Source: a virus | Direction: 5' to 3' (one strand) | Virus record (IMG/VR): IMGVR_UViG_3300003890_000023 | Location: 1 to 37,370 of that record | DNA length: 37,370 bases | Part shown: piece by piece, positions 1 through 37,370 of the stretch | Numbering within the stretch: the first letter of the stretch is position 1 | Layout: every line of letters begins with the position of its first letter | Notes under the pieces: generated by a model | Databases searched by the model: none | Seen by the model: the letters and a program-made list of their open reading frames with translations, nothing else | Told to the model about the DNA's origin: nothing | Translations under genes and position numbers: made by a program

Positions 1-53
1 TTAGCGCAATTTTTTTCAAGGGTTTTGAGGCCGAAATGGCCGAGGGAGATGCA

Positions 54-551
54 ATGGGAAAACGAGGGCCTGCACCGCAGCCGACGGCAATCCTGAAGTT
101 ACGGGGGAGCTGGCTGGCGAAGCAGAGGGAGGCGGAGGGCGAGATGCAGCCGGAGATCGGCCGGCCGCATGAGCCGACGTTCGCGCATGACGATGAGCAA
201 CGAGCGTGGCAACAATTGGTCGATCAGCTTGAGGCTATCCCAGGACTGTTAACGGTCATCGATGGTCCGCAGCTGGAGCGGTATGCGCGGTATCTCGTGC
301 GCTGGCGGATGATTGAGAGCGAGCTGGAGGCGTTCCGATCATCGACGAAAGAGTCATTGCTGGACAATGAAATGCGGCAGGTGCTGCGGCTACTGTGGCA
401 GGAGTCGCGAGCGATGGACTTGCACCTCAAGCAGATCGAGGAAAAATTCGGCTTAACGCCATCGGCGAGGACGCGAATCAGACTCGGAATTGCCGCAGGC
501 GAGATGCGGAATGATCGGGTGGAGCGGGAGGCAAAACGGCGGTTTTTTTAA
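54..551 (+). CDS. terS: Phage terminase small subunit (P27-like)
   Basis: Probable small terminase subunit of 165 residues, which recognises phage DNA and hands it to the large subunit during packaging. The N-terminus MGKRGPAPQPTAILKLRGSW matches the opening typical of P27-family small terminases, and the rest is helical and charged. I place the start at the ATG at 54 rather than 36, because a GAGGGAG ribosome site lies just upstream and the family normally begins at MG(K/R)RGPAP. The large subunit follows 66 bases downstream, the usual order. The assignment rests on the N-terminal signature and gene order; no catalytic motif is expected. Confidence 0.85.
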   Translation: MGKRGPAPQPTAILKLRGSWLAKQREAEGEMQPEIGRPHEPTFAHDDEQRAWQQLVDQLEAIPGLLTVIDGPQLERYARYLVRWRMIESELEAFRSSTKESLLDNEMRQVLRLLWQESRAMDLHLKQIEEKFGLTPSARTRIRLGIAAGEMRNDRVEREAKRRFF

Positions 552-617
552 GCTAAGTGGTGCTGGTCGGGAGCGTGACGCAACGGGAAGCGTCTGGCGG
601 AACGAGTCTGCTCGCTG

Positions 618-2321
618 ATGGCCTCGCAACGACAGTCATCGCCGAAGAACGCCGTTAGTACCAAATGGCGGGATTTGCTGCGCCTTGTGCCGGGCTATGA
701 TCCGTTCGCGGATGCGAACGGATGCTGGTTCGATTCAGGGGCGGCGAACCGCGCGCTCGAATTTTTTCGTGAGTGCATCCGCCACACAGAAGGCGAGTTG
801 GCAGGCCAGCCGTTCGCGCTCCAGCCGTGGCAGGAGTCGGTGATTGCGAATCTGATCGGCTGGAAACGCCGCGATAAGCTTGGTCGCGACGTGCGGCGCT
901 ATCGGGAGTGTCTGATATATGTCGGGCGAAAGAATGGAAAGACGCCGTGGATTGCAGCGCTGGGCCTGTATATTTTCTTTTGCGACCAAGAGCCTGGCGC
1001 GCAATGTTACATCGCGGCGGGCGACCGCGAACAGGCGGGAATGTTGTTTCGCCATGCGAAGATAATGGTTGAGAGCGAGCCGGAATTATGCTCGCGATGC
1101 AAGATATACGGCGGTAATGCCAGTGCCGGACAATCGCGGTCCATTGTGAGCGAAAAAACTGGCTCATTCCTGCGAGTGATCTCTGCGGATGCGGATACGA
1201 AACATGGAGGGAATACGCATCTCGCAATCATCGACGAATTGCATGTTCAGCCAAATCGCAATCTCGTAGATGTGTTGCGTACATCAATGTCTTCGCAGAA
1301 TCGCAGGCAGCCGTTGATGGTCTATATTACGACAGCCGATTTTGCGCGGGAGTCAATTTGCAATGAGATTTACGGCCATGCGTGCCAGGTGCGAGACGGC
1401 CATATCAGCGATCCGGCGTTTTTGCCGGTGATTTATGAAGCGCCGAAGGACGCCGATTGGTCTGATCCGGAGGTGTGGAAGCTGGCAAACCCGAATTTGG
1501 GTATATCGAAATCATGGGAGTACATGGAACGGGAGTGCAAACTTGCACAACAAAACCCGGCTTATCTGAATACCTTCTTACGGCTCGATCTCAATATACA
1601 GACTGATGCGGATGTCTGCGCCATTCCGATGGATCAATGGGACGCATGTGGAGAGTGGTATGAGGAATCCGAGTTTGCCGGGCGAGAATGTGTTGCCGGT
1701 CTCGACTTGTCCACCACGACGGATATCACGGCTCTTGTGCTGTTATTCCGGCCTTTGAGCGCAGGCGATCCCTGGGTTGTTGTTCCGCGCTTTTGGGTCC
1801 CGCGAGAGAATGCCAAGAAACGCGCGGACAGAGATCGTGTGCCTTACTTGTCCTGGATTCAGTCTGGGTTTATCGCGGCACATGATGGCACTCGCCTGGA
1901 TTACGGGAAGATTCGGCGCGACATTAACGCATTGGCCGAGCGCTTTGCGATTCAGCAGATTGCGTATGATCCGTGGAATGCAACACAGTTAGCGCTAGAG
2001 TTGCAAGGTGATGGATTCGAGATGGTCGAATACCGTCAGGGCTTTCAGTCGATGAATGCGGCGACGAAAGAACTGCTCGCGATTATCGGTGCACGACAAC
2101 TACGACATAGCGGCAATCCTGTCCTGCGGTGGATGGCGGCGAATGCAGTAACGGCCGAAGACCCGGCAGGCAACCTGAAATTTAATAAGGCGAAATCAAG
2201 GGACCGGATTGACGGAGTTGTAGCACTCACTATGGCTCTAGGCGTCGCGATGAACACGCAGTCGGCGACATCTATATCAGTGTATGAACGCGAACATCGC
2301 GGCTTTGTGGAGATATCGTAA
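618..2321 (+). CDS. terL: Phage terminase large subunit
   Basis: Packaging motor ATPase and headful/cos nuclease, 567 residues, a normal length. The Walker A-like GRKNGKT lies near residue 103 and Walker B LAIIDELH near residue 201. A C-terminal RNase H-like nuclease is suggested by the acidic AGLDLSTTTD near residue 361, DPWNATQ near 452 and DRIDGVV near 529. The order small subunit, large subunit, portal is the standard head cluster. The stop TAA shares its last base with the ATG of the next small gene, so translation is probably coupled. It acts in the infected cell at the portal vertex. Confidence 0.95.
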   Translation: MASQRQSSPKNAVSTKWRDLLRLVPGYDPFADANGCWFDSGAANRALEFFRECIRHTEGELAGQPFALQPWQESVIANLIGWKRRDKLGRDVRRYRECLIYVGRKNGKTPWIAALGLYIFFCDQEPGAQCYIAAGDREQAGMLFRHAKIMVESEPELCSRCKIYGGNASAGQSRSIVSEKTGSFLRVISADADTKHGGNTHLAIIDELHVQPNRNLVDVLRTSMSSQNRRQPLMVYITTADFARESICNEIYGHACQVRDGHISDPAFLPVIYEAPKDADWSDPEVWKLANPNLGISKSWEYMERECKLAQQNPAYLNTFLRLDLNIQTDADVCAIPMDQWDACGEWYEESEFAGRECVAGLDLSTTTDITALVLLFRPLSAGDPWVVVPRFWVPRENAKKRADRDRVPYLSWIQSGFIAAHDGTRLDYGKIRRDINALAERFAIQQIAYDPWNATQLALELQGDGFEMVEYRQGFQSMNAATKELLAIIGARQLRHSGNPVLRWMAANAVTAEDPAGNLKFNKAKSRDRIDGVVALTMALGVAMNTQSATSISVYEREHRGFVEIS

Positions 2322-2470
2322 TGGATCGCGATGACTGGCAAATCGTGTGTGGTGTAATACTCGTTGCCGGCGGCGCGGGATGGTGGCTGCACCCCGGCGC
2401 CGGGATGGTGATTGCGGGTGTGTGTTTAGTCGTTCCCTTTTTTCTTTCGGCCAAGAATAGGGGCGGATGA
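2321..2470 (+). CDS. Small membrane protein between terminase and portal
   Basis: A 49-residue ORF beginning MDRDDWQIVCGVILVAGGAG. After a short acidic start it is hydrophobic almost throughout, with two likely membrane spans around residues 8-24 and 27-43 separated by WLHPGAG, and it ends in the basic tail SAKNRGG. It starts on the last base of the terL stop and overlaps the portal start as ATGATGA, so it is placed exactly as a translationally coupled gene. I do not recognise a family. A holin-like or membrane-anchoring role is possible but unsupported. Confidence 0.6.
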   Translation: MDRDDWQIVCGVILVAGGAGWWLHPGAGMVIAGVCLVVPFFLSAKNRGG

Positions 2471-4254
2471 TGAAATTCTTCGCACCGCGCAATGCTTGGA
2501 ACTATAAGTCAGGAGATGGTTGGTTTAATTTGCGCGGACAGCACGCCTCGTCAGGCGTGCGGGTAACCTACGACAAGGCGGAATCGCTGGCCGCTGTCTC
2601 GTGCGGAATCCGCGTGTATGCAGAGGCAATTGCCCAACTGCCGTGTCAGATAGTGGAGCAGCGCGATTTTCGCACGAAGCGAGCGGCGACAGATCATCCG
2701 CTATGGCGGGTTGTGCATGATGAGCCAAATCCGGAACAGACTAAGTTTCAATTCTTCGCGTTCATGACGGCATGCGCTGTCGGCTGGGGCAATGGCTATG
2801 CGGAAATCCAGAGGAATTCGACCGGAGATATTGTCGCTTTATGGCCGATTCATCCCAGCCGCATTCCGCGTCGCAATATCACGCGCAATAGCCGCGATGC
2901 CAGCCTGTGGAGCGACATTGTTGTCGGCGAACCCGGCGAGATCGTCTATTGGGTCCAGAATGATGACGGCTCGAAGTTCCCCATTGCGGCTAGAGATATG
3001 CTGTCATTGCCCGGCGTACTGTCGCAGGATGGAATTACGGGGCGAGGGATTATCGAGATAGGCGCATCGGCCTTAGGGATTGCGCTCGCGACGGAAGAGC
3101 ACGCCGGCGCTTTTTTCCGTAATGGCGCAGCGCCGAACATGGTGATCAAATCGCCGAAGGTCGTGGGCAAGGAGACGGCGGAGAGGTTGCGAGAACAATG
3201 GCAGCTGGTTTTTGGCGGCGTGAAAAATCATTACAAGACCATCCTACTGGAAGAAGGCATGGAAGCCGTGCCATTCTTCATTTCGCCGGAAGCATCCCAG
3301 TTGCTGACCTCGCGGCAATTCTCAGTGGACGAGATCGCAAGAATCCTGAAGCTCCCGCCGCACAAGCTGAATTCGTTGAATCGTGCAACATGGGCCAACA
3401 TAGAGCAACAGGCGCAGGAGTTCGTCGATTATTCGCTGATGCCGTGGGTTAAGCAGTGGGAAGAAAGTCTCTATAAGAGGTTACTAAGCGACGAGGATAA
3501 AAAAAGATATCGCTTCCGCATAAATGTGATGGCGCTGTTGCGGGGTGATTCGCAAGCGCGGGCGGCCTTTTATCGGGCGCTCTTTGACATGGGCGCGCTG
3601 TCGCCGAACGACATTAGAGAACTGGAGGACTGGAATCCGAACAGCGCTGGGGATCAATACTTCGTTCCGGCGAACAATCTCGTTCCGCTGGGCGCAATTG
3701 ATGCGCTGGCCCAGGCGCAAATCGAGCGAGCGCGCGCCGAAGCGGAAAACGCAGGCGCCAGAAGCCCCGATGCGGCGCAAAGCAGCGCGCCTCCTACGGC
3801 GGCAGATGCCGAAAATTTGATTGCGGCGGCAGCAGTGCGCGAGGCGAGGGCCGCTGCTGCGGCGCAGGCAACGCGAGATGCAATCCGTCTATCAATTCAG
3901 GCGGTCATTGAGGGAATGATGCACCGCGAGGAGAGAGCTCTAAGTCAAGCGGCCAAAAAACCGGAAAGATTCCTCGCGTGGTGCGATGAATTTTACGGCG
4001 AGTTCCGGAGCCGTCTGACGGCGGCTATCGCTGTGTTCGCGCATGCGGCGGAACAGAGCGGGGCGGAATTATGCGCGGACTCAATCGCAAACGATTATGT
4101 TGCCGATTCGCTGGCGCGGCTGGCGCCTTTAGCGGATTTGCCGTGCAGCGAGTTGGCTCCTGCGCTGGCGAAGATGATGGATTCGTGGGATGGACGGCCG
4201 GCGCACTATGCGGCGGGCGCACTGACAGAAAAGGAAATCGTATGCACAATTTGA
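2467..4254 (+). CDS. Phage portal protein (HK97 type)
   Basis: Portal ring subunit, 595 residues, forming the dodecameric channel for DNA entry and exit at one capsid vertex. The N-terminal half has the HK97-like portal pattern: AVSCGIRVYAEAIAQLPCQI near residue 44, HPLWRVVHDEPN near 78, WGNGYAEIQRN near 106, and ARILKLPPHKL near 285. The C-terminal third, after about residue 415, becomes strongly Ala-rich and helical (AQAQIERARAEAENAGAR), an extension beyond the usual portal length of about 400-450. The gene sits between terminase and protease. Its stop lies 13 bases inside the protease gene. Confidence 0.93.
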   Translation: MMKFFAPRNAWNYKSGDGWFNLRGQHASSGVRVTYDKAESLAAVSCGIRVYAEAIAQLPCQIVEQRDFRTKRAATDHPLWRVVHDEPNPEQTKFQFFAFMTACAVGWGNGYAEIQRNSTGDIVALWPIHPSRIPRRNITRNSRDASLWSDIVVGEPGEIVYWVQNDDGSKFPIAARDMLSLPGVLSQDGITGRGIIEIGASALGIALATEEHAGAFFRNGAAPNMVIKSPKVVGKETAERLREQWQLVFGGVKNHYKTILLEEGMEAVPFFISPEASQLLTSRQFSVDEIARILKLPPHKLNSLNRATWANIEQQAQEFVDYSLMPWVKQWEESLYKRLLSDEDKKRYRFRINVMALLRGDSQARAAFYRALFDMGALSPNDIRELEDWNPNSAGDQYFVPANNLVPLGAIDALAQAQIERARAEAENAGARSPDAAQSSAPPTAADAENLIAAAAVREARAAAAAQATRDAIRLSIQAVIEGMMHREERALSQAAKKPERFLAWCDEFYGEFRSRLTAAIAVFAHAAEQSGAELCADSIANDYVADSLARLAPLADLPCSELAPALAKMMDSWDGRPAHYAAGALTEKEIVCTI

Positions 4255-4982
4255 TTGACGTAACACTGTCGGCGGAGATCGAGCGGGCGGCCAGTTCCGA
4301 TTCATTCGTCGTTGGCATTCGGAATGCGTCGGAGGAGTCTCCGGCCGAAATCGCACTCTATGGCGAAATCGGCAACCCGTGGGAAGCATCTGATGCTCGC
4401 AGTGTGGCAGGATTTTTGCGAGCGAATAAAGGGCGCCCGGTTGTGGTGCGCATCAATTCAATGGGCGGCCTGGCCTATGACGGCATTACGATCCACAATG
4501 CGCTGGTGGCGCATGATGGTCCGGTGACGACAGTCATAGAGGGGATGGCCGGCAGTGCGGCATCGGTGATTGCAATGGCTGGGTCACCGGTCCGGATATA
4601 TGAGAATGCGCAGCTGTTCATTCACCGCGCGCAAATGATCGTCGTCGGTAATCGCGATGCAACAGCCGAAGCGACGTCGTGGCTAGACAAGCTGGATGAC
4701 GCTATCGCCAGGACATACAAGGCCAAAACGGGAAAAGCATACGACAAAATTCTGGAACTGATGAAGGGCAAAGTTGATGGGACGGTCTTCACCGCGCGAG
4801 AGGCAATCGCGATGAAATTCGCGGACGAAATGATTTCGCTCAAAACCGGAGAAGCGGTGAATGACGTGGGCGGTATCGCGAAATCATTGCGGGCCGAAGG
4901 CGAGCGGCGATTACTATGTGTCGAGGCATCGCGTGCGGAACGGCTCCGCACGCGGCGAGACCTGTATCGACTGGACTCCTAA
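4242..4982 (+). CDS. ClpP-like prohead maturation protease
   Basis: Head maturation serine protease of the ClpP/S14 class, 246 residues. The ClpP fold is visible as VVVRINSMGGLAYDGITIHN, followed by the nucleophile motif GMAGSAAS with Ser near residue 105 and FIHRAQ with His near residue 128. It would cleave the capsid delta domain and scaffold inside the prohead. I choose the ATG at 4242, preceded by AAAAGGAA, rather than an upstream in-frame start, because the ClpP core begins about 35 residues later and the overlap with portal is then only 13 bases. Confidence 0.92.
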   Translation: MHNLIDVTLSAEIERAASSDSFVVGIRNASEESPAEIALYGEIGNPWEASDARSVAGFLRANKGRPVVVRINSMGGLAYDGITIHNALVAHDGPVTTVIEGMAGSAASVIAMAGSPVRIYENAQLFIHRAQMIVVGNRDATAEATSWLDKLDDAIARTYKAKTGKAYDKILELMKGKVDGTVFTAREAIAMKFADEMISLKTGEAVNDVGGIAKSLRAEGERRLLCVEASRAERLRTRRDLYRLDS

Positions 4983-5000
4983 TTCACTCAGAATGCTAAT

Positions 5001-6065
5001 ATGGCGGCAATTGTTGTCACCGGCGCGGGTGGCCTGATCGGCGCGGAGTGCGTGCGACGATTTGGGCGGAAAGGTTATCACGTCATCGGGATTGACAACG
5101 ATACCCGCCGCGTCCTTTTCGGCACGGCCGCATCGGTGCACAAGACAATTCAGGCGCTGCGCACTGCCAGCGCAAATTACGAACATCACGATCTCGACAT
5201 CCGGGATTGCGCAGGCGTGGCGGAGTTGTTCCGGCGCAACCAGGGGCAAATTGCGGCGGTCATTCATTGCGCGGCTCAGCCGTCCCACGATTGGGCGGCA
5301 CAAGAGCCGCTTGTTGATTTTGACATCAATGCGCGCGCCACGGTGGGGCTATTAAATGCGACGAAGGCATATGCGAGCGCCGCCACGTTCGTATATCTGA
5401 GCACGAACAAAGTCTATGGCGATGCGCCGAACAGCCTGAAGTATTGTGATATCGGAACGCGCCTTGAGCCGTTCGGCGACTCGCACTCGCGGCATGACGG
5501 ATTTACCGAGGATACGCCGATTGATACGCGGCTCCATTCTCTTTTCGGCTGCTCCAAGCTGGCGGCTGATATCTATGTGCAAGAGTACGGCCTCTATTAT
5601 GGAATGAATACCGTGTGTTTTCGCGGCGGCTGTTTGACGGGGCCGGGACACGCGGGGGCAAAGCAGCACGGGTTCTTATCATATCTATTAAGATGCTGCG
5701 TTGCTGAAATGCCGTATGAAATTATCGGCTATGGCGGCAAGCAGGTCCGCGACAACATTCACGCATCCGACTTGGTGTCGGCTATTGAAATGTTTCTTGA
5801 ACACCCGAAACCTGGCGCGGTGTATAACATCGGCGGCGGGAGGGGCAATTCGTGCAGTATCCTGGAGGCTATTGCGCTGGCGGAAGAAGTGACCGGGAAA
5901 AAGATGCGGATTGCCTATCGAGAGCAGCCGCGAATCGGCGATCATATTTGGTGGATTACTAATACCGAAAAGTTTAGGACTGATTTTCCGGACTGGAAAA
6001 TCAGGAAGTCATTACGCGATATAATCGCGGAAATTGCGGAGGCATCGTTGACGGATGGCGACTAG
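5001..6065 (+). CDS. NAD-dependent epimerase/dehydratase (CDP-paratose 2-epimerase-like)
   Basis: Extended short-chain dehydrogenase/reductase of 354 residues that should act on a nucleotide sugar in the cytoplasm. The Rossmann motif TGAGGLIG lies at residues 7-14, with acidic IDND at the end of the second strand fitting NAD. The active-site region reads LFGCSKLAADIYVQEYG, with Phe where YxxxK normally has Tyr. From memory, CDP-paratose-2-epimerase-like proteins share this variant together with the following CFRGGCLTGP and QVRDNIH stretches, so I do not treat it as damage. It interrupts the head module between protease and capsid, like a moron gene, and may supply sugars for the glycosyltransferases downstream. 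Confidence 0.85.
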   Translation: MAAIVVTGAGGLIGAECVRRFGRKGYHVIGIDNDTRRVLFGTAASVHKTIQALRTASANYEHHDLDIRDCAGVAELFRRNQGQIAAVIHCAAQPSHDWAAQEPLVDFDINARATVGLLNATKAYASAATFVYLSTNKVYGDAPNSLKYCDIGTRLEPFGDSHSRHDGFTEDTPIDTRLHSLFGCSKLAADIYVQEYGLYYGMNTVCFRGGCLTGPGHAGAKQHGFLSYLLRCCVAEMPYEIIGYGGKQVRDNIHASDLVSAIEMFLEHPKPGAVYNIGGGRGNSCSILEAIALAEEVTGKKMRIAYREQPRIGDHIWWITNTEKFRTDFPDWKIRKSLRDIIAEIAEASLTDGD

Positions 6066-6228
6066 CGGCAAGCGGCTCGATATAGGCGAGGAGAACCGCG
6101 TCCGGCGATTGCGAGCCGCCGGTATGACGATCCGTGCAATCGCCTCCGCCGAGCGCGTGTCTCCGACGACCGTGCGGAAAATCTTGAAAAATCCTATTGC
6201 AAAGTGTCACACAATCGTTTCACGATAA
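6055..6228 (+). CDS. Small helix-turn-helix protein
   Basis: A 57-residue basic protein. Residues about 15-45 (RVRRLRAAGMTIRAIASAER followed by VSPTTVRKIL) form a clear resolvase/Hin-type helix-turn-helix, so it probably binds DNA. It has no partner domain. The ATG lies inside the epimerase gene and overlaps its 3' end by 11 bases, so the two are probably co-translated. The 181 bases that follow, up to the capsid start, hold no convincing gene. The target is unknown; local control of the capsid or epimerase genes is only a guess. Confidence 0.6.
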   Translation: MATSGKRLDIGEENRVRRLRAAGMTIRAIASAERVSPTTVRKILKNPIAKCHTIVSR

Positions 6229-6409
6229 AGACTAATAAAGAGATTCGCCACCTGGCAGTATAGCGCCAACGTGCTTGATCTGCCGGGGCCGACAGCAATT
6301 AGCCTCTCCAAAGAGCCGGTGAATTGCTGACAAGAGTTTTGAAAACCTTGTCGGTGATGGCCGGTGTTTTGTTGCCGCAATCGCCGACGCAACAGCGGAG
6401 ACGGCAGAA

Positions 6410-7897
6410 ATGGAACGAATTGCACAAATCATTGCTCGGTGTCGGCACATCGACAACGAGCAGGCGGCTATCGAGTCCGATGCGGAGCTTAATAATAATG
6501 GACAATTCACCGATGAGCAGCGCGCGAAATATGCCGAACTGAAGGCGGAGTTCGACGCCCTGATTAACGAAAAACAGAAGCTGGAGTCCGACGCAGCCAT
6601 GAAGGCGGAGCGGTCAGGTCGTGCGGCCTTGCTCCAGCCGGCAATCTTGCCTCGCAAATCGCCGGAGAACGCCGGTGCTCCATTGCCGGGAGCGTCCACA
6701 CAATCGGCTGAAGAACAGTCGGCGGAGGTTAGCAAATCGGCATCCAAAAAATTTAGTATTCCCGCCCAGGTGCGTCGGTTTACGCCGCGCAATTTTCTGG
6801 ATCGTGATGGCATGACCGGCGAAGAGCGCGCATATCGATTCGGCCAGTATTGTCTGGCGAAGCTGACGAATGATATTCCGGGGCGCTATTCGTTTCCTCA
6901 TGCGTTGAGCTTCATCAACTACTATATGGGCGGCATCCGGAATCTGGCGCACGGTGAAAGCGACGGCACTACCGGCGGGCATTATCTCGTGCCGGATGAA
7001 TTCTCGAATGATTTCATCGTGCTCAGGGAGCGCTTTGGCGTTGCACGGAGACTGTTTCGCCGCGAACCGATGGCCGGCGATACCAAGCACGTTCCGAAAT
7101 GGGGCAGCGGCTTGACGGCCTATTTCCCCAATGAGTCTGATGCAATTACCGAATCGAACTCGACATTCAGCGATATTCAATTGGTCGCGAAAAAAATGGG
7201 GGCCATTGCCCGCATGAGTGCTGAGTTGTCGGCGGACGCCGTGATTGACATCGGCGACCGTCTGGCCGGCGATATTGCCCAGGCGTTCGCGAATAAAGAG
7301 GATGAGTGCGGATTCAACGGCGATGGGACATCGACCTATGCCGGGATTCGCGGGGTCAGGTATCTCTTGCAAAACATCAGCGGCACAACCGATTCGGCCG
7401 GACTGGTGACGGCGAGCGGAAACGCATGGTCCGAAATCACGGCCGGCGATTTGACCGCAGTGGTTGGCAAGCTTCCGCAGTACGCCGATACCGGCAATTG
7501 TGCCTGGGTATGCCATCGCGCGTTTTATTATGGTGTGATGGAAAAGTTGCTCCTGGCGCAAGGCGGAGCGACGGCGATGGAACTGAAGTCCGGAGTGAGT
7601 CGGCCGCGACCGATGTATCTCGGTTACCCCGTCGAGTTTGCTCAGGTATTTCCGTCGGTCGAGGCGAACTCGCAGGTATGCGTTGCGTTCGGCGATTTCT
7701 CGCAAGGAGCCTTTTTCGGCGACCGCGCGGGGATCGAAATCATGTTCAGCGAGCACGCCTATATCAACTCGCAGAGTGTGTTCGAGCGCAATCAAATCGC
7801 AGTGCGCGGAACACAACGGTTTGACATCGTGGTGCACGGCTGCGGCGATACATCGACACCGGGACCGATTGTTGGACTGCAAACCGCAGCCTCATAA
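6410..7897 (+). CDS. Major capsid protein (HK97 fold) with N-terminal delta domain
   Basis: Main head shell protein, 495 residues. The first 100 or so residues are charged and helical (AKYAELKAEFDALINEKQKL), as in the scaffolding delta domain that the upstream ClpP-like protease removes. The HK97 core starts near residue 130. It contains GGHYLVPDEFSNDFIVLRE near residue 185, a typical N-arm, and later FFGDRAGIEIMFSEHAY and FERNQIAVRGTQRFDIVVHG near 445-480, typical of the P-domain end. The start at 6410 follows GGAG about 10 bases upstream. The exact cleavage point is not readable from sequence alone. Confidence 0.93.
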   Translation: MERIAQIIARCRHIDNEQAAIESDAELNNNGQFTDEQRAKYAELKAEFDALINEKQKLESDAAMKAERSGRAALLQPAILPRKSPENAGAPLPGASTQSAEEQSAEVSKSASKKFSIPAQVRRFTPRNFLDRDGMTGEERAYRFGQYCLAKLTNDIPGRYSFPHALSFINYYMGGIRNLAHGESDGTTGGHYLVPDEFSNDFIVLRERFGVARRLFRREPMAGDTKHVPKWGSGLTAYFPNESDAITESNSTFSDIQLVAKKMGAIARMSAELSADAVIDIGDRLAGDIAQAFANKEDECGFNGDGTSTYAGIRGVRYLLQNISGTTDSAGLVTASGNAWSEITAGDLTAVVGKLPQYADTGNCAWVCHRAFYYGVMEKLLLAQGGATAMELKSGVSRPRPMYLGYPVEFAQVFPSVEANSQVCVAFGDFSQGAFFGDRAGIEIMFSEHAYINSQSVFERNQIAVRGTQRFDIVVHGCGDTSTPGPIVGLQTAAS

Positions 7898-7909
7898 GAT
7901 TAGATCAAC

Positions 7910-8107
7910 ATGAGTGACAAGATACGATTCTTGAAGGGATGGATGGGGCGGCCAGCCGGCTCCGTTGATAGCCGCCTCGGACGAGGGCAAATGCTCGCCC
8001 TGGTGGATAACGGCTTTGCCGAATGGGTCACCGAACTGGAGCACAATCAGAAAAAGTTCCATCGCGCTAAACAAATGACGAAAAAGGAGAATCGTTATGC
8101 TGAATGA
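7910..8107 (+). CDS. Small protein downstream of capsid, unknown function
   Basis: A 65-residue basic protein (MSDKIRFLKGWMGRPAGSVD and onward) lying 12 bases after the capsid gene and overlapping the next start by 11 bases. GQMLALVDNGFAEWV resembles short phage proteins in this position that carry a KGxAxxV-like motif. I do not assign a family. Head assembly or stabilisation is plausible from position only. Confidence 0.6.
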   Translation: MSDKIRFLKGWMGRPAGSVDSRLGRGQMLALVDNGFAEWVTELEHNQKKFHRAKQMTKKENRYAE

Positions 8108-8540
8108 ATTGCGAGTCCTGGAGGGTGTGGCATTGGCCCCGGCCTCTCAGGCTGCGGCCGCCACTCGCTCCGCGAATATCGACTGTCTTGGGTATGATTA
8201 TGCGACAATCCGGCTGAACCTAGCTGCCAAAGTTAATACCAGCGCCTCACCGCCGACGATTGCGGTGAAGGAGTCGGACGATACCGCTGCGACCAACTTC
8301 GCGACATGGTCCAGCTCCTTTAGTCGGAATGAAGACCTCACAGCGGCCCACAGTGTTGTGTTTAAGATCGATCTGCGCGGCAGGAAGCGATACCTGCAGC
8401 TGTCGGTTACTTCCGCGACACATACGACGAACGATGTCGTCACCGCCGCAGCGGACTATACGCTGTCGAGGGGGGAAAGAGCATCGGCAGGTACGGCCGG
8501 TCTGGTCGCCTCAACAAACGATGCAGTGGTCATCGGCTGA
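8097..8540 (+). CDS. Putative head decoration or head-fibre protein
   Basis: A 147-residue protein rich in Thr, Ser and Ala with alternating beta-like segments (YDYATIRLNLAAKVN, HSVVFKIDLRGRKRYLQLSV). No Cys, signal peptide or membrane span is seen. Its place just after the capsid, its length and its beta-rich composition fit a capsid surface protein, but I recognise no family. AAGGAG lies directly before the ATG. The downstream 110-base gap carries interleaved inverted repeats, described separately. Confidence 0.5.
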   Translation: MLNELRVLEGVALAPASQAAAATRSANIDCLGYDYATIRLNLAAKVNTSASPPTIAVKESDDTAATNFATWSSSFSRNEDLTAAHSVVFKIDLRGRKRYLQLSVTSATHTTNDVVTAAADYTLSRGERASAGTAGLVASTNDAVVIG

Positions 8541-8549
8541 TAGAGATTT

Positions 8550-8633
8550 GCGGGCGGCGGACAAAGTCTCGCCCTGACCCACAGGCGATTTGGCGTTTGC
8601 CGCCCGCTTTGTACGACCGTTCCCTGTGGGTCA
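8550..8633 (+). other. Interleaved inverted repeats (possible RNA pseudoknot)
   Basis: Two perfect complementary pairs occur in A-B-A'-B' order. GCGGGCGGC at 8550-8558 pairs with GCCGCCCGC at 8599-8607, and TGACCCACAGG at 8575-8585 pairs with CCTGTGGGTCA at 8623-8633. A third pair, ACAAAG at 8561-8566 with CTTTGT at 8607-8612, is also interleaved. Such order cannot form two nested hairpins but can form an H-type pseudoknot or alternative structures. The last arm ends 17 bases before the ATG of the next gene, so translational control is a reasonable inference. Confidence 0.5.
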
Positions 8634-8649
8634 TGATGTGGGTCACAGT

Positions 8650-10512
8650 ATGCTCGCCACCTCCGATATGCCGAGCGCCGCTCCGAAGGCAGAGGAGCGC
8701 GCGCGTGAGTTTCGCGAGCGGCCCGCCGGCAACGACCTGAAAGACCTGATCCCGAATCCGCGCGTCGTGTTGGATTGCGGAGCGGGCGCGGGTGGGTTTG
8801 CAACAGCGGCGTTTACGATTTGGCCGAATTGCACCGTCCATTCCTTTGAGCCGGCACAGCGGTTCAACTCAATTTTAACGCCGCTGAACGCACGGCATTT
8901 TGTGCATCGTGTCGCCCTCGGCGAATCGGATCGGCTCGGCACTCTTAACTGCACCGTCGGCCCGGAGTCTAATTCACTGCTCGGCTCCGTGCCTGGCGGA
9001 CCGATGGAAAAAAGTCATCGACCAATCGGCACTGAAGAGGTCGAGGTATGCGCGCTTGATTCCATCGTCGCCGAGGGGATCGAACAAGTTGATTTACTCA
9101 AGGTCGATGTGCAGGGCGCAGAATTACTGGTGCTGCAAGGAGCAAAGGAGGTCATTAGGGCATCTCGCCCTGTGATCTATTGCGCGGTAGCATTCCAATC
9201 TCTATATCAGGACCAGCCGCTATTAGATACCGTCGATGAATATCTGGAATTCTTGGGTTATCGGCGGCTCTATTTGTATGCGTCTCCAATGCCTGATCTA
9301 TGTGGTAATGCGATTTACGTGCCGAAGGAATATCGCGTACCGGGACCTCCGATTCGCCTTAATATCGGCGCGGGCGACGTTGTAATTCCTGGATTCACGG
9401 CGATTGACCGCAAGTTCGGCACGGAAGCCTTCCCTCTGGAATATGCGAATGATGCCGTCGAGGAAATCCGCTGCGTGCATATGCTGGAGCATCTATCGTA
9501 TCGCGATGTTGATTTGGCGCTGAAGGAATGGTATCGCGTGCTGAAGCCGGGCGGTCGCCTCCGGGTGAGCGTGCCCGATGTCCCCAAAGTCGCCCGCATG
9601 TTGGATGACGAGACCTATGACCCAATGTGGCGATTCTACTTATTCGGCGGCCAGACTGATGATAACGATTTTCACCGGGCCGGCTTTGATGCCCGCGTGC
9701 TGAGCAAGTATTTGACGGCGGCGGGATTCGAGCGAGTGCGCCCGTGGACGTCTGAGAATACAGACCTCGCGGCGGCGGCATTTTCACTAAATCTTGAGGC
9801 ATATAAGCCGGCCGAGACCCGGCCGCAGGATGAAGTGGAAGTCAAGATTCGCGCTGTGTGTGGTATGCCGCGCGTCGGGTGGAACGATTCGTGGCAATCG
9901 TTTATTGATGCGCTTAAGCCATTCGGCATTCCAATTGAGACGCATCAAGGATGTTTCTGGTGGCAGAATATGCAATGCGCATTATCGCGCGCGCTACGAG
10001 ACGGCATCGACTGGGTGGTTACGCTCGATTATGATTCAATGATTCTGCCGCACCATGTCCGGCGATTGCTTGATATCATGTCGAAATATCCGCATATCGA
10101 CGCCGTCGCCGCGCTGCAAATGCGTCGCGGTGCGGAAACGCCGCTCTTCTCCACTGGCAAAGCAACTGCCGAAATCAACGGCGAACCAATCAGGGTCAAC
10201 ACGGCGCATTTCGGATTGACCGTACTGCGCGTTGCGAAATTGGCGGCGGTTCCCAAACCGTGGCTAATCGACGAACCCGACGCCGATGGGGAATTCACGG
10301 GAAATCATGTCGATGCAGATATCACATTCTGGAAGAAATGGACGGCAGCAGGTAATACGATTTACATCGCGCCGGACGTGCGTATCGGACATCTGGAATT
10401 ATTGGTCTCGGAATTCGACGAAAATTATGAGCCGCAGCATTACCAAATCGGCAAATGGTGGAACATGCACGCGCAAAAGGGCCACTGCAATCGAACAGTG
10501 AAGGGGACATGA
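8650..10512 (+). CDS. Three-domain FkbM methyltransferase / SAM methyltransferase / glycosyltransferase-like protein
   Basis: A 620-residue fusion. Domain 1 (about residues 30-220) is an FkbM-type methyltransferase: SAM-site VLDCGAGAGGF near 37 and VDLLKVDVQGAELLVLQGA near 147. Domain 2 (about 235-385) is a class I methyltransferase: NIGAGDVVIPGFTAID, CVHMLEHLSY and YRVLKPGGRLRVSVPDV. Domain 3 (about 395-610) resembles a GT-A glycosyltransferase, with WVVTLDYDSMI giving a DxD-like site near 460. It probably modifies sugars on virions or host glycans. I choose the ATG at 8650; an earlier TTG at 8590 would run through the inverted-repeat region, and no clear ribosome site decides between them. 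It lies between head and connector genes and overlaps the next ATG. Confidence 0.8.
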   Translation: MLATSDMPSAAPKAEERAREFRERPAGNDLKDLIPNPRVVLDCGAGAGGFATAAFTIWPNCTVHSFEPAQRFNSILTPLNARHFVHRVALGESDRLGTLNCTVGPESNSLLGSVPGGPMEKSHRPIGTEEVEVCALDSIVAEGIEQVDLLKVDVQGAELLVLQGAKEVIRASRPVIYCAVAFQSLYQDQPLLDTVDEYLEFLGYRRLYLYASPMPDLCGNAIYVPKEYRVPGPPIRLNIGAGDVVIPGFTAIDRKFGTEAFPLEYANDAVEEIRCVHMLEHLSYRDVDLALKEWYRVLKPGGRLRVSVPDVPKVARMLDDETYDPMWRFYLFGGQTDDNDFHRAGFDARVLSKYLTAAGFERVRPWTSENTDLAAAAFSLNLEAYKPAETRPQDEVEVKIRAVCGMPRVGWNDSWQSFIDALKPFGIPIETHQGCFWWQNMQCALSRALRDGIDWVVTLDYDSMILPHHVRRLLDIMSKYPHIDAVAALQMRRGAETPLFSTGKATAEINGEPIRVNTAHFGLTVLRVAKLAAVPKPWLIDEPDADGEFTGNHVDADITFWKKWTAAGNTIYIAPDVRIGHLELLVSEFDENYEPQHYQIGKWWNMHAQKGHCNRTVKGT

Positions 10513-11081
10513 GAATGCCGTCACTGGTGCGAACAGTTGCGCCGACGCAACTCCCCGTGGGCCTGGACGAGCTTAAGGCGCGGTTGAAAATCACCCATAA
10601 TGATGCGGACGCGGCGCTACAATCATATTTGGAGGCGGCGACGGACTATTGTCAGGAGTATCAATGGGCGCAGTATTGCACCGCGACATATGTAGAGAGG
10701 TATGACCAATTCCCTAATATGTTCGTGCCGCAGCGCAACCCGCTAATCAGCGCCACGAGTATCGTCTATAACGATGTCTCTAATCAGGCGGTGACATTAA
10801 CGCAGAACACAGATTATACCGTTGATATCTATAGTAAGCCGGCACGCATTGTTCCGGCATTCAACACCTCATGGCCGGCGACATATGCGCATGTCAATGC
10901 CGTAACGCTTACATATGTGGCCGGATATGGAGGGCCGGCGGATGTGCCGTCGGAGATTAAACACGCAATTTTGCTGAAGGCAGCGCAACAATATGGAGAC
11001 TGCGACGGAAACAGCATCGCCGCAATGGACCGCATGATTCACGCATTGTTGGACAAGCGCAGTTTCAGGATTTTTTACTGA
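10509..11081 (+). CDS. Head-tail connector protein (gp6-like)
   Basis: A 190-residue protein of the phage gp6-like head-tail connector family. The N-terminal LPVGLDELKARLKITHNDAD and the following QSYLEAATDYCQEY match the family's opening helices. VTLTYVAGYGGPADVPSEIK followed by a long helix (residues about 135-190) is the usual C-terminal half. It would form the adaptor ring under the portal. AAGGGG stands before the ATG at 10509, which overlaps the upstream stop as ATGA, so I prefer it to earlier in-frame starts. Confidence 0.82.
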   Translation: MRMPSLVRTVAPTQLPVGLDELKARLKITHNDADAALQSYLEAATDYCQEYQWAQYCTATYVERYDQFPNMFVPQRNPLISATSIVYNDVSNQAVTLTQNTDYTVDIYSKPARIVPAFNTSWPATYAHVNAVTLTYVAGYGGPADVPSEIKHAILLKAAQQYGDCDGNSIAAMDRMIHALLDKRSFRIFY

Positions 11082-11443
11082 TGACGTGTATCTGCCCAAA
11101 CGAGTTGACGCGGCTTATTATTGTGGAGCGAATCAAAGATTCGGCGGTTCCGGAAGCAGACGGCAACATCGATGAGACGAACGACACCAACTGGGTCGCG
11201 TATGGCCGGGAGTGGGCGAAGGTTGTCACGCGCGGAAGCCGTGAATTCGCCTCTGGTCCGCAACTAACCGAAGAGATTAGTCACCAATGGACGATCCGAT
11301 GGAGTACGAAAGCGAGCAACTATACGACCGGCATGAGAATCGTCATGGACGGGCGCCGATTCAATATTGCGGCTCCGCCAATCAATATTGACGAAAAAAA
11401 CGAATGGCTGCTGATCAACACGACAGAAATCGCGAGCATATAA
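11081..11443 (+). CDS. Head closure / head-tail adaptor protein
   Basis: A 120-residue protein in the position and size of the SPP1 gp16-like head-tail adaptor. YGREWAKVVTRGSREF (residues about 45-60), HQWTIRWSTKAS and MRIVMDGRRFNIAAPPIN follow the family pattern, in which a Trp-Ala segment is followed by beta strands ending near a DGRxYxI-like turn. It probably closes the head after packaging. It starts on the last base of the connector stop and shares a base with the next start, forming a coupled run. Confidence 0.75.
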   Translation: MTCICPNELTRLIIVERIKDSAVPEADGNIDETNDTNWVAYGREWAKVVTRGSREFASGPQLTEEISHQWTIRWSTKASNYTTGMRIVMDGRRFNIAAPPINIDEKNEWLLINTTEIASI

Positions 11444-11949
11444 TGGCCACTGCTGCACGACGCGCAGGCACTCGCCTGATTACCGGAGTAGAGGAGTTAG
11501 ACAGACGGCTGGCGCAGCTCAAGATCGGAGCCGCGAATAAAATTGCCCGCCCGGCGCTGCTGAAGGGGGCAAGGCTGTTGTTGCGTAAAATGAAAAACGC
11601 CGTGCCGCCCGATAAGACATATATCAAGCGGGCATTGGGAATAGTGGTGAATGCCAAAGGTGGCGAGCAGCGAGCCAAAGTGGGGGCTGCGGTTGGCAAG
11701 GCGGCAAAGGTTGCTCCGAAGAGGAGCGGGGACAACCGTGGTGGCGTCGGTATTAGCGGCCGAAACATTCACTGGGCATTGCTCGGTACGGCCAAGAGAG
11801 CCAAAAAGAGCACCGGGGCGAGCACCGGCGCAATGCCGCCGCAAGTGCCTGGTCTGGTGCGAGGAGTGGCGGCCTCATCGGATGCGCAAGTGAAGGCGGC
11901 GATTGCGCAAGAGGGGCGTGAGCGGTTGGCGCGATTGGCGCGAAAATAA
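11443..11949 (+). CDS. HK97 gp10-like tail component
   Basis: A 168-residue, very basic protein. The N-terminal GVEELDRRLAQLKIGAANKI and ARPALLKGARLLLRKMKNAV are typical of the HK97 gp10 family (tail terminator/neck region). The middle GRNIHWALLGTAKRAKKSTG corresponds to the family's WxxLxEFGT-like segment, and the C-terminal helix DAQVKAAIAQEGRERLARL is also usual. The start at 11443 overlaps the previous stop as TAATG. It should act at the head-tail joint. Confidence 0.8.
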   Translation: MATAARRAGTRLITGVEELDRRLAQLKIGAANKIARPALLKGARLLLRKMKNAVPPDKTYIKRALGIVVNAKGGEQRAKVGAAVGKAAKVAPKRSGDNRGGVGISGRNIHWALLGTAKRAKKSTGASTGAMPPQVPGLVRGVAASSDAQVKAAIAQEGRERLARLARK

Positions 11950-12381
11950 ATGGCACTCGAAGCGGGATTGAGAACTCTGCTGCTGGCGCAATCGCCTATT
12001 ACGACGCTCTGCCCAGCGCAGATAGTCAAGGGTGTTAGCCATTACGGCGTCTTCGTCGGACGTGCGGCGCAGGGGTTCGCTCCGCCGTTTATTGTAATTA
12101 CACGGACCGAGCACGACCCTTACGCTACTCTTGACGGCACGACTGGGATGGGATCATCTGAGATAGATATCGACTGTTTCGAGGCGACGCACACGAAGGC
12201 GGAAGCATTGGCGACGGCAGTGGTCGATTTTCTGAAGGACTATTCCGGCGCAGCCGGAGCGACCGATATAATTGATGCGGTGATTCTGCTGAATCGCCGG
12301 AGTTTTCAGACTCAGGCGGGCAGCGGGAACGATGAATGGCAATATGTGGTGACACTGACATTTCAGATTCAACACCATTAA
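11950..12381 (+). CDS. Tail completion protein (DUF3168-like)
   Basis: A 143-residue protein beginning MALEAGLRTLLLAQSPITTL, the usual opening of DUF3168 tail completion/terminator proteins. FIVITRTEHDPYATLDGTTG and DIDCFEATHTKAEALATAVV follow the family's strand and helix, and the end WQYVVTLTFQIQHH gives its last strand. It starts directly after the gp10-like stop and precedes the tail tube gene, the standard place for tail terminators. Confidence 0.82.
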   Translation: MALEAGLRTLLLAQSPITTLCPAQIVKGVSHYGVFVGRAAQGFAPPFIVITRTEHDPYATLDGTTGMGSSEIDIDCFEATHTKAEALATAVVDFLKDYSGAAGATDIIDAVILLNRRSFQTQAGSGNDEWQYVVTLTFQIQHH

Positions 12382-12412
12382 CCAGGGGGTTTAATCGCAG
12401 GAGGGATCGCAT

Positions 12413-12826
12413 ATGGCAAAGGTAAAATCGAAAGGGATTGTGCTCAGCCACACTGTTGGCAGCGCAGCCGTGGCGCTGGCGCAAATCATCAACCTTGAGG
12501 AATCCGGGGCGGCATCAATGACATATGATGCCACCACACTGGACGGCGGAGTTTTCAAGCAGTTTGAGCCGACTGGCTATTCCGAACCGGGGGAACTCAC
12601 CGGCACGCTATTTTATGACCCCGCGCTGGCAGGCCACAAGAACATCACAAATTTGATTGCCGCGCCGGCGACGAATGCTATGAGCGTAACATTTCCAGAT
12701 GCGGGATCAACCACTAAGGCATTTACAGCGGCCGGCTATGAGTTCGGCTATGCCGCTGCAATGGATAATGGCTTAGTCGGGACGTTCAAATATAAGTTGA
12801 CCGGCAATCCAGGATTCCCGTCATAA
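12413..12826 (+). CDS. Major tail tube protein
   Basis: A 137-residue protein that probably polymerises into the tail tube. It has the layout of short siphovirus tube proteins: N-terminal strand KGIVLSHTVG, a long loop with TLDGGVFKQFEPTGYSEPGE, then GELTGTLFYDP and AMSVTFPDAGST as paired strands. The C-terminal FKYKLTGNPGFPS resembles the FxLTGxP ending of tail tube families. AGGAGGGATCGCAT provides a strong ribosome site, as suits an abundant protein. Position before the chaperones supports this call. Confidence 0.82.
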   Translation: MAKVKSKGIVLSHTVGSAAVALAQIINLEESGAASMTYDATTLDGGVFKQFEPTGYSEPGELTGTLFYDPALAGHKNITNLIAAPATNAMSVTFPDAGSTTKAFTAAGYEFGYAAAMDNGLVGTFKYKLTGNPGFPS

Positions 12827-12842
12827 TACGAGTGGAGGGAGC

Positions 12843-13271
12843 GTGAAATATCAATTGACGAGGAATGATATCCGCCCGTCGTATGCCGGACATCCCTTAG
12901 GCTGGGTTCCCGACGAAATGGCGGAGTTTATCGAATGGCGAGAGGTTTTCTCTAGCGGGCGTGTACAGCGCATGGCGTTCTGGCGGTGCGACGTCGTATT
13001 CGATAATGAGTGGGGGCCGGAAATGGTGCGGGCGGGCATCGCCGTGCCGCTAGATGATGAGTGCCGCAATGCGTGTGAGCGCACAGCGGAGCAGATTGCA
13101 GCGGCGCAGAAAGCGTATGCTCGCACGAACGCCGGTATTCATCCGGAGGATTTTGAGGCTTACGACAAGGGCTATATGGTCGGATATCGCGATGGGAAGT
13201 GGATTCCCGGCCCCAATTACGCCGAGTGGGAAGCACAGCAGCGGGCGCTGGAAGAGGAGGAAGAAATATGA
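12843..13271 (+). CDS. Hypothetical tail-module protein
   Basis: A 142-residue acidic protein without a recognised family. It is rich in Trp, Tyr and Glu, contains VQRMAFWRCDVVFDNEWGPE and FEAYDKGYMVGYRDGKWIPG, and ends in a run of glutamates. GGAGGGAGC precedes the ATG, and the stop overlaps the next start as ATGA. It lies between tail tube and tail chaperones, so a tail-assembly role is likely, but no function can be read from the sequence. Confidence 0.6.
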   Translation: MKYQLTRNDIRPSYAGHPLGWVPDEMAEFIEWREVFSSGRVQRMAFWRCDVVFDNEWGPEMVRAGIAVPLDDECRNACERTAEQIAAAQKAYARTNAGIHPEDFEAYDKGYMVGYRDGKWIPGPNYAEWEAQQRALEEEEEI

Positions 13272-13606
13272 CATCGCTGGTAGAACGCATTCAGAGGCGT
13301 CGCTTTTATCCGGTTCCGGTCGCTGGTGAAACATTCCATGTTCGCGCCTTGTCGATTGCGGACCGGCGGCGTATGGATGCGATTGAGGACATTCTGGACA
13401 AGTCGTTCTTCGCTCTCGGTCGAGGGCTGTGCAACGGCGACGGGTCCGAAGCCTTTCCTCGCCGGCCCGAAGAAGGTGATCTAGACTATGCCCGCCGCAT
13501 GGCGAATGAATTGGCGGAGATTCCGACGGATACATTCAGCGAACTATGCGCGGCAATTAACAAAATTGGGATTGCGCCCCGCGAGGAAGTCATCGCAAAA
13601 AACTGA
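13268..13606 (+). CDS. Tail assembly chaperone, G-like product
   Basis: A 112-residue protein comparable to lambda gpG, which coats the tape measure and recruits tube subunits. FHVRALSIADRRRMDAIEDI is a typical beginning of such chaperones, followed by a helical acidic region. The ATG at 13268 follows GAGGAGGAAG and overlaps the previous stop. The last three codons GCA AAA AAC before TGA form a canonical A_AAA_AAC slippery heptamer, so part of translation should shift -1 into the following frame and give a longer G-T fusion. Confidence 0.85.
   Translation: MTSLVERIQRRRFYPVPVAGETFHVRALSIADRRRMDAIEDILDKSFFALGRGLCNGDGSEAFPRRPEEGDLDYARRMANELAEIPTDTFSELCAAINKIGIAPREEVIAKN
13597..13603 (+). promoter_or_regulatory. 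Programmed -1 ribosomal frameshift site (A_AAA_AAC)
   Basis: AAAAAAC in the correct phase (codons AAA AAC, preceded by an A) lies immediately before the TGA at 13604-13606 of the G-like gene. After a -1 slip, reading continues from CTG at 13603 without a stop to 13926. This matches the known G/GT arrangement of lambdoid tail chaperones. I did not identify a definite stimulatory structure downstream. Confidence 0.85.
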
Positions 13607-13926
13607 GAAAGGACCGCGAGGCCCTGTTTTTAAGACGGCTTGCCTTGTCGGTCAATCGCCTTGATTTTTGGAATCTGGAAGAAGAGCTAACACCTTACGA
13701 ACTGATGGTGCATTATATCGCGCAGCAGATCGAACCGATTGGAGCCGAGCGCGATGACATAAGATCGGCGTTACATGCTTTGATTATGGTCCAGAGCATG
13801 GCGCATAGTAGCATATCTCCGGAGCAGATCAACAATACTATGGATGCGCTCACAAATTATCTCGGATTGCGCGAAGAACCGGAAGTGAGCGGAGAGCAGG
13901 CGGCGCGAATGTTTGGTGCGTTATGA
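13603..13926 (+). CDS. Tail assembly chaperone T extension (expressed as G-T fusion)
   Basis: This frame adds 107 residues to the 112-residue G product to make a G-T protein of about 219 residues. Joined sequence at the slip reads KN, then LRKDREALFLRRLALSVNRL. The segment LDFWNLEEELTPYELMVHYI (near 13654-13713) is a typical T domain, which binds the tail tube protein, followed by helices. There is no good independent start: the first candidates are a GTG at 13645 without a ribosome site. The stop overlaps the tape measure start as ATGA. The T call follows from the slippery site, frame and location. Confidence 0.8.
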   Translation: MRKDREALFLRRLALSVNRLDFWNLEEELTPYELMVHYIAQQIEPIGAERDDIRSALHALIMVQSMAHSSISPEQINNTMDALTNYLGLREEPEVSGEQAARMFGAL

Positions 13927-15437
13927 GCGGCATCGGCGATTTGGTAGTGCATCTGGGGGTTAATTATGTCGCATTCCGGCAGGGGTTTGCGAATGCGCAA
14001 GGGATCGCCGCACGCGGATCGAAAAATATCGAGAAATCAATAACGCCGATTTCCGGGACAGCCCGTGCAATGAGCGGCGCAATATTGCCGCTAAAAGGCG
14101 CACTGGGCGGGCTGATGACTGTAGCGGGTCCGCTGGCGGGGGCATTGGCAGCGGCGTTCGGTGCTAGCTCCGCGGTTGCCGCAGCGAAGAAACAACGACA
14201 AGCGGCCCAAAAGCTAGAGGCCGTCCTACAGGCGACCGGCGGCGCGGCGGGCCTGACGGCGAAACAAATCGGTGAGTATGCCGGCGAATTGCAGAAAGCG
14301 ACGAACTTTGGTGACGAAGTGGCGATTGGCGCAGCGGCAATACTCGCGACGTTCAGCAACATCCGAGGCGATAACTTCAAACGCGCGCTGGCTCTGACGC
14401 AGGACATGGCCACGGTGATGGGCACAGACCTGAACCATGCGGCCAAAAAACTTGGTCGGTCGCTGAAGAATGTCGATCCATCGGAGATAGGCGAAAAGCT
14501 GTCGGAATTGGAGCATCGTTTTGGTGGTGCGGCGGCGGCCGCAGCCGACCCATGGACACAACTCAAGAACATTATTGGCGATATGAGCGAGCAGATTGGC
14601 GGAATTCTGCTCCCATGGGTGGATATGCTGAGTACGAGCCTGATGGATGTTGCGTCGCAGGGGGTCGGTCTATTCGGGTCACTGAACTCAGCAAGTCAGG
14701 AATGGGCTGATGCCGGCATGATAGCATTTAAGACGCTCGGCGATGCGGCGTACCTGTGGTATTTGAGAGCCGAATTAGCGGTGGTCCAAATCGGAGCAGC
14801 ATTGGATCATTTTTTTACGAAACAAGTGCCGGCATTTTTCAACTGGTTCACCAAAAACTGGAGGGACATTTTTTTCACTGCGGGCGATTATGCGCTGACG
14901 GTGCTCACGAACCTAGGAGAAAACATCCGCAACCTATGGAAGGCAGTATTGGATTTTATTGCCGGCCGCCCCGTGAAACTTGACTGGAAGCCGCTGACGG
15001 AAGGCGCTATCAATGCCATTAAACAAATGCCAGACATTCCGGCTCGTATCGAGAGCGAATTCGAGAAGAGGCTGAAAGACGACATTCGCGCGCAGGAGGA
15101 GTTCCTCGCTAAGGCGCAGATGAATCTGGCGGAGGAGCTTATTCAGAAGAGAGCCGAGAAAAATCAGAAAAAGGCGCCGCAGCCTTTTCTTCCCGGCGAC
15201 CGCATGGCTGGTAAGGCCGGAAGCCGGGCAGATGCAACAGTCGCCGCGCTGCAAAAGGGGAGCGCCGAGGCGCTCTCTGCGATATTCAAGGCGATGAGTA
15301 GCGACACGGAGGACATCGGCGTAAAGCAATTGAAAGTGGAAGAGGAACAGGCCGATATGCTGGACGAGGCGGTTGCAATTTGGCGAGACATGCGCAGCAA
15401 CGGTCTGGCTGTGTTTGGCGGGACGATTCCGGCATGA
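13923..15437 (+). CDS. Tail tape measure protein (short)
   Basis: A 504-residue protein that sets tail length. The start MSGIGDLVVHLGVNYVAFRQ is the usual tape-measure opening. A Gly/Ala-rich hydrophobic stretch at about residues 52-85 (LGGLMTVAGPLAGALAAAFG) is followed by helical sequence such as AQKLEAVLQATGGAAGLTAK, the classic phage tail tape measure domain. Further segments near residues 270-345 carry aromatic and hydrophobic helices. At about 1.5 angstroms per residue, a tail near 75 nm is expected. The gene overlaps both neighbours by ATGA-type junctions. Confidence 0.88.
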   Translation: MSGIGDLVVHLGVNYVAFRQGFANAQGIAARGSKNIEKSITPISGTARAMSGAILPLKGALGGLMTVAGPLAGALAAAFGASSAVAAAKKQRQAAQKLEAVLQATGGAAGLTAKQIGEYAGELQKATNFGDEVAIGAAAILATFSNIRGDNFKRALALTQDMATVMGTDLNHAAKKLGRSLKNVDPSEIGEKLSELEHRFGGAAAAAADPWTQLKNIIGDMSEQIGGILLPWVDMLSTSLMDVASQGVGLFGSLNSASQEWADAGMIAFKTLGDAAYLWYLRAELAVVQIGAALDHFFTKQVPAFFNWFTKNWRDIFFTAGDYALTVLTNLGENIRNLWKAVLDFIAGRPVKLDWKPLTEGAINAIKQMPDIPARIESEFEKRLKDDIRAQEEFLAKAQMNLAEELIQKRAEKNQKKAPQPFLPGDRMAGKAGSRADATVAALQKGSAEALSAIFKAMSSDTEDIGVKQLKVEEEQADMLDEAVAIWRDMRSNGLAVFGGTIPA

Positions 15438-16288
15438 TCGTCTATTTTCGCAATCTACCGGGCCGCGAAGCCGACTGGGGCAAGGGCAATGATCGCATCC
15501 TGCGCCGCAGCTGGTTGGCGCTGACAGATACGCGCTATACCTCGGAAGCGCTGGTGTTGGCCGAGGCCATTACTTTACACGGCGCGCCGATACCCTTTTT
15601 CTCCACTCATCCGGACGATGTCTTTTACCTCTGCAAGCGACTGAAGGCAAAGCAGGAAACCGATTCTCCGCTGCACTGGATCATTGATGCCGAGTATGAT
15701 ACGAAGCCGTGGGACGACGATGATGAGGACAAGCCCCCCTTGGACCGGCGCGCAAAAATCGAATGGTCCACAGTGAAATACCAAAAAGCGGTTGAGAAGG
15801 ATCGTGACGGCGAGGCCATTCTGAATTCCGCTGGATTTTATTTCGACCCGCCGCCGCTAAAAGATGTCTCGCGATGGTCGGTGACGGTCTCCAAAAACCT
15901 GCCGGCTGTACCGACTTTTATCCTGAATCTGCCCGATAAGCTCAATGCGTTCACGTGGGTCATTCAAGGAATTCCCGTCGAGCCGAATGCGGCAAAGATC
16001 ATGTCGGTGCATGTGTCTGATCTGCAGAAAGAGCAGGACCAGGAGTTCTATGTTTTTACGTATACGGTGGAATTCGATAGAGACCACTGGAAGGGTGTCT
16101 ATCTGAATCAGGGTTTTTATGATGCGGACGGCGAGCGCATAAAGGACCAGTCTGATAAGCCGGTCGCATTTCCGTGGCCACTAGATGACAGCGGATTCAA
16201 GATCGACGATCCCAATCCGGACAACGCGACGTTCTCGGAGTACAACATTTACGAGGAAATAGACTTCAGTATTTTGCCAGTCGATTAG
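15434..16288 (+). CDS. Putative distal tail / tail-tip protein
   Basis: A 284-residue acidic protein starting on the tape measure stop (ATGA). It contains ADWGKGNDRILRRSWLALTD, WIIDAEYDTKPWDDDDEDKP and a beta-rich C-terminal half with RWSVTVSKNLPAVPTFILNL and GVYLNQGFYDADGERIK. The latter segments look like structural beta-sandwich repeats. Its position after the tape measure is that of distal tail or hub proteins. I do not recognise a named family, so the role is inferred from position. Confidence 0.6.
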   Translation: MIVYFRNLPGREADWGKGNDRILRRSWLALTDTRYTSEALVLAEAITLHGAPIPFFSTHPDDVFYLCKRLKAKQETDSPLHWIIDAEYDTKPWDDDDEDKPPLDRRAKIEWSTVKYQKAVEKDRDGEAILNSAGFYFDPPPLKDVSRWSVTVSKNLPAVPTFILNLPDKLNAFTWVIQGIPVEPNAAKIMSVHVSDLQKEQDQEFYVFTYTVEFDRDHWKGVYLNQGFYDADGERIKDQSDKPVAFPWPLDDSGFKIDDPNPDNATFSEYNIYEEIDFSILPVD

Positions 16289-16299
16289 GAGGAGGTGTT

Positions 16300-16749
16300 A
16301 TGCCGGACGGATTACTGACGATTAACGCTGGGTCTATACACGACAGGCACATCTCATCGTCGGCCGGCATCGGAACGGATAAGATGAAGCATATCCATTC
16401 CGTGACGGCAAATTTCGGCCTGGAGTACAACGCCACCCCTGTAGCCAAGGTATTCGTGTTATATCAGGCGCAAGCAATCGGAACACTGCGCGCGTTTTAT
16501 GCGGGCCTCTATGATTCCGGGACATCGACATCGGTAACATTCGATCTCCGCAAAAACGGCGTGTCGGTGCTATCATCGGCAGTTGCCGTCGTGCATGGGG
16601 ACGGTGATCGCGCTCGCATTGCCGGGACAATCACCAGCGCCTCTTTCGCGGCCGGCGATGTCTTCACGGTGCATCTGGCAGCCACCGCGACGACCGGCGC
16701 TCAGGGGCCGTATTGCACGGCAGTATTCGAGGAAAATAGCGTACCATGA
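16300..16749 (+). CDS. Putative tail structural protein, beta-rich
   Basis: A 149-residue protein with a strong AGGAGGAGG ribosome site. It has alternating strands such as KVFVLYQAQAIGTLRAFYAG, SVTFDLRKNGVSVLSSAVAV and GDVFTVHLAATATTGAQGPY, resembling the jelly-roll or carbohydrate-binding style of phage fibre and baseplate domains. No catalytic motif is visible. It overlaps the next gene by four bases. A receptor-binding or tail-tip function is a positional inference. Confidence 0.5.
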   Translation: MPDGLLTINAGSIHDRHISSSAGIGTDKMKHIHSVTANFGLEYNATPVAKVFVLYQAQAIGTLRAFYAGLYDSGTSTSVTFDLRKNGVSVLSSAVAVVHGDGDRARIAGTITSASFAAGDVFTVHLAATATTGAQGPYCTAVFEENSVP

Positions 16750-17792
16750 CGGATCGCCGCGTCATTGGATTTGCCAACGAGGCGGACTTCCGCCGCATGG
16801 CGCGGATGGTGCAATATGTCGAAAAGGGAGCGCTGGAGCATCCCTTTTTTCGGATGCAGCGGCCCGTTGATGACCCGGAATCGACATTCGCGCTCCCGGA
16901 CGGCGATTGCTCCTGCTGTCCGGATTGTTTCTGCTATCCGCGAGACCCGGTGACCGCGTGCAATGCGATCCCATGCCTCTATAGGACTTATCGCATTGCA
17001 GGCAAGATGCCGTTTGCCGGTGAGGTCTCGCTGGCATGGTTGTCCGGCTGCACATTTCAGTCGGACGATTTTCCAGTCACAATTTGTAATGTCGATTATG
17101 ATACGTTCCGATGGACGCTCACCATTGGCGACGGAACGTGCGGATCAGTTTTGGAACTCGTTAAGACCGGTACGGCCACAATCAATATTCCGCTCAAATA
17201 CAAGAGCGCGCACTGCAAGTGGAACCCGATCTGCGGGAACGAAATGGTGTGGGTGTTTGATTGCAACATGCCATCGGATATTGCGCATTTGTTCCACCAG
17301 AAGGTCTGCATCTATCCTGAGGGACCGCGATGCAAAAAGTGTCCCGATGTCATCACTTCATGCTGCGCCGCTGGATTCTCGCAGCAGCTATTGTGGACGT
17401 TCGATGCACATGGTTTTGGATATTCTTGCCCTGCGATTGATGGTCAGACGGCGGTCTTGACATTTAATCGCGCGTACGACAGCGGCGGCGGCAACATTTG
17501 CTACGAATGGGTCGGGACGACCGGAGATGTGGGATCAGGCTGCGGCGTCTTGACCGTCAAGGCGACCATTTGTTTGGGCTGTGCCTGGTTCGTGGATATC
17601 TACAACCAGACGGGAAGCCTGTGCTTGCATATCGGGTCGGACTTTGCTCCAGCATCGTGCCCGATGGTCATGGAAACATTTACGCCAACATCGAGCAATA
17701 ATAATTTCGGAGTCTACTGGGTTACCGGTGATTGTTCGTGTTGTCCGACAGCAGGCCAGCCGCTCGTTGGTGGTACATTGCAGCCGTTATAA
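16746..17792 (+). CDS. Cysteine-rich putative tail protein
   Basis: A 348-residue protein with 28 cysteines (about 8 per cent). Clustered motifs lie near residues 53-65 (DGDCSCCPDCFCYP) and again near the C-terminus (GDCSCCPTAG), so the two ends are marked by similar CSCCP blocks. Between them are evenly spaced single Cys residues in beta-like sequence, for example WVFDCNMP and CLGCAWFVDIYNQTG. I see no signal peptide. It closes the tail module, so a disulfide- or metal-stabilised tail fibre or tip protein is likely. No known family is assigned. Confidence 0.55.
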   Translation: MTDRRVIGFANEADFRRMARMVQYVEKGALEHPFFRMQRPVDDPESTFALPDGDCSCCPDCFCYPRDPVTACNAIPCLYRTYRIAGKMPFAGEVSLAWLSGCTFQSDDFPVTICNVDYDTFRWTLTIGDGTCGSVLELVKTGTATINIPLKYKSAHCKWNPICGNEMVWVFDCNMPSDIAHLFHQKVCIYPEGPRCKKCPDVITSCCAAGFSQQLLWTFDAHGFGYSCPAIDGQTAVLTFNRAYDSGGGNICYEWVGTTGDVGSGCGVLTVKATICLGCAWFVDIYNQTGSLCLHIGSDFAPASCPMVMETFTPTSSNNNFGVYWVTGDCSCCPTAGQPLVGGTLQPL

Positions 17793-17796
17793 TGAC

Positions 17797-18000
17797 TCAA
17801 CGTTTTTCCTGTTCGCAAATCTGGCGCATTGCGGCAAAGCCGTCATCGCGGCCGGCGCCATATCCGGCATGATATCCTCGCTCGTAATCTGGAGTCGCAA
17901 TCGTCGGCGTCATCACCCCGGCCGTGATAGCCGCTCCGAAGGCAGCCCCAAGCATGACCCATAACCACGGCGGAACCCTGTCGTTAACATTCTCAGTCAT
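17797..18000 (-). CDS. Small membrane protein on the opposite strand
   Basis: A 67-residue minus-strand ORF, MTENVNDRVPPWLWVMLGAA and onward, with one clear membrane span at about residues 11-32 and a soluble charged tail (DYERGYHAGYGAGRDDGF). GCGAGGATATC precedes the ATG on its strand, a good ribosome site. It lies convergently after the Cys-rich tail gene and divergently from the large glycosyltransferase. The coding pattern fits a real gene. The function is unknown; spanin-like or superinfection-exclusion roles are possible from topology only. Confidence 0.6.
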   Translation of the reverse strand: MTENVNDRVPPWLWVMLGAAFGAAITAGVMTPTIATPDYERGYHAGYGAGRDDGFAAMRQICEQEKR

Positions 18001-18056
18001 GATATCCTCGCTTTCAACGCTAATCCTAACCCCGCTCTGATTCGGTGGCAAGCAAA

Positions 18057-20450
18057 ATGTTCCCACTTTGTCATCAGTCCGGCGCAATCAGCGAATGCGG
18101 CAAGCGCATGTGCCGCCTGAATGACGACCGGCGATGGGTCACGCTGGACACCTGCTTGGCATGTCCGTATGCCGTCGCAATCGCCGATGCAGACCTCGTG
18201 CCGATTTGCTCGCCGCCGTTGGTGGAGTCGCAATACTGCCGCCATCGCGGACCAGTAATCAGGACGCTCCCGTGCGAACTCTGCGGCGCAACCGTGGCCA
18301 AAGGACAACAAGTCCCTGTCTATCACTGTGCGCTGCATGGCGAGTGCGCCACGATCCGGTTCCGCCAACTCGGCCAACCTCGCATCTGTGGGACGTGCGA
18401 AGATTTCTGCGATGTCAGACGCGCGCAGTTCCCGGACCTCACCGGCCCGGCGAACCTGATGATGTGCATATATCCGCGCGCGGAGGCGCGAGAAATCTGG
18501 AAGGCGCAGCAGGAGCGTATCCGGATGGCCATCGGCACATTCGACGGTCTTAAGCTGTGCGCTGTCGCGTATGATGACACGACGGCCGAAGAAGAGATCG
18601 ACGAATCGCTGTGGGATGAGGTAGTGCGCATCCCGAATGATCCCGCGCAATGGGAGTTGCCCGGCTGGCGTTGGGCGATGACCAGGCTGAAGGAGCAGCC
18701 CGGATTCACCGTCCGACTGCACGCGAAAGGGGTCGTGCGCGGCATCTGCGAGCAGCATACGAAACGATGGTGGGAGCTAGGGTATGATGCGCTGCTCGAC
18801 GTAGAGGCGGTGCGCGAAAGCCTAAAAACGTCAGTCATCACCGGCGCGTTTCGCCGGAATGACGCCACGGCTGCAATGGAGTGGCACTATACCGGATCGT
18901 TTTACGCGTTTCGCAACGCCGAGGTGTTTGCGCGAAACTGGGAACCGGAATGGCATGGACCGGCCGATCATTACGTCGAGGCATGGCCGTCTCTAATAGC
19001 CGAGAAGTCGCGTGCCAACTGCCTAGCATTCGACGGCGTCGGGAACCTATACGATCACCGCGCATGGCGACAGACCTCGGCAAAAGCCCCCCCTGTGGTC
19101 CGCCCCATAGCGCCGGTTGCTGTTTGTGCAATATCTCACAACTACGGCCACTATTTGGCGGAATGTGTGCGATCTGTCGAACAGTCCACTGTGCGGCCGG
19201 CCGAAATCATAATTGTCGATGATGCCTCAGACGATAACACTGAGGAAGTCGGCAAGTCGATGGGCTATCCTTATATCCGGCACGACGCGCGCAACGTCCA
19301 CGAATCTCGGAAGTTGGGCTATCAAAACACGACAGCAAAATATCTTTGTTTTCTGGATGCTGACGACAAGCTGCTGCCAGACTATCTGGCCAACGCCGTG
19401 AATATCATGGAGGCCGACGGATCAATCGGAATCGTCTTTTCAGACCTCCAGGAGTTCGGCGATTCCCGCGAACTGCGGCGACACGATCCCGGCGCGGAAA
19501 TCGAGAGAGCCAATAACTACCACGCCGGAAGCGTGGTGCGCCGCGCGGCATTGGAGTCGTCCGGCGCATTGCGCGATCAGTTTGCGGCTGGCCAGTCCTG
19601 GCTCGATTGGATCGTGTGGCGACAAGTCGTGCGCGCCGGCTGGAAGACGGCGAAGAATCCAACGCCGTATCTTTATCGGCGGCACAGCCGGTCCATGAGC
19701 GTGGCCAATCGCGGTTGCGCCTATTGGGACTATGCGCAGCTAGCGCGCGAACACGTCGCAATCATCATTCCGCTGTCCGGCAGGCCGAACTCGGTAAAAC
19801 GCCTTATCGGATGGCTACGCGGTCAGACATGGCCGCATGAGCAATGCCGATTGTTGCTGGCGGACACCGTGGCGGGGGGCCGCCTGGGTTGGCAGATCGC
19901 ACAATGGATCAGCGCGGACTACCCGAACATCCGCGTCCAATCTCTGCCGATTGGTCGCCCCGGATTGGCGGATGATGACCGTGTGCGATGCAGCCGCGAG
20001 GTGCAATCCGCAATGGCGGAGCTATATGCGAAACTGCGCATGATGACGGACACCGAATACAACCTGATCATCGAAGATGACGTTCTACCGCCGTGCGACG
20101 CCATCGAAAAATTATTGCGGGGAATGGATCACTCGGTCGCGGCAGTAACCGGTGTTGGCTGGAGTCGCTTCGCGCAATGGTATGTCGCATGGATTCGCGA
20201 TGGACTGCGGCATTTGACGACGCTCGGCAAGGGCATTGAGACCATCGACGGCTGTTGGTTCGGTTGTACGTTGATTCGCCGATCCGCGCTGCTTGCCGCG
20301 CCGATGACGACGGACGGCCGTAGCGGAAATTTCGATTATGCGTTTTTCGACTGGCTGGCCGCGCATAGCTGGGAGTGCCGCATCAATTGGGACGTGCTCT
20401 GCGACCACGCGGGATTGATGGCGGACGAGCCGTGGCGACCGAGACAATAA
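18057..20450 (+). CDS. Large multidomain glycosyltransferase with N-terminal zinc-ribbon-like region
   Basis: About 797 residues. The N-terminus has many Cys/His pairs (CLACP, CELCG, HCALHGEC, CGTCEDFC) and probably binds zinc. Residues about 135-340 form an unrecognised domain with a GT-like flavour (LKLCAVAYDD, GSFYAFRNAEVF). Residues about 350-555 are a family 2 glycosyltransferase: VCAISHNYGHYLAECVRSVE, EIIIVDDASDDNT, and the DxD-like LDADDK near 433. Residues about 565-797 are another GT-A domain: VAIIIPLSGRPNSVKRLIGW and YNLIIEDDVLPP near 670. A GTG at 18045 is an alternative start. It probably glycosylates virion proteins or host surface molecules. Confidence 0.82.
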   Translation: MFPLCHQSGAISECGKRMCRLNDDRRWVTLDTCLACPYAVAIADADLVPICSPPLVESQYCRHRGPVIRTLPCELCGATVAKGQQVPVYHCALHGECATIRFRQLGQPRICGTCEDFCDVRRAQFPDLTGPANLMMCIYPRAEAREIWKAQQERIRMAIGTFDGLKLCAVAYDDTTAEEEIDESLWDEVVRIPNDPAQWELPGWRWAMTRLKEQPGFTVRLHAKGVVRGICEQHTKRWWELGYDALLDVEAVRESLKTSVITGAFRRNDATAAMEWHYTGSFYAFRNAEVFARNWEPEWHGPADHYVEAWPSLIAEKSRANCLAFDGVGNLYDHRAWRQTSAKAPPVVRPIAPVAVCAISHNYGHYLAECVRSVEQSTVRPAEIIIVDDASDDNTEEVGKSMGYPYIRHDARNVHESRKLGYQNTTAKYLCFLDADDKLLPDYLANAVNIMEADGSIGIVFSDLQEFGDSRELRRHDPGAEIERANNYHAGSVVRRAALESSGALRDQFAAGQSWLDWIVWRQVVRAGWKTAKNPTPYLYRRHSRSMSVANRGCAYWDYAQLAREHVAIIIPLSGRPNSVKRLIGWLRGQTWPHEQCRLLLADTVAGGRLGWQIAQWISADYPNIRVQSLPIGRPGLADDDRVRCSREVQSAMAELYAKLRMMTDTEYNLIIEDDVLPPCDAIEKLLRGMDHSVAAVTGVGWSRFAQWYVAWIRDGLRHLTTLGKGIETIDGCWFGCTLIRRSALLAAPMTTDGRSGNFDYAFFDWLAAHSWECRINWDVLCDHAGLMADEPWRPRQ

Positions 20451-20593
20451 TAGTGACCGAATCGAGCGCCCAACTCCCCTGGGGATGGCTGCTGCTGTTC
20501 GGCCTCGCCTGCGCGAGTGCCGGATATCTCCTGGGGCAGGCGGACAAAATCCGGATAGAGCGAAATCGGGAAATCATGGAGGAGAGTAAGTGA
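20432..20593 (+). CDS. Small single-span membrane protein
   Basis: A 53-residue ORF with a GTG start at 20432 inside the end of the glycosyltransferase gene. Residues about 16-35 (WGWLLLFGLACASAGYLLG) form one membrane span, and the rest is a charged helix (QADKIRIERNREIMEESK). The stop overlaps the next ATG. It could be a holin- or spanin-like lysis protein, but no lysozyme neighbour supports that. Evidence is the hydrophobic pattern and tight packing. Confidence 0.5.
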   Translation: MATETIIVTESSAQLPWGWLLLFGLACASAGYLLGQADKIRIERNREIMEESK

Positions 20594-20946
20594 AGCCCCT
20601 CATCTATCTCATCGGACCCTATCGGCGACCAGAACCAGTTGCCAACGTCAATCGCGCCGTCAGGATCGGCCAGCAAATTCGGGACACACTGGACGTTGCT
20701 GTAATCATCCCGCACTGGAGTATGCTTGAGCATCTAATTTGCCCTCGCGACGATCAGTATTGGCTCGATACGACAATGGACCTACTGCGGCATTGCGACG
20801 CAGCCTACCGACTCGACGGGTTTTCGCTCGGCGGCGATGCGGAAGAAGAGGAATGCGGCCGCCTGGGTCTCCAGGTTTTTCGGTCGATGTCATCGCTCGC
20901 CTGTTGGGTCGAACAGTGGAGAGGAAGACATGCCACGGCCCGATAA
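20590..20946 (+). CDS. Nucleoside 2-deoxyribosyltransferase-like protein (DUF4406-like)
   Basis: A 118-residue protein starting MKPLIYLIGPYRRPEPVANV. The family pattern is clear: GPYR near residue 9, NVNRAVRIGQQI, IIPHWSM near 39, DDQYWLDTTMDLLRHCDAAY near 54, and GFSLGGDAEEEECGRLGLQV near 77, with the Ser-Gly and Glu of the nucleotide-binding site. These small phage proteins are related to nucleoside deoxyribosyltransferases and may act on nucleotides. The exact substrate is not predictable. It overlaps neighbours at both ends. Confidence 0.75.
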   Translation: MKPLIYLIGPYRRPEPVANVNRAVRIGQQIRDTLDVAVIIPHWSMLEHLICPRDDQYWLDTTMDLLRHCDAAYRLDGFSLGGDAEEEECGRLGLQVFRSMSSLACWVEQWRGRHATAR

Positions 20947-21388
20947 CTGGAATTGGATGACGCACCGTGAGCAAAGGGAATGGCTGGGTCGTCACGAGGC
21001 GCAACCTCACCAGCCGCCAGACGCAGCGCAGCCTGACAACTCATCCGCTATGTTGTCCGACTGCACAATCCACGGAGCATCGAATAACCCGAAAGATATC
21101 GCAGCGCGGGCGAAATGTCCGCTACAGCTGATTCCGCCGACGGCGGAAACGGAAATCGCCTGGGTACTGCACTCCGGCGCAATGAAGTACGGACCGTGGA
21201 ATTGGAGGCGGGACCGCATCGAACTCTCCAATTATCTTGGTGCGATGCGGAGGCACATTGCGAGAATCCTGGACGGAGAGGATGTCGATGCCGAGTCGGG
21301 GCGATTGCATCTGGCGCATGTGGCCGCAACGGCAATCATAATGATTGATGCGCTGGCGCATGATTGCGTAATCGACGACCGGCCATAA
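20930..21388 (+). CDS. dATP/dGTP diphosphohydrolase-like protein (MazZ/DUF5664-like)
   Basis: A 152-residue protein. The C-terminal two thirds carry the pattern of the dATP/dGTP diphosphohydrolase N-terminal family: CPLQLIPPTAETEIAWVLHS, GAMKYGPWNWRRDRIELSNY, then RRHIARILDGEDVDAESGRL and HLAHVAATAIIMID. The Glu/Asp of GEDVDAESG probably bind metal. Members include MazZ, which hydrolyses dNTPs in 2-aminoadenine phages, but I see no PurZ here, so a nucleotide-pool role is all that can be said. GAGAGGAAG precedes the ATG, which lies inside the preceding gene. Confidence 0.75.
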   Translation: MPRPDNWNWMTHREQREWLGRHEAQPHQPPDAAQPDNSSAMLSDCTIHGASNNPKDIAARAKCPLQLIPPTAETEIAWVLHSGAMKYGPWNWRRDRIELSNYLGAMRRHIARILDGEDVDAESGRLHLAHVAATAIIMIDALAHDCVIDDRP

Positions 21389-21413
21389 TGTCCGGCGATG
21401 ACGAGGAGAGACG

Positions 21414-21806
21414 ATGCAGAGAATGCCAAAACGGCCACGGCGGAACCAGCGTTTCTGGAAGAATGTCAGACTCGCAATGGAGCGATTTCCGGCAGCATTC
21501 CCCGTGACCGTGATTGTCGGATTCCTACCCGCCAGGCTTCGCCCCGCTTGGGCCGCGTGCGACAAGATTGGCTCTCGCTTCTTCGTTTGGCTCTTCGAGC
21601 CGGACATCGACATACCTCCTATTGAGCCGGACACGCAGAACGGCCGTGAAACATGGCTGTGGGATGCCTTTCTCCATGAATACGCCCACATTCTCGATTG
21701 GTCGCATCTACGAGATAAACACGACCAACCATATGCCCAGTGGCACTCGGCGACATGGGGCGTCTGGTATGCGAAGCTCTATCAGAGTTTGACCGATGAT
21801 CCGTAA
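21414..21806 (+). CDS. Zinc metallopeptidase-like protein (HExxH)
   Basis: A 130-residue protein. HEYAHILDW near residue 88 fits the HExxH zinc motif, and HSATWGVWYA about 20 residues later supplies the third ligand candidate, as in SprT-like or minigluzincin-like peptidases. The N-terminus is strongly basic. The remaining fold is too short for a complete typical peptidase, so substrate and activity are open. It lies in a run of accessory metabolic genes. Either ATG (21414 or 21423) is possible. Confidence 0.6.
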   Translation: MQRMPKRPRRNQRFWKNVRLAMERFPAAFPVTVIVGFLPARLRPAWAACDKIGSRFFVWLFEPDIDIPPIEPDTQNGRETWLWDAFLHEYAHILDWSHLRDKHDQPYAQWHSATWGVWYAKLYQSLTDDP

Positions 21807-21814
21807 TTTCGTGG

Positions 21815-22882
21815 ATGGTACGGAAGGTGGCTAACCAATATACCGGACCAGGGCGGGCCGCCGCTGTGGCGCGGGAGTTCTGCGCGCGAATGGCCGACGT
21901 ACCGACGCGCACTATCGCGCGGGCGCTCCACAAGCAGCACCCCAAGCTCTTCTTGAGCGTCGAGAAAGCCCGCAATGCAGTGCGAGACATTCGCGGCAAT
22001 CGCGGCGAGACCAAGCGCAGGACGGCGAGAGACAAGTCTCTGTTTCGGCCGAACGGCAAGGCGGGCGCAGTCCTAATGCCAGAGCCGGTATTGGAATCGT
22101 GGGAGCCATTGTGTATTGATGGCCCGGCGCGCGTCGGCGTGCTGTCAGATATCCACGTGCCGTACCACGACAAATCCGCCCTGGAAACCGCAGTGACGGA
22201 GTGCAAGCGCCATCGGTGCGACGTGGTCATTCTGAATGGCGACACAATTGATTTTTATGGTATCAGTCGATTCGAAAAAGACCCGGAACGGCGCACGCCG
22301 ACTCAAGAGATTCGCGACGCCGTACAACTCATGCGATGGATTCAGCAGCAGCTCCCGAAGGCGCGGATGATCTGGAAGGACGGCAATCACGATGAACGCC
22401 TCTCCAAATTCGTGCTCCACAATGCGCCGGTGCTCTGGTCGCTGCAGCAGGTGCGGCTGCCCAACGTTCTGGGATGGGAAATGGCGGAGCAAACGGGGCG
22501 CGAATCGACGAAGCTGGAGCGCTATGGATGGGAGTACGTCACCGACAAGCGCCCCATAATGGCCGGCAAACTGCCGATCTTGCACGGCCACGAACTGCCG
22601 GGCGGAGGCTCATCGGCGGTAAATCCATCGCGCGGCGCATATCTCAGGACCGCGCATACCGTGCTGATCGGTCATCAGCATCGGACGTCGCAGCACACTG
22701 AGCCGGATATGTTCCACGAGGAGGTGGCGTGCTTTTCCACCGGCGCACTGTGCGGACTTTATCCGGCGTTCGCGCGGATCAATAAATGGAACCACGGTTT
22801 CGCGCTGGTCGATGTCGCCGCCGACCAGGAATTCGACGTGAGAAATTTGCGTATCGCCGAAGGAAAAATCCGCGCGTCATGA
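21815..22882 (+). CDS. Calcineurin-like metallophosphoesterase
   Basis: A 355-residue protein. Residues about 1-95 are basic and helical, perhaps DNA-binding. The catalytic domain begins near residue 109 with VGVLSDIHVPYHDKSALETA, followed by VVILNGDTIDF, KDGNHDERL, LHGHELPGG and LIGHQHRTS. These supply the DxH, GDxxD, GNHD/E and GHxH metal ligands of the family. It probably cleaves phosphodiester or phosphomonoester bonds, possibly in DNA or nucleotides. No SbcC-like partner is present. Confidence 0.85.
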   Translation: MVRKVANQYTGPGRAAAVAREFCARMADVPTRTIARALHKQHPKLFLSVEKARNAVRDIRGNRGETKRRTARDKSLFRPNGKAGAVLMPEPVLESWEPLCIDGPARVGVLSDIHVPYHDKSALETAVTECKRHRCDVVILNGDTIDFYGISRFEKDPERRTPTQEIRDAVQLMRWIQQQLPKARMIWKDGNHDERLSKFVLHNAPVLWSLQQVRLPNVLGWEMAEQTGRESTKLERYGWEYVTDKRPIMAGKLPILHGHELPGGGSSAVNPSRGAYLRTAHTVLIGHQHRTSQHTEPDMFHEEVACFSTGALCGLYPAFARINKWNHGFALVDVAADQEFDVRNLRIAEGKIRAS

Positions 22883-22899
22883 ATTGATTGGAAGAGATC

Positions 22900-23100
22900 A
22901 TGATCCGCAAAACCAACAATCGTCGTCTGCCGCGTCCTGAGGCGTATATGCCGACTCCAGAGGAAATCGCTGCGATGGCGGCCACGATTCGCGCCGAATG
23001 GGATATGCTCTATCCGTGGCGCTGGCGAGAGCAACCGATGGCAGTGCAGCCGATACGGCTCCATCGCGCCCACGACCCGATCACAGACGAGCGGGACTAA
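22900..23100 (+). CDS. Hypothetical small protein
   Basis: A 66-residue basic protein (MIRKTNNRRLPRPEAYMPTP and onward) directly after the phosphoesterase. GGAAGAG precedes the ATG. It has a short helical segment EEIAAMAATIRAEWDML. No family is recognised. The gene ends the rightward accessory run and is followed by a 240-base non-coding stretch. Confidence 0.5.
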   Translation: MIRKTNNRRLPRPEAYMPTPEEIAAMAATIRAEWDMLYPWRWREQPMAVQPIRLHRAHDPITDERD

Positions 23101-23342
23101 ATTCCAGGGCGCATTCAGCCCGCAACCAAGCCAAAAACATAATGCGGGAATAGACGTATTGTATTAACAGGCAAGGAGTTTCGCCATTCTTAAAAACCAA
23201 GTGTCCAGCGAGTCGCCGAGCGCGGGCGGAGAGTCGCTGGCGGGCCGTTTCGGCCTGTGAGGCTCGAAGAATGCGGCTCTTTTCCGCTCGTTCTGGATTT
23301 TTTTCTTGACTTTCGCATTACAACGCTGATAATCGCTGCATC
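23101..23342. other. Structured intergenic region, no gene seen
   Basis: No convincing gene is present. Several potential hairpins follow each other: CCCGCA 23119-23124 with TGCGGG 23143-23148, CCAGCGA 23205-23211 with TCGCTGG 23234-23240, GGCCG 23243-23247 with CGGCC 23251-23255, and GCGG 23273-23276 with CCGC 23284-23287. Seven T residues follow at 23298-23304. The last hairpin plus T-run could terminate transcription from the left. The region may also hold a structured RNA, but nothing identifies it. Confidence 0.4.
23306..23333 (+). promoter_or_regulatory. Sigma70-like promoter for the HTH gene
   Basis: TTGACT at 23306-23311 and GATAAT at 23328-23333 are separated by 16 bases, a near-consensus promoter. 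The predicted start of transcription, about seven bases further, nearly coincides with the ATG at 23343. This implies a leaderless or nearly leaderless mRNA. Confidence 0.65.
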
Positions 23343-23558
23343 ATGAGCAAACGAAAAATGTTCTTTGTCTCGGACGTCGCCTCTGAGTTAGGCCTCACGG
23401 TTGGCCGCATCAATCAAATCTGTCGCAAATTCTCGATTGGCGAATTGATTCGGCCCAACCTGAGAGTGCTGTCGGCGAGAGACGTAGATCAAATCCAGAA
23501 AATCATCGCATCGTACCATCCAGGGCGGGAACAAAAAAAATCTGAAAATCGCGCTTGA
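23343..23558 (+). CDS. Small helix-turn-helix regulator
   Basis: A 71-residue protein with a winged-helix/MerR-like N-terminus: FFVSDVASELGLTVGRINQI places a helix-turn-helix at about residues 8-28, and LRVLSARDVDQIQKIIASYH follows as wing and helix. It resembles small excisionase- or MerR-type DNA-binding proteins. It is the first gene after a promoter and a structured non-coding region, and begins almost at the predicted transcription start. It may control the early segment, but its targets are unknown. Confidence 0.65.
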   Translation: MSKRKMFFVSDVASELGLTVGRINQICRKFSIGELIRPNLRVLSARDVDQIQKIIASYHPGREQKKSENRA

Positions 23559-23582
23559 CGCGATTATCACTGTTGATAGGAT
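23555..23582 (+). promoter_or_regulatory. Sigma70-like promoter before the GNAT/csrA segment
   Basis: TTGACG at 23555-23560 and TAGGAT at 23577-23582 are separated by 16 bases. The promoter overlaps the stop codon of the HTH gene and faces the small peptide, GNAT and csrA genes. The predicted leader is about 170 bases and contains hairpins. Confidence 0.5.
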
Positions 23583-23711
23583 GTCGCAACGCGGGTTGAG
23601 TCCGGTCAGTTGGTTCTTTTGGTGCAGGACGCATCACTTCTCCGGCCTTCTGCCGGCGCGGTGACGCAGGACGTAACATATCGCAATCTGGCATAGTGGC
23701 AGGATGCCGTC

Positions 23712-23729
23712 GTGCCCACGGATGGGCAC
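23712..23729 (+). promoter_or_regulatory. Candidate CsrA-binding hairpin in leader RNA
   Basis: GTGCCC at 23712-23717 and GGGCAC at 23724-23729 form a perfect six-base stem around the six-base loop ACGGAT. CsrA/RsmA proteins prefer exactly this arrangement, a GGA in a hexaloop of ANGGAN form. The site lies about 28 bases before a small ORF and upstream of a csrA gene on the same strand, so it may be a target of the phage's own CsrA or the host's. Confidence 0.55.
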
Positions 23730-23756
23730 TCTCGTTCGTGATTGGGGAGGCGAGAT

Positions 23757-23828
23757 ATGCTTACGACCGTTTTGTATCTCGTCGCTGCATTCCTGGTGTG
23801 TCTCGTAGCTGGGCAGTTGGCAGGGTGA
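23757..23828 (+). CDS. 23-residue hydrophobic peptide
   Basis: GGGGAGGCGAGAT before the ATG is a strong ribosome site. The product starts MLTTVLYLVAAFLVCLV and is a single membrane span. Its last codons contain GGGCAGTTGGCAGGG (23811-23825), which differs from the final 15 bases of the CRISPR repeat at one position. It lies 16 bases before the GNAT gene. A short membrane peptide or regulatory leader peptide is possible. Confidence 0.4.
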   Translation: MLTTVLYLVAAFLVCLVAGQLAG

Positions 23829-23844
23829 AGAACGATGAAGACAG

Positions 23845-24318
23845 ATGGGGTGCACTGTGCACGCAATCCGATTTTTAATTCTCGCCGATTTGCCGCGTGT
23901 CGTTGAAATTGAGCGGGCCACGTGCTCGGACCCGTGGAGCATCGACGATTTTGATCGTGCATTTCGACGCTTGCGCTATATCGGGATTGTAGCCGAATTT
24001 TCCGGCTCGGTAGCGGGATTCGCCGTCTTCCGAGGCGACGCGCCGTTGCAAGTCGAGAATGTCGCCGTGGCGCCATCACTGCGGCGGCAAGGGATCGGAC
24101 GCGCGCTGCTGGAATGGATACAGTCGCAGAGGCGAGACATCATTGCCGACGTCTCCGAGCGGAATCTGATTGCGCAGCTGTTCCTGCGGTCGTGCGGATT
24201 CCGTGCGATGCGGGTCATTCGTGATTTTTACCGCGACGGTGCGGATGCTTACCAATTCGAGTTTCACAGGGGAGGCGCTACGGCGCGGACTCCTATCACG
24301 GAATGCGCGGCGAATTGA
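23845..24318 (+). CDS. GNAT acetyltransferase (RimI-like)
   Basis: A 157-residue N-acetyltransferase. VAGFAVFRGDAPLQVENVAV and APSLRRQGIGRALLEWI give the central strand and the acetyl-CoA-binding RRQGIG loop near residues 75-85. DVSERNLIAQLFLRSCGFRA is the usual RimI-like ending (NxxAxxLYxxxGF). The N-terminal ILADLPRVVEIERATCSDPW closely follows RimI proteins. It may acetylate a protein N-terminus or toxin-like target. A GTG at 23857 is an alternative start. A strong terminator follows at 24364. Confidence 0.8.
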   Translation: MGCTVHAIRFLILADLPRVVEIERATCSDPWSIDDFDRAFRRLRYIGIVAEFSGSVAGFAVFRGDAPLQVENVAVAPSLRRQGIGRALLEWIQSQRRDIIADVSERNLIAQLFLRSCGFRAMRVIRDFYRDGADAYQFEFHRGGATARTPITECAAN

Positions 24319-24363
24319 TGAGCGGACCATCGCTCGCCAGTGTGTTGCTGGCGAGAGTACCGG

Positions 24364-24404
24364 CCCCCGGCCCGGTAGTTGTCCTGATCCGGGCCGGGGG
24401 TTTT
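24364..24404 (+). terminator. Rho-independent terminator after GNAT gene
   Basis: CCCCCGGCCCGG at 24364-24375 pairs perfectly with CCGGGCCGGGGG at 24389-24400 over 12 bases, with a 13-base loop, followed by TTTT. It stands between the GNAT gene and csrA. Because no other promoter is obvious before csrA, the terminator may be leaky or a csrA promoter may be cryptic. Confidence 0.75.
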
Positions 24405-24423
24405 GAAAACGAGGATGACAGCA

Positions 24424-24433
24424 ACAAGGAAGT
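24424..24433 (+). promoter_or_regulatory. Candidate CsrA site overlapping csrA ribosome site
   Basis: ACAAGGAAGT matches nine of ten positions of the CsrA preferred motif ACARGGAUGU. It contains the AAGGA ribosome-binding sequence of csrA, whose ATG is at 24438. A second, weaker match, ACGAGGATGA, lies about 10 bases upstream. Two adjacent GGA motifs over a Shine-Dalgarno are the classic layout for CsrA autorepression. Confidence 0.5.
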
Positions 24434-24437
24434 GAAG

Positions 24438-24671
24438 ATGCTCGTGCTTAGCAGGAGGCCAGGCGAAGCGATTGTCATTGGTGAAAAATTAGGGGCGGTT
24501 AGCAGCGGCAGGAGTATTCGCATCGTCATCAAAATTGTGGCAGTTTCCAGGGGAGGCGTGCGCAAGAGCGGAAAGGTCAGGCTCGCCATCGACGCGCCGA
24601 AGGAGATGTCCATCGTCCGCGAGGAATGCGGCGACGGTCGCAGCAAGGGTGAAATAATCACGGGCGGTTAG
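24438..24671 (+). CDS. csrA: Phage-encoded CsrA homologue with an insertion
   Basis: A 77-residue RNA-binding regulator. MLVLSRRPGEAIVIGEKL is the diagnostic CsrA N-terminus, with Leu4 and Arg6 at the RNA-contact strand, and VRLAIDAPKEMSIVREE carries the conserved APKE and the RNA-binding Arg of xREE. Between them the protein is longer than usual: EKLGAVSSGRSIRIVIKIVA, then VSRGGVRKSG, replaces the compact strand-turn-strand, so an insertion of roughly 8-14 residues is present. The extra DNA coincides with a CRISPR-repeat-like segment. AAGGAAG precedes the ATG. It may reprogram host mRNA translation or regulate its own transcript. Confidence 0.88.
   Translation: MLVLSRRPGEAIVIGEKLGAVSSGRSIRIVIKIVAVSRGGVRKSGKVRLAIDAPKEMSIVREECGDGRSKGEIITGG
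24474..24508 (+). repeat. CRISPR-repeat-like sequence inside csrA
   Basis: The segment contains GGTGAAAAATTA exactly as in the array repeat, then GGGGCGGTTAGCAG against TGGGCAGTTAGCAG. Over about 30 bases there are three mismatches and one inserted base. It has the same orientation as the arrays and encodes IGEKLGAVSS, the part of CsrA that departs from the family. It lies about 440 bases before array 1. Confidence 0.75.
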
Positions 24672-24836
24672 TGTGTGTGCTGGGCGGAACGAGAATGCGA
24701 AATAAACGGGAGCGTGCGAAGGGGCCGACCTGCCGGCCCAAGGCGAGAATAGCTGGGGACTCCGAGAGCCTTGTAGCGCTCGCCGAATCTGCCCACCCTC
24801 GGCTCGGTTCGCCGGGCCGAGGGTTTTTGGAACTCG
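24672..24836. other. Stretch between csrA and the CRISPR island
   Basis: No convincing gene. A frame is open on the + strand and continues into the duplicated cas 3' end (to 24940), so it could encode a short fusion peptide, but the 5' part has no recognisable features. A terminator sits at 24796-24828. Confidence 0.4.
24796..24828 (+). terminator. Rho-independent terminator before CRISPR array 1
   Basis: CCCTCGGCTCGG at 24796-24807 pairs with CCGGGCCGAGGG at 24812-24823 (one G-T pair) around TTCG, followed by TTTTT. It should stop transcription from csrA just before the duplicated leader, so array 1 is expected to have its own promoter or depend on readthrough. Confidence 0.75.
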
Positions 24837-24978
24837 ATCCGCGAGAGGTCGGCGGAAATGTGGAGAAAACCGAGGCCAAAAATGGAACCGTTCGCAACGC
24901 GGCGCGCAAGCGGAAGGCCAGTGCGGGCTTGCACGGCTAAGGGTCGCAATGGGTGAAAAATTATGGGCAGTTAGCAGG
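24837..24978 (+). repeat. 142-bp direct repeat, copy 1 (leader of array 1)
   Basis: Identical by eye to 26491-26632. It comprises 106 bases of leader plus the first 36 bases of the first repeat of the array. In this copy the frame of the cas C-terminus (PREVGGNVEKTEAKNGTVRN to the stop at 24938-24940) is present without the rest of the gene, so it looks like the remnant of a duplicated cas 3' end. Confidence 0.9.
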
Positions 24979-25195
24979 GTCATCGTCTTTTGGCGCCACC
25001 ATGCGCGCCAACTCGTCGCAATGGGTGAAAAATTATGGGCAGTTAGCAGGGTCCCTCGCCAGGGCCTCGGCCGCCTGGTTGTTGACGTCGCAATGGGTGA
25101 AAAATTATGGGCAGTTAGCAGGGCGGGGATCAATGACGGGAATCGACGCCAACGCCTTGTCGCAATGAGTGAAAAATTATGGGCAGTTAGCAGGG
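24943..25195 (+). CRISPR. CRISPR array 1: 4 repeats, 3 spacers
   Basis: Repeats of 37 bases at 24943-24979, 25015-25051, 25087-25123 and 25159-25195, beginning GTCGCAATGGGTGAAAAATT and ending ATGGGCAGTTAGCAGGG. All three spacers are 35 bases. The first three repeats are identical and the last has one change (ATGAGT for ATGGGT), so the right end looks leader-distal. The repeat has little internal self-complementarity. The cas-like gene starts 28 bases after the last repeat. Short open frames through the repeats are by-products of the 72-base period. Confidence 0.95.
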
Positions 25196-25223
25196 TGGCG
25201 CGGGGCAGCAAGGGGGAACAATC

Positions 25224-26594
25224 ATGGGCAATGTGAAGGCGGGGCAGTTAGCAGGGGTGAGAGTTGTCACGCTCGAAATCTCCGGGCTGACGAAGGATGA
25301 CATCGCACGATGGCGTGCGCTGATGGACGACTGTCGCGGCATCGTCAACTGCACCTGGCAGACTTGGCTCGTGTGGCACGTGCAGAACGGCACGCGGGCA
25401 AAGCTGCAAGCATATCTTGCGGAGGCCAAGGCATGGCACGAAGGCGGGAAGCAGGGCAAGAAACCGGAATGGCCGGTGAAAGCCGTGACGCCGGAGTGCG
25501 CGAAGCTAACGTATGACGAGGTCAGCGCCGCGTTCCCGTATATCGAGACGACGGCCCGCGAATTGTGCCGGAATGCGGTGATCCAAAAGATCAACAACAC
25601 GAAGGCGGCGCACGGATCGCTTTCCGGTTGGGTTGCGATTTTATTGCATCGTCAGTCCCTGCCATCCACCGTGCGCAGCGTGCCGATTCCATTCAGCAAG
25701 CGGAACGCGATCATCGAACCGCCGGACCCTGCAGACGAAAACGGTTGCTGGAAACTGCACGTCAAGGTGACACGGCGCCCTCGGCCCGGCAAGAAAGCCG
25801 GCGAGACCGTAACCGACACAGTGAAGCTGTGGAGCAAAGGTCGCAAGGCCGCGTCGGCGGTGGCAACGCTGAAGAAGATTGCGGCCGGCGTCTATGAATT
25901 CTGCGGCTCACAAATTATCTACAAAGAATCCCGCCGCAAGTGGTTCGCTGCGATCTGCTATCGCGCGTCAATCGAGCCGCCGAAAAAACTCGACAAGGAG
26001 CAGGTCGCGTATCTGCGCCCCGCGCCAATGTCCGCTACTTGGCCTCACCCGTGGCGATTGCGCGTCCCCGGCGCGAATCGCGCTCCGGGAGGATGCGGCG
26101 ACTGGATTGCCTCAGTCCGCCGACGGATTTTCGCGGAGCGTCGCAGCCGGCAAAATAGCTATCGTTATGCGGGGTCGGCGAACAAGGGGCATGGCCGAGA
26201 GCGCGCCTTGCGACCGATCTGGCGATTGCAAAATCGCTGGAAGGACTCTGTGAAAACATACAACTATACGGTCGCGAAGGACGTGGTCGATCAGTGCGTG
26301 GCGCGCGGCATAGGCCGGCTCGTGTATTTCCAGCCGGGCGACAGAGTGCGGGACTCTCGATTCTTGACGGTGAGCGGATGCGGCGAGGGCGATCACTGGG
26401 CCGGCTGGGACTACTACCAGATCGGCAAGCGATTGGCGGACCTGTGCCAGGCGCAGGGGATCGACTTTGTCTGGCGCAAGCCATCCGAGCATCCGCGAGA
26501 GGTCGGCGGAAATGTGGAGAAAACCGAGGCCAAAAATGGAACCGTTCGCAACGCGGCGCGCAAGCGGAAGGCCAGTGCGGGCTTGCACGGCTAA
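25224..26594 (+). CDS. Compact Cas12/TnpB-like protein, RuvC catalytic residues apparently absent
   Basis: 456 residues between two arrays. The N-terminus has the WED/REC pattern of TnpB and small Cas12 proteins: VRVVTLEISGL, helices to about residue 130, then LLHRQSLPSTVRSVPIPFSK near 139-158 and RRKWFAAICYRA near 237. The RuvC-like half follows: SANKGHGRERA near 318, WKDSVKTYNYTVAKDVVDQC, GRLVYFQP near 363 and WDYYQIGKRLADLC near 395. Where active enzymes have GIDxG, IxxEDL and a C-terminal DxNAA after a CxxC zinc finger, this protein has VAYLRPAPMS, LVYFQP and no zinc finger. I infer guide-directed DNA binding without cutting. AAGGGGG precedes the ATG by seven bases. Subtype cannot be assigned. 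Confidence 0.8.
   Translation: MGNVKAGQLAGVRVVTLEISGLTKDDIARWRALMDDCRGIVNCTWQTWLVWHVQNGTRAKLQAYLAEAKAWHEGGKQGKKPEWPVKAVTPECAKLTYDEVSAAFPYIETTARELCRNAVIQKINNTKAAHGSLSGWVAILLHRQSLPSTVRSVPIPFSKRNAIIEPPDPADENGCWKLHVKVTRRPRPGKKAGETVTDTVKLWSKGRKAASAVATLKKIAAGVYEFCGSQIIYKESRRKWFAAICYRASIEPPKKLDKEQVAYLRPAPMSATWPHPWRLRVPGANRAPGGCGDWIASVRRRIFAERRSRQNSYRYAGSANKGHGRERALRPIWRLQNRWKDSVKTYNYTVAKDVVDQCVARGIGRLVYFQPGDRVRDSRFLTVSGCGEGDHWAGWDYYQIGKRLADLCQAQGIDFVWRKPSEHPREVGGNVEKTEAKNGTVRNAARKRKASAGLHG
25242..25256 (+). repeat. Partial CRISPR repeat inside the cas start
   Basis: GGGCAGTTAGCAGGG, the last 15 bases of the array repeat, is repeated exactly as codons about 7-11 of the cas-like gene. Just upstream, AATCATGGGCA resembles the repeat's AATTATGGGCA, so the start region looks like a repeat split by a 13-base insertion. 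Confidence 0.75.
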
Positions 26595-26632
26595 GGGTCG
26601 CAATGGGTGAAAAATTATGGGCAGTTAGCAGG
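26491..26632 (+). repeat. 142-bp direct repeat, copy 2 (cas 3' end and leader of array 2)
   Basis: Identical by eye to 24837-24978. Here the first 104 bases encode the last 34 residues of the Cas12-like protein and its stop, and array 2 starts two bases later. The leader of array 2 is therefore protein-coding. The two copies probably arose by duplication of a cas-array junction. Confidence 0.9.
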
Positions 26633-27422
26633 AGCGAACCCATCGCCCGATAGACGGCCTTCCCGCCGTCGCAATGGGTGAAAAATTATGGGCAGTTAGC
26701 AGGGGCAATGGCAGCGAATGCGAGGTCGTCCAGTTCCGGCGTCGCAATGGGTGAAAAATTATGGGCAGTTAGCAGGGCGAGTGATGCAGGCGGACCTGGA
26801 CCTATTTCTGGGCGTCGCAATGGGTGAAAAATTATGGGCAGTTAGCAGGGGGAAAACGGCCAAAAAAATTTTTTGGTTAGGTCGCGTCGCAATGGGTGAA
26901 AAATTATGGGCAGTTAGCAGGGCTCGGCTCGTGGATGGCGGCGGGCGGTACGTCGCGTCGCAATGGGTGAAAAATTATGGGCAGTTAGCAGGGTGCATAT
27001 GGTCATAGGTCGATATCTCCGGCCGTCGGGTCGCAATGGGTGAAAAATTATGGGCAGTTAGCAGGGTCGCGCTGACGGCGTTTCTGTTGTTTTGCGGACT
27101 TGTCGCAATGGGTGAAAAATTATGGGCAGTTAGCAGGGAAGAGGCGTCGGTTGCGCGTCCCCAACTGCGTCGGGTCGCAATGGGTGAAAAATTATGGGCA
27201 GTTAGCAGGGCGACATAGACCGCGCGATACGCCGGCACGGCGAGTCGCAATGGGTGAAAAATTATGGGCAGTTAGCAGGAGGGCCAAGGCACGCTGCCGG
27301 GCCGGAAGCGACGTCGCAATGGGTGAAAAATTATGGGCAATTAGCAGGGATTTATCCGAGATCACGGCCTTTCAGTGCTGGGCATGTCGCAATGGGTGAA
27401 AAATTATTGGCAGTTAGCATGG
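26597..27422 (+). CRISPR. CRISPR array 2: 12 repeats, 11 spacers
   Basis: Repeats start at 26597, 26668, 26741, 26814, 26886, 26957, 27030, 27102, 27174, 27244, 27313 and 27386. Each is 37 bases with the sequence of array 1; two have A instead of G at position 37, so the core may be 36. Spacers vary from 32 to 36 bases and are all different. The last two repeats are degenerate (GCAATTAGC at 27313; TTGGC and GCATGG at 27386), which places the leader on the left. The arrays carry no cas1 or cas2 nearby. Confidence 0.97.
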
Positions 27423-27715
27423 TGGGCAGTGCACAGGGGCGGGAGGCGCTAGCCGCGTGCCGCTTATGCCAGCGACCCATCGTGCAGAAAAACGGACGAC
27501 CGATCTACTGTCGCGAGTGCGGCCGTCCGCGACTCATTCAGTTCTCGCGACGCCTAGAAAAGGAATTCCAAAATGACGACAATGACGGTCTCGACAAAAA
27601 CGAAATCCGCCGCCGCATCCTGGAAGAGGCTGCTCACCGAAGCCGAGACGCTGCGGGGGAAATCGGGCCTGGCCGCGCATCGACGCGCCAGGATTCTCTG
27701 CACGCTCTACGATGA
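27419..27715 (+). CDS. Small zinc-ribbon-like protein, doubtful
   Basis: A 98-residue frame whose ATG is created by the mutated end of the last CRISPR repeat. It contains CRLCQRPIVQKNGRPIYCRE and CGRPRLIQF, a plausible four-Cys zinc ribbon near residues 15-35. The second half overlaps the next gene by 143 bases and looks less protein-like. No ribosome site precedes the ATG, so a later start or a shorter real protein is possible. The zinc ribbon itself supports coding. Confidence 0.4.
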   Translation: MVGSAQGREALAACRLCQRPIVQKNGRPIYCRECGRPRLIQFSRRLEKEFQNDDNDGLDKNEIRRRILEEAAHRSRDAAGEIGPGRASTRQDSLHALR

Positions 27716-28181
27716 TGCCGATTTTCTGGCCGAGCGGTGCGGCAATGACCGCGATGCCATGATCGAGGTCCTCGATGAACTCACGGAAGACCTCGCACTG
27801 AGCTTCGCCGAACTGCGCGCCATGCTAGTCCATTTCCCGCACAACAAGGACTGGGCTGACGGCAGACTCACAACACTCTATAGGCGCACCCTCGCCGCCG
27901 CAAAGGAAGCGCGGCAGGAAGCGGCCGACGAATGTCCGAGACCCAGCCGGCGGCGCGTGACGATTGCGGAATACGACAGATTGGCCGGCGAAAAGCAGGA
28001 TGTTGAGGCGCGCCTGCGGTATACCGACGAACGTCTGCAAGAGGCCGCACAACGGATCGAAAAGCTCGCAAGTGAAGTTGACAAGCTGACGATTGAAAAC
28101 GCCGAGTTGCGCGGGCGTATCGCCGAACTCCAGGCCCTAATTACCCGAATGTCGGGATCGCCGAACTCTAGCAAGGGGTAA
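27573..28181 (+). CDS. Hypothetical coiled-coil protein
   Basis: A 202-residue protein with AAGGAA before the ATG. The middle is helical and acidic (FLAERCGNDRDAMIEVLDEL). Residues about 130-195 form a long coiled coil with heptad leucines and charged positions (RIEKLASEVDKLTIENAELR, GRIAELQALI). It lies at the beginning of the recombination/replication operon, directly after the arrays. I do not recognise its family. A DNA-binding or scaffold role is only a guess. Confidence 0.65.
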   Translation: MTTMTVSTKTKSAAASWKRLLTEAETLRGKSGLAAHRRARILCTLYDDADFLAERCGNDRDAMIEVLDELTEDLALSFAELRAMLVHFPHNKDWADGRLTTLYRRTLAAAKEARQEAADECPRPSRRRVTIAEYDRLAGEKQDVEARLRYTDERLQEAAQRIEKLASEVDKLTIENAELRGRIAELQALITRMSGSPNSSKG

Positions 28182-28187
28182 ATGATC

Positions 28188-28541
28188 ATGGACAGTGTGA
28201 AGGAGGGAGCACAGGTAACAGTGCTGCCGGACTACCGCCGCGAAATTGTAAGCGGCCTCATCGCAATCTGCCGTATCGACGCCGTGCGACGTGCCGACGG
28301 CCAATGGTCGCTCCTTAGACTGGTGCTGATCCACATGCGCATCACCATCGGAGACCTGGATATCTCCGCCACGACCGTAGACCCGAATGATCTGCTGAGT
28401 ATTGCGGCGTGGCTGAAATACCAATTCCTGCAGCGAATCGAGGATCGGACGACCTATGTGTACGACACCGATCTCATCGCGGCCCTGGACGCCCAGGAGG
28501 CCAAAGACCAAGCCGCTGGTGTTGTGCGGAGACCGCACTAA
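28188..28541 (+). CDS. Hypothetical protein upstream of ERF
   Basis: A 117-residue protein, MDSVKEGAQVTVLPDYRREI and onward, with regular strands (SLLRLVLIHMRITIGDLDIS) and a helical acidic tail. I use the ATG at 28188, nine bases after AAGGGG; the ATG at 28182 is also in frame. The initiation region is strikingly similar to that of the Cas12-like gene, described under findings. The function is unknown; its place before the ERF gene suggests recombination or replication. Confidence 0.6.
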   Translation: MDSVKEGAQVTVLPDYRREIVSGLIAICRIDAVRRADGQWSLLRLVLIHMRITIGDLDISATTVDPNDLLSIAAWLKYQFLQRIEDRTTYVYDTDLIAALDAQEAKDQAAGVVRRPH

Positions 28542-28708
28542 TGGACGATGACTTTCCGGGCGAAGACGACCGACTGCTATATGAGGTGATGGAACAGGAG
28601 AGAGACCATGAAGACAAGCGAACAAATCAACGAACTCGCAACGGCGCTCGCGAAAGCACAGGGGCAGATTCACGGCGCACCAAAGGAATCAGCGAACCCG
28701 TTTTTTAA
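28541..28708 (+). CDS. Small acidic protein overlapping ERF start, doubtful
   Basis: A 55-residue frame starting on the last base of the previous stop (TAATG). The first 22 residues are very acidic (MDDDFPGEDDRLLYEVMEQE), then the frame overlaps ERF by about 100 bases and becomes basic and low in hydrophobic residues. It may be a real coupled gene whose 3' part is constrained by ERF, or a chance frame. Confidence 0.35.
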   Translation: MDDDFPGEDDRLLYEVMEQERDHEDKRTNQRTRNGARESTGADSRRTKGISEPVF

Positions 28709-29294
28709 CAGCCGGTATGCCGACCTGGCCTCAGTGTGGGCCGCGTGCCGACAGGCGTTGAGTTCTAACGGACTCTCAGTCGTACAGATTCCGAGGATTG
28801 AATTTCTCGGAGAGCCGGAATTCCGCACGCTCAAAACTCGCAATGGCGACGAGAGGCTTGAGGTCCAGGCCGTCACGAAAATTGCGGTCATCACTCGGCT
28901 ATTGCATGTGTCCGGCCAATGGGTCGAGTCCGAGCTGCAGTGCATGGTCCCGAAGGGCGATCCGCAATCCATCGGCTCGGCAATCACGTATCTGCGGCGC
29001 TATTCACTCGCCCCGCTCGTGGGTGTCGTCGCAGAGGAAGACGACGACGGCAACGCCGCAAGCCAAGCGACGCTGAACGGCGGGGCCACAGCAAGAGCCG
29101 TCACGCCGCAAATGCCCCCAGAGCAGAAAGCATTCAATCAATGGATTGCGCCATTCATCGATAGCAGAAAGATCACGCGCGATGAAGTGCGCGGCATCCT
29201 GGAAGCGCACCAGCACGACTATGCGGCGACACGGGTTGAGATCACAAAACAATTGAAGGGCCGGGAACAGTCAGGAGCGTCTAGCAATGGGTGA
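28608..29294 (+). CDS. erf: ERF-family single-strand annealing protein
   Basis: A 228-residue recombinase. The N-terminus shows the ERF superfamily pattern: NELATALAKAQGQIHGAPKE, NPFFNSRYADLASVWAACRQ and ALSSNGLSVVQ near residues 25-60. VPKGDPQSIGSAITYLRRYS and LAPLVGVVAEEDDDGN near 108-148 complete the core. It should anneal complementary single strands in phage recombination together with the SSB downstream. The last codons (SSNG, stop) are written by a CRISPR-repeat-like sequence at 29284-29306. Confidence 0.88.
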   Translation: MKTSEQINELATALAKAQGQIHGAPKESANPFFNSRYADLASVWAACRQALSSNGLSVVQIPRIEFLGEPEFRTLKTRNGDERLEVQAVTKIAVITRLLHVSGQWVESELQCMVPKGDPQSIGSAITYLRRYSLAPLVGVVAEEDDDGNAASQATLNGGATARAVTPQMPPEQKAFNQWIAPFIDSRKITRDEVRGILEAHQHDYAATRVEITKQLKGREQSGASSNG

Positions 29295-29306
29295 AAAATC
29301 ATGGGC
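29284..29306 (+). repeat. CRISPR-repeat-like sequence at end of ERF gene
   Basis: GCAATGGGTGAAAAATCATG followed by GGC matches positions 4-26 of the array repeat with a single difference (C for T). It supplies the ERF stop TGA and contains two ATG codons, one opening a 29-codon frame (MGEKSWACRNTLVAF). Orientation is the same as the arrays. The following bases no longer resemble the repeat. Confidence 0.85.
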
Positions 29307-29397
29307 GTGCCGCAACACCCTGGTCGCGTTCAGACGCGGCAACAAATCATGGCGGAATGCACAACATCTAAAGTAACAGGACTGACGGTGGAGCAGG

Positions 29398-30300
29398 ATG
29401 CACATTACAGACGTAATCATCGACCCGGAATTTGCAAATTTTTTACCGCCAATCTCGGCCGAAGAACTCGCGGCGTTGCGGGCCAGCGTTGAGGCGCACG
29501 GATTCACCGATCCGATCATCGTCTGGATGCACCACGGCGAACTCGTGGACGGATTCCACCGCTACCGTCTTTGGCGCGATCTCGGTTGGTCCGCTGACAG
29601 AGCACCGGATATTGTCGAGCGCAAATTTCCGGACAGGGCGGCGGTGATGTCGTGGATGTTCGAGCGCCAGGCGGCCCGGCGAAACTGGACGCCAGCCCAA
29701 AAGGCGGCCGTTGGGCTGAAAATGAAGCCCGCGATTGAACAGCGGGCAAAGGCGAACCAAAAAGCGGGCGGCGGGACAAAAAACCCCGAAAAACAAGGGG
29801 AAAAAGCGCTTTTGCTACATGTAGCAAAAGCGCGTAGCCCCGTTCACACGCGCGACGAAATCGCCAAAGCGGCCGGGGTGTCGTCTGAGACCGTGCGCAA
29901 AACGGAGGTAGTTCTGAACGAGGGCGCTCCCGAAGTGAAGCAGGCATTGCTCTCCGGTCAGATGTCGGCTCGTCAGGCGTTTTCGCAGACGCGAGCAGTG
30001 TCACGCGGTACGACAGCGGGTCCGTCGGAGATCGAGGATGGGCCGGACCGGACCAATCCGGAATCCGAAAAGCAAATCGCTCATGCGGCGCGGCTGCTGG
30101 CCAGACTGTTTGCCGATTTCGGCCGCGTGCACAACGCCCTTGGCCCGCTCGTCTGTGCCTTTGATGCGATCAAAGCCGCCGATCCGAAATTCGGAAACCG
30201 ACATCGGGCGTTGCTCGGTCATCATAAGCGACTATTCGACGCAATGTCCGATGCGAAAGAGGCCTTGGATGCGCTGAAGGCCGCCTGGGTGCGCAAATAG
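29398..30300 (+). CDS. ParB-like partition/nuclease-family protein
   Basis: A 300-residue protein. The N-terminal ParB/Srx-like domain (about residues 1-95) includes ISAEELAALRASVEAHGFTD, PIIVW and GELVDGFHRYRLWRDLGW, with the conserved DGxHRYR motif near residue 52. A second part has the HTH TRDEIAKAAGVSSETVRKTE near 158-178, fitting site-specific DNA binding. The C-terminal 90 residues are helical. It may act in plasmid-like partition, transcription control or DNA processing. A perfect 28-bp palindrome lies inside the gene. GGTGGAGCAGG precedes the ATG. Confidence 0.8.
   Translation: MHITDVIIDPEFANFLPPISAEELAALRASVEAHGFTDPIIVWMHHGELVDGFHRYRLWRDLGWSADRAPDIVERKFPDRAAVMSWMFERQAARRNWTPAQKAAVGLKMKPAIEQRAKANQKAGGGTKNPEKQGEKALLLHVAKARSPVHTRDEIAKAAGVSSETVRKTEVVLNEGAPEVKQALLSGQMSARQAFSQTRAVSRGTTAGPSEIEDGPDRTNPESEKQIAHAARLLARLFADFGRVHNALGPLVCAFDAIKAADPKFGNRHRALLGHHKRLFDAMSDAKEALDALKAAWVRK
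29806..29833. repeat. Perfect 28-bp palindrome inside the ParB-like gene
   Basis: GCGCTTTTGCTACA followed by its exact reverse complement, with no spacer. In protein it encodes ALLLHVAKA, between two domains of the ParB-like product. Perfect palindromes of this size are unlikely by chance and are typical of dimeric DNA-binding sites such as parS or operators. The A/T-rich TTTTGCTACA core contrasts with the GC-rich surroundings. Confidence 0.8.
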
Positions 30301-30308
30301 CAAGAGCT

Positions 30309-30332
30309 AAAAAATTGTGGGCAGTCAGCAGG
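30309..30332 (+). repeat. CRISPR-repeat-like sequence at the helicase start
   Basis: AAAAAATTGTGGGCAGTCAG followed by CAGG matches the 3' two thirds of the array repeat in 21 of 24 positions. It has the same orientation as the arrays. It lies 12 bases before the helicase ATG, and the alternative GTG start at 30317 falls exactly where the repeat has its ATG. Confidence 0.75.
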
Positions 30333-30343
30333 TGGGTGAGAAG

Positions 30344-32014
30344 ATGAACGACTGGAACCACCAAATCGTCGCTGTCGCAGAATCCATTCGCCGCATTGAG
30401 GCCGGCGAACGACGCTTCTGCATCACGTCGCCCACAGGAGGGGGCAAATCGAGGATTATCCTACGACTCTGCGAGTGGGCTGTGGCGCGCGGCTGGAATG
30501 TCGCGGTGTTCACCAATCGGCGATTGCTGACGGCGCAGCTCTCTCGCGGCCTGTCGGATGACGGTATCCATCTGGGTGTCCGCGCCGCAGACTTCGAGTC
30601 GTGGAGCGACCCGTTCGCCCCAGTCCAAATCTGCTCCGTGCCGACGGAGGATGCGCGCGTGCTCAAGAAGCGCATCGCGGCCATGCTCCGCTGCCGAACA
30701 GAAGAGGAGGCGGAGCGGGATCATCAGTTGTTTCCGGCGCAATTGGTCATCGTCGATGAGGTCCATATGAATTGCGGCACGCGCACTGTCGCGATTCTCG
30801 ACGAATACCGCGAGAAGCATGACGCCGTTGTCATTGGCGTCACGGCCACGCCCCTCGGAGTCTCGCACGTCTGCGACAGCTTGATTGTGGCAGGCAATAT
30901 GACGGAACTCCGCGCATGCGGCGCATTAGTGGCGGCGCGATGTTACGAGCCGGCCGTGATTGATCTGCCGAAGATCAAGCGGACCAAGAGCTACGTGTTT
31001 TTTCAGTCGCAGCGTCAGGCTGATGAAGCGATCAAGACGATCTGGACGCAGCATATCGTGGGGCATATCTGGACCCAGTGGAAAGCGCTGAACCCGGATG
31101 CGAGGCCGTCCCTCGGCATGGCTCCTGGGGTCAAGGAGTCGTTGGGCCTCGCAATGGAGTTCTGGCGAAATGGCGTCAATGCGGCCCATATCGACGCCGA
31201 GGGAGTCTATGTCGATGGCGACTACCGCAAGACCAACGATCCGGAGGTGCGCAACGAAATCTTCCAGCGCTCCAAGAGCGGCGAAGTCCCCATCATTTTC
31301 AATCGCTTCGTGCTCCGTGAAGCGATTGACCTGCCGTGGCTGCAACATCTCGTCCTGTGCACGCCGATTGCGAGCGTGCTGAGCTATGTCCAGACGGTCG
31401 GTCGCGTACTCCGCGCGTTTCCGGGCAAGGAGTTCGCACTGATCACCGATCATGCGAATAGTATCCGCGCGCACGGCTCGCCCAATATGGATCGAGACCG
31501 CGAATGGCGTCAGTATTTCTTCGAGGATGAGGCGAAGATGACCCGCGACCGACAGGAGGCCCTGCGCGATCCGGTGTCGAAGGAGCCTGAGCCGATTACG
31601 TGCCCGCAATGCGCGATGATTCGCCGGAGCGGGGCTGTCTGCCCCGGCTGCGGATATACCGGCGCGGCCTCGATCCGGTATATCATCCAGAGATCGGGCG
31701 ATCTCGTGCCGACGCCGGGAGACGTGTTCCCTCGCCGCAAAACGAAGATGACGTCGGACACTCTCTCTCAGTGGATCAAAATCTACCATCAGATGCGCAA
31801 CGCGAAAAAACCAAAATCGTTCCGACAGGCTCTTGCATATTTCAAGCATCTCCATCATTATGAGCCGCCGCACGACTTGCCGCTCATGCCGAAGGAGCGT
31901 CGCGACTTCACACGCAAAATCCGGGACGTGCCCTTCCGGGATTTGATTCCGCGAGAGGATCAGTATCAGACCCAAGGAGAGTTCAAGACAGACAAGACGC
32001 TTGCACTGACATAG
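30344..32014 (+). CDS. SF2 DEAD/DEAH-type helicase
   Basis: A 556-residue ATP-dependent helicase. Motif I SPTGGGKSRI lies near residue 28, motif II IVDEVHMNCG near 137, motif III-like GVTATPLG near 165, and motif VI QTVGRVLRAF near 350. The C-terminal part has a four-Cys zinc ribbon (CPQCAMIRRSGAVCPGCGY) near 420. This combination occurs in phage replication or recombination helicases of the type III restriction/RecQ-like class. The GTG at 30317 is an alternative start that would encode MGSQQVGEK first; I prefer the ATG because MNDWNHQIVAV leads directly into the helicase fold. Confidence 0.9.
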   Translation: MNDWNHQIVAVAESIRRIEAGERRFCITSPTGGGKSRIILRLCEWAVARGWNVAVFTNRRLLTAQLSRGLSDDGIHLGVRAADFESWSDPFAPVQICSVPTEDARVLKKRIAAMLRCRTEEEAERDHQLFPAQLVIVDEVHMNCGTRTVAILDEYREKHDAVVIGVTATPLGVSHVCDSLIVAGNMTELRACGALVAARCYEPAVIDLPKIKRTKSYVFFQSQRQADEAIKTIWTQHIVGHIWTQWKALNPDARPSLGMAPGVKESLGLAMEFWRNGVNAAHIDAEGVYVDGDYRKTNDPEVRNEIFQRSKSGEVPIIFNRFVLREAIDLPWLQHLVLCTPIASVLSYVQTVGRVLRAFPGKEFALITDHANSIRAHGSPNMDRDREWRQYFFEDEAKMTRDRQEALRDPVSKEPEPITCPQCAMIRRSGAVCPGCGYTGAASIRYIIQRSGDLVPTPGDVFPRRKTKMTSDTLSQWIKIYHQMRNAKKPKSFRQALAYFKHLHHYEPPHDLPLMPKERRDFTRKIRDVPFRDLIPREDQYQTQGEFKTDKTLALT

Positions 32015-32332
32015 CGCGAAAGCGCAAACGGTTAAACGGTCATGCTACCGACTGCCGAGGCGAGAGCACAGCGACAAAGGCATGACGACCAAAATCTGAA
32101 ACTCCGGTTCGGAAACAACGGTCCTTGCGGCAAGCGTGTCGGCGCGCCGCTCGCGACCAGGGCCGGGGCAGTCGTGCCGGCGACCTGGTCGTTGGCACGG
32201 AGATGAGTCAGATGAGGTGGGGACTCCCGCGTAACAACCGGGGTGGAGGCAGCCGAGAAATGTGGTGGTGGGTAGGGGCAACTGCGCGCCAATTGCACGA
32301 GTTGCTTGCCAGAGGCTCAGCAGGAGACACGG
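32015..32332. other. Region with only doubtful short frames
   Basis: Two possible frames exist: 32042-32206 (54 residues, MLPTAEARAQRQRHDDQN) and 32203-32415 (70 residues, MSQMRWGLPRNNRGG), overlapping as ATGA. Both are rich in Arg and Gly, lack recognisable domains, and the second runs into the primase-polymerase gene. They may be coupled small genes, but coding is not established. No terminator, repeat-like element or clear promoter was seen. Confidence 0.35.
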
Positions 32333-33136
32333 ATGTCAACAGACGAAGGATTGGTGACGGTTGCTCTGTCGGCGAAGGAAGCCGCGTTACGATACATCTT
32401 CGGCTTTGGGATTAGTTGCTTACCACTTTGTGTGGGGCACAAGACGCCGAGTATCACCTCGTGGAAAGAGTATCAGTTGCGGCGTCCGACAGCGATGGAG
32501 GTCATGGGGTGGCCGGATGGTAATATCGGGATCGTCACCGGATCGATCAGCGGACTGATCGTCGTGGATTGCGAGTCGGTGCAGGATGCGACGTGGTTCT
32601 GGGATCAGCGCGGGCAGACGCCCACCATCGTGGAGACGCCTCGCGGCATCCATTTTTATTTTCGCCATCCGGGCGAATATGTGGGCAATGCCCAGCGCGT
32701 GAAGGATGAGAGCGGACAGCCGCGATACGACATTCGCGGCGATGGAGGCTATGTCGTTGCGCCGCCCAGTCGTGTGGAGCGACAGGAGGGCGTGAAGGTG
32801 AGCGGCGAGTACCGATGGAGACGGGGCAAAGAGTTAGTCCGCATCGACTCGCTTCCGGTGTTTAATCTGGAGTGGCGACCGGCGCACCAGACGGTTGCCT
32901 TTGCGTCGCGGCGCATCACGGATGGTGTGAAATATATCGCGCAGATTCGGGCAATCAGCGGCCAGGGGGGGCACAATGCCACGTTCCGCGCGGCCCACTG
33001 CTTACGCGATGCGGGGATGAGGGAAGCGGAAGCATTGGCCGCGCTGATCGAATGGAATGTGACGAATGCCGAACCGCCATGGTCGCTGGCGGAGCTGCTG
33101 CACAAGATCAAGGACGCTTTTTCGGGAGAATCATAA
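32333..33136 (+). CDS. Bifunctional primase/polymerase (prim-pol) domain protein
   Basis: A 267-residue protein with the archaeo-eukaryotic primase-like prim-pol fold. IPFxxGxK-type segment PLCVGHKTPSITSWKEYQ lies near residue 30, followed by GIVTGSISGLIVVDCES with the catalytic acidic residue near 77. TPRGIHFYFRHPG near 105 provides the His, and DIRGDGGYVVAPPS near 135 is the second catalytic strand. The C-terminal 70 residues are helical (GHNATFRAAHCLRDAGMREA). It probably makes primers for phage replication together with the separate helicase. AGGAGACACGG precedes the ATG. Confidence 0.9.
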   Translation: MSTDEGLVTVALSAKEAALRYIFGFGISCLPLCVGHKTPSITSWKEYQLRRPTAMEVMGWPDGNIGIVTGSISGLIVVDCESVQDATWFWDQRGQTPTIVETPRGIHFYFRHPGEYVGNAQRVKDESGQPRYDIRGDGGYVVAPPSRVERQEGVKVSGEYRWRRGKELVRIDSLPVFNLEWRPAHQTVAFASRRITDGVKYIAQIRAISGQGGHNATFRAAHCLRDAGMREAEALAALIEWNVTNAEPPWSLAELLHKIKDAFSGES

Positions 33137-33576
33137 TGGCCTCATTCAACCAGGTTGTTGTTGCCGGGACACTGGGCAGCAATGTCGTATTGAGATATAC
33201 GCCCTCCGGGACGGCGGTGTGCGATCTGAACCTGGCCGTTACGCGCAAGTGGTTCGACAAGCAGTCGCAGCAAAAGCGAGATGAGACGACGTGGGTGACG
33301 GTGACGCTTTGGGGTCGCACGGCGGAAATCGCGGCGCAGTATCTCTCGAAGGGGAAGTCCGTGCTGATCGGGGGACGACTCCAGGAGTCTGTGTGGGCCG
33401 ACAAAAAAACCGGGGAGAAGCGCCGAATGCTCAAGGTGGTTGGTGAGACGCTGCAACTACTCGGCAGTCGCGGAGCAGAAGATCAGCGTCCGCCGAACGA
33501 CAATTACGGCGAAGAATCGCAAGTGGAGTCGCCCCGGTTTCCCAGCGATCCGCCGGCAAAGGAGATTCCGTTCTGA
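33136..33576 (+). CDS. ssb: Single-stranded DNA-binding protein
   Basis: A 146-residue SSB. The OB fold is clear: FNQVVVAGTLGSNVVLRYTP, VCDLNLAVTRKW, TTWVTVTLWGRTAEIAAQYL, SKGKSVLIGGRLQESVW and RMLKVVGETLQLLGSR, spanning residues 1-112. The tail is short, acidic and ends AKEIPF, close to the DDIPF tip that recruits partner proteins. It should coat single strands during replication and assist the ERF protein. It starts on the stop of the primase gene and its stop overlaps the next ATG. Confidence 0.96.
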   Translation: MASFNQVVVAGTLGSNVVLRYTPSGTAVCDLNLAVTRKWFDKQSQQKRDETTWVTVTLWGRTAEIAAQYLSKGKSVLIGGRLQESVWADKKTGEKRRMLKVVGETLQLLGSRGAEDQRPPNDNYGEESQVESPRFPSDPPAKEIPF

Positions 33577-33998
33577 TGCAGCGGACGAATTCGCGCAAAC
33601 ACGAAAACCTGAGGTTGCGATACGCATATCGCGATGAGAATCCGGAATGCGAACTATCGAAGTGGATGGCACGCCATTACCGTGCAGGACTCACGGAACG
33701 AGAACTGACAGACGAGTCGGCGGACGTGCATCATATCTTCAGCATGGGGAGTCGGCCGGACCTGTGGACGAACCTGATCACACTATCGCGGCCGATCCAT
33801 GCGTGGTGTCATCGCTGCCCGGTAGAGGGGCGGATCGTGGCCTTGCATCGGAAGCTGATGAAAAAGGAATTGGATTTGAAGGAATTTCGCCGGGCGTCGG
33901 GGATGAGGCTGGAGGGCTGGCTGCTTTCGCACGAGACGGCGGTTGCGCCGTTGCGTCCGCTGCACGCGGAGTTGCTTTCGTTTGCAGAGCGAGAGTAA
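33576..33998 (+). CDS. HNH-endonuclease-like protein
   Basis: A 140-residue protein. Residues about 48-70 (ADVHHIFSMGSRPDLWTNLI, then TLSRPIHAWCHR) follow the HNH pattern: HH, a central Asn about 16 residues later, and His/Cys on the following helix. The N-terminus is basic. The usual zinc CxxC pairs are missing, so activity is uncertain. In phages, such small proteins occur among recombination and packaging genes. It overlaps the ssb stop. Confidence 0.7.
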   Translation: MQRTNSRKHENLRLRYAYRDENPECELSKWMARHYRAGLTERELTDESADVHHIFSMGSRPDLWTNLITLSRPIHAWCHRCPVEGRIVALHRKLMKKELDLKEFRRASGMRLEGWLLSHETAVAPLRPLHAELLSFAERE

Positions 33999-34013
33999 GG
34001 AAGGGGGCGATGT

Positions 34014-34370
34014 ATGACAAGGACTCGACGGAAATCCGCGATGTCGCCGACGCAGCGCACGCTGCGCCTGTGCCGCAAGCATGGCTTCGCCGTGCAGGTG
34101 GTCGAGCGCTTCTGCGCGTTCTCGCGGAGGCGTATCGACCTTTTCGGATTTATTGACGTGATTGCGGCGGACGGCGCGAATATCCTCGGCATCCAGGTGA
34201 CGAGCGGCGCGAACATGGCGGCGCGGTTGGCGAAGATCAAGGCGGAACCGAGGGCGATGCAGTGGTTGGAGAGCGGCGGCCGGATTTTTGTGCACGGCTG
34301 GCGGAAGCGGGCGAAGACGAAGAAATGGGAGTGCCGCGAGATCGAAGTGACGCAGGAGATGTTGCGGTGA
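34014..34370 (+). CDS. PD-(D/E)XK-like phage protein
   Basis: A 118-residue basic protein. RRIDLFGFIDVIAADGANIL, then GIQVTSGANMAARLAKI, suggests a nuclease-like fold with DxFGxxD and a variant IQVTS strand where classical enzymes have ExK. Gene neighbours are recombination proteins, so a Holliday-junction-like or VRR-NUC-like role is possible. GGAAGGGGG precedes the ATG. Catalytic capacity is uncertain because the Lys is replaced. Confidence 0.6.
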   Translation: MTRTRRKSAMSPTQRTLRLCRKHGFAVQVVERFCAFSRRRIDLFGFIDVIAADGANILGIQVTSGANMAARLAKIKAEPRAMQWLESGGRIFVHGWRKRAKTKKWECREIEVTQEMLR

Positions 34371-34397
34371 CGATGAGCAAGTAATGCGAGTCTGAAT

Positions 34398-35450
34398 ATG
34401 CAAGAAAGGGCACGGACGAAGCGACCGGCGTTGCGCGCCCCGTTCCCGTACTTCGGGGGGAAATCGACTGTTGCACGCGAAGTGTGGAGGCGGTTTGGAG
34501 ATGTGGTAAATTACGTCGAACCGTTTTTCGGGTCCGGAGCCGTCTTGCTTGGCAGGCCGCGCCCATTCGCGGGCGTGGAAACAGTGAACGACAAGGACGG
34601 CTTCGTCGCGAATTTCTGGCGCGCCGTGCAATCTGCGCCGGACGAGGTGGCGCATTATTCCGACTGGCCGAGCAACGAGAACGATTTGCACGCGAGGCAC
34701 GCATGGTTGGTTGGCGTCAAGGAGTCTCTGCGCGCGCGCCTTGAAGGCGATCCGGAGTGGTACGATGCCAAAATCGCCGGCTGGTGGTGCTGGGGGATGT
34801 CCTGTTGGATCGGCGGTGGATTTTGCAGCGGCGAAGGCCCGTGGTGTGTGCGCGAGGACGCGGACGGCGTGTGCCGGCTGGTCCGCGAGGTGAGCGACGG
34901 ACCAGGCGTGAAGCGTCAGCGACTCCATCTGAGTTGCGCCGGGAAAGGTGTGCAGCGACGGCTAGACGCTAACTCAGGAGACAGCGAGGCGGCCAACGGC
35001 ATCTATCAGTGGATGCGTGCATTGGCAGGCAGGCTGGGGCGGGTGCGAGTCTGCTGCGGTGATTGGTCCCGCGTCTGCGGTCCAATGGTCACGGTCCATC
35101 ACGGCCTGACGGCCGTGTTTCTTGATCCGCCTTATTCCGAGGCGGCGGGTCGCGATGGCGAGCTATACTGTGAGGAGTCGATGTCGGTGGCGCATGATGT
35201 CCGGGAGTGGGCGATTAAGTGGGGCGGCGATCCTCGGATGCGCATTGCGCTGTGCGGGTATGAGGGCGAGCACGCAATGCCGGCAGATTGGAGCGTCTTC
35301 GCATGGAAGGCGCACGGCGGCTATGCGCATCGTAGCCGCAGCAAATCGCGTGGGAAAGCGAACGCGAAGAAAGAGCGCATCTGGTTTTCGCCGCATTGCA
35401 TGATCGGGCCTGCGGAGACGCAGGCGCTGCTGTTCGGAAACGAGAATTGA
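34398..35450 (+). CDS. dam: DNA adenine N6-methyltransferase (Dam-like)
   Basis: A 350-residue class D12 methylase. SAM-binding FPYFGGKSTVAREVWRRFGD lies near residue 16, NYVEPFFGSGAVL near 38, END near 88 and the catalytic DPPYSEAAGRDGELY near 243. The middle (about residues 100-215) is an insertion with several Trp and Cys residues, which may form the DNA-target domain. It should methylate adenine in phage DNA and protect it against restriction. It is followed after nine bases by a Mom-like modification gene, so the two form a DNA-modification pair. Confidence 0.9.
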   Translation: MQERARTKRPALRAPFPYFGGKSTVAREVWRRFGDVVNYVEPFFGSGAVLLGRPRPFAGVETVNDKDGFVANFWRAVQSAPDEVAHYSDWPSNENDLHARHAWLVGVKESLRARLEGDPEWYDAKIAGWWCWGMSCWIGGGFCSGEGPWCVREDADGVCRLVREVSDGPGVKRQRLHLSCAGKGVQRRLDANSGDSEAANGIYQWMRALAGRLGRVRVCCGDWSRVCGPMVTVHHGLTAVFLDPPYSEAAGRDGELYCEESMSVAHDVREWAIKWGGDPRMRIALCGYEGEHAMPADWSVFAWKAHGGYAHRSRSKSRGKANAKKERIWFSPHCMIGPAETQALLFGNEN

Positions 35451-35459
35451 CGGCACAGT

Positions 35460-36098
35460 ATGCTGCGAGTTGGCGCAATCGAGAAACGAACCGCAGAGAG
35501 GATGGTCATAGACCACCACTATCTGCACCGCCGCGCGTCTATCGTTTACGCATTCGGGCTTTGGCAAGACGATGTTGTTCGTGGCGTCGTCACGTTCGGC
35601 ATCCCTGCCGCTCGCCACCTGCAAATGAGTGCCTGCCCGTCGAACCCGGACCTTGTGATTGAGCTTAACCGACTGTGGGTTCACGACGATATGCCCCGCA
35701 ACAGCGAAACGTGGTTTCTCGCTCGTGCGCTCGCCGCCATGCCGCCCCGGATTGTTGTCAGCTATGCGGACACTACGCGCGGGCACATGGGCTTTGTCTA
35801 TAGGGCGGCAAATTTCGACTATGCCGGCTGGACCGATATGGAGCGGAAAACACCGCGGTACGACTACCTTGCGCCGTGGAAGCACACCCGTGACGCCTTC
35901 CGGGGAGGACTTGGGGCTGCATCCGAAAAACGCCGCCGCAAGCCAAAGGTCAAATATTGGACCGTCACCGGGAATGCTAGAGAGCGCCGCGATCTGCGCA
36001 AGATTTGCGGCTGGCCGTCCCTCTCGTGGAAGGAGATGCCGCCGCCGGTTGAGCACAGGCAACAGGTTACTTGCGAGATGTTTCTCGCGGCGGAATAG
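35460..36098 (+). CDS. mom: Mom-like adenine-modification protein
   Basis: A 212-residue protein related to phage Mu Mom, which adds a carbamoyl-methyl-type group to adenine. The GNAT-like pattern is visible: VIDHHYLHRRASIVYAFGLW, VVRGVVTFGIPAARHLQ, VIELNRLWVHDDMPRN near residue 66, then PRIVVSYADTTRGHMGFVYR and AANFDYAGWT near 95-125. The basic C-terminus (GAASEKRRRKPKVKYW) may contact DNA. It follows the Dam-like gene directly, and both would hide the genome from restriction enzymes. Confidence 0.85.
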   Translation: MLRVGAIEKRTAERMVIDHHYLHRRASIVYAFGLWQDDVVRGVVTFGIPAARHLQMSACPSNPDLVIELNRLWVHDDMPRNSETWFLARALAAMPPRIVVSYADTTRGHMGFVYRAANFDYAGWTDMERKTPRYDYLAPWKHTRDAFRGGLGAASEKRRRKPKVKYWTVTGNARERRDLRKICGWPSLSWKEMPPPVEHRQQVTCEMFLAAE

Positions 36099-36132
36099 AC
36101 ATTGACGGCGCGGAAAGGGGCGGGTCGGTGTG

Positions 36133-36309
36133 TCATCGCCCGCAGATGCGGTAGAGGACCGCGATCCGGACGCCGTGGTTCGGCTCCTCGTCTGGTGTGG
36201 GGAGTCGCGTGAGGTGCTTGGCGGGGATGCGATAGGCGACGGCCCACCGGACATCGGCGCACGGCTCTTCGTCCGGTGTGGGGACGTGGTCATAGTCGGA
36301 TATGGTCAT
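36133..36309 (-). CDS. Small LRV/HEAT-like repeat protein
   Basis: A 58-residue minus-strand protein starting MTISDYDHVPTPDEEP. It has about two copies of the 24-residue unit seen in the large repeat protein at the right edge (VRWAVAYRIPAKHLTRLPTP and VRIAVLYRICGR). GGAGGAGATATC before the ATG is a very strong ribosome site. It ends the minus-strand operon, tail to tail with mom. It may be a split-off part of the larger repeat gene. The CRISPR spacer at 26994-27029 resembles its start region. Confidence 0.7.
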   Translation of the reverse strand: MTISDYDHVPTPDEEPCADVRWAVAYRIPAKHLTRLPTPDEEPNHGVRIAVLYRICGR

Positions 36310-36349
36310 GATATCTCCTCCAGTGAGTGGACATGGTATGCGCGAGCGA

Positions 36350-36793
36350 TCACGGAGCACCGACCCACGGCGTGAGACATGGGATGTGATCGACTCTGCG
36401 CCAGTGGCAGATTCGCTCGACGCATTTGTGCGGCCGGCCCTTTTTGTAATCCCACGCGCTGATGATCCATTCCTGATTTTTTGGCGGCTCAGATGGGAGC
36501 GCGCTGCACGACTCTGGCGATAGGTGCAGGGCGAAGGGAGCATCACTCCCGTCCTCCCACATGATTTCGACGGCATCGGGCAATCGCATTTCCGGCCACG
36601 GACCGCGAGACAGGACGGCGTACTTCGCGCGGCGCATCTCCTGGATGATGGCGCGATGCGCGCGGGGGATGAGGATGCGGATCGCACCGGCATTCGGCGA
36701 GAGGTACAGCTTGCCGGCTGCCTCAATGGGAGACTGCCAATAGTCTGTGTGCGTAATCCATTGGCCGTGGTTTGTGATGGTGATGGTGCTCAT
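36350..36793 (-). CDS. Hypothetical protein between two LRV-like genes
   Basis: A 147-residue minus-strand protein beginning MSTITITNHGQWITHTDYWQ. It has alternating strands and helices (AAGKLYLSPNAGAIRILIPR, AHRAIIQEMRRAKYAVL) and a Trp-rich tail. I do not recognise the family. It separates two genes made of the same repeats. GGA at a suitable distance is the only ribosome-site trace. Confidence 0.55.
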   Translation of the reverse strand: MSTITITNHGQWITHTDYWQSPIEAAGKLYLSPNAGAIRILIPRAHRAIIQEMRRAKYAVLSRGPWPEMRLPDAVEIMWEDGSDAPFALHLSPESCSALPSEPPKNQEWIISAWDYKKGRPHKCVERICHWRRVDHIPCLTPWVGAP

Positions 36794-36843
36794 TGTGATT
36801 CCGAAATATAGAGGCGCGGCGCGGAAGACGCCTGGGACAGTGG

Positions 36844-37370
36844 TTACTGATACCGGATGCGCTCGGCGACCGTCCGGCGGACGGTGACGCTCGGCTCCTC
36901 GTCCGGTGTGGGGACCCGCTCCAGTCGCTCTGCCGGGATGCGATAGGCGACGGCCCGGCGCACGTCGGTGCACGGCTCCTCATCCGGCGTGGGGAGTCGC
37001 GTGAGGTGCTCGGCGGGGAGGCGATGTGCGACCATCCGCCGCACCTTGGCGTCCGGCTCCTCATCCGGCGTGGGGAGTCGCGTGAGGTGCTCGGCGGGGA
37101 GGCGATGTGCGACCATCCATCGGACATCGGTGCTCGGCTCCTCGTCCGGCGTCAGGAGTCGCGTGAGGTGCTCGGCGGGGATGCGATAGGCCACCGTCCG
37201 CCGGACGGTGGCGTCCGGCTCCTCCAGTGGCGTGGGGACGTCGGCCAGGCGTCCGGCCGGGATGCGTCGTGTGACGGCCCGCCGGACATCGGCGCTCGGC
37301 TCCTGCTCCGGCGTGAGTAGCGTGGTCAGCCGCTCAGCGGGGATGCGGTCCGCGACCATCCACCGGACGG
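36844..37370 (-). CDS. LRV/HEAT-like tandem-repeat protein, 5' end outside window
   Basis: At least 171 visible residues, with the frame open across the right edge (VRW precedes the internal ATG and fits the repeat), so the N-terminus lies outside. About seven tandem 24-residue units have the pattern DxxVRRxVAxRIPAEHLTRL followed by PTPDEEP. Each corresponds to a 72-base DNA unit, several almost identical. The pattern resembles leucine-rich-repeat-variant (LRV) or HEAT-like helical solenoids, usually protein-binding. The high DNA identity between units suggests recent expansion. A host-interaction or anti-defence function is speculative. Confidence 0.75.
   Translation of the reverse strand, partial: VRWMVADRIPAERLTTLLTPEQEPSADVRRAVTRRIPAGRLADVPTPLEEPDATVRRTVAYRIPAEHLTRLLTPDEEPSTDVRWMVAHRLPAEHLTRLPTPDEEPDAKVRRMVAHRLPAEHLTRLPTPDEEPCTDVRRAVAYRIPAERLERVPTPDEEPSVTVRRTVAERIRYQ

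Follow-up and report, generated by a model that had tools for sequence, protein, structure and literature searches.

A phage contig very probably carries a Cas12f-derived, nuclease-dead CRISPR island with two arrays, and the reading that is somewhat favoured here is that the effector works as a guide-directed binder that silences its targets. The window, the whole stretch of DNA analysed, comprises the 37,370 nucleotides of IMG/VR record IMGVR_UViG_3300003890_000023; the analysis assigns the island to phage contig IMGVR_UViG_3300010938_000084. Its left half holds terminase, portal and major head genes and its right half ERF annealase, helicase, primase-polymerase and SSB genes, with the island located between these structural and replication halves. 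A preliminary description of this DNA had reported one gene for a 456-residue protein between two arrays of the same 37-base repeat (4 and 12 copies, 14 spacers), with no cas1 or cas2. Mapping of the ORF, repeats and spacers bears this out, and neither cas1 nor cas2 was found in the contig. The island and its immediate upstream region are laid out as follows.

24720-24826, + strand: weak tracrRNA-like candidate, with a hairpin, a AAGGCGAGAA...GCGCTCGCC helix, CTGCCCA and a terminator hairpin with T5
24837-24942, + strand: second, identical copy of the effector 3' end, preceding array 1 (duplicated leader, without the full effector here)
24943-25195, + strand: CRISPR array 1, four repeats of 37 nt and three spacers
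25224-26594, + strand: predicted nuclease-dead Cas12f-like effector, 456 aa, with R265 in place of the RuvC-I acid, Q370 in place of the RuvC-II acid and a collapsed zinc-finger/RuvC-III region
26491-26596, + strand: effector gene 3' end, also the leader position of array 2, within a 142-bp exact duplication
26597-27422, + strand: CRISPR array 2, 12 repeats and 11 spacers, the last two repeats mutated internally

Elsewhere in the contig, a Mom-family DNA modification gene (35460-36098) adjoins a D12-class adenine methyltransferase gene (34398-35450), which suggests that the phage DNA is modified. Sugar-nucleotide epimerase/dehydratase, FkbM methyltransferase and glycosyltransferase genes (5001-6065, 8590-10512, 18045-20450) lie amid the structural genes.

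Both arrays occupy the same strand as the effector gene, one before it and one after it. The repeat, GTCGCAATGGGTGAAAAATTATGGGCAGTTAGCAGGG, starts at 24943, 25015, 25087 and 25159 in array 1 and at 26597, 26668, 26741, 26814, 26886, 26957, 27030, 27102, 27174, 27244, 27313 and 27386 in array 2. Eleven of the 16 copies are identical over the full 37 nt, the remaining five carrying one or two changes, and the spacers (32-36 nt) are all unique, with no mutual similarity; such identical repeats with all-different spacers appear as in a maintained array. Given that the internally mutated repeats are those at 27313 and 27386, the trailer end of array 2 is probably downstream and its leader upstream. 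The 142-bp exact direct duplication (24837-24978 and 26491-26632) spans the effector 3' end (~106 bp) and the first repeat, so that both arrays open with identical leader-position sequence; the preliminary description began at 24837, where the duplication starts, and did not report it. A terminator-like hairpin directly before array 1 counts against a working-guide reading. The nine bases at the repeat start, GTCGCAATG, and GTTAG near its 3' end are common to an array beside an intact Cas12f in another phage contig (L016; GTCGCAATGAGCGTGTAGGCGTTAGTTGCGAGA), and the start also resembles GTTGCAAT of L010 and L025. The exact repeat is absent from all other viral contigs searched.

From its sequence and predicted fold, the effector is a divergent relative of Cas12f. 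The PADLOC matches listed for it comprise only Cas12f (E 4.4e-21, residues 12-364) and Cas12u3 (E 3.8e-20), with no Cas12m profile among them, and phmmer against the PDB places it much closer in sequence to nuclease-active AsCas12f (E 6.5e-14) than to natural dCas12f (E 0.12). An AlphaFold2 model built from 14 sequences (pLDDT 68 overall, about 30-40 after residue 422) retrieves AsCas12f with Foldseek (3e-20) and scores Z 19.4 against it, above natural dCas12f (18.2), Cas12m (13) and TnpB (12.7); the whole-chain rmsd to AsCas12f is large and the domain arrangement uncertain. The profile search and structural superposition that the preliminary description had proposed therefore uphold the Cas12/TnpB relation drawn there by eye; the family it gave, compact Cas12-like, was right as to Cas12 and missed the exact kind, which is Cas12f. 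Relatives occur in Alicyclobacillus phage MMB025 (L010) and in further IMG/VR contigs, of which L015 has the MMB025 protein and L013 is the contig of the window itself; L009, taken up as a first relative, was rejected as the same contig. Identity to the relatives is 16-25%, too low to place the effector well in a phylogeny.

Judged by sequence, the effector is nuclease-dead. At RuvC-I, where relatives read LDKNRVLGIDMG, it aligns as LDKEQVAYLRP and keeps none of the three conserved columns; in the alignment of LDKNRVLGIDMGVVYPAYM with LDKEQVAYLR-----PAPM, the first acid is either R265 or deleted, depending on gap placement. At RuvC-II, IQMEDL of the relatives is matched by VYFQPG, with Q370 at the acid position. 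The zinc-finger/RuvC-III region keeps one of 19 conserved columns, with a possible D-to-E change at E432, in a C-terminal part where alignment confidence is low, the profile alignment ending at residue 364 and pLDDT falling after 422 as above. Conservation is higher elsewhere, with three of five columns kept in WED/REC and four of eight in the helical part. None of the three frames contains the DxD, E and DxNAA motifs, and no CxxC occurs in the effector frame. Thus, the earlier claims that all three acidic RuvC positions and the CxxC zinc finger are missing hold, and a frameshift restoring the triad, named there as a possible refutation, was looked for in vain: the tblastn alignments of all relatives keep to frame 0 and no other frame restores the RuvC motifs. 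A compensating frameshift pair in RuvC-I, with frame +2 reading ANVRYLASPVAIARP, was considered and rejected, as frame 0 PAPMSATWPHPWR aligns with PAYMAVNYDKYWR of the relatives and the shifted reading still has R at the acid position. Because the D-E-D triad and zinc finger are missing, the effector is best regarded as a derived, inactive relative and not as a standard V-F nuclease. Its coding-like composition and the resemblance of NVEKTEAKN/NAAR to the RuvC-III motif favour, without settling it, a genuine though degenerate C-terminus with an upstream duplicate, rather than a leader read as codons.

Substitutions at catalytic positions are also seen in two related proteins. Ruminococcus albus plasmid pRUMAL01 encodes a Cas12f-like protein annotated as TnpB (L012, 952-2313) with GVNLGV for GVDLGV, the first RuvC acid changing from D to N. 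A phage Cas12f (L014, 277-1599) has IQIRDLSG, in which the second RuvC acid changes from E to R, and degenerate repeat-like copies lie upstream of it. Together, these changes hint that inactivation recurs in this Cas12f family.

No interruption occurs in the 456 codons of the effector ORF, whose frame 0 has coding composition along nearly its whole length, and the differences from the relatives are in-frame, which suggests selection for the protein; the motif losses accordingly look tolerated or selected. In the proposed mechanism, the island would be a stripped-down, single-effector phage CRISPR system derived from subtype V-F, whose Cas12f-like effector has lost the nuclease chemistry while probably keeping guide-RNA and DNA binding. 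The two arrays would supply it with 14 guides, and the effector-guide complex would bind matching DNA without cutting it, blocking transcription or replication of competing phages, other elements or host genes. Expression, guide loading, a tracrRNA, DNA binding, silencing and the identity of the targets are all inferred. The absence of the zinc-finger domain, which in active Cas12f binds the target nucleic acid, argues against the effector being a binder.

The main rival is that the island is a decaying relic, in which nuclease and zinc finger were lost, the tracrRNA eroded and the arrays are merely left over. Loss of all three catalytic motifs together with the zinc finger would be expected from decay, as would the lack of a supported tracrRNA, the composition of the RuvC-I patch (26001-26100), which is atypical for coding sequence, and the repeat fragments scattered through neighbouring genes. 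Such decay is nonetheless unlikely, given a reading frame free of stops and frameshifts with coding composition outside that patch and the 11 identical repeats; in addition, pseudogenes are usually purged from compact phage genomes.

Cas12f needs a tracrRNA. Several relatives have a tracrRNA-like stretch, containing CGAGAAGTG...CACTCGATAAGGTAG, close to the effector; the candidate at 24720-24826 has its elements in that order too, and its CTGCCCA forms a 7-nt complement to TGGGCAG of the repeat. The motif descriptor of the candidate is matched in 2% of shuffles of that region. A covariance model that recovered the two copies of a held-out relative and another relative (40, 34 and 24 bits) gave the candidate only 5.0 bits (E 2.5, noise level), and a tracrRNA at this position is therefore taken as unproven, which weighs against the silencing reading. 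Anti-repeat searches for a tracrRNA returned nothing significant, the true repeat could not be told from shuffles by RNA duplex energy, and an Rfam search gave no match. The MMB025 locus (2202-2387 and 1897-2009) has an apparently intact Cas12f (annotated as a transposase), a small array and a tracrRNA-like region, with a different second repeat pair upstream.

With no convincing tracrRNA of the phage's own, the effector might use that of the host, and a dead effector that sequesters host crRNA or tracrRNA could shield the phage from type V defence by the host. A decoy role of this kind has been proposed for phage Cas9 with an inactive RuvC (review PMC11656645). For the present island it is improbable: a decoy has no need of 14 different spacers, and the exact repeat is absent from a GTDB-based genome collection (one genome per species, 84,980 species), though the host may be missing among these.

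Natural dCas12f systems recruit RNA polymerase or a sigma factor and activate transcription. There is only a slight chance that the phage effector does likewise, even though its model is structurally close to the solved natural dCas12f (9n9c and related entries), which has a similarly short C-terminus (365 aa). The far closer sequence match to AsCas12f speaks against activation, as does the lack of any match to a sigma region-4 domain in the contig (the sigma region searched for individually), and known activators work with few guides instead of 14-spacer arrays.

Sequences resembling the repeat also occur outside the arrays. Five sites between 24471 and 30297, all on the + strand, differ from it at no more than 13 of 37 positions; shuffled sequence yields a mean of 0.03 such sites on both strands.

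24438-24671: csrA-like gene, in which residues beyond the CsrA profile are encoded by a repeat-like segment
24471-24507, + strand: repeat-like segment inside the csrA-like gene (29/37)
25204-25240, + strand: repeat-like segment spanning the effector start codon (24/37 identity with the repeat)
28168-28204, + strand: repeat-like segment over a phage gene start (25/37; ATG 28188, in frame with ATG 28182)
29281-29317, + strand: repeat-like segment over the start codon of ORF 29301, the best match (22/23 nt with repeat positions 4-26)
30297-30333, + strand: repeat-like segment spanning the GTG with which the helicase gene begins at 30317 (28/37)

Four of the five cover a gene start (25224, 28182/28188, 29301 and 30317), the start codon falling on repeat position 21, a feature that the preliminary description did not contain. 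The 3' 15 nt of the repeat recur exactly near the effector start (25242-25256). A small zinc-ribbon-like ORF (27421-27715) seemingly begins at the last repeat (GTG GGC AGT GCA CAG GGG), and is perhaps another repeat-like gene start. As other Cas12f arrays have similar repeat ends, transfer from repeats to gene starts would be the likelier direction, perhaps by recombination. Since the effector gene and three downstream phage genes have homologues of the repeat as their ribosome-binding and start-codon region, there is a slim chance that the repeat has a second role: dead Cas12f, together with a tracrRNA-like RNA that is complementary to this region, would control early genes of the phage itself, and the arrays would be directed at rivals. 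It is highly improbable that the arrays are not guides and instead form an RNA sponge or regulatory repeat tied to the csrA-like gene and the gene-start motif: this gene adjoins the arrays and holds a repeat-like segment, and the repeat resembles four phage translation starts and itself contains ATG GGC AGT TAG, but the Cas12f effector sits between the arrays, spacer lengths have CRISPR-like regularity, the repeat ends are common to other Cas12f arrays and the repeat lacks the GGA motif of the usual CsrA site.

For guide-directed silencing, the spacers would define the targets. None beyond chance was found for them within the phage contig or the fetched loci, or in phage and plasmid collections (all E 0.8 or worse; plasmids searched with the array 2 spacers), a result that counts against the silencing reading. 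IMG/VR targets for four of the 14 spacers, each searched as a 21-nt exact stretch or codon-degenerate pattern, comprised none but self. Several spacers carry open frames, which would weakly fit capture from genes.

The closest known systems are those of subtype V-F, whose Cas12f (AsCas12f, PDB 8j12/8dzj/7wju; phages MMB025 and L016) shares its family and fold with the effector. As in the island, V-F phage loci have an array adjoining the effector in the same orientation, with similar repeat ends (GTYGCAAT... and GTTAG). However, V-F relatives keep the D-E-D triad and zinc finger, several with a recognisable tracrRNA, where the island has lost these motifs and offers a tracrRNA candidate only; unlike them, it also has arrays on both sides of the effector and a duplicated leader. 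Natural dCas12f (PDB 9n9c, 9n9m, 9n9o, 9n9q) is likewise a nuclease-dead, C-terminally reduced Cas12f of similar fold (Z 18.2). The effector is distant from it in sequence (E 0.12), resides in a phage with multi-spacer arrays and no sigma region 4 seen, and was probably inactivated independently.

Two further groups of inactive proteins invite comparison. Cas12m is larger (about 600 aa, against 456 aa for the effector) and works without a tracrRNA, and TldR proteins are TnpB-derived and use single guides. The effector, by contrast, matches Cas12f profiles and, being Cas12f-like with two CRISPR arrays, does not qualify as a TldR. Cas12m2 of subtype V-M, which has a non-canonical RuvC triad, silences by binding, which favours the silencing reading by precedent, and there are Cas12m clades whose triad is replaced by HDD and HQK (PMC10442227); the effector resembles Cas12m2 in its non-canonical RuvC and its location on a mobile element, binding-only silencing being a proposal for the island. 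TldR proteins, TnpB-like nuclease-dead repressors, are phage-borne, nuclease-dead and RNA-guided, as the island would be from its sequence (PMC13418256).

The preliminary description thus stands in its outline of a phage CRISPR island with a compact Cas12-family effector whose catalytic and zinc-finger motifs are lost, with no other frame to rescue them; its proposal of a distinct variant is reasonable, although naturally inactive Cas12m, TldR and dCas12f were already known. Cas12m, Cas12k, TnpB (TldR) and a bacterial dCas12f are known cases of proteins that lost their nuclease and were then reused as binders. If the binder reading is true, the island would be a further independent case, in which Cas12f lost its nuclease inside a phage that kept two arrays with 14 guides, and would point to phages using programmable repression, in place of cutting, as a weapon. 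The effector would then rank among the smallest natural guide-directed DNA binders with an array of their own, and its loss of the zinc-finger region would make the minimal requirements for R-loop binding directly testable.
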